Source of the DNA: Nitrospirota bacterium
GTDB taxonomy: Bacteria; Nitrospirota; Nitrospiria; Nitrospirales; Nitrospiraceae
DNA length: 47,764 nt
Direction of reading: 5' to 3'
Assembly: GCA_030682135.1 (NCBI GenBank)
Contig: JAUXQT010000112.1
Location: forward strand, 1 to 47,764
This document shows positions 1-47,764 of the stretch, piece after piece (positions within the stretch are counted from its first letter, which is position 1; the number at the start of each line of letters is the position of its first letter). Both the position numbers and the translations under genes were made by a program. Below the pieces are notes generated by a model. That model saw nothing but the letters and a program-made list of their open reading frames with translations, was not told the origin of the DNA and did not search any database.

Positions 1-1
1 T

Positions 2-1231
2 GCGACCTGCGCCAAGTGTAACGCCGTCTGCCCGGTCTACGATGTGTTTCAATCGGAAGACATGAGTTCGCGGGGCTGGTTCGAGATCGTCACCGACAAG
101 AACTACAGTTATCTCAATTCGAAGCGAGTCGTGGAGGCCTGCCTCAACTGCAAGTCTTGTCGAACGGCCTGTCCGGCCGGAGTCGATGTCTCCCAGCTCA
201 TTCTGGACCGGCGCGCCGAACACCCGAACAAGATGGCTGGTCTTATCTTTCGTTTCCATGCACGAACAGCCATTTTTGAACGATTCTTGAAGTTCCTCGC
301 CGTCTGTCAGCCGATCTGGGATCGACCGCTGATGCGGCGGCTGCTCGATCTGGTGACGAAGCCCTTCATGCATCTTCTCGCCGAGACCGCACGACTCTCT
401 CCGAAGCTGGTGATCCCTCGATTGGCCAAGCGGCAACTTCGTGACCGTTATCCGGAGTTGATTCCCCAGGCCGGGCAACCGGCCCGCTCCCCGGTGGCCT
501 ATTTCCACGGCTGTGCGGCCAACTATTTCGACGATGGAGTAGGGGATGCCGTGATTGCCGTGTTGCGAAAGCATGGGGTTGAACCGGATTTGCCGCCGCA
601 ACGCTGTTCGGGGACGCCGATCGAAACCTACGGACATCGGGCGCTGGCGAAAGAAGGTGCACGGGTGAATCTGGCCACCATGGCAGGGTACGAGAAAGTG
701 GTGACCGGGTGTGCCTCCTGCACCCTGATGCTGAAGGACTATCCAACCCTGTTTGCCGGAGAGCCAGAACAGGCGGCGGCTCAGGCCTTGGCTACACGAG
801 TCACCCATATCTCTCAGTTTGTGTCACAATCACCCGTCAAACCGGCCATGGCCAGTCAGCAGCCCAAGACCTGCAAGGTGGCCTACCATTCTTCCTGCCA
901 TCTCAGAGCGGCTGGCGTCACGAAGGAGCCTCGTGCGATTCTGGCGGGCTTGCCTGGTGTCGAGTATGTGGAGATGGCGGATGCCGATCGTTGTGCGGGT
1001 GGAGCCGGAACCTATCTCGTCAAGGATTTTGAAACGTCCCAGCGCATCGTCGAGCGAAAGCGGAAGGCGGTCGAACAGAGCGGCGCCGAAGTCGTGGCGA
1101 CGAGTTGCCCTGCCTGTATGATTCAATTGCGCACGGGATTACAGGGAGCGGCGGAGGTGAAACACATGGCTCAGCTTATTCAGGAGGCCTACGAGGCCGC
1201 AGACCAACAGAAGGACAGAGGCTCGGCATGA
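2..1231 (+). CDS. Fe-S protein, GlcF/LutA/HdrB-like, 5' end cut by window
   Basis: The reading frame is open from base 2, so the N-terminus lies outside the window. The visible part starts with a 4Fe-4S signature (CAKCNAVCP), then a second (CLNCKSCRTACP), giving a two-cluster ferredoxin domain. Two cysteine-rich CCG-type domains follow: one near YFHGC...RCSGTP...GCASC, one near SSCH...RCAGGAG...SCPAC. This layout belongs to electron-transfer subunits of glycolate/lactate oxidases, GlpC and HdrB-type proteins. In both CCG domains the usual Cys-Cys pair is reduced to one Cys (CSG, CAG), so the cluster or cofactor may differ from HdrB. The next gene, a cytochrome, overlaps its stop (ATGA), which suggests coupled translation and electron transfer to a membrane haem protein. 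The substrate is unknown; the preceding gene outside the window would probably show it. Confidence 0.85.
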   Translation, partial: ATCAKCNAVCPVYDVFQSEDMSSRGWFEIVTDKNYSYLNSKRVVEACLNCKSCRTACPAGVDVSQLILDRRAEHPNKMAGLIFRFHARTAIFERFLKFLAVCQPIWDRPLMRRLLDLVTKPFMHLLAETARLSPKLVIPRLAKRQLRDRYPELIPQAGQPARSPVAYFHGCAANYFDDGVGDAVIAVLRKHGVEPDLPPQRCSGTPIETYGHRALAKEGARVNLATMAGYEKVVTGCASCTLMLKDYPTLFAGEPEQAAAQALATRVTHISQFVSQSPVKPAMASQQPKTCKVAYHSSCHLRAAGVTKEPRAILAGLPGVEYVEMADADRCAGGAGTYLVKDFETSQRIVERKRKAVEQSGAEVVATSCPACMIQLRTGLQGAAEVKHMAQLIQEAYEAADQQKDRGSA

Positions 1232-1467
1232 AATTTCGCAAAGCCGACGCGCTCTTCATCCTGTTTGCCGTGGCCGTCGTCGTCGGTGTGTCGCTGTTGC
1301 CGACTCCCAAAGACCGGAACCCACCAGTTCCGACCGATGCCGGACATCAGGCGATCGAAGTGGAGAAGGAATGCCTGCAATGTCATGTTCCTGACGGCAG
1401 TAAACCCATGCCGGAACGGCATCCCAAACGACAGGATTGCTTTCGTTGCCATGCGAGGGGAGCGTAA
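1228..1467 (+). CDS. Small membrane-anchored c-type cytochrome, two haem motifs
   Basis: A 79-residue protein starting at the ATG that overlaps the previous stop by four bases. Residues about 8-26 form one hydrophobic segment (LFILFAVAVVVGVSLL), either an uncleaved signal anchor or a membrane helix. Two CxxCH haem-binding motifs follow, CLQCH and CFRCH, near the C-terminus. The protein is therefore expected to hang in the periplasm with two covalently bound haems, resembling short NapC/NrfH-like or cytochrome c7-like pieces but with only two haems. The overlap with the Fe-S protein gene implies one transcript and probably one electron-transfer path. The family is not identified beyond the motifs. 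Confidence 0.8.
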   Translation: MKFRKADALFILFAVAVVVGVSLLPTPKDRNPPVPTDAGHQAIEVEKECLQCHVPDGSKPMPERHPKRQDCFRCHARGA

Positions 1468-1524
1468 AGCGACGGGGTTTCTTATTCGAGAGACGAGATA
1501 CGAACGACGAGGAGCGAGGAAACT

Positions 1525-1803
1525 ATGGTTACAGTGCTGGTGTTTGGATTGACGCTTCGCGATGCAGTTGGAGATACGGAGTTCGAGCTTGAGATTGCTG
1601 AGCCGACGACGGTGCGAAAGTTCATTGAGTCGAACCTGGATCGGATAGGCCCCTTGCTGCAGTTTCTCTTGAACCGGGAAATGATGATTGCGGTGAACAA
1701 GAAGGTCAGCGGCGAGGATACGATCGTCAAGGACGGTGACATCGTGAAGTTCTCTCACCAATCAAGAACGTCTTATGACGGCACAAGAGACATCCCCATC
1801 TAG
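1525..1803 (+). CDS. ThiS/MoaD-family ubiquitin-like protein without terminal GG
   Basis: A 92-residue protein preceded by GGAGCGAGG. The pattern fits the beta-grasp ThiS/MoaD fold: an N-terminal strand (VTVLVFGLTLRD), the phrase TVRKFIESN at the helix, and a late 'IAVNKKVSGEDTIVKDGDIVKF' region typical of the family's last strands. True sulfur carriers end in Gly-Gly; this one ends in DGTRDIPI, so it cannot be adenylated at a GG tail as it stands. It may be a non-carrier relative or need processing. It sits 57 bases after the cytochrome gene, probably in the same operon. Its TAG stop codon is also the first three bases of a palindromic repeat element. Confidence 0.7.
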   Translation: MVTVLVFGLTLRDAVGDTEFELEIAEPTTVRKFIESNLDRIGPLLQFLLNREMMIAVNKKVSGEDTIVKDGDIVKFSHQSRTSYDGTRDIPI

Positions 1804-1927
1804 CAGGCTGCTCAAAAAGCTCGTCCAGTAAGGCCGCAGCGAGTGAAGGGCCGAGGCGTACCCTTGCGGTACGTTGAGGGTCTGAACGATGCGAGAACGA
1901 CGCTGGCGGGATTTTTCAGCATCCTGC
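1801..1927. repeat. Palindromic element P, short copy 1
   Basis: About 127 bp running from TAGCAGGCTGCTCAAAAAG to TTTTTCAGCATCCTGC. The two ends are inverted repeats of each other, and the centre reads GCGTACC...GGTACG, so the whole element can fold into one long hairpin. The same sequence pattern recurs at 13489-13614, 21040-21244 and 44459-44662. It fills the gap between two convergent genes and begins at the TAG of the ThiS-like gene. It contains no coding sequence. It may be a MITE-like element or act as a bidirectional terminator. Confidence 0.85.
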
Positions 1928-1929
1928 AA

Positions 1930-2565
1930 TTACGTGCTGGCCCCTTCGCGATGACTTCGATACTCCAACAATAGTTTGCTGTGCCGGTTGCCGGTGAGTT
2001 CGAGCGTGATCGTCCCGTCGGCGGTCTCCCAGGATGCATGGTAGTGGAGATGGCCGATGAGCACTGCGACGCCCCAGTAGCTGGGGACCGGTTGGTAGAG
2101 GTCGTTGTCCCACACCGTTTGGTCGTTCGTCGGATTCCCGTAGAAAGCGGTGAGCTGCTCTTTCAGCACCTGGTAGTACCCGATAAATTCATTCAGTCCG
2201 TTGAGGGGCCGCTGTAGCAGGATATATTGGCCGCGGACCAGCGATTCGTGACGGAACTCATAACCTTCCAGCACCCCGTGGTCGGAGAGGTGACGCAGGT
2301 AAATCAGTTTACCGTCTTCATCTTTCTCGGCTGCTCCTGCCACCGATAGGCGAAGAGCCTCCGGCTCTTGCCCCCAATGGGCCTGTACCGTTTCTAAAAA
2401 AGTCAGAGCCTGCTTCGTCACGTCCGCTTGTAAGGTGGCTTCGTCTACCTCGTCGAATGGAATCGTGAACGTCGGCGGCGGAAGGACATCCCATGAATTG
2501 GCCCAGGCAGAAGGAGTGAGCCAGGTCAACGTCATGCTAAGGACCAGTGCGAGAAGATACCGCAT
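1930..2565 (-). CDS. Secreted protein of unknown function
   Basis: About 211 residues from the ATG at 2565; a GTG nine bases upstream (2574) is the alternative start. The N-terminus (MRYLLALVLSMTLTWLTPSAWA) is a classic Sec signal peptide with AWA cleavage. The mature part is hydrophilic, rich in aromatic residues and contains no motif I recognise; a stretch near the middle (YILLQRPLNGLNEFIGYY) and one near the C-terminus (GTITLELTGNRHSKLLLEY) suggest a beta-rich fold. Expected location is periplasmic. It is transcribed toward the palindromic element and the Fe-S/ThiS-like operon, with hrpB downstream of nothing shared: the two minus-strand genes are separated by about 120 bases with opposite neighbours. 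Function unknown. Confidence 0.65.
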   Translation of the reverse strand: MRYLLALVLSMTLTWLTPSAWANSWDVLPPPTFTIPFDEVDEATLQADVTKQALTFLETVQAHWGQEPEALRLSVAGAAEKDEDGKLIYLRHLSDHGVLEGYEFRHESLVRGQYILLQRPLNGLNEFIGYYQVLKEQLTAFYGNPTNDQTVWDNDLYQPVPSYWGVAVLIGHLHYHASWETADGTITLELTGNRHSKLLLEYRSHREGAST

Positions 2566-2683
2566 AGGTGTCACGATAGAGGCACAGAGGGATGCTGGTC
2601 TATCCTACGAAAGGTTGGGGGTATGGGAAGTGATGGGTGATGAGTGATCGGTGATGAGGAAGATGGCGCACTTGGCCTTCGGC

Positions 2684-5200
2684 TCAACGCTCGCGGCGTT
2701 TAGCCTTAGCCGTTGGCGGAGCTGTAAGCGGGTCGTCTGGCCAAGAATGTTTGGGGTAACGGCCGCGGAGTTCTTTTTTGACTTCGACGTAGGCAGACTT
2801 CCAGAAGCTGGAGAGGTCCTTGGTGATCTGTACTGGTCTGCGTGCCGGTGAGAGGAGATGCAGTATGACTGGAATCCTTCCATCGACGAGGCGTGGAGTC
2901 TCTTTGCAGCCGAACATTTCTTGCAACCGCACTGCCAGGATAGGTAGATCGGGCGTCTCATATTCCACGCGTACGTTCGATCCGCTGGGGACTGTCAGAT
3001 GGGTAGGAGCCCATTGCTCGAGTTGGCGCGACTGTTCCCAGGAGAGAAAGGCATGCAACGGTTGAGTAAGGTCGAGCCGTGTGACGCGGTCGAGCGTCGT
3101 GAGCCCAGACAGATAGGGTCCGAGCCAGACGTCGAGGGTGTGGGCTAAGGCCTCGTCCGACAGGTCCGGCCATCGTGATTCTTGTCCCTCGATCTTGCGG
3201 AGAAAGGTCACTCGTGCCCGCCACTGACGAAGCTCCGGAGTCCAGGTCAGCCGGTCGAGTCCCGCTCGACGAATGCCTTGCAACAATGCCGCCGAGATCA
3301 TCGAAGGATCCGGCTTCGAGAGCCCCTGCTCAGACAGAACGAGTGCACCCAATCGGCGTTGTCTTGTCGCACGAACCACCTGTGTTGTCTCATCCCACGA
3401 GACTTCATCCACCACTCGAATCTGGTCCGCATAGAGGGTTTCAAGCTCGTGAAGGCTGACCGGTGCTGCCAGATCGATCCTGGCCCATTGCTGGCCTCCG
3501 TCCAGGTCGGCAATGACGAGGTATTCTTCCGAGCCGAGCGGGTCGGGGTTTTGAAAGAGGGCGCCACGTCCGTTGGCCATGAGATAGCGTGAGTTGTTTC
3601 CTCGTTGGCGTTGGGCGATGCGATCTGGATAGGCCAGTGCGAGCAAGAGGCCGACTTCATCGAGACGATCTTGTCGAGTTGGACGAGCCGATCGAGTGAG
3701 TTGTCGTTGCCAGATCTCGGCAGTGCGGGCCACTCGCTGACAGGCCCCGCGGTCGACGGTTGCACCGGCCGCGTGGTCGTGTTGTCCATGTAAGACATCC
3801 AGGCGGAGCCGCAGATCGGCATTGCGCCAGCCGGAGGGGCCCCGCAGAATATCGCGCTCGCTGAGCAGGGCTGCCAGTTCACAGGCGAGATAGCCGAGCT
3901 GCAGGGGCACAGCCTTGAGCAGCATATGGGCGAGACGTGGATGCAGCGGCAACTCAGCCATCTGTCTTCCATGGGCCGTGATCTGTCCCTCTCCATTGAG
4001 TGCGCCCAGGCTTGTGAGCAACTCTCTCGCCTGGGCGACGGCACCGGCCGGCGGGGGAGTGAGCCAGGATAACTCGGCAGGATTGGCCGTGCCCCAGAGG
4101 GCCAATTCGAGCAACAGCGGCGCCAGGTCTGCATCGAGCATTTCCGGCGGGCGGCGAGGGGCTAAGGATTGCTGCTCCCCGGCTGTCCAGAGCCGAGCAC
4201 AGATGCCCGGTTCGAGGCGGCCGGCTCTGCCACGCCGTTGCTCGGCAGAGTCCTGGGTGACGCGAATCGTGTCCAGCCTCGTGAGTCCCGATCGCGGATC
4301 GAAGCGAGGCACACGCAACAAGCCGGCGTCGATGACCACGCGCACTCCGTCGATCGTGAGACTCGTTTCGGCAATCGAGGTGGCCAGCACGATTTTCCTC
4401 ATGCCCGGTTGCGCAGGTGCGATGGCCCGGTCCTGCGCTTCTTGCGGCAGGTCTCCATGGAGCGGGGCGATCACGATGTTCGACGCCAAGTTCAGTTCAA
4501 GCAGTTTTCGCTCGACACGGCGGATTTCCGCCATGCCTGGCAGAAAGACCAAGAGACTGCCTTGGTCCTGCGCCAGTGACCGTTTGATGGATTGAACGAC
4601 GGCCACGTCCAGATGGCCTGAGAGCGGCTCTTCGAGATAGCGGGTCTCGACCGGAAACATTCGGCCTTCGCAAATAATGACCGGCGCCTGCCCCAAGAGC
4701 TCCGAAACCGGACCAGAGTCCAACGTGGCAGACATCACAAGCAGACGGAGATCCGGGCGGAAGAGCCGTTGCGATTCAAGACAGAGGGCCAGGCCTGTAT
4801 CGGCTTGCAGGCTCCGCTCGTGGAACTCATCGAACAGGACGATGGCGTAGGAGCTGAGGGCTGGATCGTCTTGCAGCAGCCGGGCGAGGATCCCTTCCGT
4901 GACGACTTCGATCTTCGTCGTCGGTCCTACTTTTGTATCGAGTCGCATGCGATAACCGACCGTCCCGCCGACCGGCTCGCCCAGGGTGGCGGCCATGCGA
5001 TGGGCCGCGGCGCGGGCGGCAAGCCGCCGGGGTTCCAGCATGAGGAGTGTTCTTCCGTCGAGCCAGGGGGCATCGAGCAAGGCCAACGGAACCTTTGTCG
5101 TTTTGCCCGCGCCAGGCGCCGCGGTCAAGAGGGCATTGCGTCCCTCTATCAGTGTGCGACGGAGACTAGGCAGGACATCTTCTATTGGGAGTCTGGACAT
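2684..5200 (-). CDS. hrpB: ATP-dependent helicase HrpB
   Basis: A DEAH/RHA-type superfamily 2 helicase of about 838 residues, close to the usual HrpB size. Visible motifs: Walker A GAGKTT (residues 30-35), DEFHE as motif II, SAT as motif III, a helicase C domain with QRRGRAGR as motif VI, then the HA2 region and the HrpB-specific C-terminal part. I chose the ATG at 5200 because the protein aligns from MSRLPIEDVL; an upstream TTG at 5239 would add 13 residues and lies inside a remnant repeat. HrpB is widespread and its physiological substrate in most bacteria is unsettled; RNA or RNP remodelling is assumed. It is divergent from the small gene at 5316. Confidence 0.93.
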   Translation of the reverse strand: MSRLPIEDVLPSLRRTLIEGRNALLTAAPGAGKTTKVPLALLDAPWLDGRTLLMLEPRRLAARAAAHRMAATLGEPVGGTVGYRMRLDTKVGPTTKIEVVTEGILARLLQDDPALSSYAIVLFDEFHERSLQADTGLALCLESQRLFRPDLRLLVMSATLDSGPVSELLGQAPVIICEGRMFPVETRYLEEPLSGHLDVAVVQSIKRSLAQDQGSLLVFLPGMAEIRRVERKLLELNLASNIVIAPLHGDLPQEAQDRAIAPAQPGMRKIVLATSIAETSLTIDGVRVVIDAGLLRVPRFDPRSGLTRLDTIRVTQDSAEQRRGRAGRLEPGICARLWTAGEQQSLAPRRPPEMLDADLAPLLLELALWGTANPAELSWLTPPPAGAVAQARELLTSLGALNGEGQITAHGRQMAELPLHPRLAHMLLKAVPLQLGYLACELAALLSERDILRGPSGWRNADLRLRLDVLHGQHDHAAGATVDRGACQRVARTAEIWQRQLTRSARPTRQDRLDEVGLLLALAYPDRIAQRQRGNNSRYLMANGRGALFQNPDPLGSEEYLVIADLDGGQQWARIDLAAPVSLHELETLYADQIRVVDEVSWDETTQVVRATRQRRLGALVLSEQGLSKPDPSMISAALLQGIRRAGLDRLTWTPELRQWRARVTFLRKIEGQESRWPDLSDEALAHTLDVWLGPYLSGLTTLDRVTRLDLTQPLHAFLSWEQSRQLEQWAPTHLTVPSGSNVRVEYETPDLPILAVRLQEMFGCKETPRLVDGRIPVILHLLSPARRPVQITKDLSSFWKSAYVEVKKELRGRYPKHSWPDDPLTAPPTAKAKRRER

Positions 5201-5227
5201 GGTAAGTTCAATCTTCACGAGAGTGAG

Positions 5228-5266
5228 CAGGATACTCAAAAAGGCCGTTCAGCGGGACCGTAGCGT
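5228..5266. repeat. Remnant of palindromic element P
   Basis: CAGGATACTCAAAAAGGCC and the following bases match the inner arm of the full element at 44536-44574 with a few changes, but the second arm is missing. It lies at the 5' edge of hrpB, in the promoter region between two divergent genes. Confidence 0.55.
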
Positions 5267-5315
5267 CTGCAAGACTGTAACAGACTCGCAGGAAGAACAA
5301 AAAGGAAGCGGGTAG

Positions 5316-5513
5316 ATGGCCGAGTATCGATGGACCAAGACGAAACCCATGACAGCCGGTTGGTATTGGTTCCGGGGCCTGGCGCATGAGGCGGATCCCT
5401 TTATTGTGCAAGTGGACGAGGTCGGCCAGTTTCAATGGCCGGATGGCGGGTTTCAAGAGGCGATACTCGCCAAAGGGGAATGGGCGGGGCCCATCGAAGA
5501 GCCGAAGGAATAA
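5316..5513 (+). CDS. Small hypothetical protein
   Basis: 65 residues, with GGAAGCGGG just before the ATG. The sequence is short and aromatic (GWYWFRGLAHEADPF, FQWPDGGFQE) with no membrane segment or known motif. It resembles small conserved proteins that carry a W-Y-W turn and that are often annotated as hypothetical in phage- or plasmid-derived regions, but I cannot assign a family. It is divergently arranged with hrpB. Codon use is like that of the surrounding genes. Confidence 0.6.
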   Translation: MAEYRWTKTKPMTAGWYWFRGLAHEADPFIVQVDEVGQFQWPDGGFQEAILAKGEWAGPIEEPKE

Positions 5514-5844
5514 GTGGCAAGGGATACACCGAATAGGTGTATAATATGAACTTGATTGATGGTTGTTCGGTGAGAAGGTATCTGCAAGTGTCTTCCGAAG
5601 CCCTCTGAACGGGCCTGATACGATTCTCTCCCCCGAGTCTCTGAATAACATTCTCTCGCTCGTGACACGTGATCGTGATCGCGCGTTGAGCTACCATCTG
5701 ACGCAGAGACCAGTATGCGCCTAGGGCCTTAGGGTTCGGCGCCTATTGTCTCATTGAGGCTATCCCCCTTGCTGTGAGAGGGCGAGGGGTAGAGCACATA
5801 CACACCATTCGAGATCCTATTCAGAAAGGCAGTCGATACATTCT
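5514..5844. other. 331-bp gap before the RNA helicase, long possible leader
   Basis: No coding sequence is convincing here. A TATAAT box at 5540-5545 has no good -35 partner, so a promoter is only possible. If used, the RNA helicase would have a leader of roughly 290 bases, as is usual for cold-shock deaD/csdA messages. No clear terminator or riboswitch was recognised. Confidence 0.3.
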
Positions 5845-7623
5845 ATGAAACACGATAGCACCAACCCACCGGCGGAAACGCCGGCGAAAGGGTTTTCTCC
5901 TGGTTTCGCCGCGTTGGGCCTGGAAGCGGCGCTGCTTACTACGCTCGATACGCTGGGCTATGAAGAGCCCACGCCGATCCAGCGGGAAGCGATTCCTCCA
6001 TTTTTAGCAGGCCGCGATCTCTTGGGCCAAGCCGCAACCGGAACCGGTAAGACGGCGGCCTTCACGCTGCCGATGCTCCAGCGCATCGCCCATTCGGCGC
6101 GGCGCTGTCCCTCCGCGCTCATCCTGGTCCCGACGAGAGAGTTGGCCATGCAGGTCGGCGAAGCCGTCACACGCTACGGCAAGGAACTGAAGATCACCGT
6201 GCTCCCGGTCTATGGCGGACAGGCGATCGGTCCCCAGCTCCATGCGCTGAAGCGCGGTGTCGATGTCATCGTGGCGACGCCCGGCCGTGCGCTGGACCAT
6301 ATTCGCCGCAAAACGCTGCAGCTCAAGACGATTCAGATGGTCGTATTGGACGAAGCCGATGAAATGCTCGACATGGGTTTTGCCGACGACCTGGACGCCA
6401 TCCTGGAGCAGGTGCCGAAAGAGCGGCAGACGGCTCTGTTCTCCGCAACCATGCCGCCCCGGATTGCCTCCATTGCCAAGCGCCATCTCAAAGAGCCCGT
6501 CGAGATCAAGATTGCCAAAGAACCATTGAAGGCGGGCGCCGCTCCACGCGTGCACCAAACGGCCTATATCGTCACCAGGCCGCACAAGGTGGCGGCCTTG
6601 GCGCGCATCTTGGATATGGAAGCGCCGAAATCTGCCCTCGTGTTCTGCCGCACACGTATCGAAGTCGATGAACTCACCGCAATGTTGACCAGCCGCGGGC
6701 ACAAGGCTGAAGCGATCCATGGCGGGATGAATCAGCCCCAGCGCGATCGGGTGATGGCGTCGTTCCGGTCCGGTCAAACCGAACTCCTCGTGGCGACCGA
6801 TGTCGCCGCACGAGGATTGGATATTCCTTCCGTGTCGCATGTGGTGAACTACGATCTGCCCATGTCTTCTGAGGTCTACGTCCATCGGATTGGCCGAACA
6901 GGACGGGCCGGGCGTGAAGGGTCGGCGATTACCGTTCTCGATCCGCGTGAGCAGCGGTTGCTGTGGAATATCGAGCAGCTCACGAAGGCCAAGATTGTCG
7001 TGACTCAAGTGCCGACCATTGCAGACCTGCGCACGAAACGGCTTGCACGAACCAAGGCTGCACTTGAAGAAGTGCTGGCGGCCGGTGAGCTGGATCTGTT
7101 TCGAGCCGTGGTGGCCTCGATGGCTGAACAGGCAGACCCGGCGGAAGTGGCGGCTGCCGCCCTCAAACTCGTGTTTCGTCTGCAGGGCGGGGAGCGGAAG
7201 GAATACGATATTCCGGCTGTGTCGAACAGGCCACCGGAGCGTCCGTCGATGGGGCGGCGCCCCATGGAAGATTCTCGAGCGGATCCACGCGGGCGGGCCG
7301 GTGCCATGATGCCGAGAGAGGGACAGGGCAGACCGTTCAATGCGCCAGGCCGTGGCGGACGAACGCCTGGTATGGCGAAGGTCTACATCGGCGCAGGCCG
7401 GGAGGCAGGTATCCGGGCTGGCGATCTCGTCGGCGCGATTGCCAACGAGGCCGGACTCAATTCGAGTTCGATCGGCGCCGTCGAAATTATGGATCGATTC
7501 TCGCTGGTGGAAGTGCCGGAAGTGATGGCTCGCGAGATCATCGAGACCCTTAGCCGCACCAGGATCAAGGGACAGAAGGTCGGCGTGCGATTGTTTCTGG
7601 AGCAGCCAAGGGGAGCGAGGTAG
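5845..7623 (+). CDS. deaD: DEAD-box RNA helicase with DbpA-type RNA-binding domain
   Basis: 592 residues. The N-terminal Q motif region (F...GLEAALLTTLDTLGYEEPTPIQ) is followed by Walker A ATGTGKT (residues 64-70), PTRELA, DEAD near residue 170, SAT and the C-terminal helicase motifs ARGLDIP and HRIGRTGRAG. After a Gly/Arg/Pro-rich linker (about residues 455-512) comes a DbpA-type RNA-binding domain starting at MAKVYIGAGREAGIRAGDLVG. That layout is the CsdA/DeaD group, which helps ribosome assembly and mRNA unwinding in the cold. The start codon ATG is chosen because the frame upstream is short and not conserved in style. Next is a repeat and then ppa, so it is likely monocistronic. Confidence 0.93.
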   Translation: MKHDSTNPPAETPAKGFSPGFAALGLEAALLTTLDTLGYEEPTPIQREAIPPFLAGRDLLGQAATGTGKTAAFTLPMLQRIAHSARRCPSALILVPTRELAMQVGEAVTRYGKELKITVLPVYGGQAIGPQLHALKRGVDVIVATPGRALDHIRRKTLQLKTIQMVVLDEADEMLDMGFADDLDAILEQVPKERQTALFSATMPPRIASIAKRHLKEPVEIKIAKEPLKAGAAPRVHQTAYIVTRPHKVAALARILDMEAPKSALVFCRTRIEVDELTAMLTSRGHKAEAIHGGMNQPQRDRVMASFRSGQTELLVATDVAARGLDIPSVSHVVNYDLPMSSEVYVHRIGRTGRAGREGSAITVLDPREQRLLWNIEQLTKAKIVVTQVPTIADLRTKRLARTKAALEEVLAAGELDLFRAVVASMAEQADPAEVAAAALKLVFRLQGGERKEYDIPAVSNRPPERPSMGRRPMEDSRADPRGRAGAMMPREGQGRPFNAPGRGGRTPGMAKVYIGAGREAGIRAGDLVGAIANEAGLNSSSIGAVEIMDRFSLVEVPEVMAREIIETLSRTRIKGQKVGVRLFLEQPRGAR

Positions 7624-7628
7624 CAGAC

Positions 7629-7694
7629 GGTCCCCTGTGCTCGTGCAACGCGCGGCCTATGAAGGCCCTCGTTGGACACGCGCAGTGGGGGACC
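7629..7694. repeat. Palindromic repeat B, copy 1
   Basis: GGTCCCCTGTGCTCGTGCAACGC... pairs with ...GACACGCGCAGTGGGGGACC: an imperfect 66-bp hairpin placed just after the RNA helicase stop codon. Related copies are at 8694, 17968, 19379, 20405 and 42702. It has no coding potential; it may stabilise or terminate the helicase transcript. Confidence 0.75.
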
Positions 7695-7899
7695 ATCAGC
7701 CACCTCTTTTGAGAGATCCATCCAAGACGAGGGGAATATTTAGAATATTGTTAGAGGTCTGAGGCTTCGAGTTCGGACGAATAACAGTTTTTACGTGGAA
7801 TGGTGAGCGATCCCCGATATCCTTTTCGTATCAGGTGTTAGGGTAGACGTCCTGCTTATTCAGTTCCTATTTTCATAACATTCATTGGAGGAAGACGTG

Positions 7900-8568
7900 A
7901 TGAGCGGCAACCAAGCCGATTCCGTACTGCGACTAATGAGCCTGATGTTCAGAGCCCATCCCTGGCACGGAGTCTCCATCGGAGAGAAGGCCCCTGAAGT
8001 GGTGACTGCCTATATTGAAATTGTGCCGACTGACACGGTGAAGTACGAAGTCGATAAGGTCAGTGGCTTTCTCAAGGTCGATCGTCCACAGCGATTCTCG
8101 AACTATTGTCCCGTCTATTACGGACTGATTCCGCAAACGTATTGCGGAGACGGTGTTGCGGCGTTGTTTTCCGCAAGGGCCAAGCGTCCAGGGATGGTGG
8201 GGGATCATGATCCCCTCGATATCTGTGTCCTCACGGAAAAGACGATCCCACATAGCGACATTCTCCTCACGGCCTTGCCTATCGGCGGGCTCAGCATGGC
8301 AGACGATGGCGAAGCGGACGACAAGATCATTGCCGTCATGAAAGACGATGCGACCTATGGAGGATATACGGATATCAGCCAGGTTCCCATGCCGCTGATC
8401 GATCGTTTGCAGCATTACTTCTTGACCTATAAGAGTGCGCCGGGCAGTACTCAGCATAAGGTTGAAATTACGAGTATCTATGGCCGGGAGGAAGCCATGA
8501 AGGTTATCCGGACCAGCCATGCCGATTACAAGGCGAAGTTTCCTGAGCTGGAAATGCGGTGGGGATAG
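7900..8568 (+). CDS. ppa: Inorganic pyrophosphatase, family I
   Basis: 222 residues. The ATG at 7900 is preceded by GGAGGAAGACGTG, which decides the start over the TTG upstream. The family I signature DHDPLD is at residues 102-107 and supplies metal-binding aspartates; VKYEVDK and DDGEADDKIIAV are the other conserved blocks (substrate lysine, further metal ligands). It hydrolyses PPi to two phosphates in the cytoplasm, pulling biosynthetic reactions forward. The N-terminus is about 35 residues longer than the short bacterial enzyme and the first variable residue of the signature is His instead of Gly, so this is a divergent branch; activity looks intact. Confidence 0.9.
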   Translation: MSGNQADSVLRLMSLMFRAHPWHGVSIGEKAPEVVTAYIEIVPTDTVKYEVDKVSGFLKVDRPQRFSNYCPVYYGLIPQTYCGDGVAALFSARAKRPGMVGDHDPLDICVLTEKTIPHSDILLTALPIGGLSMADDGEADDKIIAVMKDDATYGGYTDISQVPMPLIDRLQHYFLTYKSAPGSTQHKVEITSIYGREEAMKVIRTSHADYKAKFPELEMRWG

Positions 8569-8580
8569 GGAGAGAGTATC

Positions 8581-8660
8581 GCCAGGTGCCCTTCTTGCTC
8601 GCAGAACGCGCACGCTCAGAAGGTGCTCGTTCGATGCGCGCAGTAAAGGGCAGCCTGGCC
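8581..8660. repeat. Palindromic repeat A, copy 1
   Basis: GCCAGGTGCCCTTC... and ...AAAGGGCAGCCTGGCC are the outer arms; inner arms AACGCGCAC and GTGCTCGTTCGATGCGCG continue the foldback. It is followed by a partial B repeat. It lies between ppa and the PagL-like gene, outside coding sequence. Confidence 0.75.
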
Positions 8661-8693
8661 ACACCCTCTTTGAGTGGACATAAGAGGGAAATC

Positions 8694-8727
8694 GAAGGCC
8701 CTCGTTGGACGCGCGCAGTGGGGGACC
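8694..8727. repeat. Palindromic repeat B, partial copy 2
   Basis: Only the right half of repeat B is present: GAAGGCCCTCGTTGGACGCG followed by CGCAGTGGGGGACC. It is in the same order and orientation relative to repeat A as at 17.9 and 42.6 kb. Confidence 0.6.
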
Positions 8728-8809
8728 AAGCCAGGCTTCCCTCCTTGAGTGGGCGTGAGGAAGATGTGCGTATGAGATCTGCGCCAGTGCGAGATAGAGA
8801 GGGGAAGCT

Positions 8810-9370
8810 ATGTTACGGATGAAATGGCAGCTGGCGATGGTCGGTTTTGCGCTGGTTCTCTTTGCTCCCTGGTTAAGTCAGGCGGAGGAAATTCGCTTGA
8901 ATAGCATCGGGGTTCGAGGGGGCGTCACCGGAGGCTCTCCCATCGGAGCTCTTGAAACGCAATATTTTAAGACGTACGACTTGATGGCGAATTGGTCAAT
9001 GCCTTGGGGGTGGTATTCCGAGTCTGGATGGGGTGTTGGGACAAGACTCATGGGCACGGTCGGCGCCATCACGGCATCGGGGGATACGGCATTTGTCACC
9101 ACGTTGACGCCGGGCTTTGTGCTCGGGAAGAAAGATGGCTGGCTCTCTCTAGAAGTCGGAGGGGGAGGTGCCTTCCTCAGCCAGCACGACTTTGCAAACC
9201 AGAATATGGGAGGCCACTTCCAGCTTGTGGCGGATATGGCGGTCCGAGCAAAGGTCTATCGAGGGATAGGCGTGGGCTATTGGTTCCATCACATATCCGA
9301 TGCCGGTCTCTATGGGCGCGATAACCGTGGAGCCGATTTTCATATGATCGAATTCAGCTATCGGTTTTGA
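8810..9370 (+). CDS. Outer-membrane lipid A 3-O-deacylase, PagL-like
   Basis: 186 residues starting after GAGAGGGGAAGCT. Residues 1-25 are a signal peptide (ALVLFAPWLSQA). The rest alternates like a small beta-barrel, and the protein ends in Phe, as outer-membrane barrels do. The C-terminal HISDAG block (His161, Ser163), followed by N-R-G-A-D, corresponds to the His-x-Ser active site of PagL acyloxyacyl hydrolases, which remove the 3-O acyl chain from lipid A. I could not place the third (acidic) catalytic residue with certainty. Its presence supports an LPS-bearing outer membrane. It is convergent with the diguanylate cyclase. Confidence 0.75.
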   Translation: MLRMKWQLAMVGFALVLFAPWLSQAEEIRLNSIGVRGGVTGGSPIGALETQYFKTYDLMANWSMPWGWYSESGWGVGTRLMGTVGAITASGDTAFVTTLTPGFVLGKKDGWLSLEVGGGGAFLSQHDFANQNMGGHFQLVADMAVRAKVYRGIGVGYWFHHISDAGLYGRDNRGADFHMIEFSYRF

Positions 9371-9436
9371 CGGTGTCCACGCTCTCTCTGTCCCCTCTTC
9401 TTCATTCACAACATATGCTGCGCGTCGGCGAGGCCG

Positions 9437-11626
9437 TTATGCGGTCTTTTTCATCTGCTCCACCACCAGCGCGTGGGGATGGGGCACGATATTGACCCCG
9501 TTTCTGCCATGGTTTTTAACACGATAGAGCGCGTAGTCGGCCATTTTTCTCAAGAGCTCAGAACTCAAGGGATATTCGGGGGAGCAGACCGTCGCTCCGA
9601 TGCTCACGGTAATGGTGAGCGGGCCACTCGGTGTGTCAAAAGGCATGTCGCTGATGGCAGTCCTGAAACGTTCGGCACATTCTCTCAACGCCTCTAGATC
9701 GCAGTTCGGCACCACAATCAAGAACTCTTCACCTCCAGCGCGACCCACATGGTCGTAGCTGCGTGCAGTTTCGCGGAGTCGTTGTGCGGCTTCTCGAAGG
9801 ACGGTGTCTCCAACCTGGTGCCCATAGGTATCATTGACCCGCTTGAAATGATCGAGGTCGGCGATCAAGACCCCCACAGGCTGGCAGCTTCGTTCAGCCC
9901 GTGATAGTTCTTGTGCCAAGGCGCTGAGGATGGCGGAATGATTCAGTAACTCCGTCAACGAATCGTGCTTGGCCTGTTCCTTGGAATCGTGGAGCAGCTG
10001 GAGATTTTGAATGGCGGTGCCGGCTTGGGCGGCCAGGGTCAGCACAATCTGTTCGTCTAGTTCGCTGAAGTCGGCTGCGAAACCCTTCGGCGTCATCTTG
10101 TTGGCGAGCGAGAGCCGGCCGAAGAATTGCTCATGGCAGCGAATCGATACCCCGAGGTAGGACGTCATGGGCCTGTGGTCTGCTGGCAGTCCTCGTGAGG
10201 CCCAGTGTCTCGCAAGATGATTCAGGGACAGTATGCCGTTCTCTCGTCCAAGGGATTCCCGCGCTTCTAGGTCGAGCGGGAGCAGCCGGATGGCGTCAGC
10301 CGCCGCATCATCGACTCCGGTGCTGAAGAACTCTCCAGGTGTTCGCGGGTCGTTGCTGGAGATCGCTAACGCCGCGTACCGCGCGCTGGTGATTCCTCTG
10401 GCGATATTGAGGAGCTGCTCAAGCAGCCCGTCCAGGTCTTGCTGTGCAGATAACGTCTGAGTGGCTACGACCAAGGCATGAAGAGCTTCCGTCCGTTTCG
10501 TGAGGGCCGATTCCGCGTCGATCGCTCGCTGTGATTCCCGTTTCGCGCTGCGCCATTCTTCGTGACGGGCCTTGATCATCCAGAGCACAAGGCCGACTAA
10601 GGGAAGGAGGAGCAGCAGCGACAGGTACGACAGTTTCCAGAGAAACGACCGGATGGGGGCAAGAATACTGTCCCGGTCTACACGAATTAAGATGCCCCAC
10701 CGTTGGATGGGGTCGGCATGGGGGATGGTGAGCTGTGCATAGGCGGTAATGACGGAAGCGCCCCGACGGAGATGTGTTTCCTCGACAAATCCACGTGCCT
10801 GTATGCCAACCAGTGCGGCAGAAGAAAGTCCGAGTTGCTTGAGGTTGAGGTGGCCGTCTTGTTGTAGCGCCGAATCCACAAGCAGATCGCCATGTTCGTT
10901 CAGGAGCTGATATTCAAGGTGCGATTCTTCAGTCCACTCGATATCCTTGAGCACCTGCATCGTGTCGTCAAGGATTGTGATCAGTGAGGGAATGCCTACG
11001 ACGGCCTTGATGGCGCCGAGAAAACGACCGTCGGGACTGTGCAGGGGCGCGATCACCGTGATCGCCGAGGTCACGTCCGATTCCTCGCTCGTCTGTGCAC
11101 TCAGAATTCTGACACCGGTGAGGTTGCGCGCCAGCTGAAACCAGGGCCGCTGGCTCTGGTCGAGGGACGTACTCGACGGGGTTGTGGCCGCGACGATCCT
11201 CCCCTGTGAATCCGTAACGCCGATCCATCGGTAGGCCGGGTAGGTGTGCCGCAGTTGGCGGAGATACTGCGCCAATGTCTCCTGGTTCTGGCCTTGCGCG
11301 ATCGGAGATTCGGAGAGCAGCTGAATATCGCCGGATCGCGCCAGGATCATCATGTCCAGTTTACTGGCTGCATCTGTGGCTGCCTGCACCAGGTTATGGC
11401 CACTGGATTGGATCAATCGCTGCTGGATGGTGTAGAGGGCCCAACCCAGACAGAAGACTGTCACCATCGTCATGATCGCGAAGACGAACAGGAGCCGAAT
11501 GTGATGGCGGTCCATCCATTCGGGGAAGCGGTCTGCCGTAAATGGTGAGCGCCGTTGTCTGTTCAAGCGAGCAATTGAAACCAAGCCAGAGTCGCGGCTA
11601 TCGGCGATGTGAGGCTGGTTCTCCAT
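9437..11626 (-). CDS. Membrane sensor diguanylate cyclase (Cache-GAF-GGDEF)
   Basis: 729 residues. A first membrane helix lies near residues 45-68, a periplasmic Cache-type region of about 260 residues (with PAYRWIGVTDSQGRIVA) follows, then a second helix near 330-352, a coiled linker, a GAF-like domain (about 380-545) and a GGDEF domain. The active-site motif is GGEEF near residues 629-633, preceded by RSYD, an intact RxxD product-inhibition site. So it should synthesise c-di-GMP from two GTP and be feedback-inhibited. The ligand sensed outside is unknown. No strong ribosome-binding site precedes the ATG. No EAL domain is attached. A PilZ protein at 23.7 kb could be a reader. Confidence 0.9.
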   Translation of the reverse strand: MENQPHIADSRDSGLVSIARLNRQRRSPFTADRFPEWMDRHHIRLLFVFAIMTMVTVFCLGWALYTIQQRLIQSSGHNLVQAATDAASKLDMMILARSGDIQLLSESPIAQGQNQETLAQYLRQLRHTYPAYRWIGVTDSQGRIVAATTPSSTSLDQSQRPWFQLARNLTGVRILSAQTSEESDVTSAITVIAPLHSPDGRFLGAIKAVVGIPSLITILDDTMQVLKDIEWTEESHLEYQLLNEHGDLLVDSALQQDGHLNLKQLGLSSAALVGIQARGFVEETHLRRGASVITAYAQLTIPHADPIQRWGILIRVDRDSILAPIRSFLWKLSYLSLLLLLPLVGLVLWMIKARHEEWRSAKRESQRAIDAESALTKRTEALHALVVATQTLSAQQDLDGLLEQLLNIARGITSARYAALAISSNDPRTPGEFFSTGVDDAAADAIRLLPLDLEARESLGRENGILSLNHLARHWASRGLPADHRPMTSYLGVSIRCHEQFFGRLSLANKMTPKGFAADFSELDEQIVLTLAAQAGTAIQNLQLLHDSKEQAKHDSLTELLNHSAILSALAQELSRAERSCQPVGVLIADLDHFKRVNDTYGHQVGDTVLREAAQRLRETARSYDHVGRAGGEEFLIVVPNCDLEALRECAERFRTAISDMPFDTPSGPLTITVSIGATVCSPEYPLSSELLRKMADYALYRVKNHGRNGVNIVPHPHALVVEQMKKTA

Positions 11627-11928
11627 TTGATATCGATCATGTTGAATGCCTGGTTTGCCTGGTACTGCTCCATCCTAAAGCAAGAGCGGCGTAAGGCAAG
11701 AAAGCGGTCACTTTCTGATGAGCGCAGAAGGCACAGATTGTCACTGATTACAATAGGATGTGATGAAACCGACGAACTGGCTTGGCGAGGCATTCGAAGG
11801 GGTCGACCGGGCCCTCCCGATTATGAGACAACATCAGTCTATGATGAGTCGTTCGGTGCAGCATGAACCCGGGTCCCCACGTTGTTGTACCCATGTTCAG
11901 GCCCAGTGACCAGTAGAAAGAGGCTGTC
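11627..11928. other. Gap between divergent genes
   Basis: 302 bases with the promoters of the diguanylate cyclase and the SF2 helicase somewhere inside. I see no clear boxes, repeat or RNA gene. Confidence 0.4.
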
Positions 11929-13488
11929 GTGACCCTGTCTCCTTGGACGGCCAAACTGCGCGAGTGGCAAGCTCGCGCCGTATCCAGCGTCCTGACCCAT
12001 TCGCGTCCTGATTTTCTTGCGACGGCCACGCCCGCAGCAGGGAAAACGCGCTTCGCCCTGCGTATTGCCCATCAATACCTGGCGGATCGGGTGGCGACCC
12101 GTGTCTTGGTGATCTGTCCGACAAATCACTTGCGCACGCAATGGGCGACGGCTGCCGGCCTGGTGGGGATTCAACTGGATCCGGCGTTGACGAACGAGCA
12201 GGGCATCGAAGCGCGTGATTACCATGGCGCCGTCGTGACCTACCAGCAAGTCTGTCTGGCACCCGGCGTGTTCCAGCGTGCCTGCCGGAATCGGCCCACG
12301 CTGCTCATCTTCGACGAGCTGCACCATGCAGGAGAGGGTAAAGATTGGGGCAATGCGTTGCGGGAATCGTTCGATGACGCGGTCTTTCGCCTGGCCTTAT
12401 CCGGCACCCCGTTTCGTTCCGATAACAATCCGATTCCCTATGTGCGGTACGAGCAGGGCGAGAGTCAGGCCGACTTCACCTATGGATATGCCGAGGCGAT
12501 CCGCGAAAGCGTCTGCCGCCCGATTCTCTTTCCGAGTTACGAGGGGGAATTGACGTGGCTTTCAGAGGGACGCGAACATCGAGCGACCTTTGAAGACGGA
12601 CTCACGTTCGACCTGCAGCGGGAGAGGCTCAAGACCGCGCTCTTGCAAGACAGTTGGCTGGGCCCGGTGATTACGGATGCCCATGCCGAGTTACGCCGCC
12701 TTCGCAAGCAAGAACAACCGGATGCCGGTGGACTGATTGTCACGATGAATCAGGATCATGCCAGGCAGGTCGCGGAACTGGTAGGTCGCATTACAGGTAG
12801 CCGCGCCCATGTGGCCATATCGGACGATCCATCGGCCTCGAAGACGATCGAAGCCTTCTCCCAACATAAGACCCAGCAATGGCTCGTGGCGGTGAACATG
12901 GTGAGCGAAGGCGTCGATATTCCAAGGCTCCGCGTCGGCGTCTACGCCACAAACGTGCTGACAGAAATGTATTTCCGCCAGGTCGTCGGCCGATTCGTCC
13001 GGATGCAGGAGGGGCTGCCGAAGCCGCAGCGGGCCTGGCTCTACCTGCCGAAGGATGCGACCTTGGTCCACTACGCCAAACGGATCAAGGCAGAACGCGA
13101 CCATGTCCTGGAAGAGATCATGCCCTCCGTGCAGCGAACGTTGTTCGGGACAGCAGCCACATCGCTCAAAGAATACATCCCCCTTCATGGGATCGCTCGA
13201 ATGGATACGTTGATCGGAGGGGATGAGGGAGAGCCTGCCCTTGACGGCAAAGGGTTCGTCGAGCCGCCGGTCGCGCTGCATGACAAGAAGAACGAACTGC
13301 GAGACCAGCACCGCTCCCTTGTCGGGTCTGTGTCTCGGAAGACCGGCGTCGATCATCGGAAATTGAATGCCGAACTCATCAAGCGGACAGGCGGGCGAGT
13401 CGAGCAAGCGACCGTCGCGCAACTGGCCCGCCGTATTGCGCTGCTGGAAAAGTGGCGGGATTCTGGCTTCGACGGCGGCCGCGCGTAA
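11929..13488 (+). CDS. Lone DEAD/DEAH superfamily 2 helicase, restriction-helicase-like
   Basis: 519 residues from a GTG preceded by AAAGAGG. Motif I is TPAAGKT (residues 34-40), motif II DELHH (about 129-133), motif III SGTP (near 156), and the second RecA-like domain carries NMVSEGVDIP and RQVVGRFVRM (motifs V and VI). This is the ResIII/UvsW style rather than the RNA-helicase style. A C-terminal region of about 120 residues ends the protein and has no domain I recognise. There is no methyltransferase or nuclease gene beside it, so it is not a complete restriction system; phage-derived or repair/defence roles are possible but unsupported. A palindromic element begins directly after its TAA. 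Confidence 0.8.
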   Translation: MTLSPWTAKLREWQARAVSSVLTHSRPDFLATATPAAGKTRFALRIAHQYLADRVATRVLVICPTNHLRTQWATAAGLVGIQLDPALTNEQGIEARDYHGAVVTYQQVCLAPGVFQRACRNRPTLLIFDELHHAGEGKDWGNALRESFDDAVFRLALSGTPFRSDNNPIPYVRYEQGESQADFTYGYAEAIRESVCRPILFPSYEGELTWLSEGREHRATFEDGLTFDLQRERLKTALLQDSWLGPVITDAHAELRRLRKQEQPDAGGLIVTMNQDHARQVAELVGRITGSRAHVAISDDPSASKTIEAFSQHKTQQWLVAVNMVSEGVDIPRLRVGVYATNVLTEMYFRQVVGRFVRMQEGLPKPQRAWLYLPKDATLVHYAKRIKAERDHVLEEIMPSVQRTLFGTAATSLKEYIPLHGIARMDTLIGGDEGEPALDGKGFVEPPVALHDKKNELRDQHRSLVGSVSRKTGVDHRKLNAELIKRTGGRVEQATVAQLARRIALLEKWRDSGFDGGRA

Positions 13489-13614
13489 CAGGCTGCTGAA
13501 AAAAACCTCCAACGTCGTTCTCGGTTCGTCAAAATCCTCAACGTACCCCGAGGGTACGCCTCCGGTTTTGTCTCGCCTGCGGCCTTGTTGGAGAATTTTT
13601 TGAGCAGCCTGCTG
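13489..13614. repeat. Palindromic element P, short copy 2
   Basis: CAGGCTGCTGAAAAAAACC to TTTTTTGAGCAGCCTGCTG, 126 bp, with CAACGTACC...GGTACGCC at the centre. It starts on the base after the helicase stop codon. It belongs to the same family as 1801-1927; inner sequence is more diverged. Confidence 0.85.
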
Positions 13615-13795
13615 GAACTCATGAGCTACTAGCTGGATGCTTGTCCTACTTCCTCCCACAGCAGAAACGACGCGTCATCTTTGTTTCGGCCATCGGCGCG
13701 TAGCCCTTCTCAGTCGAGGGACAGAACGGCGAAACGGCCTGTCACAGGTTCATCTCCGCCTATAGAGTTGACGCTTCAGCGCGTATCCATCCTGG

Positions 13796-14794
13796 TTAGT
13801 TCACTGCAATGATAGATAGGCCGCCTGGAGTCGGTGGTGCTGTTGGCGTCGGCGGGGGCACGACAGGCGGCGGCGCTGCTGCTGTGACGGTGAGCGTCAC
13901 CGGCACGGTCACAGGGGAGGCCCCGATGGCACTGAGCGTAATACTGCCACTATAGGTTCCAACAGTTGAGTTTCCCATGACAGTCACGGTCACCACGCTA
14001 TTGCCTGTGCCGGAAACTCGGTTCAGCGTCAACCAAGGGGCATTATCGCTAGCCGACCAGGTTAATGTGCCGCCCCCTGTGTTGCTGATGTTCAAGGTCT
14101 TGGGTGAGGGGCTGGCGCCTGGTGTCGCGGTAAAGGAGAGGCTCGTGGGACTCATTCCGATGGCCGCTGGCACGGGAGCCGTCGCGACCGTGAGCGTCAC
14201 CGGCACGGTAACGGACGAGGCGCCCGAGGCTTGTAGGGTGACAGTGCTATTGTATGTACCGGCTGCCAAGCTGCCGCTGGTCACCGTCAACGTGACGGCT
14301 CCGTTTCCAGTTCCCGAGGCTGGACTCACTGCCAACCAGGCTGCAGTTTCTGTGGCCGACCATGTTAACGTGCCGCCCCCCTGATTGCTGATGGTCAAGG
14401 TTTGGGATGCGGGATTGGCGCTTCCTTGTGTCGCAGCGAAGGAGAGATTCGTCGGGCTCATTCCGATGACCGGCAGCGCGACAGGCGGAGGGGAACCGAC
14501 TGGCGTATAGGTCGCCAGGCTGCTCGGTCCAGACTCATTGCTGGAAAAGTCGAGAGCCGTGATGAAGTAATATTGGGTCACTGCCGGTGTTCCGATATTA
14601 AAGCTCGTCGCCGTTCCCACTGTGGCAAGAGTTGAGGCATTGCCGGACACCGGTGTGCAGGGTAGCCGGCTGCATTGATACACGCGATAACCAGCCAGGT
14701 CCGGCTCACTATTAGCCGTCCAGTTCAACGTGGCCCCCCAGGCAGGAGTAGAGGATAGGACAAGAATGCCGGTGATAGTTTGTGCCCAGTTCAT
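13796..14794 (-). CDS. Secreted protein with Fn3-like and duplicated BACON-like domains
   Basis: 332 residues from the ATG at 14794, chosen because AAGAGGAG lies just upstream; a longer frame from 14887 has no such site. Signal peptide MNWAQTITGILVLSSTPAWG. Residues about 20-105 look like a fibronectin type III domain (LNWTANSEPDLAGYRVYQ). Then two tandem repeats of about 93 residues follow, each starting IGMSPT(N/S)LSF and containing GGGTLTWSA, PWL or AWL, and TVPVTLTV; these resemble BACON/Ig-like beta-sandwich modules. The C-terminus is a Pro-rich tail and stops at GGLSIIAVN, as though a further domain had been lost. Likely a cell-surface or extracellular binding protein; ligand unknown. 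Confidence 0.75.
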   Translation of the reverse strand: MNWAQTITGILVLSSTPAWGATLNWTANSEPDLAGYRVYQCSRLPCTPVSGNASTLATVGTATSFNIGTPAVTQYYFITALDFSSNESGPSSLATYTPVGSPPPVALPVIGMSPTNLSFAATQGSANPASQTLTISNQGGGTLTWSATETAAWLAVSPASGTGNGAVTLTVTSGSLAAGTYNSTVTLQASGASSVTVPVTLTVATAPVPAAIGMSPTSLSFTATPGASPSPKTLNISNTGGGTLTWSASDNAPWLTLNRVSGTGNSVVTVTVMGNSTVGTYSGSITLSAIGASPVTVPVTLTVTAAAPPPVVPPPTPTAPPTPGGLSIIAVN

Positions 14795-15199
14795 ACGAAT
14801 ACTCCTCTTACATGCTTCCGGGCAGCAGGCAGACCCTTCCCGGAGAAGGTTTCTTCTCTCGTTTTCAGACAATGTCGGTTTGCTCAACGGACTCGGCCAC
14901 CCGAGGAGAAATCGATGAAGGGACTGTTCACCCCTTCACTGTGGTAACTACGCAAGGTATGTGCCGCTGTGACAAAAAGCGGTTGGAAGAAAAAATGCCA
15001 GTAATATCAGCTGACATGGGAAATCATGTACTGAGGCTCAGTTGTCAGACTGTAGGGCGTTGCAGAGGATCGCCGTGCCAATCCTAGTGATTCTGGGAGG
15101 ATAGAGGCTGAAGTCGTTTGCCTACAGGTGGAACAGTGAAGAAAGAGGTGGAGAGCAGTGACTCATTCGCAATGCAGCGGTTGAGACATCGCGTGATGC
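14795..15199. other. 405-bp gap, no gene seen
   Basis: Upstream of the secreted repeat protein on the minus strand. A small foldback (TCCGGG...CCCGGA) is present about 20-50 bases before the start. I saw no c-di-GMP riboswitch consensus despite the signalling genes nearby. Confidence 0.4.
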
Positions 15200-16102
15200 T
15201 TACTTCTTGAGAGCGAAAAGGAATCCTCCCAGGACTTTCCGAAAGCCATCCGCGTCCTCGGCCATCATGAAGTGTCCCGTCTCGAATGTCACCAGGCGGG
15301 ACCCGGCAATTTGTGCCTGGATGCCCGCTGCGATGGCGGGCGTCGCTACATCGTCCTTGGCTCCGACCATGATGAGCGTCGGCGCGGTGATTGCGGAGAG
15401 TTGCCCATGTTTGTTGAAGAGGGACATGGAGGTCAGGGCCTCACGAAGGACCGAGGCATTCCAAGTGGGAATACGGTCGAGGAGCGGCTGATAGAGCTGT
15501 GGGTTTGTGCCGGCAGGAAAACTTTCCAATAAAATCTTCTTGGACACCTCGTCGTTGGTGCGCGGGTTGCCGATCGAGGGCAGGTCGCGATCGAGAATCA
15601 TCGCGCCATCGGTGGTCGAGACCAGCACGAGGGCTTTTACTCGATCGGGATGTTCCAGGGCCAGTTGCTGGAGGATCATGCCGCCCATCGAGACCCCGAC
15701 CCAGACGGGTTTCTCGATTTTCAGCCGATCCGCCAGTGCGATCAGGTCCTTCACAAATTGCGAAATATTGGAACCGGTGGGGGTCTTCTCCGAATCGCCA
15801 TAACCGCGGAGATCCACCGCAATGCCGCGGTGGGCAGGGGAATAGGCGGCTAGGTATTTTGGGAAAATGTTGCTGGTGGTGACGACGCCATGGACGTAGA
15901 TCACCGGGTCGCCGGTCCCAGCTTCGAGAATGCTCAACGTCACGCCATTCAGTGACAGAGTGCGACGGATCGGTTGGACGATCGCCTGGCTGGCTGAAGA
16001 AAGGCCGTTCACTGCTTGGCCGGACGGAGGAGCCATCGAGGTTTCGGCACAGCCGGTGAAGAGGAGGAGCGTTCCCAGTACGAAGTATCTCTGTCGGGTC
16101 AT
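15200..16102 (-). CDS. Alpha/beta-hydrolase, probable lipoprotein
   Basis: 300 residues from the ATG at 16102, which has GGAG six bases upstream; the in-frame ATG at 16114 is an alternative. The N-terminus YFVLGTLLLFTGC is a lipoprotein signal with Cys at the lipobox. The alpha/beta-hydrolase fold shows the oxyanion HG (YVHGVVT), DLRGYGDSEK, nucleophile elbow GVSMGG, acid in GAKDDVATP and a catalytic His in TGHFMM. Substrate is not evident; family members include esterases, epoxide hydrolases, haloperoxidases and C-C hydrolases. It lies downstream of prfC in the same direction with only a short gap, so read-through transcription is possible. Confidence 0.83.
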   Translation of the reverse strand: MTRQRYFVLGTLLLFTGCAETSMAPPSGQAVNGLSSASQAIVQPIRRTLSLNGVTLSILEAGTGDPVIYVHGVVTTSNIFPKYLAAYSPAHRGIAVDLRGYGDSEKTPTGSNISQFVKDLIALADRLKIEKPVWVGVSMGGMILQQLALEHPDRVKALVLVSTTDGAMILDRDLPSIGNPRTNDEVSKKILLESFPAGTNPQLYQPLLDRIPTWNASVLREALTSMSLFNKHGQLSAITAPTLIMVGAKDDVATPAIAAGIQAQIAGSRLVTFETGHFMMAEDADGFRKVLGGFLFALKK

Positions 16103-16125
16103 GGCGTGCTCCATATATAGTCTTG

Positions 16126-17751
16126 TTAGGCTTCTGTTTTTCCGACTTCCTCCCGCAACTGAAACTTGAGAGAGGCATATTCTTTCATGCAGTAGGCGAG
16201 CAGCCGTTCAGAGCCGAAGAGCATGACCATCCGACCATCCTTGTCCACGAGGCGGCGCGTGTCCTGCGGCCAATAGATGCGGGCAATCACATCCGGATTG
16301 CCCGTCACCCAGCGGGCCAGGACAAAGGGCATCCGTTCGACGGTCGTTTTGACTCCATATTCGCTGTCGAGACGTGAGGCGACCACATCGAACTGGAGTT
16401 CGCCCACTGCGGCCAGAACCGGTTCGCGCCGCACATGGTCCGGGGAATAGAATACCTGCATAACCCCTTCCTCTTCGAGCTGCTGGAGTCCCTTCTGGAA
16501 CTGCTTCTGCTTCGTGAGGTCCTGGCTTCGGAGCACGCCGAAACATTCAGGGGGGAAAAGCGGAATCGCATCGAAGGAGCGGGGATTGCCGGAGCAGAGC
16601 GTATCGCCGATGGCAAAGAGACCAGGGTTCACGAATCCTACGACATCGCCCGGATAGGCTTCTTCGATCGTTTCCCGGTCCCGCCCGAAGAGCCGGTGCG
16701 GTCGCGTCATCCGGATCTTCCGGTCCAACCGCGCATGATGGACCATCATGTCCTTTTCGAACCGGCCAGACACGATACGGAGAAACGCCATTCTGTCGCG
16801 ATGTTGCGGGTCCATATTCGCCTGAATCTTGAATACGAATCCGGAGAACTTCTCGTCTGTCGGCTGCACCAGTCCCTCCGAACTCATGCGGGGCCCAGGA
16901 GGAGGTGCGAGCTGAAGAAATCCGTTCAGAAAGGGCTCAACGCCGAAGTTGGTGAGAGCGCTTCCGAAGAAAACAGGCGTGAGTTGGCCGGCGAGAAATC
17001 GGTCGCGATCGAACTTTGTCCCGGCGCCGGTCAGTAGGGCGATCTCTTCCTGCAGCGGACCATAGGCCTCTCCAAGCGTGTCGGCCAGGCTCGGGTGGGG
17101 AAAGGTCTCCACCCGCATCGGCGCCCGTTTCTGATTATGGAGGGTCCGCTGGAAGAAGAGGACCTGGGGATCTTGCAGGTCGTAGAGCCCCAGAAACCCG
17201 GATCCTTCTCCGATGGGCCAATTGAAGGGCACCGCCGTCATGTTCAGGGTCTGCTCGATCTCTTCGAGCAGTTCGAAGGGATGTCGTCCTGGCAGATCCA
17301 TCTTATTGATGAAGGTCATGATCGGGATATTGCGTTTCCGGCAGACGGCGAAGAGTTTCTTGGTCTGGGGTTCGATGCCCTTGGCGCAGTCCAGGACCAT
17401 GACCGCGCTGTCCACGGCCATGAGGGTGCGGTAGGTGTCTTCGCTGAAGTCCTGGTGGCCCGGCGTGTCGAGCAGGTTCACCCGCACGCCTTGATAGTCG
17501 AACTGCAACGCAGTGGAGGTGATGGAGATGCCGCGCGCCTGCTCCAGCTCCATCCAGTCGGACTTTGACGCCCGTTGATTGGACCGCGCATGGACCGCCC
17601 CGGCCAAATGGACGGCGCCGGCATAGAGGAGGAGCTTTTCAGTCAGCGTGGTTTTTCCTGCGTCCGGGTGCGAAATAATGGCAAAGGTGCGTCGCCTGGC
17701 GACTTCTCGGGCCAACTCATCGGACGATGACTTTTCGATCGGCAAAGACAT
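16126..17751 (-). CDS. prfC: Peptide chain release factor 3
   Basis: 541 residues from the ATG at 17751, preceded by GGAACCCC; the longer open frame to 17919 passes through a repeat and is not needed. P-loop HPDAGKTT (residues 28-35), the switch I region typical of RF3 (TEKLLLYAGAVHLAGAV), DTPGHQDF, and NKMD are all present, and the length is close to the usual 530. RF3 is the GTPase that removes RF1/RF2 from the ribosome after peptide release. It is not essential in most bacteria and is patchily distributed. The gene is followed by the alpha/beta-hydrolase gene and preceded by repeats A and B. Confidence 0.95.
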   Translation of the reverse strand: MSLPIEKSSSDELAREVARRRTFAIISHPDAGKTTLTEKLLLYAGAVHLAGAVHARSNQRASKSDWMELEQARGISITSTALQFDYQGVRVNLLDTPGHQDFSEDTYRTLMAVDSAVMVLDCAKGIEPQTKKLFAVCRKRNIPIMTFINKMDLPGRHPFELLEEIEQTLNMTAVPFNWPIGEGSGFLGLYDLQDPQVLFFQRTLHNQKRAPMRVETFPHPSLADTLGEAYGPLQEEIALLTGAGTKFDRDRFLAGQLTPVFFGSALTNFGVEPFLNGFLQLAPPPGPRMSSEGLVQPTDEKFSGFVFKIQANMDPQHRDRMAFLRIVSGRFEKDMMVHHARLDRKIRMTRPHRLFGRDRETIEEAYPGDVVGFVNPGLFAIGDTLCSGNPRSFDAIPLFPPECFGVLRSQDLTKQKQFQKGLQQLEEEGVMQVFYSPDHVRREPVLAAVGELQFDVVASRLDSEYGVKTTVERMPFVLARWVTGNPDVIARIYWPQDTRRLVDKDGRMVMLFGSERLLAYCMKEYASLKFQLREEVGKTEA

Positions 17752-17833
17752 AGGGGTTCCTTTTTCTATACGAGCCACCGGATGGGGTGCTAGGGAATGT
17801 TTTAGCATCTGGCAGAGCAGAAAACTACGGGTA

Positions 17834-17920
17834 GCCTGGTCGTCCTCCTGCTCGCGGAACGCGCACGATAAGTAAGAATGTGCTCGTTCGACGCGCGCAG
17901 TGAAGGACAGTCCGGCCACT
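17834..17920. repeat. Palindromic repeat A, copy 2
   Basis: Outer arms CCTGGTCGTCCTCCTGCTCG and GTGAAGGACAGTCCGGCCA, inner arms AACGCGCAC and GTGCTCGTTCGACGCGCG. Lies upstream of prfC and is followed by repeat B. Confidence 0.75.
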
Positions 17921-17967
17921 CCCTATTGAGGCAAGGGTAGAAGTGGGGAAGGCCTGGAACGGGCAAG

Positions 17968-18056
17968 CCGTTGGGGGTGGTCTCTGTGCTCGCGCAACGC
18001 GCGGTCGCGGACTCCCCTCGTTGGACGCGCGCAATGGATACCCCCCCCAACGGTTC
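17968..18056. repeat. Palindromic repeat B, copy 3
   Basis: Starts with GCCGTTGGGGGTGG and ends with ACCCCCCCCAACGGTT, giving long inverted arms around CTCGCGCAACGCGCGG and CCTCGTTGGACGCGCGCA. Same order as elsewhere: repeat A then B. Confidence 0.75.
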
Positions 18057-18347
18057 GTCTGCTTTATGGTGAGGGTTGAGGCTTTGAGTTCCCCTCCTGG
18101 CGAGTTGACGCCATCCGCGGAACGACGTAGCCTGTCGCTGACCCTTGATCCAGAGGTCGACTAATACACTGAACGATGAAGCTAGGGGATCTTTGGCTTT
18201 TCTCCGAACTCCCATTCCTTGTCCTCCTGGAAAATGAGCCATGTGGTTTTAGGTATTCCGTGAGAGAGCCACTAGAGAGAATTGAATCATCTCTATATTT
18301 CGGCGAGAGTGGTTGTAGTGGCGCTTATTGGTAGCGTCATAAGGTGC

Positions 18348-18929
18348 ATGAATGATGGACTTGAGATGAAAATTCCAAAGACGGCTCTTGGACGAAATGT
18401 TTGGAGGTTGCGTTCATGGTGGGAATGGTCTGAAGAAGAATTGGCTTCGCGCGCGGGAGTCAAGATTTCTCTTGTGAAAGGTATTGAGCGGAGGGCTAAC
18501 GATCCTCGACTGAGCGAATTAACGGCCATTGCAAAAGCGATGAAAATAGATGTGATTGCTTTGATGTCGCCTTTAGGTGAACTCATTTCTTGCAGTAAGA
18601 GCGAAAAGGAACGGTTGTTTCGTAAGGTCAGAAAAGCTGACCGGTTGGATTGTTGGGAGTGGACGGGGGCTCTCAATTACAAATCCGGCAAGAATGCATA
18701 TGGGCAAATTCGTATGACCGGAGGAGTGCTCATCTATGTTCACCGACTGTCCTACGCTATTGTGGCACCTCTTCCCAAGCGGTGGACCATTGATCACAAG
18801 TGTCGCAACAGACTTTGTGTCAATCCTGCTCATCTTAAGGCTACGCCATTCGGTGGAAATATCGCTGAACGCGATAGCCGGAGACAGGACGACTTTCGGA
18901 ATGGCGGTGCGAAAATAAATAGGTTGTGA
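18348..18929 (+). CDS. HTH-HNH nuclease fusion
   Basis: 193 residues from the ATG at 18348 with AAGG upstream; 18366 is another in-frame ATG. Residues about 10-75 are an XRE/Cro-type helix-turn-helix (LGRNVWRLR...EEELASRAGVK...). After a linker, residues about 100-175 form an HNH module: CWEWTGAL, HRLSYAI, then DHKCRNRLCVNPAHL with His150, Cys152, Cys157, Asn159 and His162. Such HNH modules occur in phage-type and homing endonucleases. A DNA-reading domain directly joined to the nuclease is less usual. The gene is more AT-rich than its neighbours (for example GAAGAAGAATTGGC), which suggests recent transfer. No partner gene is present. Confidence 0.8.
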   Translation: MNDGLEMKIPKTALGRNVWRLRSWWEWSEEELASRAGVKISLVKGIERRANDPRLSELTAIAKAMKIDVIALMSPLGELISCSKSEKERLFRKVRKADRLDCWEWTGALNYKSGKNAYGQIRMTGGVLIYVHRLSYAIVAPLPKRWTIDHKCRNRLCVNPAHLKATPFGGNIAERDSRRQDDFRNGGAKINRL

Positions 18930-19014
18930 GCCTTTGTTTTACGGTCTGGCGTGCGGGGCCAGTGCTGTAACCGTTTCGGAAATCCCCTCGAGTTGAGCCT
19001 GCCGGAAGATGACC
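18926..19014. repeat. Repeat C, copy 1
   Basis: Starts at the HNH stop region with TGTGAGCCTTTGTTTTACGG and ends with GAGTTGAGCCTGCCGGAAG. Its first half matches 22802-22840 and its second half matches 19125-19181 and 22185-22222. It is interspersed and not strongly palindromic. Confidence 0.55.
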
Positions 19015-19090
19015 ACTTCATCCTTCTCCTGCAGAAGAAGCTCGTCTCTCGTGCTCGTGGGGGAGCTGATAGCGAATGGGGGAGGGAAAA

Positions 19091-19181
19091 GGTGTCAGGA
19101 ACCAATACCTGAGTTAATTCGGTTGCAGGTGCATAACCGGTTCCGAAATTTCCGCGAGTTGAACCTACCGGGAAGCTGACC
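19091..19181. repeat. Repeat C, copy 2
   Basis: GGTGTCAGGAACCAATACCT through AGTTGAACCTACCGGGAAGC. It is nearly identical to 22137-22230 over about 85 bp. Confidence 0.75.
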
Positions 19182-19378
19182 GTTCCATTCTGTTTCCTCC
19201 AAACATCGATTGCCGTCACGATGCGCCGTCGTGTCGCAGGAAACGAAGCTTGGCGAAGCGTTAAGGGGATAGGCTTGTAGGCTTTTCCACTTTTCCCTCT
19301 AGGGTGGCCTGGTTTACTCCCTGACTGCGCGCATCGAACGACGTGCATGCTCCATCCAAGCTTGCTCGGTCTCTCTTT

Positions 19379-19479
19379 TAGGGATGGGGGCTGATTGATC
19401 TTCCACTGCGCGCGTCCAACGAGGGCCTTCTGAGGCCGCGCGTTGCGCGAGCACTGAAGATCATCAGCCTCCATCCCCT
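19379..19479. repeat. Palindromic repeat B, copy 4, long arms
   Basis: About 101 bp: GGGATGGGGGCTGATTGATC and TTC at the left pair with GAAGATCATCAGCCTCCATC at the right, enclosing the repeat B core (CCAACGAGGGCC...GGCCGCGCGTTGCGCGAGC). This copy is inverted relative to the others. Confidence 0.75.
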
Positions 19480-19480
19480 T

Positions 19481-19576
19481 CGCGTTGCGTATGCAAGGGG
19501 AGTCATCAGGCCGCCCCTCTCCTTCTCCACTCCGAGCCATACGCTATAGGCCATCAGCCATATGCTCTTTTCTTCA
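19481..19576 (+). repeat. Direct repeat D, left copy, upstream of vapBC
   Basis: Runs from CGCGTTGCGTATGCAAGGGG to CATATGCTCTTTTCTTC. The right copy is at 20430-20516. The two flank the toxin-antitoxin pair in the same orientation. Confidence 0.75.
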
Positions 19577-19679
19577 GACGCGAGGCGCTGGAGCTGAGGT
19601 CTCTGCCACGTTCAATCTTGACAGCCATACGGTGGAGTGGCATCCTGTTGTTGAAATAATCAACAATAGGAGCCCCGCT

Positions 19680-19913
19680 ATGGCCACTGTGAACTTCAGC
19701 GTGCCGCTCGATGTCAAGGAAGCGTTTGACAAGGCCTTTCGTCGTCAGAATAAAAGCGCAGTGTTGACGGAGCTGATGCGGCAGGCGGTGGAGGAACGGC
19801 AGCGGCGTCATCGGCGTGCCAAGGCCGTGGAGAAGTTATTGGCGTTGCGGAAGGGGTCGCGACCTGTCACCGAAAAAGATGTTCGAACGGCCAGGAGGGC
19901 TGGAAGGCCGTGA
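19680..19913 (+). CDS. Antitoxin of VapBC-type pair
   Basis: 77 residues from the ATG at 19680 with AGGAG a few bases upstream. The N-terminal strand-helix (ATVNFSVPLDVKEAFDKAF) and the following helix (SAVLTELMRQAVEERQRR) suggest a ribbon-helix-helix DNA-binding antitoxin; the basic C-terminus (KAVEKLLALRKGSRP) would contact the toxin. The toxin gene begins inside its stop (GTGA), the usual tight coupling. It should neutralise the PIN toxin and repress its own promoter. The exact antitoxin family is not certain. It sits inside direct repeat D. Confidence 0.75.
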   Translation: MATVNFSVPLDVKEAFDKAFRRQNKSAVLTELMRQAVEERQRRHRRAKAVEKLLALRKGSRPVTEKDVRTARRAGRP

Positions 19914-20347
19914 CGACGGTGGTGCTCGATGCGAGCGTCGTCGTGAAGTGGATCTTTGCAGATCGTGCCGAGGAATCGCATTCCCTCCAAGCCCTTCAAA
20001 TTCTGCAGCTCATCAAGGAATCGCGTATCTCGGTTGTTCAGCCGCCACACTGGCTTGTCGAAGTGGCTGCAGTCACGGTGCGGTTGGATCCTCAACGCGC
20101 CCGTCAGGCGGTCTCGCTCCTGCATGCCCTTGAGTTTCCCGTCTCTGCCAGTATCGAGGTCTATCGAACGGCCTGCGAGCTGTCGGCCTCACTGAATCAG
20201 CATCTGTTCGACGCCTTGTATCACGCGGTGGCTCTCAGCGAGCCTGGAGCCGTATTGGTGACGGCCGATGAACAGTATTATCGGAAAGCGTACAAGGCTG
20301 GAGGGATTGTGAGATTGAGAGAGTATAGCTTGGCATCCCTTGAGTGA
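19910..20347 (+). CDS. vapC: PIN-domain toxin, VapC-type
   Basis: 145 residues starting at GTG, overlapping the antitoxin stop by four bases. The PIN-domain acidic residues are in place: Asp7 in VVLDAS, Glu51 in HWLVEVAAV, Asp101 in LFDALYHA and Asp120 in VTADEQYY. VapC toxins are Mg2+-dependent RNases that cut tRNA or rRNA. The length is usual for the family, with no frameshift, so the toxin is probably active unless held by the partner. Flanking direct repeats and nearby HNH and antitoxin genes point to a mobile or accessory patch. Confidence 0.9.
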   Translation: MTTVVLDASVVVKWIFADRAEESHSLQALQILQLIKESRISVVQPPHWLVEVAAVTVRLDPQRARQAVSLLHALEFPVSASIEVYRTACELSASLNQHLFDALYHAVALSEPGAVLVTADEQYYRKAYKAGGIVRLREYSLASLE

Positions 20348-20404
20348 AAGCGTTTGCCCTGACATGAATGGGGCTCTCACGAGAAGTATGGGAGGGTGGA
20401 CTAG

Positions 20405-20459
20405 ATGGTCTCCTATGCTCGTGGAACCGCGCGTTGCGCGAGCAAGGGGAATAATCAGG
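20405..20459. repeat. Palindromic repeat B, partial copy 5
   Basis: ATGGTCTCCTATGCTCGTGG plus CGCGCGTTGCGCGAGC. It joins directly to direct repeat D right copy, so the two families are mosaic here. Confidence 0.55.
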
Positions 20460-20516
20460 CAGCCCCTCTCCCTCCGCTCCGAGCCATACGCCATTAGCCA
20501 TATGCTCTTTTCTTCT
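20430..20516 (+). repeat. Direct repeat D, right copy, downstream of vapBC
   Basis: CGCGTTGCGCGAGCAAGGGG through CATATGCTCTTTTCTTC. It differs from the left copy by a few substitutions and about ten missing bases (ATAGGCCATC region). Confidence 0.75.
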
Positions 20517-20524
20517 TGTGACTG

Positions 20525-20740
20525 CTAGCTGTAGGTCTGGTCGTCTCGCTTGGCGAGTTTGAGGAGCACGACTTTTTTGCGCTGGTCGTCGATATCGTAC
20601 AGGACTCGGCAGGGACCGACTCGCAGCCGATACTCGGCGGTGAAGCGTGCCACGATGAGTTCTCCGATCAGCTTCTTGGTCCGCTTGCCCTGAGGGCGTG
20701 GGTTGGTTTTGAGGGATCTGACGGCGGCGACTAGAAGCCC
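20525..20740 (-). pseudogene. RelE/ParE-type toxin lacking its N-terminus
   Basis: Translating the minus strand in the frame that stops at 20525-20527 gives about 70 residues of RelE-fold toxin: VAAVRSLKTNPRPQG, then YRLRVGPCRVLYDIDDQRKK and VVLLKLAKRDD, ending TYS. RelE-type toxins normally have about 25-30 residues before this point (first strand and helix). Here there are none: the frame enters directly from inside the antitoxin gene, and no ATG, GTG or TTG start lies at a usable place. The antitoxin stop is seven bases inside it. I read this as a toxin whose 5' end was deleted, leaving an orphan antitoxin. A -1 shift at a run of seven A's (20742-20748) would fuse the two frames, but the toxin would still lack its first part. 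Confidence 0.75.
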
Positions 20741-21012
20741 ATTTTTTTGAAGAGCCTCTCCGCAGGGACTTCTTTCCCTTGCGTATACTCGGTTCGTGCT
20801 CGTTCGATTTCCGCGAGTAGCTTCTTGTCCTTTAACTCGTTGAGGGTGTCGACCAAGTTCAGCATGTCTTCGTAGGGAACGAGGAACGACACGGGTTTGC
20901 CGTGAGAGAGGACCATCGTGGGGGATTTCGAGCGGATCAGTTTCGATAATTGCGCTTGGGCGTCACGTACGTTGACCGGCTTTGCTTTTCGCACCAGGTT
21001 TGTCGTGCTCAT
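20731..21012 (-). CDS. Phd/YefM-type antitoxin, apparently orphan
   Basis: 93 residues from the ATG at 21012, which has GGAGG eight bases upstream; the longer frame to 21036 is not needed. The N-terminus (VNVRDAQAQLSKLIR) and the phrase VLSHGKPVSFLVPYED are the Phd fold that binds operator DNA. The C-terminal helix (EIERARTEYTQGKEVPAERL) is where toxin would bind, and it looks complete. The paired toxin gene downstream has lost its start. A palindromic element occupies the bases immediately upstream, where the operator would be. Confidence 0.85.
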   Translation of the reverse strand: MSTTNLVRKAKPVNVRDAQAQLSKLIRSKSPTMVLSHGKPVSFLVPYEDMLNLVDTLNELKDKKLLAEIERARTEYTQGKEVPAERLFKKMGF

Positions 21013-21039
21013 GTCATGCCTCCAATTGTATGGCACTTT

Positions 21040-21244
21040 TAGCAGGATGCTGAAAAAGTCCGCCAGCGGCGTTCTCGCTTCACGAAGAGGCTCAACGTAC
21101 CAACTAGTACGCCTCGCCTCTTCGCTCGCTGCGGCCTTGCTGGACGGCCTTTTTGAGCATCCTGTGGTTGTTCGGGCTGCGGTGCCACTCGGAGTATTGT
21201 GGCCGTTTTTTTCGCATGCACCGAATTTTCCCGCAGCCTGTTAG
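21040..21244 (-). repeat. Palindromic element P, full copy (inverted)
   Basis: 205 bp with terminal inverted repeats: TAGCAGGATGCTGAAAAAG at one end and AAAATTTTCCCGCAGCCTGTTA region at the other. Read on the minus strand it matches 44459-44662 over its full length (roughly 85-90% by eye), including TACTCCGAGTGGC and GAACAACCACAGGATGCTC. The first 127 bp equal the short copies. It lies 27 bases upstream of the orphan antitoxin start. Confidence 0.85.
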
Positions 21245-21549
21245 AGATTGGCAGATTCCATCATGCCCGGCAAGGTTGACGTTGCATGCGGGTACAGAGT
21301 GGTCGCATGCTCATGCTTGTATGTTTTCATAGGTTGAGTCTGCCGGGAAGCTGCCCGCTATATTCGTATTCCCACTGCACATCGATCTTCTTCGCAGGGA
21401 TGGCAGGGCCTTGAGCACGGCTTGTTAGGGAACGAGGGTGGTCAAGGTCTCAAGGCCTGTGCGGGTTGTCTTTCTAATTCCTGTTAGGTAAGACAGTATT
21501 GGCACTGTCGTGGAGTGTCGTGTTTCAAGGACATGATGGGAGGGGAGAC
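21245..21549. other. 305-bp gap, only a trace of repeat C
   Basis: A short match to the end of repeat C (GGTTGAGTCTGCCGGGAAGC) is at 21333-21352. Otherwise no gene, terminator or RNA was recognised. Confidence 0.4.
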
Positions 21550-22116
21550 ATGGATCACGGTTTGATCGCACATCTTGGGCCGCTTGCGGCGTTGGCTGGA
21601 ATGTGGGAGGGGCAGAAGGGGGAGGATGTGGCGCCTTCGGACGATCGCGGGACTGAGCGCAATCAGTTCCGTGAACGGATGACCTTCGAGCCTATGGGCC
21701 CGGTCCGCAATCACGAACAAACGCTCTATGGGTTACGCTATGCCACGACGGTGTGGCGTCTCGGGGAGACGGAGCCCTTTCACGAGGAACTGGGCTACTG
21801 GCTCTGGGATGCCCAGGCCAAGCAAGTGCTCCGCTGTTTCATTGTGCCCCGCGGGGTCACGGTGATTGCCGGTGGGACGGTCGAACCGTCGGCCAAATCC
21901 TTCTCTCTTGCGGCGGACGTGTCGTCGCACACCTACGGCATATGCTCGAATCAATTTTTAGACAAGGCATTCAAGACGGTGCGATATGAACTGACCGTCA
22001 CGGTGCTGGATGCCGATCGGTTTCGGTATGAGGAGGATACACAACTCCAGATTCCTGGCCAAGCAAAGCTGTTCCATCACACGGATCAGAACACCCTCTC
22101 ACGTGTCAAGTCATGA
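21550..22116 (+). CDS. Nitrobindin/THAP4-like beta-barrel protein
   Basis: 188 residues from the ATG at 21550, preceded by AGGGGAG. It begins HLGPLAALAGMWEGQKGED, the place where nitrobindin/THAP4-type haem barrels (DUF1794, FABP-like) have G-x-W-x-G. Further on it reads HEELGYWLW and YELTVTVLD, as in that fold's middle and last strands. If the assignment is right it may bind haem or a fatty ligand and scavenge NO/peroxynitrite. The usual C-terminal His ligand could not be aligned confidently; there is HHT near the end. It is divergent from the family and sits alone, followed by repeat C. Confidence 0.6.
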   Translation: MDHGLIAHLGPLAALAGMWEGQKGEDVAPSDDRGTERNQFRERMTFEPMGPVRNHEQTLYGLRYATTVWRLGETEPFHEELGYWLWDAQAKQVLRCFIVPRGVTVIAGGTVEPSAKSFSLAADVSSHTYGICSNQFLDKAFKTVRYELTVTVLDADRFRYEEDTQLQIPGQAKLFHHTDQNTLSRVKS

Positions 22117-22136
22117 GTGGATGGTAGAGAGATATA

Positions 22137-22230
22137 AGGTGGCAGGAACCAATGCCTGAGTTAATTCGGTTGCAGGGGCATAACCAGTTCTGAAATCTCC
22201 TCGAGTTGAGCTTGCCGGACGCCGATCGCC
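22137..22230. repeat. Repeat C, copy 3
   Basis: AAGGTGGCAGGAACCAATGC to GAGCTTGCCGG and beyond; nearly identical to 19091-19181. Starts about 20 bases after the barrel protein's stop. Confidence 0.75.
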
Positions 22231-22319
22231 GGATTCTCCATTCACTTATCGCGATTACTGCCTTTCAAGGGTGGCTGAGCCCTGAGCGTAATTCGCCGGA
22301 GGAATGGGGTGCCCATCGA

Positions 22320-22394
22320 GACTGTGCCGGGAAGGAAGGCGGAAACTGACTGAGTCCGCGAAGGAATTTCCGAAGGTTTCCGCCCGGCACAGTC
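22320..22394. other. Strong inverted repeat, possible structured RNA
   Basis: GACTGTGCCGGG (22320-22331) pairs with CCCGGCACAGTC (22383-22394), and GGCGGAAAC with GTTTCCGCC lies inside. The whole stretch can form a stem of about 20 pairs with a 29-base loop. No T-run follows, so a terminator is doubtful. The surrounding 22231-22636 holds no supported gene. Confidence 0.5.
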
Positions 22395-22636
22395 CGAACG
22401 GGCCGTTCCGGAGGCGTTGAAGCGAAGGGCTCTGCTACCCCGTGTATTTCCAGTGCGGACGTCTTCCTCTCCTCTGTGCCTGTACTCGTTACCCTTCGAA
22501 GTTACAAGTTTATTGGTTAGCAGACCTAGGGCGACTCCATTACATCGTTGTTTGTGCATCCAGGTGTTGGCATCGGCCTTGCTCATGCTCTGTATGTAGC
22601 GGAGTCCATACCTATTGGCATTGAAGGCGTGATGCG

Positions 22637-22891
22637 ATGAACATTCTCTGTGCATGGTGCGAAGAGGAAGGAAAACAGGCGCTCATCGGTGTGACCGGAT
22701 CCGATCCCTGTGCGATGGCCACACATGGCATTTGTCGGCAGCACGAAATGGCGCTTTTGAAGCAGATTGCCGCTCTCGCTCGCAAGCTGAAACGGAATGA
22801 TCGTGAGCCTCTGTTGTACGGTAGGGCGCGTGGGGGCGGGGCCGTTCCCACCGCAGTCCATTCCCGCAAGTTGAACCTGCCGGCACGCTGA
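22637..22891 (+). CDS. Small Cys/His protein whose tail comes from repeat C
   Basis: 84 residues from ATG. The first part has CAWC near the start and HGICRQH in the middle: a C-x2-C...H-x2-C-x2-H layout that may bind a metal. The following helix is KQIAALARKLKRND. After that, REPLLYGRAR to KLNLPAR is encoded by a copy of repeat C, so the last 30 residues or so may be an accident of repeat insertion. There is no close ribosome-binding site apart from GGCGTGATGCG. Function unknown. Confidence 0.55.
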   Translation: MNILCAWCEEEGKQALIGVTGSDPCAMATHGICRQHEMALLKQIAALARKLKRNDREPLLYGRARGGGAVPTAVHSRKLNLPAR

Positions 22892-22893
22892 CT
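22802..22893. repeat. Repeat C, copy 4, inside the end of the small gene
   Basis: CGTGAGCCTCTGTTGTACGG matches the bases just after the HNH gene, and AGTTGAACCTGCCGGCACGC matches the end of the other copies. Confidence 0.55.
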
Positions 22894-22940
22894 GCTATCG
22901 TCTGTCCCCCTCAATACCGATTGTCAGCAGGCTGCGTCGA

Positions 22941-23348
22941 TCACGGAGCAGCTTGTGATCCAGGTTCTTGTTGCAGCGGGCCCCCCTGTAATACCTGCTG
23001 TACTGCTTCCAGCAATTCCGCCAGCTCGATGGGTTTCTTCATTGTGCGATGTGCACCCAGGAGTTTGGCCACTTCGAGAAGGTTGAGATTGCCCACGCCG
23101 CCAGTCAGAGCGATGATCTTGACGTGGGGCGATTCACGCCGCAATGTCATGGTGACTTCCAATCCGTCACTGTCCGGCATGAGCAGGTCTGTGATCACGA
23201 GCGCAACGGGATTTTGCCGAAACTGCCGAAGTCCTTCACGCCCATTGGCCGCATCCATGACGCAATATCCTGCTTCTTCCAGCACCCGGCGGAGGAGAGC
23301 GCGGATCTGGTCGTTGTCGTCAATGAGGAGGATGGAGCGAGGCGGCAC
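22941..23348 (-). CDS. Single-domain response regulator (CheY-like receiver)
   Basis: 135 residues starting at GTG, with AGGAAGG eight bases upstream. A complete receiver: acidic pair in LLIDDND, phospho-acceptor Asp in ITDLLMPDSDG, switch Thr in IIALTGG and Lys in MKKPIEL. There is no output domain, so it acts by protein contact or as a phosphate relay. No histidine kinase is next to it. Its start follows another receiver-containing gene (23687-24493) on the same strand by about 340 bases, and the two may work together. Confidence 0.9.
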   Translation of the reverse strand: MPPRSILLIDDNDQIRALLRRVLEEAGYCVMDAANGREGLRQFRQNPVALVITDLLMPDSDGLEVTMTLRRESPHVKIIALTGGVGNLNLLEVAKLLGAHRTMKKPIELAELLEAVQQVLQGGPLQQEPGSQAAP

Positions 23349-23686
23349 TATGATGCCTTCCTGTCCGCAGCCAAGACCATGTCAGTATCGTTCCAACGGG
23401 ATACGATATTGAGGCGATCGCGAATGCGTTGCACCTCGTCGATCATGCGAGTCTGCGCCACGAGCTTCCCTCTGATTACCTTGCAACCTATCACGGGTAG
23501 ATCTTGGGGCAACCTGGGCATTCAGCCAGGGCCGTACTAGGTCATGTTAGGCATTACGTAGGACTTGCACTGTCAGTTGAATATTTCGCTGGAAGGCAAT
23601 TCGAAGGCAAGGGGGGCGATCTTCTTCGCAAGGAAGGCGTAGCCCTGAGCGTCACGAGTGGGAGCGAAGGAATCGATGGGGTGGCG
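23349..23686. other. Gap between two response-regulator genes
   Basis: 338 bases, no convincing gene. The promoter for the downstream receiver gene is expected here; no clear boxes seen. Confidence 0.4.
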
Positions 23687-24493
23687 CTACGAAGCCACAG
23701 AATCCGAGAGGCTTTCCAATTGTTGCCTGATGAGGGTCATCATCCTTTCGTGGCTGAACGGCTTGAGGAGAAAGGGCACATCACTCAGGTCGATACCATT
23801 GTTGGCAAGTGAGGCTTTGGAATTGGTCGACATCATGATCGTACGGAGTCTTTTGCGTGTAGCCGTGAGACTTTTGACGAGGGTGTGGCCGTTCACCCGG
23901 GAAGAGTCTCCTTTTTCCGTTTTTAATCGAAAGGCTGGTGGCTGTAAGAGCACATCGACTAACGCCACGTGAATATCCCCTACATGTGTCGCACAGATTG
24001 CCATGGCTTCCGTACTGCCCGCAGCCTGTAAGACGTTGAACCCATCTCGTGCCAGCAATGTGTTGCAGAGGTGAAGCATGGCAGGATCGTCGTCGACGAG
24101 CAGGATCGTGTATCGACCTGCCTGAGGATTGAGCGGTGCGTGCGGTATCGACGTGGCCTCGTCCTCGAGGGTGTCCATGGTCAATTCATTGAGGCGCAGT
24201 TGATCGTTGTGAGGCAACTGAATGAATTCCACGCCGAACGAGGTGGCATTGGTCCAGCGCACTCGCGCCAGGGCCACATTCACCGGTTGAGCAGCATCGG
24301 GCAGGTAAATGCGCAGGGTTAGGTAGGCGCCAGGGGAGAGGTTCTGGGTACTCTCTACGCTACAGCCCGTGACATTCAGGTCAGTGGAATGGCCTTCGCC
24401 GTTCATTTCATGGCCGGAGGCTCCTCCTTCGAACTCGACCCGGACACGGAGAAGCACGCGGGCCTTCCGAGATTGTATTTTTGGGGAGTCCAT
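23687..24493 (-). CDS. PilZ-receiver fusion protein
   Basis: 268 residues. The N-terminal 115 residues are a PilZ domain: RVLLRVRV supplies the RxxxR region and DLNVTGCSVES the second motif, where the usual D/N-x-S-x-x-G reads D-L-N-V-T-G. Residues about 128-260 are a receiver with LLVDDDP, acceptor Asp in VALVDVLLQ, and Lys in LLKPFSHE. Between the acceptor and the next helix there is an unusual extra loop (PPAFRLKTEKGDSSRVNG). It should read c-di-GMP and be phosphorylated; there is no output other than the two. It may couple to the diguanylate cyclase at 9.4 kb. Neighbouring receiver gene suggests a shared pathway. Confidence 0.82.
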   Translation of the reverse strand: MDSPKIQSRKARVLLRVRVEFEGGASGHEMNGEGHSTDLNVTGCSVESTQNLSPGAYLTLRIYLPDAAQPVNVALARVRWTNATSFGVEFIQLPHNDQLRLNELTMDTLEDEATSIPHAPLNPQAGRYTILLVDDDPAMLHLCNTLLARDGFNVLQAAGSTEAMAICATHVGDIHVALVDVLLQPPAFRLKTEKGDSSRVNGHTLVKSLTATRKRLRTIMMSTNSKASLANNGIDLSDVPFLLKPFSHERMMTLIRQQLESLSDSVAS

Positions 24494-24832
24494 CGTCTGG
24501 GATTCAAGATCCTTTTCGGTCGGGACACATCGAGTGTGTGACGTCTAGCAATAATGGGTACATACAGTTACGTCATGCCACGTTATCTAATCGGTACGGT
24601 CTGTGAAAAGCTAAAGGCGCCAAGTACGTATAGTACGGATCGCACTGGGCACCGTCGGCCTCAGTCTTTATGTTCGCCGTATTATGGAGCTGAGGTGGGG
24701 GAAATCCAAGGGAAACGTAAGATATTGCAGTCTCAGCCATGCACTCGAGAGACAGAGGCAGTGGAATGATAGTCGAGGGGGCAGAGGGCATACGCCCCCT
24801 GCCCCCTCAGAGATAGATCCAATGACAATTGT
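24494..24832. other. Gap with a strong hairpin
   Basis: 339 bases without a supported gene. It contains the 24775-24808 hairpin, placed 24 bases after the DUF1566 stop, as a terminator would be for that minus-strand gene. Confidence 0.4.
24775..24808 (-). terminator. Hairpin after the DUF1566 gene
   Basis: GAGGGGGCAG A GGGC ATAC GCCC C CTGCCCCCTC is a near-perfect foldback of about 14 pairs. It has no T-run on either strand, so Rho-independent termination is uncertain; it may protect the 3' end. Confidence 0.45.
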
Positions 24833-25471
24833 TCAGTATGCAGATTCTTGCATCGAACCGCGGACGCACCAGAGGTAGTTACCTGTGGATTTACTGCTGA
24901 GGCCTACGAGGCCATCCTGGAAGTTTATGGCAAACTTGGTAGTAGAGCTCTCCGCATTCGACGTCGCCGACCAGTAGGGACCCAGGTGGACGCCTGTAAA
25001 TACGCCTGGGACGAAGGGTGGCGGCAACGACGGGTCAATCAAGCTTGCCAACTCCACCACCGAGGGGAGCCGCCACCCTCTTGTGCCCCCGACGTTCTTG
25101 TCGACACATTGGAGGCGGGCATCGCTCCAGGTGGGCCCTGGCGTGAGCATGGCCGGCGATTGCTCCCAGACCAGTCCGGTATTATTGTCCCTTACCGCTG
25201 CGCTTCCAAAGTCCGTCAAGACGGTAAAACGCGACGCGGATGGATTGTGAGTGTCCCACCGCATCGTATGATTGCCAGCTCCGCCTCCGCCACTACTGTT
25301 GAGCTTTGTCAGGATCTCGTTAAGCTTAGCCAGTATTTGTTTAAAGGGGTTCTGGTAGCTGTGAGCTTCAGCAGGTGTGGCTCCCTCGCCGTAATTCGAC
25401 AGGACAAGGCCTCCGATGAGAATCACCGCTCCAAACCCACTCAACCATCTACTTGCTCTAGGTTGCATCAT
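24833..25471 (-). CDS. DUF1566-domain secreted protein
   Basis: 212 residues from the ATG at 25471. AAGGAGG lies against an earlier ATG (25480), so the later one, nine bases on, fits the usual spacing better. The N-terminus is a signal peptide (FGAVILIGGLVLSNYGEGA). A short helix (PFKQILAKLNEILTKLN) and a Gly-rich linker precede the DUF1566/Lcl C-terminal domain, with the marks DNNTGLVWEQS, TWSDARLQC, RGWRLPSVVEL, YWSATS and LWCVRG. Proteins with this domain are often exported or surface-bound; the function is not known. It is in the same direction as the receiver genes but far from them. Confidence 0.85.
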   Translation of the reverse strand: MMQPRASRWLSGFGAVILIGGLVLSNYGEGATPAEAHSYQNPFKQILAKLNEILTKLNSSGGGGAGNHTMRWDTHNPSASRFTVLTDFGSAAVRDNNTGLVWEQSPAMLTPGPTWSDARLQCVDKNVGGTRGWRLPSVVELASLIDPSLPPPFVPGVFTGVHLGPYWSATSNAESSTTKFAINFQDGLVGLSSKSTGNYLWCVRGSMQESAY

Positions 25472-25599
25472 GATGTTCATCCTCCTTGGTGATCTTGCGG
25501 TTGCACCGACTGACTGACTCTAGGCCTACTGTCTCTCGTGAAGTGTTTGATCTCTTCCTACTTCTCTGTCCATCTGTTCCCGTACCACTCTATCCCGCC

Positions 25600-26136
25600 T
25601 TACTTCTCCGCTTCGGACTCGCCCTGCTGTTCGGCTTCCCAGTTCTGTTCGATGATCGCCATCGCTTTCGTCCGCACGCCGTCGTCTTCGTCGTCCAGCG
25701 CCACAATCAACGGTTCCAGAGGTGCCTGGGATCCCTGCTGTGCCAACTTGTCCAGAGCAAGGAGTCGCACGGAGGTGTCTGGATCTTCCAGTGCCTGCCC
25801 GATCCAGGCGGGCATGATCAGTTGTTCAGGCTGTGGAGGCTCTTCTTGCGCTGCCGATGCTGGCGCGAGGATCGACGTGGGAGGCGCGTGGAGAGCCACG
25901 GAGATGGGCTTTGGAGGTGGTTGCACGATCGGTTGCGGCTGAGACCATATGCTTACGTTAGCGTGGGGCGCTTGATTCGTGGTGTGCTCAGATGCAGCCG
26001 GCCCGCAACTCCATAGCCCAGTGATGAGCAGCGGGCTCAGGATCCATGCCAGATGTGGACGTGGCACGAGTGAACATGGTGGCGATAGATGCCTGCTCCT
26101 GGTCATTCCTCGGTCCACGATCATTGCGCCCTTCAT
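25600..26136 (-). CDS. HEAT-repeat lipoprotein
   Basis: 178 residues from the ATG at 26136, chosen because TGGAGGAGAACG precedes it; the open frame continues upstream to 26238 without a site. A membrane segment near residues 27-40 ends in LLITGLWSC, a lipobox. The middle is Pro/Gln-rich (QPQPIVQPPPKPI). The C-terminal 80 residues hold about two HEAT-type helical repeats (ALEDPDTSVRLLALDKLAQQ, then ALDDEDDGVRTKAMAII). Probably a periplasmic or inner-membrane scaffold. The partner is unknown; no operon neighbour is obvious. Confidence 0.65.
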   Translation of the reverse strand: MKGAMIVDRGMTRSRHLSPPCSLVPRPHLAWILSPLLITGLWSCGPAASEHTTNQAPHANVSIWSQPQPIVQPPPKPISVALHAPPTSILAPASAAQEEPPQPEQLIMPAWIGQALEDPDTSVRLLALDKLAQQGSQAPLEPLIVALDDEDDGVRTKAMAIIEQNWEAEQQGESEAEK

Positions 26137-26778
26137 CGTTCTCCTCCAGACTGTTCGGCCGTTCTCGTTACGAACCGCCTGATGTCGCAATCGCCGTGCC
26201 ATCGTGCAAGGATTCGTTCTCTTTAATACCCACGACAATCCAGGGGCTTAACGTTTGGGTGCCATAAATTGTCTGGCGATTGTCCCTGTCTGACCGGTCC
26301 TGTGCCGGAAATTGGAGGTGACGTTGCCAAAGAAGTACGCTCCTATTGCTGGTAAAGCAGGAAGCTAGGATGCGTACAATCTCCTAAATCAATAAACTAA
26401 TGCTAGTTTGAGTAAAGTGTCTGGAGTCATTATTTGCGGCAGGCGGGGCAGGTTCCGTAAATATCATCAAGGGATCTGTGCGTGGTAGATCGGGCGGGAA
26501 GTTAGGCGGATACGTGCTGCCTCCAAGTTGTATCGCTCCATGAGCATGATGCAGAATCAAGTTCGCCAGCAGAAGACATTCGTCGATCGTCTCTTGCAAG
26601 TGAAGAAAATATGGCCTGCGAATGAGTGTCAGGCGATGACGCGCGGCCTGCGGAGTGATGGTGAAGAGAACGGGGTCTGGCGTTATTGTGTTACGTGGTC
26701 GATTGCGTGTCTGGGCCTGAGGACATCTGGTCATTTGATTCATTGGTTCTGTAGAATAGTTTGAACCTGAGGGAAATT
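26137..26778. other. 640-bp gap before the Crp/Fnr gene
   Basis: No supported gene. A minus-strand open frame at 26384-26743 has odd composition and no ribosome-binding site; I do not call it. No FNR box (TTGAT-N4-ATCAA) or clear promoter was found. Confidence 0.4.
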
Positions 26779-27498
26779 ATGATTCACACAGCGATGAATT
26801 TGGGCGATCATCGGCATTGTACCGCGTTGTCGAGCTGCTTCAGAGGCAAGCTCTGCGATCAACTGATGAATCGGCCTGGACGGCCTGTGGCGAAGGGGCA
26901 TCCGGTCTATGGACTAGGCGATCCAGCGCAAAGTGTGTTCTTCCTTCGGCAGGGCTTAGTGAAGCTCACATCTATGACCGAGGATGGGCGCGAATCGATC
27001 TTGCGCTTACATCAGGCGGGCGATGTCTTTGGCGACCTCTGCCATTGCACCGGCGAGCGGCGTGAACAGGCGGTCGCCATGGAAGATTGCGACATTGTCG
27101 AGTTGAACTTCGACGAGTTTATTACCCATCTCCAGGGTAATCGCCAGGCGTTTCTGCTGTTTCTTTCCAACGTGGCGCAACAACTCTCCTCCGCCTACGA
27201 GCAGATCCAAACCCTCTCGTTCAGCAGCACCATGGAGCGGCTGGTTCGGACCTTGACCAGGTTGGCCGATGAATTCGGTGTCCCGGAAGGCGAGTGGATC
27301 AAGTTGACCCATTATTTTCGCCAGGATGACCTTGCCCAGATGATCGGTGCGCGCCGTGAAGTGGTCTCGACCCTGCTGAATCAATTGCGTGAAGAGGGAC
27401 TCATCACCTATGCGCGCAAGGATGGATTGCTGTTACGCCGGGCCGGCCTCGACGGTTACCTGCTATCCACCGAAAAATCCTCTGCCAGTCTGAAATAA
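26779..27498 (+). CDS. Crp/Fnr-family transcription regulator
   Basis: 239 residues from the ATG at 26779, with GAGGGAA upstream. The cyclic-nucleotide-binding-like beta-roll is about residues 35-130 (FFLRQGLVKLTSM, AGDVFGDL), followed by the long dimer helix (LSNVAQQLSSAYEQIQ) and a winged HTH (DLAQMIGARREVVSTLLNQL). Two Cys lie early (HCTALSSC) and others at LCHCTG, but the FNR four-Cys cluster pattern is not seen, and the cAMP pocket Arg-Ser pair is not clear. The effector is therefore unknown; NO, redox or none are possible. NnrS, a typical target of such regulators, is 1.7 kb downstream. Confidence 0.88.
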   Translation: MIHTAMNLGDHRHCTALSSCFRGKLCDQLMNRPGRPVAKGHPVYGLGDPAQSVFFLRQGLVKLTSMTEDGRESILRLHQAGDVFGDLCHCTGERREQAVAMEDCDIVELNFDEFITHLQGNRQAFLLFLSNVAQQLSSAYEQIQTLSFSSTMERLVRTLTRLADEFGVPEGEWIKLTHYFRQDDLAQMIGARREVVSTLLNQLREEGLITYARKDGLLLRRAGLDGYLLSTEKSSASLK

Positions 27499-27716
27499 TC
27501 CGGTCGCCAGATTTTTTCTCCCCACTGTTATCCCGCTAACTGACAGCTCCGCTCCCGTTCCCTATTCTTACCCATCGTTGCTACGGTCGGTTGTGACTGA
27601 CCGAATCGGTTCATCCTGTTCGGAGGAGGTGGTCGATGCGGTAGTGGCGCCGGTTCCCTGTGTTGTCATCTGAGTGAATGGTATTGGAGTTAATTCTGAA
27701 CAAAGGAGTCTGTGTC

Positions 27717-28370
27717 ATGCGTCATACATTTCGTGCCTTGCCGCTCTTCGTCCTGCTGTTGTCCCCGATTGCCTGTGCACACAGTGCCGATTCGCCTGTG
27801 ACCGCTGCACCCAAGGCGGCTCAGGCCAGCCCTGTCAAAGTAGCAGAAACCAAGATGGTCCTTCGCGACCTCTGGTTGGGCCATGTCCTCTCGATCCGTA
27901 ATGTCGCAGTGGCGACGATGGATAAAAATCCGTCTGCGCGCGAGTCGGCCGAGAAAGGCGTCGTGGCGAATGCGCAACAGATTGCCGGCTCCATCGAGCC
28001 ATTTTATGGCAAACCAGCGTCCGATAAGCTGTTCGCCCTGTTGGCGGAACATTATGGCGCCATCCGCGATCATTTAGATGCAACCGTCGCCGGCAACGCC
28101 GGTCAGCAAGAAGCGGCGGTGAAACATCTCACAGCCAATGCCGCGGAGATCTCGACGTTCTTGAGTGGCGCCAATCCGAACTGGCCGAAGGATGCCGTCA
28201 TGGGTCTGCTGACGGCACATGCCGCGCACCACATCCAGCAGTTCCAGCAGTTGAAGGAAGGCGATTACCAGCATGAGCGTGACACCTGGACGGGGATGAA
28301 GTCACATATTTATGTAGTGGCCGATACCCTGACCAGCGGATTGGCCGCGCAGTTTCCGAACAAGTTCTAG
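27717..28370 (+). CDS. Exported helical protein of uncharacterised family
   Basis: 217 residues from the ATG at 27717, preceded by AAAGGAGTC. Signal peptide FVLLLSPIACAHS; cleavage at AHS or lipidation at Cys are both possible. The rest is all-helical, with motifs LRDLWLGHVLSIRN, FYGKPASDKLFALLAEHYG and NPNWPKDAVMGLLTAH, ending HHIQQFQQL. Similar proteins in Firmicutes are sometimes annotated as acetylglutamate kinase, although no kinase motif is present; that label looks wrong. Role unknown. It is the only gene between the Crp/Fnr regulator and the GNAT gene on this strand. Confidence 0.72.
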   Translation: MRHTFRALPLFVLLLSPIACAHSADSPVTAAPKAAQASPVKVAETKMVLRDLWLGHVLSIRNVAVATMDKNPSARESAEKGVVANAQQIAGSIEPFYGKPASDKLFALLAEHYGAIRDHLDATVAGNAGQQEAAVKHLTANAAEISTFLSGANPNWPKDAVMGLLTAHAAHHIQQFQQLKEGDYQHERDTWTGMKSHIYVVADTLTSGLAAQFPNKF

Positions 28371-28497
28371 CCGGTGATCGAGGGGCTGTTCTCATTCCGA
28401 TCTTAATCGGAGGCCGGGCGTTGCTGGCCGGGTGGCGGAGTTACCGCGCCCGGCTGGCGAGGTCTGCCGTTTCTTTTCCGAGTGTGGGATGGGGCTG

Positions 28498-29043
28498 TCA
28501 GCGTTGATGGAAGTCCTGTTTACGCATCGCGTACAGTTCAAGATCGACATATTCTCCAAAGCGCCTGTAATGTTCCCGCATCCTGCCTTCGTACGTCATG
28601 CCGACTTTCTGAAGCACCCGGCCTGATGCTGGGTTGCTCAGAAAGTGTGGGGCATAGATCCGGTGCAGCGCTCGCTGGCTGAATCCATACGCGAGCACCG
28701 CCTGTACCGCTTCCGTGGCATATCCGTGATTCCAATAGGGCAGGCCAAGCCAATAACTCATGCGTGCATGCTGGTGCTCGGCAACGATGGCCAATCCGAT
28801 CGACCCGATCAGGATCTCCTGCGTGAGGAGCACGATCGCAAAGTTGACGAATGTATTGGCGTCGAATTCCTCCTGCTGGTTCGCGATCCATTGCTCGGCG
28901 GTGCCGGCCGGATAGGGATGGGGGAGGAACGTGCCGGCCGCGACCTCTTTCACTCCGGCCAGCCGTTGCACCTCGGGCGCATCGCTCAAGTGAAATTGTC
29001 TGAGCAATAGCCGTTCGGTTCTGAGGGTAGGGAAGGCAGCCAT
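28498..29043 (-). CDS. GNAT acetyltransferase, RimJ/RimL-like
   Basis: 181 residues, starting TLRTERLLLRQFHLSDAPEV, the usual N-terminus of RimJ/RimL-type enzymes that acetylate ribosomal proteins or small amines using acetyl-CoA. The acetyl-CoA loop reads YWNHGYATEAVQAVLAYGF, and NPASGRVLQKVGM is the classical late motif. The substrate cannot be told from sequence. It is convergent with the exported helical protein and divergent from nnrS. Confidence 0.88.
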   Translation of the reverse strand: MAAFPTLRTERLLLRQFHLSDAPEVQRLAGVKEVAAGTFLPHPYPAGTAEQWIANQQEEFDANTFVNFAIVLLTQEILIGSIGLAIVAEHQHARMSYWLGLPYWNHGYATEAVQAVLAYGFSQRALHRIYAPHFLSNPASGRVLQKVGMTYEGRMREHYRRFGEYVDLELYAMRKQDFHQR

Positions 29044-29180
29044 GGTCGTGATGAAACCACAGACGAGGTAGGCCTGACAATCATGTCTGTCAAATCCCCT
29101 GTAAGGAGCTGATGGCAGTTGATCGGGCTCCTGACAACACGTAGACTACCGCGATTTTCAGGGGTACATCTTCTTGCTCT

Positions 29181-30362
29181 ATGACTGACCAGACGAACAA
29201 CCAATCACAGTATCAGGGCCCAGCGTTCTTTTCCTACGGATTCAGGCCGTTCTTTCTGAGTGCGGCGCTGTTTGCCGGACTGGCGGTCCCGGCTTGGATC
29301 GTCATTCTTATGGGAGTTCCTGATCCGGAGCTCCTCTCTGCTGTGCGGGACTGGCACGTGCATGAGATGGTCTTTGGTTTTCTCCCTGCAGTGATCACAG
29401 GCTTCTTGCTCACGGCCATTCCCAACTGGACCGACCGTACGCCGATCAGAGGGAACGAACTGCTGTCGTTGTGGGCCTTGTGGTTGGCCGGACGGGTGGT
29501 GATGGCCGTTCCGTTTCTTTCGCCGCTCTTGTCCTCGATCATTGATGGTGCGTTCCTGGTCGTCGTGGCGGGACTCGCCTGGCGAGAGATCATCGCAGGG
29601 AAGAGTTGGTCTCAAGCACCGATCGGAGTTCTCGTCAGCCTCTATGCCTGCGCCAACGTCTTGTTTCATGTCTGGACGTTGAGCAGCGCCGAAACGGATC
29701 CTGCAGAGCGAATGGGCCTTGCCCTGGTCCTGGTACTGCTGTCGCTCATCGGTGGGCGCGTCACCCCAAATTTCACTCGCGACTTTCTTGTCGAGCAGGG
29801 TTGGGTCGAACAACCTGCGCCCTTCTCGCGTTTCGATGGACTGTCGGTTGTGCTCGTAGGCATTGCTGCTCTGTTCTGGATTGTTCAGCCGCAGGCCCTG
29901 GTGACAGGCTGGTTGTGGGTGGCAGCCGGGTTGCTCAATCTGGTTCGCCTGTTACGCTGGTACGGGTGGCTGACCTGGCGCGAGCCCTTGGTGCTGACCC
30001 TACATGTGGGATTTGGGTGGGTGGTGGTGGCGTTGTTGGTGATGGGAGGCGCCATGCTTGGTGTAGGCTTACCAAGAACAGATGCGATACATGCGCTCAC
30101 GACCGGCGCCGTAGGTGCGATGACCCTGGCAGTGATGACTCGCGCCAGCCTGGGCCATACGGGACGCCCTAAACATGCGGGGCCCCTGACGGTCTGCATC
30201 TACCTTTTGGTCAACGTCGGTGCGCTGTTGCGGGTCTTCGGGCCTTCTCTCGACTCTTCCCACCTTGTGTTTGGACTCGCCGCGATGAGTTGGAGCAGCG
30301 CCTATCTGCTCTTTGCCCTTATCTATGGTCCGTTCCTTCTCCGCCCAAGCCTCGACGATTGA
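29181..30362 (+). CDS. nnrS: NnrS family haem-copper membrane protein
   Basis: 393 residues with about ten to twelve membrane helices. The family markers are near the start: FSYGFRPFFL, then WHVHEMVFGF (His ligands) and VITGFLLTAIPNW; later TRASLGHTGRP. NnrS proteins are induced by nitric oxide and help cells resist NO stress; they are thought to bind haem and copper. Length is as usual. It begins at ATG with a weak ribosome-binding site. It is the first gene of a run that also includes the methyltransferase (49 bases later). A Crp/Fnr gene nearby could regulate it, but no site was recognised. Confidence 0.92.
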   Translation: MTDQTNNQSQYQGPAFFSYGFRPFFLSAALFAGLAVPAWIVILMGVPDPELLSAVRDWHVHEMVFGFLPAVITGFLLTAIPNWTDRTPIRGNELLSLWALWLAGRVVMAVPFLSPLLSSIIDGAFLVVVAGLAWREIIAGKSWSQAPIGVLVSLYACANVLFHVWTLSSAETDPAERMGLALVLVLLSLIGGRVTPNFTRDFLVEQGWVEQPAPFSRFDGLSVVLVGIAALFWIVQPQALVTGWLWVAAGLLNLVRLLRWYGWLTWREPLVLTLHVGFGWVVVALLVMGGAMLGVGLPRTDAIHALTTGAVGAMTLAVMTRASLGHTGRPKHAGPLTVCIYLLVNVGALLRVFGPSLDSSHLVFGLAAMSWSSAYLLFALIYGPFLLRPSLDD

Positions 30363-30410
30363 CCGACGATCTCAACATTTTGCGAACACACATTGAGGAT
30401 TGGGAGACCT

Positions 30411-31238
30411 ATGTCACAGATAGATTTTACGGAAAAATTGGCTGAGGGGTTTGGGGCCTACAATACAAAGGTCGGCCAATGGTGGGTGGATCAGGCGCGC
30501 AATGCGGCGCATGCAGCCGCATATACGAATATTGCGAAGCAGGTAGCCACGTGCGCAAAAAAAGAGAGCGGTCTGATCATCGATTATGGATGTGGCACCG
30601 GCCTCCTAATCAAACAGCTCGTCGGTCTCCTCCCGGCCTGGGACTTTCTCGGCATCGATGGATCAAAATTGATGTTGCGTGAGGCTGAGGCTTGGGCTCG
30701 TGCTACACGAAAGGGCCGCCCCGCACCTATCGATTTTCGCCGCGCACAGTTGCCGGACTTCTCCGTGACTCAACCAAAAGCCGACATCGTTGTCTTCACT
30801 TTTCCCAATATCGTGGCAGTGCCCAGCGAGCGTCGTCAGTTTGAAACGCGCTTTCCGAAAGATCGGGCCCTCGCGGGGCTGTTAGCGATGAAACAGGAAG
30901 GGGAGGTGGAGGATGTCGAGAATCTCTACGATTCCCTGTTCATGAGCCGCGTGGTGTCGAGAAATCTGCGCCTCCTGCTGCGAAAGGGAGGCCTCTGTGT
31001 GCGGGTGGACTATAGTCAAGCGGGGAGGCGGGATTTGAAGCGCTTCGACCAGTTGTCGACCAAGTTCGAGGAAGGGTCGCTGAACGCGAAACAGTCCCAT
31101 GTGCAGCCGCAGAAGTTTTTCAGATTACTCTCGTCGGTCTATTATCCGTCGGCGGTCATTCTGGATGTGTATGAGCAGACCAAGGATCCAGACTATCTTG
31201 AGGGCGGTTATCTGGTCAGTATCTTGAAAGCGTTGTAG
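30411..31238 (+). CDS. Class I SAM-dependent methyltransferase
   Basis: 275 residues from the ATG at 30411 with GGGAGA upstream. The AdoMet-binding motif I IIDYGCGTGLLI is near residue 60, followed by an acidic turn FLGIDGSK. Motif II/post-I region (ADIVVFTFPN) and a later strand (RLLLRKGGLCVRVDYS) fit the Rossmann fold. The unusually long insert in the middle (PSERRQFETRFPKDRALAG) may define substrate. Substrate unknown; it may modify a small molecule or lipid. Translated soon after nnrS. Confidence 0.82.
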   Translation: MSQIDFTEKLAEGFGAYNTKVGQWWVDQARNAAHAAAYTNIAKQVATCAKKESGLIIDYGCGTGLLIKQLVGLLPAWDFLGIDGSKLMLREAEAWARATRKGRPAPIDFRRAQLPDFSVTQPKADIVVFTFPNIVAVPSERRQFETRFPKDRALAGLLAMKQEGEVEDVENLYDSLFMSRVVSRNLRLLLRKGGLCVRVDYSQAGRRDLKRFDQLSTKFEEGSLNAKQSHVQPQKFFRLLSSVYYPSAVILDVYEQTKDPDYLEGGYLVSILKAL

Positions 31239-31366
31239 CGAGAGGCCTTCATCTGCTCCATCGTACCGGATGTATCGGTTCCGGCTGACAATCGGTTGAC
31301 AGGACAGTTGCAAGACAGTAGCCTGGCTAAACGTTCTCCTTTTCATTCACGCTGAAGGGTTGTCGT

Positions 31367-32731
31367 ATGATTGAGCCGAGTGCCAGCGAGCTGATACGGA
31401 AACTGCATGAGCGCCCACAGATGCCGTTGGCTGACTGGTTGCAAGCCCCTGCTCATGTCCATTACAAAGCCTTTCGCATGACCGATCCCCCGGTGCAGCG
31501 GCCTGCGAGCCGTGCCGAGTTCACCTCTCTCCTGGAGGCCTTTGCGGTCTCCGAGGATGCGATGGTCCTGCATGACACCTTCGGGTATGGCGTGAAGACC
31601 GCGACGTCAGGCGATCGGCTCATTGTGATCTGGCAGGCCCACACCGAATATTATAGTTATCAAATCTGGCATATTCCTTCTCCCCTGGCTGCGAGGATCT
31701 CGTTCGGGCCTATGACCTTTCCCGACTATCGGTTTCCGATTACGCCGCTCGGTGCGGAAGTCTGCCGTCTGGATATCGTGCTCATGGCTGAAACATTGCC
31801 CAGCAGCGAGGCGTTGCGCCCGCTATTTCCCGGCCCGGTCCTCTATGGCAGCCGGATTCTCGATGAGGAAACTGCGCTGGTGACCAGTTTCACGCCGGAC
31901 GAATATGGGCGGGAACATTATTGGGTCAGTGTCGGGGCAGCAAGGGCGACCAAGTCTCATCTCAAAGATATCGTCGATGCGATTGTCAGGATCGAAACCT
32001 ATTATCACTTGCTGCTCATGCAAAAGCCCTTGAGCTCGGCAGCCATCGATCAGACGCATAAGTTCGAACAGGTGCATTTGAAGCAACGGGAAATCATCAC
32101 TGAACATATCGGCCATGCCGACTCCCTGACGCTCCAGCGGTGGCTCAATGCGCTGACGAAAGATTTATTGAAGACCACCAGGTTGTCCGGCAAGTTGCAC
32201 TTCGAATTATCCGCCTCTGTGCCCTACGATAAGATTGTCCACCGGACGTTGGCGTCGCTCGACGAACGCCTCCTTCCCTCGTACCGCCCGATGTCCGACT
32301 ATGTACTGAGTGGGGTGACCGGTGTGGCAGAGGGGTATCAGCAACTCCTGAAGCGGATCGACACTCTGCGCAGCGGGTTTGAGGGCATTATTTCCATCAT
32401 TCGAGCCCGCGTCGATCTCATGCTCCAAGCCCAGAATTTGACCCTCTTGGTGAGCGTCGACAAGACCACGAAGAGCCAGGCGATCCTCCAGCATACCGTG
32501 GAAGGCTTGTCGGTCATTGTGATCGCCTATTACCTCAGCGGGCTGATCGGCTATATCTTCAAGGGACTGCAAGAGATGGGGTGGCTCCGCAATGCGCATA
32601 TTGCCTCAGCCTTGTTCGTGCCCCTCGCGATCGGGCTCGCCTTTTTGATCACGACACTCAGCCGAAAACACCTCCATAAGAAACTCTCGGGCGAACCCAC
32701 AACTCCAACAGTCGAGAAGCCTCAGGCCTGA
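31367..32731 (+). CDS. DUF3422 family protein, C-terminal membrane helices
   Basis: 454 residues starting at ATG. The family is recognised by the long mixed N-terminal part (HERPQMPLADWLQAPAHVHY, QIWHIP) and the two C-terminal membrane helices (SVIVIAYYLSGLIGYIFKGL and ALFVPLAIGLAFLIT). The region just before them (LRSGFEGIISIIRARVDLML) is a helical linker. No enzymatic motif is visible and the family has no established function; it is found mainly in Proteobacteria, so the presence here may be ancient or transferred. It is in the same direction as nnrS and the methyltransferase. Confidence 0.82.
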   Translation: MIEPSASELIRKLHERPQMPLADWLQAPAHVHYKAFRMTDPPVQRPASRAEFTSLLEAFAVSEDAMVLHDTFGYGVKTATSGDRLIVIWQAHTEYYSYQIWHIPSPLAARISFGPMTFPDYRFPITPLGAEVCRLDIVLMAETLPSSEALRPLFPGPVLYGSRILDEETALVTSFTPDEYGREHYWVSVGAARATKSHLKDIVDAIVRIETYYHLLLMQKPLSSAAIDQTHKFEQVHLKQREIITEHIGHADSLTLQRWLNALTKDLLKTTRLSGKLHFELSASVPYDKIVHRTLASLDERLLPSYRPMSDYVLSGVTGVAEGYQQLLKRIDTLRSGFEGIISIIRARVDLMLQAQNLTLLVSVDKTTKSQAILQHTVEGLSVIVIAYYLSGLIGYIFKGLQEMGWLRNAHIASALFVPLAIGLAFLITTLSRKHLHKKLSGEPTTPTVEKPQA

Positions 32732-32834
32732 ATACCAGAACAGAACATACGGGCTTGCTCACCGTCAGGTAACCGCGCCGTTTATGCTGGTCCCGGACAA
32801 GGGCCTTGCATCGTTCATCGAGGAGAAGTTCTGT

Positions 32835-34040
32835 ATGGAACAGTTGTTCGTCACCGCCTCGTTGTGGCTCACGCTCGCCGTCTTGTCTGCTCTGGTCGCC
32901 TACCACATCCGTATTTCCATCGCATTGGTCGAAATTTGTGTGGGGGTTGTCATTGCCGCTGTGCTTGCATGGTGTGGCTCTGCCGATCTCCTCGGCGCCA
33001 ATCAGGAATGGGTCCGCTTTCTGGCAGCCACAGGAGCGGTCTTTCTCACGTTTCTCGCAGGGGCAGAGCTCGATCCCGATGTCCTCCGCGCGAAACTCAC
33101 AGAGGTCACGGTGGTTGGGATGGTCAGCTTTGCCGCGCCATTTCTCGGCTGCGCTGCCGTGGCCTACTACCTTCTCGGGTGGAGTGCCCAGGCGAGCTGG
33201 CTCTGCGGCGTGGCGCTGTCGACGACGTCTATGGCCGTCGTCTATGCCGTCATGCTGGACACCGGACTCAATAAGACCGATTTCGGGAAAGGGGTTTTGG
33301 GTGCCTGTTTCATCACCGATCTGGGTACGGTCATTGCGTTGGGCCTGCTCTTTTCGCCCTTTACCTATAAGACGATTGTGTTCATCCTCGCCACCGCTGT
33401 TGTGTTGGGGACGCTCCCCAAAGTCACCCATTGGATCACGAGGGTCTACGCGCACCGGACCGCTGCGATTCGCACGAAATGGATCATGCTCGTCCTGTTT
33501 GGCTTAGGCGCGCTCGCCTTGTGGTCCGGCAGCGAAGCGGTCCTTCCTGCCTATCTGGCTGGGATGGTGTTAGCGGGCAGCGCGGCGAAAGATGCTCAGT
33601 GGATTAGACGGCTCCGGACATTGACTGTTGGATTTCTCACGCCGTTCTATTTCCTTCGAGCCGGGACGCTGGTGTCGTTGCCGGCATTGTGGGCAGCCCC
33701 GCTTGTGTTTGTCGCACTGCTGGTCGGGAAAGTGATCGCGAAAATCTTCGGTCTCTATCCCGTCGTCGCAGTCTTTCGACAGGATCGGAGTGAGCGGTGG
33801 TACTACACACTCATGATGTCGACCGGGCTGACGTTCGGCACGATCGCCTCCCTCTTCGGACTCTCACACGGTATTGTGACGCAAGAACAGTATTCATTTT
33901 TGGTGGCGGCGGTCATTGCAAGTGCCGTGATACCGACCGTGATCGCTGGGGCTTGGTTTCTTCCCCGGCATCTCCTGCCGGAGGCTGACCGGCATCAACA
34001 TGCCAAACCTCGTCTCAATGGATTGAGTGAAGAGGGGTGA
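32835..34040 (+). CDS. CPA2-type cation/proton antiporter
   Basis: 401 residues from the ATG at 32835, preceded by GGAG. About 12 membrane helices. The recognisable points are GAVFLTFLAGAELD (Asp/Glu-bearing helix), and ALSTTSMAVVYAVMLDTG and FITDLGTVIALG in the ion-path region, as in KefB/NapA-type Na+/H+ or K+/H+ exchangers. The C-terminus is short (HQHAKPRLNG), with no TrkA-N domain. It should move Na+ or K+ against H+ for pH and salt balance. The exact ion is not predictable. It follows DUF3422 closely. Confidence 0.86.
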   Translation: MEQLFVTASLWLTLAVLSALVAYHIRISIALVEICVGVVIAAVLAWCGSADLLGANQEWVRFLAATGAVFLTFLAGAELDPDVLRAKLTEVTVVGMVSFAAPFLGCAAVAYYLLGWSAQASWLCGVALSTTSMAVVYAVMLDTGLNKTDFGKGVLGACFITDLGTVIALGLLFSPFTYKTIVFILATAVVLGTLPKVTHWITRVYAHRTAAIRTKWIMLVLFGLGALALWSGSEAVLPAYLAGMVLAGSAAKDAQWIRRLRTLTVGFLTPFYFLRAGTLVSLPALWAAPLVFVALLVGKVIAKIFGLYPVVAVFRQDRSERWYYTLMMSTGLTFGTIASLFGLSHGIVTQEQYSFLVAAVIASAVIPTVIAGAWFLPRHLLPEADRHQHAKPRLNGLSEEG

Positions 34041-34116
34041 GCAGAATGCCGGTCATTGCTTGACGCGAGTGATCTGTCTGATAGGCTGCAGTCATCTCAC
34101 TCTGGGGTAGGCCATT

Positions 34117-35136
34117 ATGATTTTTGTTACAGGCGGCGCCGGTTATATCGGGTCCCACACCTGCGTGGAACTGCTCGATGCCGGCTGCGAAGTGACGGTG
34201 TTCGATAACTTCTCCAATAGCCATCCGGAAGCATTGGCGCGAGTGGAGCGAATCACCGGAAAGAAGCTGCGTCTGGTGCAAGGCGACATCCGCAACCGTG
34301 CCTCGTTAGTGGCAGCCTTGAAAGAGAGTGGGGCCCATGCGGTGATCCACTTCGCCGGCCTCAAGGCTGTGGGGGAGTCGGTCACACAGCCGCTGGCCTA
34401 CTATGATAATAACGTGGTCGGCACCCTGCGCCTGTTAGAGGCAATGGGTGAATGTGGTGTGAAGGCTCTTGTCTTTAGCTCCTCCGCCACCGTCTATGGC
34501 GACCCGATCCGGCTGCCGCTCACCGAAGACCATCCGCTCTCTGCCACGAATCCCTATGGCCGCACGTAGCTGATGATTGAGGAGATCTTGCGCGACCTGC
34601 ATCGCAGCGATAGGTCCTGGAAACTCGCCATTCTGCGTTATTTCAATCCGGTGGGCGCACATGCCAGCGGCTTGATCGGAGAAGACCCGCAGGGCATCCC
34701 CAATAATTTAATGCCCTTCGTGGCCCAGGTGGCCGTGGGGCGTCGAGCAGCCCTCAATGTGTGGGGCAACGATTACCCCACTCCGGACGGAACCGGTGTA
34801 CGGGATTACATTCATGTGGTGGATTTGGCTCTGGGCCACCTCAAGGCGCTGAAGGCACTTGAACAACGAGAGGCGAACGCCGACTGCCTGACGGTGAATC
34901 TTGGAACTGGCACCGGCTACAGTGTGCTGGATATCGTGCAGGCATTCGAAAAAGCAAGCGGGCGGCCAGTCCCCTATACGATTGCACCAAGGCGGCCCGG
35001 AGATATCGCCTCCTGTTATGCCGACCCCCAGCGGGCATTTGAGTTATTAGGCTGGCGAGCCGAACGTGGGCTTGGTGCGATGTGTGTCGATGTCTGGCGT
35101 TGGCAGAGTGGTAATCCGACCGGGTTCAAGAGCTGA
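34117..35136 (+). pseudogene. galE: UDP-glucose 4-epimerase with amber codon at catalytic lysine
   Basis: The frame from 34117 gives a GalE N-terminus (TGGAGYIGSHT; SSSATVYG) up to NPYGRT at 34566, then TAG at 34567-34569. The same frame continues at once with [12 protein letters not shown] to the normal C-terminus at 35136 ([32 protein letters not shown]). The missing residue is the Lys of the Tyr-x-x-x-Lys pair (Y147, K151), so AAG became TAG by one base change. Total length, about 339 residues, is normal. A protein stopped here lacks the catalytic Lys and the substrate domain, so it should be inactive. Another galE may exist elsewhere. Either decay, recoding or a sequencing error could explain it. 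Confidence 0.9.
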
Positions 35137-35184
35137 TCTCAAGCAGCCGTCACGTCATTTCCTGCCTTCAATTTCCCTCGACTT

Positions 35185-35201
35185 GCCGCGGGACTCGCGG
35201 C
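35185..35201. terminator. Small GC hairpin between galE and the phosphoesterase
   Basis: GCCGCG-GGACT-CGCGGC, six pairs, between convergent genes. No T-run, so only a possible transcription end. Confidence 0.3.
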
Positions 35202-35226
35202 ATCAACAACACAGTCGTGAAGACGG

Positions 35227-36117
35227 TCATGGACGGGGCTGGAGTTTCCAGATCTTGGTGATGGGGGCTGCGTCGGCGCTTGCGCCGGAGTGGGACAGGC
35301 CGTAGAGGTCTTCGATCGTGCGTAAGACGTGGTGATGGGAGATCTTCTGGTCGTAGCGGCCGGCTTGTATCATGGGGCCGATGAAGAGGGTCACGATCCG
35401 ATTGTTCTCGGTCTTATTATCCTCGTCCCAAGTCACGATGAGCAGACTATTGTGCTGCTGCGCCCATTGGACATAGGCCTGTAGGTGTTCCTGGAGCCAA
35501 CGATCGCCGTTTTGAATCGCCTCGGGATTCTTTCCGTGATGCATGTCGTTGATCTGGTTCGAGACAACGATACTCACGGTTGGGAGCGTGGCGTAATCGG
35601 TGGGGAAACTCGTCATCGGTAGATTGACCGTTGCGGGAAGTCCATTGGTTGGGCTGTCTTGCCAATTGACCCAGGGATTATGTTTGCGTGCATAGAGCCC
35701 TATGCTGCAGATGAGCGAACCGGCTTCTGGCAGGTCTTCGGAATAGCCGACGAACGTTAGCCCCGCTGCCAACACCGCATGTCCGAGATTGGCGGTCGTG
35801 AAGATATGGGGGCAGGAGTTGTCGGTGATGCCTTGTGTCGATCCGGAAAACAGCGAGAGATAGTTCGGTTGGCTCGGGTAGGTGGCGCCAAAGGACTGTG
35901 TAAAGACGGCGCCCTGTGCTGCCAGTTCGTTGATATACGGCGCATCGGGCGAATCGATAATCTGGCTATAGGAGTGATTCTCTTCAATCACCAGCACGAT
36001 GTGATCTGGCCGTGGGAGATGAGGACCGCCGCTATTCAACGTTGAGGCAACAGAGAGGGCGCATGCACCCATCGCAAGCGGCAGAGCAATAGATCCGAGA
36101 ACACACTTCCAATACAT
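35227..36117 (-). CDS. Phosphoesterase family protein (phospholipase C/acid phosphatase type)
   Basis: 296 residues from the ATG at 36117; earlier in-frame starts exist (36147, 36198) and none has a clear ribosome-binding site. The N-terminus MYWKCVLGSIALPLAMGAC looks like a lipoprotein signal. Core motifs of the PF04185-type phosphoesterase fold: HIVLVIEENHSYSQI, PSQPNYLSLFSGST, TWDEDN, and the C-terminal IGPMIQ..HHHVLRTIEDLYGL. Metal-binding Asp/Asn/His residues are present. Such enzymes cut phospholipids or phosphate monoesters outside the cell. Substrate unproven. Convergent with galE. Confidence 0.85.
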   Translation of the reverse strand: MYWKCVLGSIALPLAMGACALSVASTLNSGGPHLPRPDHIVLVIEENHSYSQIIDSPDAPYINELAAQGAVFTQSFGATYPSQPNYLSLFSGSTQGITDNSCPHIFTTANLGHAVLAAGLTFVGYSEDLPEAGSLICSIGLYARKHNPWVNWQDSPTNGLPATVNLPMTSFPTDYATLPTVSIVVSNQINDMHHGKNPEAIQNGDRWLQEHLQAYVQWAQQHNSLLIVTWDEDNKTENNRIVTLFIGPMIQAGRYDQKISHHHVLRTIEDLYGLSHSGASADAAPITKIWKLQPRP

Positions 36118-36214
36118 AGGAGATATGTAACATTCCTTCACGTTCATTCGCCACCAGGAAGATGCGTTCGTTCGTGAACGTGCGGCCGGTGCCATCATGT
36201 GGTGACATGATGGT

Positions 36215-36529
36215 CTATTCTGGGCAATCGATGAGATAGCGTGGCATTGCGGGCGGGTCGGTGGCGATCTGTTGGGTGTGACAGGGTGGGATATCTTCCT
36301 TCAATCGCTTCAGCAGTCTGAGGATCTTCATGCTGGGAGGCACCTCGCAGATCCAGAGGTGGCCGCCGGACTCCAGCTCTTCCATGTGCCGTTGTACGCG
36401 AAAATCCGGATGCTCCATGAAATAGGCGGACAAAAATCCACCGATCGCTTGGACCACCCAGGGGTGTGCCGTCACATACCGGTAACTGACTCGTAGTTCG
36501 ACTACTTCTCCCGCAGTCTGTTCATCCAT
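36215..36529 (-). CDS. Small hypothetical protein
   Basis: 104 residues from ATG, with weak AAG upstream. No signal peptide or membrane segment. It contains FLSAYFMEHPDFRVQRHMEEL and HLWICEVPPSMKILRLLKRLKE; I do not recognise a family. About 100 bases upstream of the phosphoesterase gene and in the same direction, so they may share a message. One late His-Cys cluster (PPCHTQQI) is of unknown significance. Confidence 0.6.
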   Translation of the reverse strand: MDEQTAGEVVELRVSYRYVTAHPWVVQAIGGFLSAYFMEHPDFRVQRHMEELESGGHLWICEVPPSMKILRLLKRLKEDIPPCHTQQIATDPPAMPRYLIDCPE

Positions 36530-36693
36530 TCTTAAAGTATAGCGGGTTGGAACGGTAAAACCCTAGCGTTTCTTCAGCTGGCGAAGCCTATACTTGACCC
36601 ACCACGAGCCTGCATGTAGGGTCCCACGATGTGTTCATTGAGAACGCCGGATTGGCGGCATGAATCAGACAAGACACCATGATTGGATCAACG

Positions 36694-37932
36694 ATGAAAA
36701 TTGCCATTATTGGGGGTGGACCGGCTGGGCTCATGGCTGCGGAGGCGGCACGTGCTGCAGGGGCAGAGGTCGATCTCTATGACGCCATGGCGTCGGTCGG
36801 TCGTAAATTTCTTCTGGCTGGGAAAGGTGGCCTGAATCTCACGCATTCGGAGCCGTCTGAGAAATTTCTCTCACGTTATGGTGCGCGTCGAGCCCAGGTC
36901 GAGCCTTTGCTCGCGTCATTCGGGCCTGATGCGCTGCAGGCATGGGTTCGCGGTCTCGGTATTGAAACATTTGTGGGCTCATCGGGGCGGGTGTTCCCCA
37001 AGGATTTGAAAGCCGCGCCGCTGCTGCGTGCATGGCTTCGCCGCTTGCGGCAGGCTGGTGTCCGATTCCATATGCGCCATCGGTGGTCCGGCTGGGATGC
37101 ACAGGGGGCTCCATGTTTTGTTATGCCAGAGGGAAACCTCTCTGTTCAAGCCGATGCTGTGATATTCGCGCTCGGCGGCGGGAGTTGGCCGAAGCTTGGC
37201 TCTGATGCGGCGTGGGTACCGTTGCTGGCAGGACGAGGCCTTCAGATCACGCCGTTACAGCCAACGAACTGCGGATTTGACGTGGGCTGGAGCGAGCATT
37301 TTCGAGCGAAGTTCGCCGGACAGCCGGTCAAGTCGGTCGCGATTGTCCTGCGGAACGATGCCGGTGCCGAATCCTGGCATCCAGGCGAGTTCGTCATCAC
37401 GGAGACCGGTGTGGAGGGTGGCGTGATCTACTCAGTATCCGCCGCGCTGCGCGATGAGATTTTAGCGAAGGGCGTGGCCACGTTGCGCCTCGATCTGGCG
37501 CCCGATCGTGACGTACCGCGCCTGACACATGACTTATCCCGGCCGCGCGGCAAACGCACGATGGCGACGCATCTTCAGCGGCAAGCCCACATCGAAGGTG
37601 TGAAAGCCGGGTTGCTTCGTGAAGTGCTGTCGAAAGAAGATTTTGCCGATCCGGCTCGTCTGGCCGCCGCAATTAAATCGCTCCCGCTGCGACTGGTCTC
37701 CCCGCGTCCGCTAGAGGAAGCGATCAGCACGGCCGGTGGCGTGCCCTTCGAGGCACTCGATAAACGATTGATGGTCCGCAAGTTACCAGGGATTTTTTGC
37801 GCGGGAGAAATGCTGGATTGGGAGGCGCCGACCGGAGGGTATCTTTTGACTGCCTGTTTCGCCACGGGTCAGGCGGCTGGTGCCGGAGCTGCGGCATGGC
37901 TCAATAAGCGCGGGACGCCCGGGGTAGACTGA
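36694..37932 (+). CDS. BaiN/HI0933-type FAD-dependent oxidoreductase
   Basis: 412 residues from the ATG at 36694 (an upstream ATG at 36679 is possible). The dinucleotide-binding fold starts AIIGGGPAGLMAAEAAR, followed by the family mark GRKFLLAGKGGLNLTHSE. The C-terminal FAD motif is GIFCAGEMLDWEAPTGGYLL. The length matches the HI0933/TIGR03862 flavoprotein group, whose members include the bile-acid 7-dehydroxylation enzyme BaiN, but most have no known substrate. It has no gene close by on the same strand and is convergent with accA. Function beyond flavin redox is not clear. Confidence 0.88.
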   Translation: MKIAIIGGGPAGLMAAEAARAAGAEVDLYDAMASVGRKFLLAGKGGLNLTHSEPSEKFLSRYGARRAQVEPLLASFGPDALQAWVRGLGIETFVGSSGRVFPKDLKAAPLLRAWLRRLRQAGVRFHMRHRWSGWDAQGAPCFVMPEGNLSVQADAVIFALGGGSWPKLGSDAAWVPLLAGRGLQITPLQPTNCGFDVGWSEHFRAKFAGQPVKSVAIVLRNDAGAESWHPGEFVITETGVEGGVIYSVSAALRDEILAKGVATLRLDLAPDRDVPRLTHDLSRPRGKRTMATHLQRQAHIEGVKAGLLREVLSKEDFADPARLAAAIKSLPLRLVSPRPLEEAISTAGGVPFEALDKRLMVRKLPGIFCAGEMLDWEAPTGGYLLTACFATGQAAGAGAAAWLNKRGTPGVD

Positions 37933-37974
37933 AGGGGGTAAGACCGAAGTACTCGGAGTTCCGACCTTCAGTCT
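37926..37974. terminator. Bidirectional hairpin between convergent genes
   Basis: AGACTGAAGG (37926-37935) pairs with CCTTCAGTCT (37965-37974), with an inner CCGAAGTACTCGG. It overlaps the flavoprotein stop region and faces accA. A T-run is lacking. Confidence 0.5.
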
Positions 37975-38004
37975 TCCGGTCGTGTCCCGCACGTCCCGCT
38001 TGGT

Positions 38005-38973
38005 TTACTGGGGTGTAGCGACCAGCCCGCTGACGGCTCCGATGGAGCGGTACTTCTGATCTCGTTGATTCAATAATTCAGGGATGGAGAGTTCGGAAAG
38101 TTGGGTGAGTTGGTTCGTGAGCGATTTGGCGACTCGTTCGGTGATGGCGCCGGGGTCGCGATGGGCGCCACCGAGCGGTTCAGGAATCACTTCATCGACA
38201 ATGTGCAGATCGACGAGGTCTTTCGCTGTCATCTTCAGCGCAGAGGCCGCATCGGGAATTTTCGCCGGATCATCCCAGAGAATGGCGGCGCAGCCTTCCG
38301 GTGAAATCACCGAATAGACACCATGCTCCAGCATGAGGACGCGGTCTGAAACGCCCAAGGCGAGTGCGCCGCCGCTGCCGCCTTCACCGATGACGACGGA
38401 GACAATTGGGACGGAGAGCCTGGACATCACATAAATATTGCGGGCAATGGCTTCTGCCTGGCCTCGTTCTTCCGCGCCGATGCCGGGATAGGCGCCTGGT
38501 GTGTCGATAAAGGTGACGATCGGACGCCCGAACTTCTCCGCCATTCGCATGAGGCGCAGGGCCTTTCGATAGCCTTCCGGGTTCGGCATGCCAAAGTTAC
38601 GCTGCATCCGTTCTTTCAGGGTCTTCCCTTTTTGATGGCCGATGACCATGATCGACCGGTCGTTGAATCGGGCAAAGCCTCCGACGATGGCGCGATCGTC
38701 GCCAAACGAGCGGTCCCCATGGAATTCAAGGAAATCTCTGAAGAGCGCACCAATGTAATCGAGGGTGCTGGGCCGTTGAGGATGCCGGGCGAGTTGTGTG
38801 CGCTGCCAGGGTGTCAGCTTGTTATAGAGGTCATGTTCGACCTGGGCCAGTTTCATCCGCAGCTTGCGGATCTCATCCTGGGGGTTCGACTTGCCGAGCG
38901 GAGCAGCCGCGAGTTTTTCGATCTTTTCTTCGATCTCGCGAATCGGCTTTTCAAACTCGAGATAGTCGCGCAT
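38005..38973 (-). CDS. accA: Acetyl-CoA carboxylase carboxyltransferase alpha subunit
   Basis: 322 residues, the usual AccA length. Starts with the helical MRDYLEFEKPIREIEEKI; carboxyltransferase core features FGDDRAIVGG, GHQKGK, NFGMPNPEGYRKALRLM, DTPGAYPGIGAEERGQ, and GEGGSGGALALG are all present. With AccD it transfers carboxyl from biotin to acetyl-CoA, the first step of fatty acid synthesis. It lies directly downstream of dnaE (39038-), a conserved bacterial order, and may be co-transcribed. No defects seen. Confidence 0.97.
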   Translation of the reverse strand: MRDYLEFEKPIREIEEKIEKLAAAPLGKSNPQDEIRKLRMKLAQVEHDLYNKLTPWQRTQLARHPQRPSTLDYIGALFRDFLEFHGDRSFGDDRAIVGGFARFNDRSIMVIGHQKGKTLKERMQRNFGMPNPEGYRKALRLMRMAEKFGRPIVTFIDTPGAYPGIGAEERGQAEAIARNIYVMSRLSVPIVSVVIGEGGSGGALALGVSDRVLMLEHGVYSVISPEGCAAILWDDPAKIPDAASALKMTAKDLVDLHIVDEVIPEPLGGAHRDPGAITERVAKSLTNQLTQLSELSIPELLNQRDQKYRSIGAVSGLVATPQ

Positions 38974-39037
38974 GGGGCGTGGGGGTCTCTAGGTGGTACT
39001 CATGGAGCTGGTTCAGCCCCATCCCGAAAACTACGCA

Positions 39038-42000
39038 CTACGATAACAGAAAAATGGCTCCTTTGCCTAGCACTTCTTCAACATCTGCCACAAACCGTTC
39101 ACTGGGGGTGATCGTCAGGTTCGGGAGGGGAGCGGTCACGGCTTCCTGCGATGCATCCATCCGTAACGTCAGCGAAATAGTCGTGTTGCCAGGGTGACGT
39201 TGAAAGACCTCGCGGAGGCGCGGTAACTGTTCCGTCACGTCCGGGTGATCGATCAGCCGAATATGGACACGTTTGATTGCCTGCGCTTGAACCTCGGCGA
39301 GCGGTTCGATCTTGCTCCCTCGAATCTTCGTGCCTTTATCCCCCCGATCCACCGTGCCCGTGATGCGTACCAGCCGTTCCACGACGATGAGCTCGGAGGC
39401 GTTCTTGTAGAGATCAGGAAAGATGATGATTTCTACCACACCCAGGAGGTCTTCCAGGGTGAGGTAGGCCATCTTGTCGCCCTTTTTGGTCAGCATGCTT
39501 TTGACGGTCGTAATGATGCCGCAGAGCTTGACCTCTCGCCCGTCCGACGACTCCGGCAGGCTGATGGTCGTGGCGGTCGAGAGCGCTTTCATGGTGGCTT
39601 CATACCGAGCCAGTGGATGAGACGAGATATAGAAACCGGTCAGTTCCCGTTCATGTTTCAGCCGCTCGTTTTGGTCCCATTCTGGAATGTTGGGCAGCGG
39701 CGGCGCGGCCAACTGCTCGGACGAATCCTGTCCACCCAGCTCATCGCCGAAAATATTCGTCTGTCCCAGATCCCGTTCGCGCTGCGCGGCGGCTCCGTCT
39801 TCGACGGCCTGATCCAGGACTGCGGCCAGTTGAGAGCGTTTCGCGCCGGTCGAATCGAACGCGCCGGTCTTGATCAGCCCTTCGAGCATGCGCTTGTTCA
39901 CTTTGTGGAGGTCGACACGGCGGCAGAACTCAAAGAAAGACTTGAAGGGGCCGGTTTGATTTCGAATCTCAATGATCGATTCGACGGCGCCTTCGCCGAC
40001 ATTCTTGATGGCCGCCAGGCCGAACCGGATGGCCTGCTCCACCACGGTAAAATTTTTATGGCTTTGGTTGACGTCCGGAGGCAAGACTTTGATGTTGAGG
40101 TCTCGACATTCCGTGAAGTAGCCCACGATCTTGTCGGCGTTCCCCATGTCGGTCGTCATCAGGGCGGCCATGAACTCGGTCGGGTAATGGGCTTTGAGAT
40201 AGCCGGTCTGATAACACACGACGGCATAGGCTGCCGCATGCGACTTGTTGAACCCGTAGCCCGCAAACTTCTGGATCAGTTCGTAGAGTTTCTCCGCCTT
40301 CTTGTCAGGAATTTTGTTCGTCTTGGCGCCGGCGAGGAACTGCGCGCGCAACTTCTCCATCTCCTCCGGCTTCTTTTTTCCCATCGCGCGCCGGAGAATG
40401 TCGGCTTGGCCAAGCGAGAAGCCTGCCACCTTGTTGGCGATCGCCATCACCTGCTCCTGATAGACGATGACCCCGTAGGTGTCCTTCAGGATCGGTTCGA
40501 GCTCAGGCGTTTCGTAGGCGATGGGGATCTTGCCCTGTTTTCGTTTGATGAAGTCGGGGATCAGATCCATCGGGCCAGGGCGGTAGAGCGCGATAATAGC
40601 GATGATGTCCTCGAACCGGTCTGGTTTCAGGCCGGTCAGGAGGTCGCGCATGCCCGAACTTTCTAACTGGAAGAGGCCGATGGTTTTGCCGGAGGAGAGA
40701 AGGGCAAAGGTCTTGGGGTCGTCGAACGGCACCTGCTCCATGACCAACGGAGGAGCGCCTGGACGTCCCGCATTGATTAGATCCTCGGCACGCTTGATCA
40801 TGGTGAGGGTTTTGAGACCCAGGAAGTCGAACTTCACGAGCCCGATCTTTTCGACGTCGCCCATCGAATATTGGGTAACGACTTCGTCGTTCGAGCCTTT
40901 GTAGAGCGGCACATGGTCCGTAAGCGGTCCTTCGGAAATCACCACGCCGGCTGCGTGGGTCGAGGCATGGCGGGCCAGCCCTTCGAGAGAGCGGGCGATG
41001 CCCATCAGTTCGTTGACTCGCGGATCGGTGTTGACGAGATCGAGGAGTTTCGGTTCTTGTTCGAGTGCCTGCTGGAGCGTAATGTTGAGCTGGTTCGGCA
41101 CGAGCTTGGCTACGCGATCGACTTCGGCATAGGGGATTTCGAGCACGCGGCCCACATCGCGGATCGCGGCTTTCGCTCCGAGTGTTCCGAACGTAATGAT
41201 CTGGGCCACATGGTCCTTGCCGTATTTATCGACCACGTAGTTGATCACCTCGTTACGGCGATCCATACAGAAGTCCATGTCGATATCGGGGAGGGACACA
41301 CGTTCTGGATTCAGAAACCGCTCGAACAGGAGTGTGTAGACGAGGGGATCGAGATCCGTGATCCGCAACGCATAGGCGACGAGACTTCCGGCGGCAGAGC
41401 CTCGGCCCGGACCGACTGGAATATGGCGCGAGCGGGCAAACTTGATGATGTCCCACACGATCAGGAAATAACCGGCGAACCCCATCGAGCAGATGATGGT
41501 GATTTCCTCACGCAGACGCAGCTCATAGGCAGCCGGCAGGATCTGGCTGGGCCGTTCTTTCAGTCTCGCTGCGAGTCCGGCCTGCGCCAGACTTTCCAGA
41601 TAGGTTTCTCGCGTGAAGCCTTCCGGAACTTTGTATTGCGGAAGATAGGTCTTGTTCAGCGTCAGTTGGAGATCACAGTTGTCCGCAATCCGGCAGGTAT
41701 TATTGACGGCTTCGGGGAACTCGATAAAGGCGGCCGTGACCTCGTCCGTCGATTTCACATAGAGCTGATCCGTATCAAACTTCATGCGATTCGGGTCGCT
41801 GATGGTCTTGCCGGTTTGCAGGCAGAGCATCAGCTCGTGCGGGCGGAAGTCTTCCTTCTTCAGATAGTGGCAGTCGTTGGTTCCGACCAGGGGGATATCC
41901 ATCTTCTTGGACATCTCCAGCAGACCACTATTGGCGACTCGTTGGTGGTCCAGCCCGTTCGCCTGTACTTCCAGGTAGAAGTGTTCCTTCCCGAATATTT

Positions 42001-42499
42001 CCTGAAACTCGCCTGCTACAGCCATGGCCCCAGCCATATCTTTTTGACCGATAAGATAGGGGATCTCGCCGCTTAAGCAGCCGGATAGGGCAATGAGCCC
42101 TTCATGGTGCTCTTTCAGAATTTCCTTATCCATCCGAGGTTTGTAGTAGAACCCTTCAAGGTATGCCTTACTGACGAGCTTGATCAGATTCTGATAGCCG
42201 GTCAGGTTTCGAGCCAGGAGGATCAGGTGATAGTAATCGTTATGAGCCAGGCCGCTGTCTTTGGCAGCCAAACGACTGCCAGGCGCCATATAGGCTTCGC
42301 AACCGATGATGGGTTTGATGCCGGCTTCTTTGGCCTTACGGTAGAACTCGATGGCGCCGAACATGTTGCCATGGTCGGTCATGGCCACGGCGGGCTGATT
42401 GAACGATTTGATCTGCTGGACGAGCGGCTCGATTTGATTCGCGCCGTCCAGGAGACTGAACTGGGTATGGAGATGGAGGTGAACGAATTGCGATGCCAC
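39038..42499 (-). CDS. dnaE: DNA polymerase III alpha subunit
   Basis: 1,153 residues if it starts at the GTG at 42499, where the protein begins ASQFVHLHLHTQFSLLDG, the normal DnaE start; a TTG at 42535 would add 12 residues. The PHP domain (HLHTQFSLLDG, MTDHGNM) leads. The polymerase palm has PDIDMDFCMDRR with the catalytic aspartates, and GRGSAAGSLVAYAL and RRAMGKKKPEEM are conserved fingers blocks. The helix-hairpin-helix and OB domains follow. It is the main replicative polymerase. accA lies 64 bases downstream. No -10/-35 is obvious; repeats A and B lie upstream. Confidence 0.96.
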   Translation of the reverse strand: MASQFVHLHLHTQFSLLDGANQIEPLVQQIKSFNQPAVAMTDHGNMFGAIEFYRKAKEAGIKPIIGCEAYMAPGSRLAAKDSGLAHNDYYHLILLARNLTGYQNLIKLVSKAYLEGFYYKPRMDKEILKEHHEGLIALSGCLSGEIPYLIGQKDMAGAMAVAGEFQEIFGKEHFYLEVQANGLDHQRVANSGLLEMSKKMDIPLVGTNDCHYLKKEDFRPHELMLCLQTGKTISDPNRMKFDTDQLYVKSTDEVTAAFIEFPEAVNNTCRIADNCDLQLTLNKTYLPQYKVPEGFTRETYLESLAQAGLAARLKERPSQILPAAYELRLREEITIICSMGFAGYFLIVWDIIKFARSRHIPVGPGRGSAAGSLVAYALRITDLDPLVYTLLFERFLNPERVSLPDIDMDFCMDRRNEVINYVVDKYGKDHVAQIITFGTLGAKAAIRDVGRVLEIPYAEVDRVAKLVPNQLNITLQQALEQEPKLLDLVNTDPRVNELMGIARSLEGLARHASTHAAGVVISEGPLTDHVPLYKGSNDEVVTQYSMGDVEKIGLVKFDFLGLKTLTMIKRAEDLINAGRPGAPPLVMEQVPFDDPKTFALLSSGKTIGLFQLESSGMRDLLTGLKPDRFEDIIAIIALYRPGPMDLIPDFIKRKQGKIPIAYETPELEPILKDTYGVIVYQEQVMAIANKVAGFSLGQADILRRAMGKKKPEEMEKLRAQFLAGAKTNKIPDKKAEKLYELIQKFAGYGFNKSHAAAYAVVCYQTGYLKAHYPTEFMAALMTTDMGNADKIVGYFTECRDLNIKVLPPDVNQSHKNFTVVEQAIRFGLAAIKNVGEGAVESIIEIRNQTGPFKSFFEFCRRVDLHKVNKRMLEGLIKTGAFDSTGAKRSQLAAVLDQAVEDGAAAQRERDLGQTNIFGDELGGQDSSEQLAAPPLPNIPEWDQNERLKHERELTGFYISSHPLARYEATMKALSTATTISLPESSDGREVKLCGIITTVKSMLTKKGDKMAYLTLEDLLGVVEIIIFPDLYKNASELIVVERLVRITGTVDRGDKGTKIRGSKIEPLAEVQAQAIKRVHIRLIDHPDVTEQLPRLREVFQRHPGNTTISLTLRMDASQEAVTAPLPNLTITPSERFVADVEEVLGKGAIFLLS

Positions 42500-42551
42500 G
42501 AACGGATTGTAGGGAAGGCGGAGAGGTGAAGTCAAACAAGCGGAGCGGGGA

Positions 42552-42637
42552 GTGGCCAGGTGCCCTTCTTGCTCGCGGAACGCGCACGATCAGAATGTGC
42601 TCGTCCGACGCGCGCAGTGAAGGGCAACCTTGGCCAC
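42552..42637. repeat. Palindromic repeat A, copy 3
   Basis: GTGGCCAGGTGCCCTTC and GAAGGGCAACCTTGGCCAC are near-perfect outer arms; inner arms AACGCGCACGATC...GAATGTGCTCG. Upstream of dnaE. Confidence 0.75.
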
Positions 42638-42701
42638 GCCCCTAAAGAGAGGGGTAAGAATCGGAAGATTTGAGTGGAAGAACAGGGGAGGGCGAGGTCA
42701 T

Positions 42702-42840
42702 TGGGGGTGGTCTCTGTGCTCGCGCAACGCGCGGCCACCAGCGTCGTTCGTCTCTCGTGAAGTGTGAATCGTCCGATTCCGAAACGAGATACGCTTCACG
42801 AGGCCCGTTTCACGAGACTCAGGAGACGCGCGCAGTGGGA
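42702..42840. repeat. Palindromic repeat B, copy 6, interrupted
   Basis: GGTGGTCTCTGTGCTCGCGC plus AACGCGCGGCC form the left arm; the right arm (GACGCGCGCAGTGGGAG) is about 60 bases farther on than in other copies, with CGTTCGTCTCTCGTGAAG inserted. Confidence 0.6.
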
Positions 42841-42974
42841 GAGCGAACAGCCCACTCACCTGTGGGCTGGTAATCAATCAGGCTATTCTACTGTGACGAG
42901 GAGGGTGGATCGTTCTCCACGTTCGTAGGCAATTCTGCAAGGGGAGAAGGCACAGGGGACGACGCTCGCAACGC

Positions 42975-43167
42975 TGCGTGAGGATCGGGAGGAACTGGCG
43001 GCACTCAAGCGCGAGGGTCTGTTGTTGCTTCAGAAGCGGGGGGGCGTGTTCTGGCATTCGTTTCGAGGAGTCCCTTCGAGTATATCGAGCCGTTCTATAA
43101 TCAGAAGCGTCATTATTCCACCCTTGGCTACTATTTCCCGGTCGAGTGTGAGGTAGGGCGGCTGTGA
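42975..43167 (+). mobile_element. Internally deleted IS3-family transposase remnant
   Basis: A frame reads TLREDREELAALKRE, like the end of OrfA of IS3 elements (leucine-rich, just before the usual ERDILKKAAAFF). A second frame from 43075 reads FEYIEPFYNQKRH, then YSTLGYYFPVECE, the last 30 residues of OrfB, ending in TGA at 43165-43167. Nearly all of the catalytic DDE part between them is gone. Inactive. Confidence 0.7.
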
Positions 43168-43377
43168 CTTAACTAGATGTCCAGGGAATTGGGCGAATGT
43201 TATCGTCGCGCGGTAGGCCATGCTGTCTCCACTCGATTAAAAGGCTTCTCGGCGTGAGATATTCTCAAGTGATTGATTACATTGAAATAAATTTTCTTCT
43301 TCCTTGTGAATGTTCATGATATGATCTGCGGGCTGCTTTCTTGGACGCCATGGCTCTCCCCTGGTGTAAAGAAAGTC
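43168..43377. other. Region with a possible promoter
   Basis: TATGAT at 43319-43324 could be a -10 box with TTCTTC 17 bases before it, upstream of the terminator at 43378. No coding frame of note. Confidence 0.25.
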
Positions 43378-43414
43378 GGGGAGGTGATGTGGCCATCACC
43401 TCCCCATTTTTTTT
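43378..43414 (+). terminator. Strong Rho-independent terminator without a clear gene
   Basis: GGGGAGGTGAT GTGGCC ATCACCTCCCC followed by A and eight T's. A perfect 11-pair stem. It points along the plus strand, but no protein gene is visible upstream except the IS3 remnant, so it may end a small RNA of 60-90 bases. Confidence 0.85.
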
Positions 43415-43771
43415 GCTTCTTGCCTGTTCGGTCGGTGATTCCTGTCCACCAACATCACTTCTCCTCCCTATCAGACTTCTTCTTTCAGGTTTCCTTGTGA
43501 CGGTTGAGTCGATATCGCCGTTTCTAATTCAGCATTCGGATGGTGACGGGATGACCTCATCGTGACGATTCCATCATGGATGAAGTGAACCAATCCGGTT
43601 GAATCCTGACATGCTCGTCCATCCCAATCCGATATCGGGCAGGTCATGGCGATGTGACGTAGCGATACCCGGGTAATCGAGGGGGCGAAAATTTCTGCTG
43701 GGGAATGTTTCGTTGAGAGAGTTGCCGGTGAGCGGCGGTTTGGATCTGAGGAATATCGAGAGAGCAAGAAG
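43415..43771. other. 357-bp gap, nothing recognised
   Basis: No gene, repeat or structured RNA that I can support. Confidence 0.4.
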
Positions 43772-43801
43772 TGAGGAGGCGACGTGGCCGCCGCCCCCTC
43801 A
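43772..43801 (-). terminator. Hairpin after the lysine-rich peptide gene
   Basis: TGAGGAGGCG...CCGCCCCCTCA folds with a loop holding GTGGCC, the same loop as the terminator at 43378. It follows the peptide stop (43807) by five bases on the minus strand. No T-run. Confidence 0.5.
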
Positions 43802-43806
43802 TAAAA

Positions 43807-43869
43807 CTACTTCTTCTTCTTTGCCGCCTTCTTGACGGGCTTCTTTGCTGCTGCTTTCTTCGTCGCCAT
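43807..43869 (-). CDS. 20-residue Lys/Ala-rich peptide, histone H1-like
   Basis: ATG at 43869 (minus strand) to TAG at 43807-43809: MATKKAAAKKPVKKAAKKKK, 20 residues with ten lysines. GGGTGGAG lies six bases upstream as a ribosome-binding site, and the promoter-like boxes and a hairpin bracket the gene. Repeated KKAA/KKP units are like histone H1 C-terminal tails and like bacterial nucleoid proteins of the Hc1 kind, so it may bind DNA or RNA, but this is inference. No partner gene is present. It is too short for usual gene callers and could be missed in other genomes. Confidence 0.7.
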   Translation of the reverse strand: MATKKAAAKKPVKKAAKKKK

Positions 43870-43917
43870 GTGATCTCCACCCCCCTTCGATGTAAAAGTG
43901 TTGAACAGTGTGTGAGA

Positions 43918-43946
43918 GGTATATCAGAGTTTGATCACGGAGTAAA
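43918..43946 (-). promoter_or_regulatory. Candidate promoter of the lysine-rich peptide gene
   Basis: On the minus strand TTTACT (-35), a 17-base spacer and TATACC (-10). Each hexamer matches four of six sigma-70 consensus bases. Transcription would begin about 40-45 bases upstream of the ATG. Confidence 0.4.
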
Positions 43947-44458
43947 ATTTTCTCTTCAGAAATCTTTCGGTCGGACTGAGCGAGGGAGATGTCTTGGTCG
44001 TCTGAAATCGTCTCGTGAGGGGCTGGGTGACTCACCATGAGTCATGAATCGAGGGAGATATAGGCTGCTGCGATGGAAGTGAGGAGCTTTTGAGCGATCG
44101 ACGGCACACCGTGATGCGCAATCCAGCATGGTCACCGTCGAGATACCTCGACGATCAATAACGCATGAACGTTCGTCGTGAAGATGGATGTCGAGCGACG
44201 TAGCAATCACGGAATCCATTCAGCCGGTGCATCCTTTGTTGTGGGATTGGCATCTGGGCAGTCCTGGGAAGGCATTCCGGTTCCCCGCCGCTATGGCCGT
44301 AGCGGCGAGGGTGGGTGAAAGTCCAAGAGCCCATAGATCAATGGGGAGCGGCAGGGAACAGTAAGGGTAGGGTGAAGCAAATTACGGCTTGGACCGCTCT
44401 AGAACTCACGGTTTCGAAGAACAGGTGGGGCAATCGTTCAGCCCGGCCAGCTACGCTC
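43947..44458. other. 512-bp gap with structured-looking stretch
   Basis: No protein gene. Around 44280-44360 there are stems CGCCGCTA/TAGCGGCG (44286-44308) and CCCAT/ATGGG (44331-44345), with GGGTGGGTGAAAGTCC between them. The GTGAAAGTCC phrase resembles group II intron domain I, but no reverse transcriptase or intron end is present. Confidence 0.3.
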
Positions 44459-44662
44459 TAGCAGGCTGTGGAAAAACTCGTTGTATGCGAAACAACGGCC
44501 AACGTACTCCGAGTGGCGCCGCGGCCTGAACAACCACAGGATGCTCAAAAAGGCCGTTCAGCAAGGCCGCAGCGAACGAAGAGGCGAGGCGTACGGGTTG
44601 GTACGTTGAGCCTCTTCGTGAAGTGAGAACGCCGCTGGCGGACTTTTTCAGCATCCTGCTAG
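44459..44662 (+). repeat. Palindromic element P, full copy
   Basis: 204 bp. Starts TAGCAGGCTGTGGAAAAACTC and ends GACTTTTTCAGCATCCTGCTA, so the two ends are inverted repeats. The part from about 44536 to the end equals the short copies. Its last bases form the stop codon of msrB on the minus strand (44659-44661). Confidence 0.88.
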
Positions 44663-45078
44663 GCTGGGGTAAATTTCAGCGAGACGCCGTTAATACAGTA
44701 GCGCAGTCCGGTCGGCTTCGGGCCATCATCGAAGATATGACCCTGGTGGCCGCCGCAGCGGGCACAGTGCACTTCGGTGCGGGTCATGAAGAATTTTGAA
44801 TCGGTGCGCGTCTCCACCACCTTCGGATCGATCGGCTGCCAGAAGCTGGGCCAGCCGGTGCCGCTATCGAACTTATGCTCCGATGAATAAGCGGGCAGGT
44901 CGCAGCCCACGCAGTAGTAGGTGCCGGATGCATGATTCTCATGGAGCGGACTCGTGAATGCCCGCTCCGTGTCTTCATGGCGCAAGACCTGATAGGCCGC
45001 AGGCGACAGTTGCTTCTTCCACTCGTCGTCAGTCTTCGTCACTTTCATAATGGCGGGGATCTCAACTTTTTGAGCCAT
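44659..45078 (-). CDS. msrB: Peptide-methionine (R)-S-oxide reductase
   Basis: 139 residues, the normal MsrB size, from ATG preceded by AAAGGAGAAGTCCT. Zinc cysteines are at C56/C59 (YYCVGCD) and C105/C108 (HCARCGG), the GWPSFW block is at 75-80, and the catalytic Cys128 is in RYCING. It reduces methionine-R-sulfoxide in oxidised proteins, using thioredoxin. The stop codon TAG lies in the first bases of element P read on this strand. No regulatory site recognised. Cytoplasmic, since no signal peptide is present. Confidence 0.95.
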   Translation of the reverse strand: MAQKVEIPAIMKVTKTDDEWKKQLSPAAYQVLRHEDTERAFTSPLHENHASGTYYCVGCDLPAYSSEHKFDSGTGWPSFWQPIDPKVVETRTDSKFFMTRTEVHCARCGGHQGHIFDDGPKPTGLRYCINGVSLKFTPA

Positions 45079-45521
45079 AGGACTTCTCCTTTATCGCGTC
45101 AGAGGGGAATGTGATGGTCAGTCGAATGACTGAACCAATCCTTACATATGCCAATACGGAAGGGCAAGGCGAAGGTGTGTGCGACAGAGACGGTTGCCCC
45201 ACCTGCTCCGGCACTTCGGCGCGACCACACTACGTTTCTCATCTGCTCGATGCCGAAACTCGCTCCGTTCCTCGCTTCGCATGAACGGAGCTTCGAACAT
45301 CGACATCGCCAGCCGGAAGCTGGTCGCATCTGATCAACAAGTGTAGTGCCCGCGCCTTTGTGCAAGTTGCAGGCAGGGCCACCGTCTCAGCCGTACGTGT
45401 GAAATGAGGGAATTAAGAATCGCGTACCTCCGCTCCTCCGGTGACGCGGGCACCGAGCCCCGGCTTCTTAGGGAGAGAAGGATTGAGAAATGTAGTGAGA
45501 AAAGAACTGGATATGCGCAGC
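45079..45521. other. 443-bp gap with a small hairpin
   Basis: GCTCCGTTC (45262-45270) pairs with GAACGGAGC (45283-45291), nine perfect pairs around a 12-base loop. No supported gene; several small open frames look like chance. Confidence 0.4.
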
Positions 45522-46958
45522 TTAGTTCGGGGATGGCGGATGTGCGGCGGCGTCGGCTTCAAGGTCGCGCAGGAGGCGCTGAAATTCTTTGTCGTTCCGG
45601 AGCAGTCTGGACGCGGCGAGGAGGAGGCGATCGAGCTCCTTGTCGGTCAGCGCCAGGTTCGTGGGAATGTTCATGAGCTGTGCCTGTTCCTCCGGGTCTG
45701 CCACCTCCGTGAAGCTGGCGTTGATGAAATAGATGTCGGCATCGGGTGCAAAGATACCGTCCGTGCCTGGCGGCCGCTGGCGGAGTTCCCTTCGCCATTG
45801 AGACACTGCCTGACGCATAAGTTCAGCGGTGTCGGTGGAGTAGCGGTTGATCGGAATGTCGACTAGGGCCCGGCTCACCCGCATGAGGCCGGGGATTTCG
45901 TTTAGCATGTACTGGTCCGGGTTCGGCGTGGTCTCGGCACTGACCATCAGATAGACCAGCTTTCTGATCTTCTTCGCGCCCAGCGACTGTAAGGTCGATT
46001 CCAGGTCGCCGACGTAGGCCGTGTTCTCCAGTACCTCGCGCATGCCGATATTGTCTGACAGCCCGCCATCCAGGAGATGCACATAGGGGCGCTTCTTGGG
46101 ATCCAGATACGACCGTAGTTCGTTCGCCCGCTGCCGGCCCCACGAGGTCGATGTCTCTTTCTGGAGCACCACCGGCGGGATATATCCGCATTGCCCGGCA
46201 TAGTTCGTCATCGAAATCGGGCTAAGAATCAGCGGCAACGCGGCTGATGAGGAGGCCGCCACCGAGATCGGGAGTTGGCTGAGGTCGGAACAGATCAGGT
46301 CGAACTGCCGTTGATTGAATTCGAACCGCGAAAGGCTGGCCATATCGGACGCGTGAATGAAGACCATCGGCCGCCGGCGCTGCGCAACCAGATCGCCGAA
46401 TGTGTGCCCGTCGAACAGCGCTTCATCAAGGAGTTCGGAAAAGACATGGGCCCTGCCGAAATAGGGAGACCAGAGCCGGAGCCAGTTGGACGGCGACCGG
46501 AAGATCCGCGAACGCAGCTCGCTCTCCCAGTCCTTCCGGAGAAAGCGATATTCGAAGTCGTGAAAAATGCGGTCGCCGTAGAGGGCGTAGTAGGCCGCCG
46601 TAAAGCTGCCGCCCGAGAGGGCATTGATGATGTTCAGCTCATCGAGCAGCCGCTTATCGACACCGTCCCACCGGATCGGCGTCCGCGCCAGCTCCCGTAA
46701 CACGCCGTACGATAAGGCCGAAGCCCGTGCGCCGCCACCGGAGAATGATGAAACGATGAACAGTCCGTCCGTGCTGCCGGTTTTGGACGGAGGCAGGTTC
46801 GTGGAGCGATACCCGTAATCCGCATCATACTGACCTAGCGGCGCATTCATCGTCGGACGTACGTACTGGCAGCCGGTCAAAACGCTCATCAGACCAATGG
46901 CCAGCCCTGCCGCCGCCAACCGGCCAATACCACATATCTGTTGCGAGGAGACAGCCAT
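45522..46958 (-). CDS. Patatin-like phospholipase lipoprotein
   Basis: 478 residues. N-terminus AAAGLAIGLMSVLTGC with a lipobox Cys. The patatin fold starts SSFSGGGARASALSYG, giving the oxyanion glycines; the nucleophile region is NALSGGSFTAAYYAL (S-G-G-S, the cPLA2-like form of G-x-S-x-G) and the catalytic Asp is in LDGGLSDNIG. It should hydrolyse acyl esters of phospholipids, anchored to a membrane facing the periplasm. The length and signal fit the family of large bacterial patatins. No neighbours in operon. The start ATG lies 84 bases after a DUF1810 gene of the same strand, so co-transcription is possible. Confidence 0.88.
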   Translation of the reverse strand: MAVSSQQICGIGRLAAAGLAIGLMSVLTGCQYVRPTMNAPLGQYDADYGYRSTNLPPSKTGSTDGLFIVSSFSGGGARASALSYGVLRELARTPIRWDGVDKRLLDELNIINALSGGSFTAAYYALYGDRIFHDFEYRFLRKDWESELRSRIFRSPSNWLRLWSPYFGRAHVFSELLDEALFDGHTFGDLVAQRRRPMVFIHASDMASLSRFEFNQRQFDLICSDLSQLPISVAASSSAALPLILSPISMTNYAGQCGYIPPVVLQKETSTSWGRQRANELRSYLDPKKRPYVHLLDGGLSDNIGMREVLENTAYVGDLESTLQSLGAKKIRKLVYLMVSAETTPNPDQYMLNEIPGLMRVSRALVDIPINRYSTDTAELMRQAVSQWRRELRQRPPGTDGIFAPDADIYFINASFTEVADPEEQAQLMNIPTNLALTDKELDRLLLAASRLLRNDKEFQRLLRDLEADAAAHPPSPN

Positions 46959-47042
46959 TGGCAGCGAAGGGTACGCGGGAGGCAGAGGGGAGTCAAGGAT
47001 GGAACAGTGGATTGCCTACGTGGCAATAACATCACTCGTTCG

Positions 47043-47477
47043 CTAGGACTGTTGCTGCGCCAGGAGGTCGAGCGTCAAGGTGTCGGGCTTGCCGTCAAAA
47101 TACTTGAGCAGGGCATTTTTGAAGATTTTGTTGTCGGTGGTCGCAGTCATGAACAAGGTCAGGCATGACCGGAATTTCAGATTGTCCGGATAGCCGAATA
47201 TCTGTTCAGCGCTGCGCCCGTTTACGTTGAGGACAAGTTGCGTACATTCTCTGAGCCTTGGACCCAGGACAGGATGTTGCAGATAGGCTTTGGCCTCTTC
47301 GAGAGAGGTCATGGCGAACTTCTCTGCCATCGCACTGTGACCAAGACCTGTGATCTGGGGAACGATAAACCAGATCCAGTGACTGGACTTTCTCCCGGCC
47401 CGTAGTTCATCAAGAACTGTCTCGTAGACGCGATCTTGTGCGTCAAGGAAGCGTTGGAGATGATAATCGTCAGTCAT
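47043..47477 (-). CDS. DUF1810 family protein
   Basis: 144 residues from ATG. The family marks are FLDAQDRVYETVLDELRAG, HWIWFIVPQITGLGHSAMA, and the later YLQHPVLGPRLRECTQLVL and DNLKFRSCLTLFM. DUF1810 proteins (PF08837) are about this length, usually cytoplasmic and all-helical, sometimes with nucleotide-related neighbours; their function is not established. No membrane segment. Likely transcribed with the patatin gene downstream. Confidence 0.9.
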   Translation of the reverse strand: MTDDYHLQRFLDAQDRVYETVLDELRAGRKSSHWIWFIVPQITGLGHSAMAEKFAMTSLEEAKAYLQHPVLGPRLRECTQLVLNVNGRSAEQIFGYPDNLKFRSCLTLFMTATTDNKIFKNALLKYFDGKPDTLTLDLLAQQQS

Positions 47478-47628
47478 GGACGGTACTCACCGATGCACCG
47501 ATCTAATTAGCGGGTATCAGAAGTCTACGGTAAAGTCGAAGGGGCATATAGAGGGGGCCTCGGAAATTCTGACAGTGTGATAAGTGGTAGCCTGGCTTCA
47601 CCTAAGCCACCAGCGGGTGGCAAACTAG

Positions 47629-47764
47629 GGCCTGTTAACACTAACGCAAGCCCTCAACGATCAACGCGAAATTGATGAACGCGACGAACATGACATCGAG
47701 TTTTTCAAACCGCGAGAAGATGCGCCGAAATCCCTTAAGCCGACGGAACAGTCGTTCGATCTCA
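47629..47764 (-). mobile_element. End of an IS5-family element, cut by window
   Basis: The minus strand reads EIERLFRRLKGFRRIFSRFE and then KLDVMFVAFINFALIVEGLR before a stop at 47641-47643, the normal C-terminus of IS5-type (IS427-like) transposases. GGGCCTGTTAACAC right after it is probably the terminal inverted repeat. The rest of the element is outside the window, so intactness cannot be judged. It is convergent with no gene here. Confidence 0.8.

Follow-up and report, generated by a model that had tools for sequence, protein, structure and literature searches.

A lysine-rich micropeptide gene of Nitrospira and a predicted convergent antisense small RNA complementary to its translation start

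A stretch of 47,764 nucleotides from a Nitrospirota bacterium (contig JAUXQT010000112.1; here called the window) encodes a 20-residue lysine-rich peptide and, on the opposite strand, a predicted small RNA complementary to its translation start. We refer to the peptide gene, which was the subject of a preliminary description of the window, as class A, and to a second Lys/Ala/Pro peptide locus, located after a HARE-HTH gene, as class B. That class A is a real gene is strongly supported, and the existence of the small RNA gene is strongly supported by conservation and structure. The function that we favor, and consider somewhat probable, is that class A encodes a free cationic micropeptide resembling the tail of histone H1, whose synthesis would be repressed by the antisense small RNA.

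The class A open reading frame (ORF) runs on the minus strand of the window from an ATG at 43869 to a TAG at 43809-43807 and comprises 20 codons, 10 of them for Lys, at exactly the position given in the preliminary description. Its product was said there to be pure Lys/Ala/Pro; it is rich in these residues, but Met, Thr, and Val each occur once. The clear ribosome-binding site and the 3′ hairpin of the same description were both found (Table 1). The hairpin begins 5 bases past the stop codon, with 99.7% of cells paired across 22 sequences, and the mRNA region as a whole folds with z = -2.5, more stable than most shuffles. The promoter-like boxes fared less evenly: a strict promoter scan returned no match, but TTTACT and TATACC are kept in relatives at a spacing of 17 nt.

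Table 1. Features of the class A gene and of the predicted small RNA gene, with positions in the window
Feature	Sequence	Positions	Strand	Evidence
Class A peptide gene	MATKKAAAKKPVKKAAKKKK	43807..43869	-	Conserved in relatives; pN/pS 0.25
Class A ribosome-binding site	GGGGGGTGG	43877..43885	-	7 bases 5′ of ATG; kept in relatives
Class A -35-like box	TTTACT	43941..43946	-	17-nt spacing kept in relatives; under strict-scan threshold
Class A -10-like box	TATACC	43918..43923	-	Kept in relatives
Class A mRNA 3′ hairpin	TGAGGGGGCGGCGGCCACGTCGCCTCCTCA	43772..43801	-	13 pairs; without strong U-run
Small RNA extended -10 box	TGATATGAT	43317..43325	+	TGNTANGAT kept in most of 33 homologues
Predicted antisense small RNA, ~84 nt		43330..43413	+	Start estimated, end at U-run; fold z -5.28; 33 homologues
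Small RNA seed	GCTGCTTTCTT	43332..43342	+	Complementary to codons 4-7 of class A mRNA
Small RNA C-rich stretch, SL1 apex	CTCTCCCC	43354..43361	+	Complementary to ribosome-binding region
Small RNA terminator hairpin and U-run	GGGGAGGTGATGTGGCCATCACCTCCCC plus U-run	43378..43413	+	U-run ends at 43413

The preliminary description judged a real gene likely and suggested looking for the same peptide in related genomes, a lack of conservation being what would count against it. A protein search bore this judgment out: of 32 genomes from the same genus (Nitrospira), 23 contain the peptide, mostly in single copy, the source genome has one copy, and conservation is clear. Among the relatives whose loci were read, the TTTACT-17-TATACC arrangement, a G-rich ribosome-binding site, the ATG, the frame, the stop, and the hairpin all recur. 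ORF lengths range from 15 to 28 amino acids and differ by whole codons, and pN/pS is 0.25 for ungapped pairs of equal length, a conservative figure because misaligned repeats would push it up. Together, the whole-codon differences and the low pN/pS argue that class A is very probably translated and that selection acts on its peptide. An exact-pattern scan of ~85,000 species genomes gave 52 matches, 51 of them titled Nitrospira, Nitrospiraceae, or Nitrospirae, and the single exception carried the title uncultured Nitrosospira.

A short Lys-rich ORF followed by a hairpin might also be read as a regulatory leader, in which the Lys codons would sense charged tRNA-Lys and decide whether transcription terminates at the hairpin before reaching a downstream gene. 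However, the class A hairpin is followed by no strong U-run, neither ORF length nor the Lys block is constant, and no conserved downstream gene that a terminator could control was found, as the genes neighboring class A are not kept beyond subclades (20 relatives plus the window). Class A stands alone, which is a strong argument against a leader peptide of a fixed downstream gene, and the lack of a conserved downstream gene and of a strong U-run largely rules out attenuation.

About 360 nt downstream of class A in the window, on the opposite strand and convergent with it, lies the small RNA gene, which the preliminary description missed. A covariance model of the small RNA matches positions 43312-43413 (E = 7e-24), and in most genomes the covariance model of class A also flags, in reverse sense, a hairpin at a distance of 250 to 600 nt downstream. 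The 33 homologues fold as a stem bearing the seed (SL1) followed by the terminator, with deviations in SL1 at loci L054 and L087. Across these homologues, both partners have changed in two SL1 pairs, and conservation reaches 92% in the seven-base arm that carries the seed, compared to 75% in its partner arm; RNAalifold applied to a MAFFT alignment did not recover SL1. No Rfam covariance model matched the small RNA. Its own model found matches in 68 of 235 Nitrospirales genomes and, in a sample drawn evenly across the phylum, in two genera only. We infer that the small RNA is transcribed; a published transcriptome study (PMC6606698) had depleted its samples of small RNAs.

Two small ORFs in this region were considered and rejected. 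A downstream micropeptide, MASKKAARRSYHEHSQGRRKFISM (start 43351, minus strand), looks conserved in close relatives, but stops interrupt many of its homologues; its ORF corresponds in essence to the 5′ part and promoter of the small RNA gene, read as the reverse complement. The ORF MLVDRNHRPNRQEAKKMGR (start 43455, minus strand) merely overlaps the small RNA terminator and lacks conservation. As a separate observation, the small RNA seed is duplicated (GCUGCUUUCGCUGCUUUCUU) at loci L087 (G161:C5) and L222 (G102:C32). At L087, the codons of the peptide targeted by the seed are duplicated too, a possible concerted change that is anecdotal.

Complementarity to the class A start region, taking in the ribosome-binding site and the first codons, lies in the 5′ half of the small RNA (GCUGCUUUCUUGGACGCCAUGGCUCUCCCC). 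Across 36 native pairs, the mean duplex energy was -47.9 kcal/mol, compared to -32.4 kcal/mol once the small RNA had been dinucleotide-shuffled, and for 21 of the 36 none of 200 shuffles reached as low an energy. Pairing between the small RNA and class B mRNA gave z values of -4.6 to -5.8 in the three testable genomes, and the target 18-mer occurs as an exact match in the source genome only in class A and two class B copies. The target is also constrained at the nucleotide level in a way that matches the seed: codon K5 is AAA in 42 of 44 cases versus 39 of 349 elsewhere, and codon A6 is GCA in 43 of 44 versus 35 of 159 elsewhere, although Fisher values for these counts overstate the case because the sequences are related. 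Loci picked by exact DNA pattern were excluded from these statistics, since the pattern itself fixes those codons. The codons under the seed are nearly fixed, with synonyms free elsewhere; the preliminary description overlooked this constraint on codons 4 to 6.

Fixation of the seed codons and conservation of the seed arm suggest selection for pairing. Native small RNA/mRNA pairs were no better than swapped pairs, giving no signal of coevolution. The complementarity may have arisen by inverted duplication: the locus of the small RNA looks like the start of the peptide gene copied in inverse orientation, in which case the two were probably complementary from the beginning. Strong pairing and nucleotide constraint on codons 4 to 6 would also suit a class A mRNA that served as a noncoding decoy for the small RNA, with the ORF incidental, but the whole-codon length changes, the pN/pS of 0.25, and the kept start, ribosome-binding site, and stop make this very unlikely.

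At many loci (e.g., L001, L057, L215), the hairpins of both peptide classes and the terminator of the small RNA tend to share a GGCC-containing loop, which is found at class B also in families lacking the small RNA. A kissing contact between GGCCAC of the mRNA hairpin and GUGGCC of the small RNA terminator is exact in the window; it was rejected, as the loops of several species have changed independently of each other, and the occurrence of the loop at class B where the small RNA is missing weakens it further.

Both class A and the small RNA are present in 65 genomes, the peptide alone in one, and the small RNA alone in three, counted with a class A list compiled by hand from covariance-model matches and loci read. 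In the sole peptide-only genome, an N-gap comes after class A. Among the three genomes with the small RNA only, a contig ends within class A in one and short of class A in another, and the third has a weak, apparently degenerate match. Because the two genes are adjacent, their co-occurrence reflects travel as a unit and not an independent association. The pair has no fixed neighbors, moves between unrelated neighborhoods, is missing from some congeners, and occasionally occurs in two copies; genomes lacking both generally retain class B. Elsewhere in the window, at ~18100-18240, ~42540-42760, and ~44470-44660, translations of intergenic stretches have repeated motifs in common (e.g., FTARVGRAHSDRARSASKKGTW) and resemble dispersed genome repeats.

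The distribution of the class A/small RNA pair would be in keeping with a type I toxin-antitoxin system, the main rival to small RNA control of an H1-tail-like peptide, in which the cationic peptide would be toxic if overproduced, the small RNA would act as the antitoxin, and the cassette would maintain itself. The layout fits: as in type I systems, for which convergent orientation is known (PMC6563280), a very short ORF lies near a convergent RNA that is predicted, from complementarity and position, to cover the translation start of the peptide mRNA. The chemistry of the peptide is at odds with it: most type I toxins, though not all, are hydrophobic with a transmembrane segment (PMC6563280), whereas MATKKAAAKKPVKKAAKKKK is a polycation without any hydrophobic stretch. 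Moreover, the two genes do not overlap, a near-identical class B peptide is retained in genomes without the small RNA, and an exact-pattern scan of viral contigs gave no matches, a result that also led us to set phage carriage aside. We regard a toxin-antitoxin function as unlikely.

Class B came to light as a further locus found in most genomes by the covariance model of the class A unit, and it extends class A into a Nitrospirales-wide paralogous Lys/Ala/Pro family, of which the preliminary description saw the class A gene but missed the rest. In the source genome, outside the window (L057; G000:C36:466-572, minus strand), class B is a TTG-start peptide of 12 residues, MATKKAAKKKKK, preceded by a gene for a protein of ~170 amino acids that combines a coiled coil with a HARE-HTH domain (PF05066; E = 2.7e-12). 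The stop of the HARE-HTH gene lies 41 to 56 nt upstream of class B in a subset of the loci read. HARE-HTH is paired with a short Lys-rich ORF in additional genera of this family as well as in three more families of the Nitrospirales, and the class B peptide reaches 35 residues or more in other genera and families (e.g., MAPAKKAAKKKAPAKKKAPAKKKAPAKKKAPAKKR). Since class B is more widespread than class A, class A would most simply be its derived paralogue. A second class B-like copy near a contig end (L058; G000:C3:52913-53019, minus strand) has an altered ribosome-binding site and last codon (KKKKT) and may be a real duplicate, contamination, or an assembly artifact.

Since HARE-HTH and the globular domain of H1 are both winged helices, the HARE-HTH/class B pair resembles, by analogy, a linker histone made as two separate polypeptides. 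The RNA polymerase delta protein of Bacillus is likewise a HARE-HTH (PF05066) protein, and the NCBIfam model for delta scored the HARE-HTH protein found here far under the cutoff. Class B directly follows a gene for a coiled-coil and HARE-HTH protein in several families, whereas class A does not. In the literature searched, we found no report of a Lys-rich peptide partner of HARE-HTH proteins.

H1-like Lys/Ala/Pro tails are also known from DNA-binding proteins such as mycobacterial HupB and Bordetella BpH1. AlgP of Pseudomonas aeruginosa binds DNA, comprises an H1-tail-like KPAA domain, localizes to polyphosphate granules, and is needed for granule spacing (PMC9239181). The Lys/Ala/Pro-rich, low-complexity composition of such proteins is shared by class A and class B, and the link to a putative DNA-binding protein is made through class B, next to HARE-HTH, and not through class A. 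H1-like tails are domains of larger proteins, whereas the Nitrospirales peptides are free polypeptides of 12 to 40 residues, and class A, unlike H1-like tail proteins, has its own putative promoter and small RNA. The nucleoid or RNA-binding role proposed in the preliminary description is consistent with composition, and the position of the class B paralogue behind a HARE-HTH gene throughout the order lends it indirect support. It is composition that suggests nucleic acid binding by the class A peptide, which is itself not encoded next to a HARE-HTH gene. The similarity of class A in composition to AlgP raises the alternative that the polycation partner is polyphosphate or rRNA instead of DNA, with the small RNA still setting the dose. 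However, the gene that accompanies the class B paralogue specifies a putative DNA-binding protein (HARE-HTH), and we consider this alternative distinctly improbable.

Under small RNA control of an H1-tail-like peptide, the reading that we favor, the small RNA would be transcribed from its own promoter-like box, and its SL1 seed and C-rich loop would cover the class A ribosome-binding site and first codons and probably also the class B start region. We infer that it would thereby repress synthesis and limit the dose of the peptide or peptides. Like H1-like tails, the peptide would use its charge to bind a polyanion such as DNA or RNA, and it may act as an accessory nucleoid factor. More broadly, we tentatively offer as a possibility that Nitrospirales have a split linker-histone-like system, with separate HARE-HTH and H1-like tail, to which Nitrospira would add an extra, relocatable tail gene and a dedicated antisense RNA with the capacity to silence the two tail genes. 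Such an arrangement might be an RNA-controlled chromatin peptide or a type I toxin-antitoxin system with a polycation peptide.

Searches of Rfam, NCBIfam, and PDB gave no match for the class A peptide/small RNA system, and the literature searched, mostly without subscription journals, held no description of the combination of peptide and small RNA; a small-RNA-controlled micropeptide with the character of an H1-like tail is a combination that we could not find described. Class A is a taxon-restricted micropeptide below routine annotation size with strong evolutionary evidence of translation, and the small RNA, absent from Rfam, comes with a likely target identified. The hosts are nitrifiers, which play a central part in the nitrogen cycle and are difficult to manipulate. 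If the link to HARE-HTH is borne out, short synthetic peptides would allow direct tests of a split histone-H1-like system.
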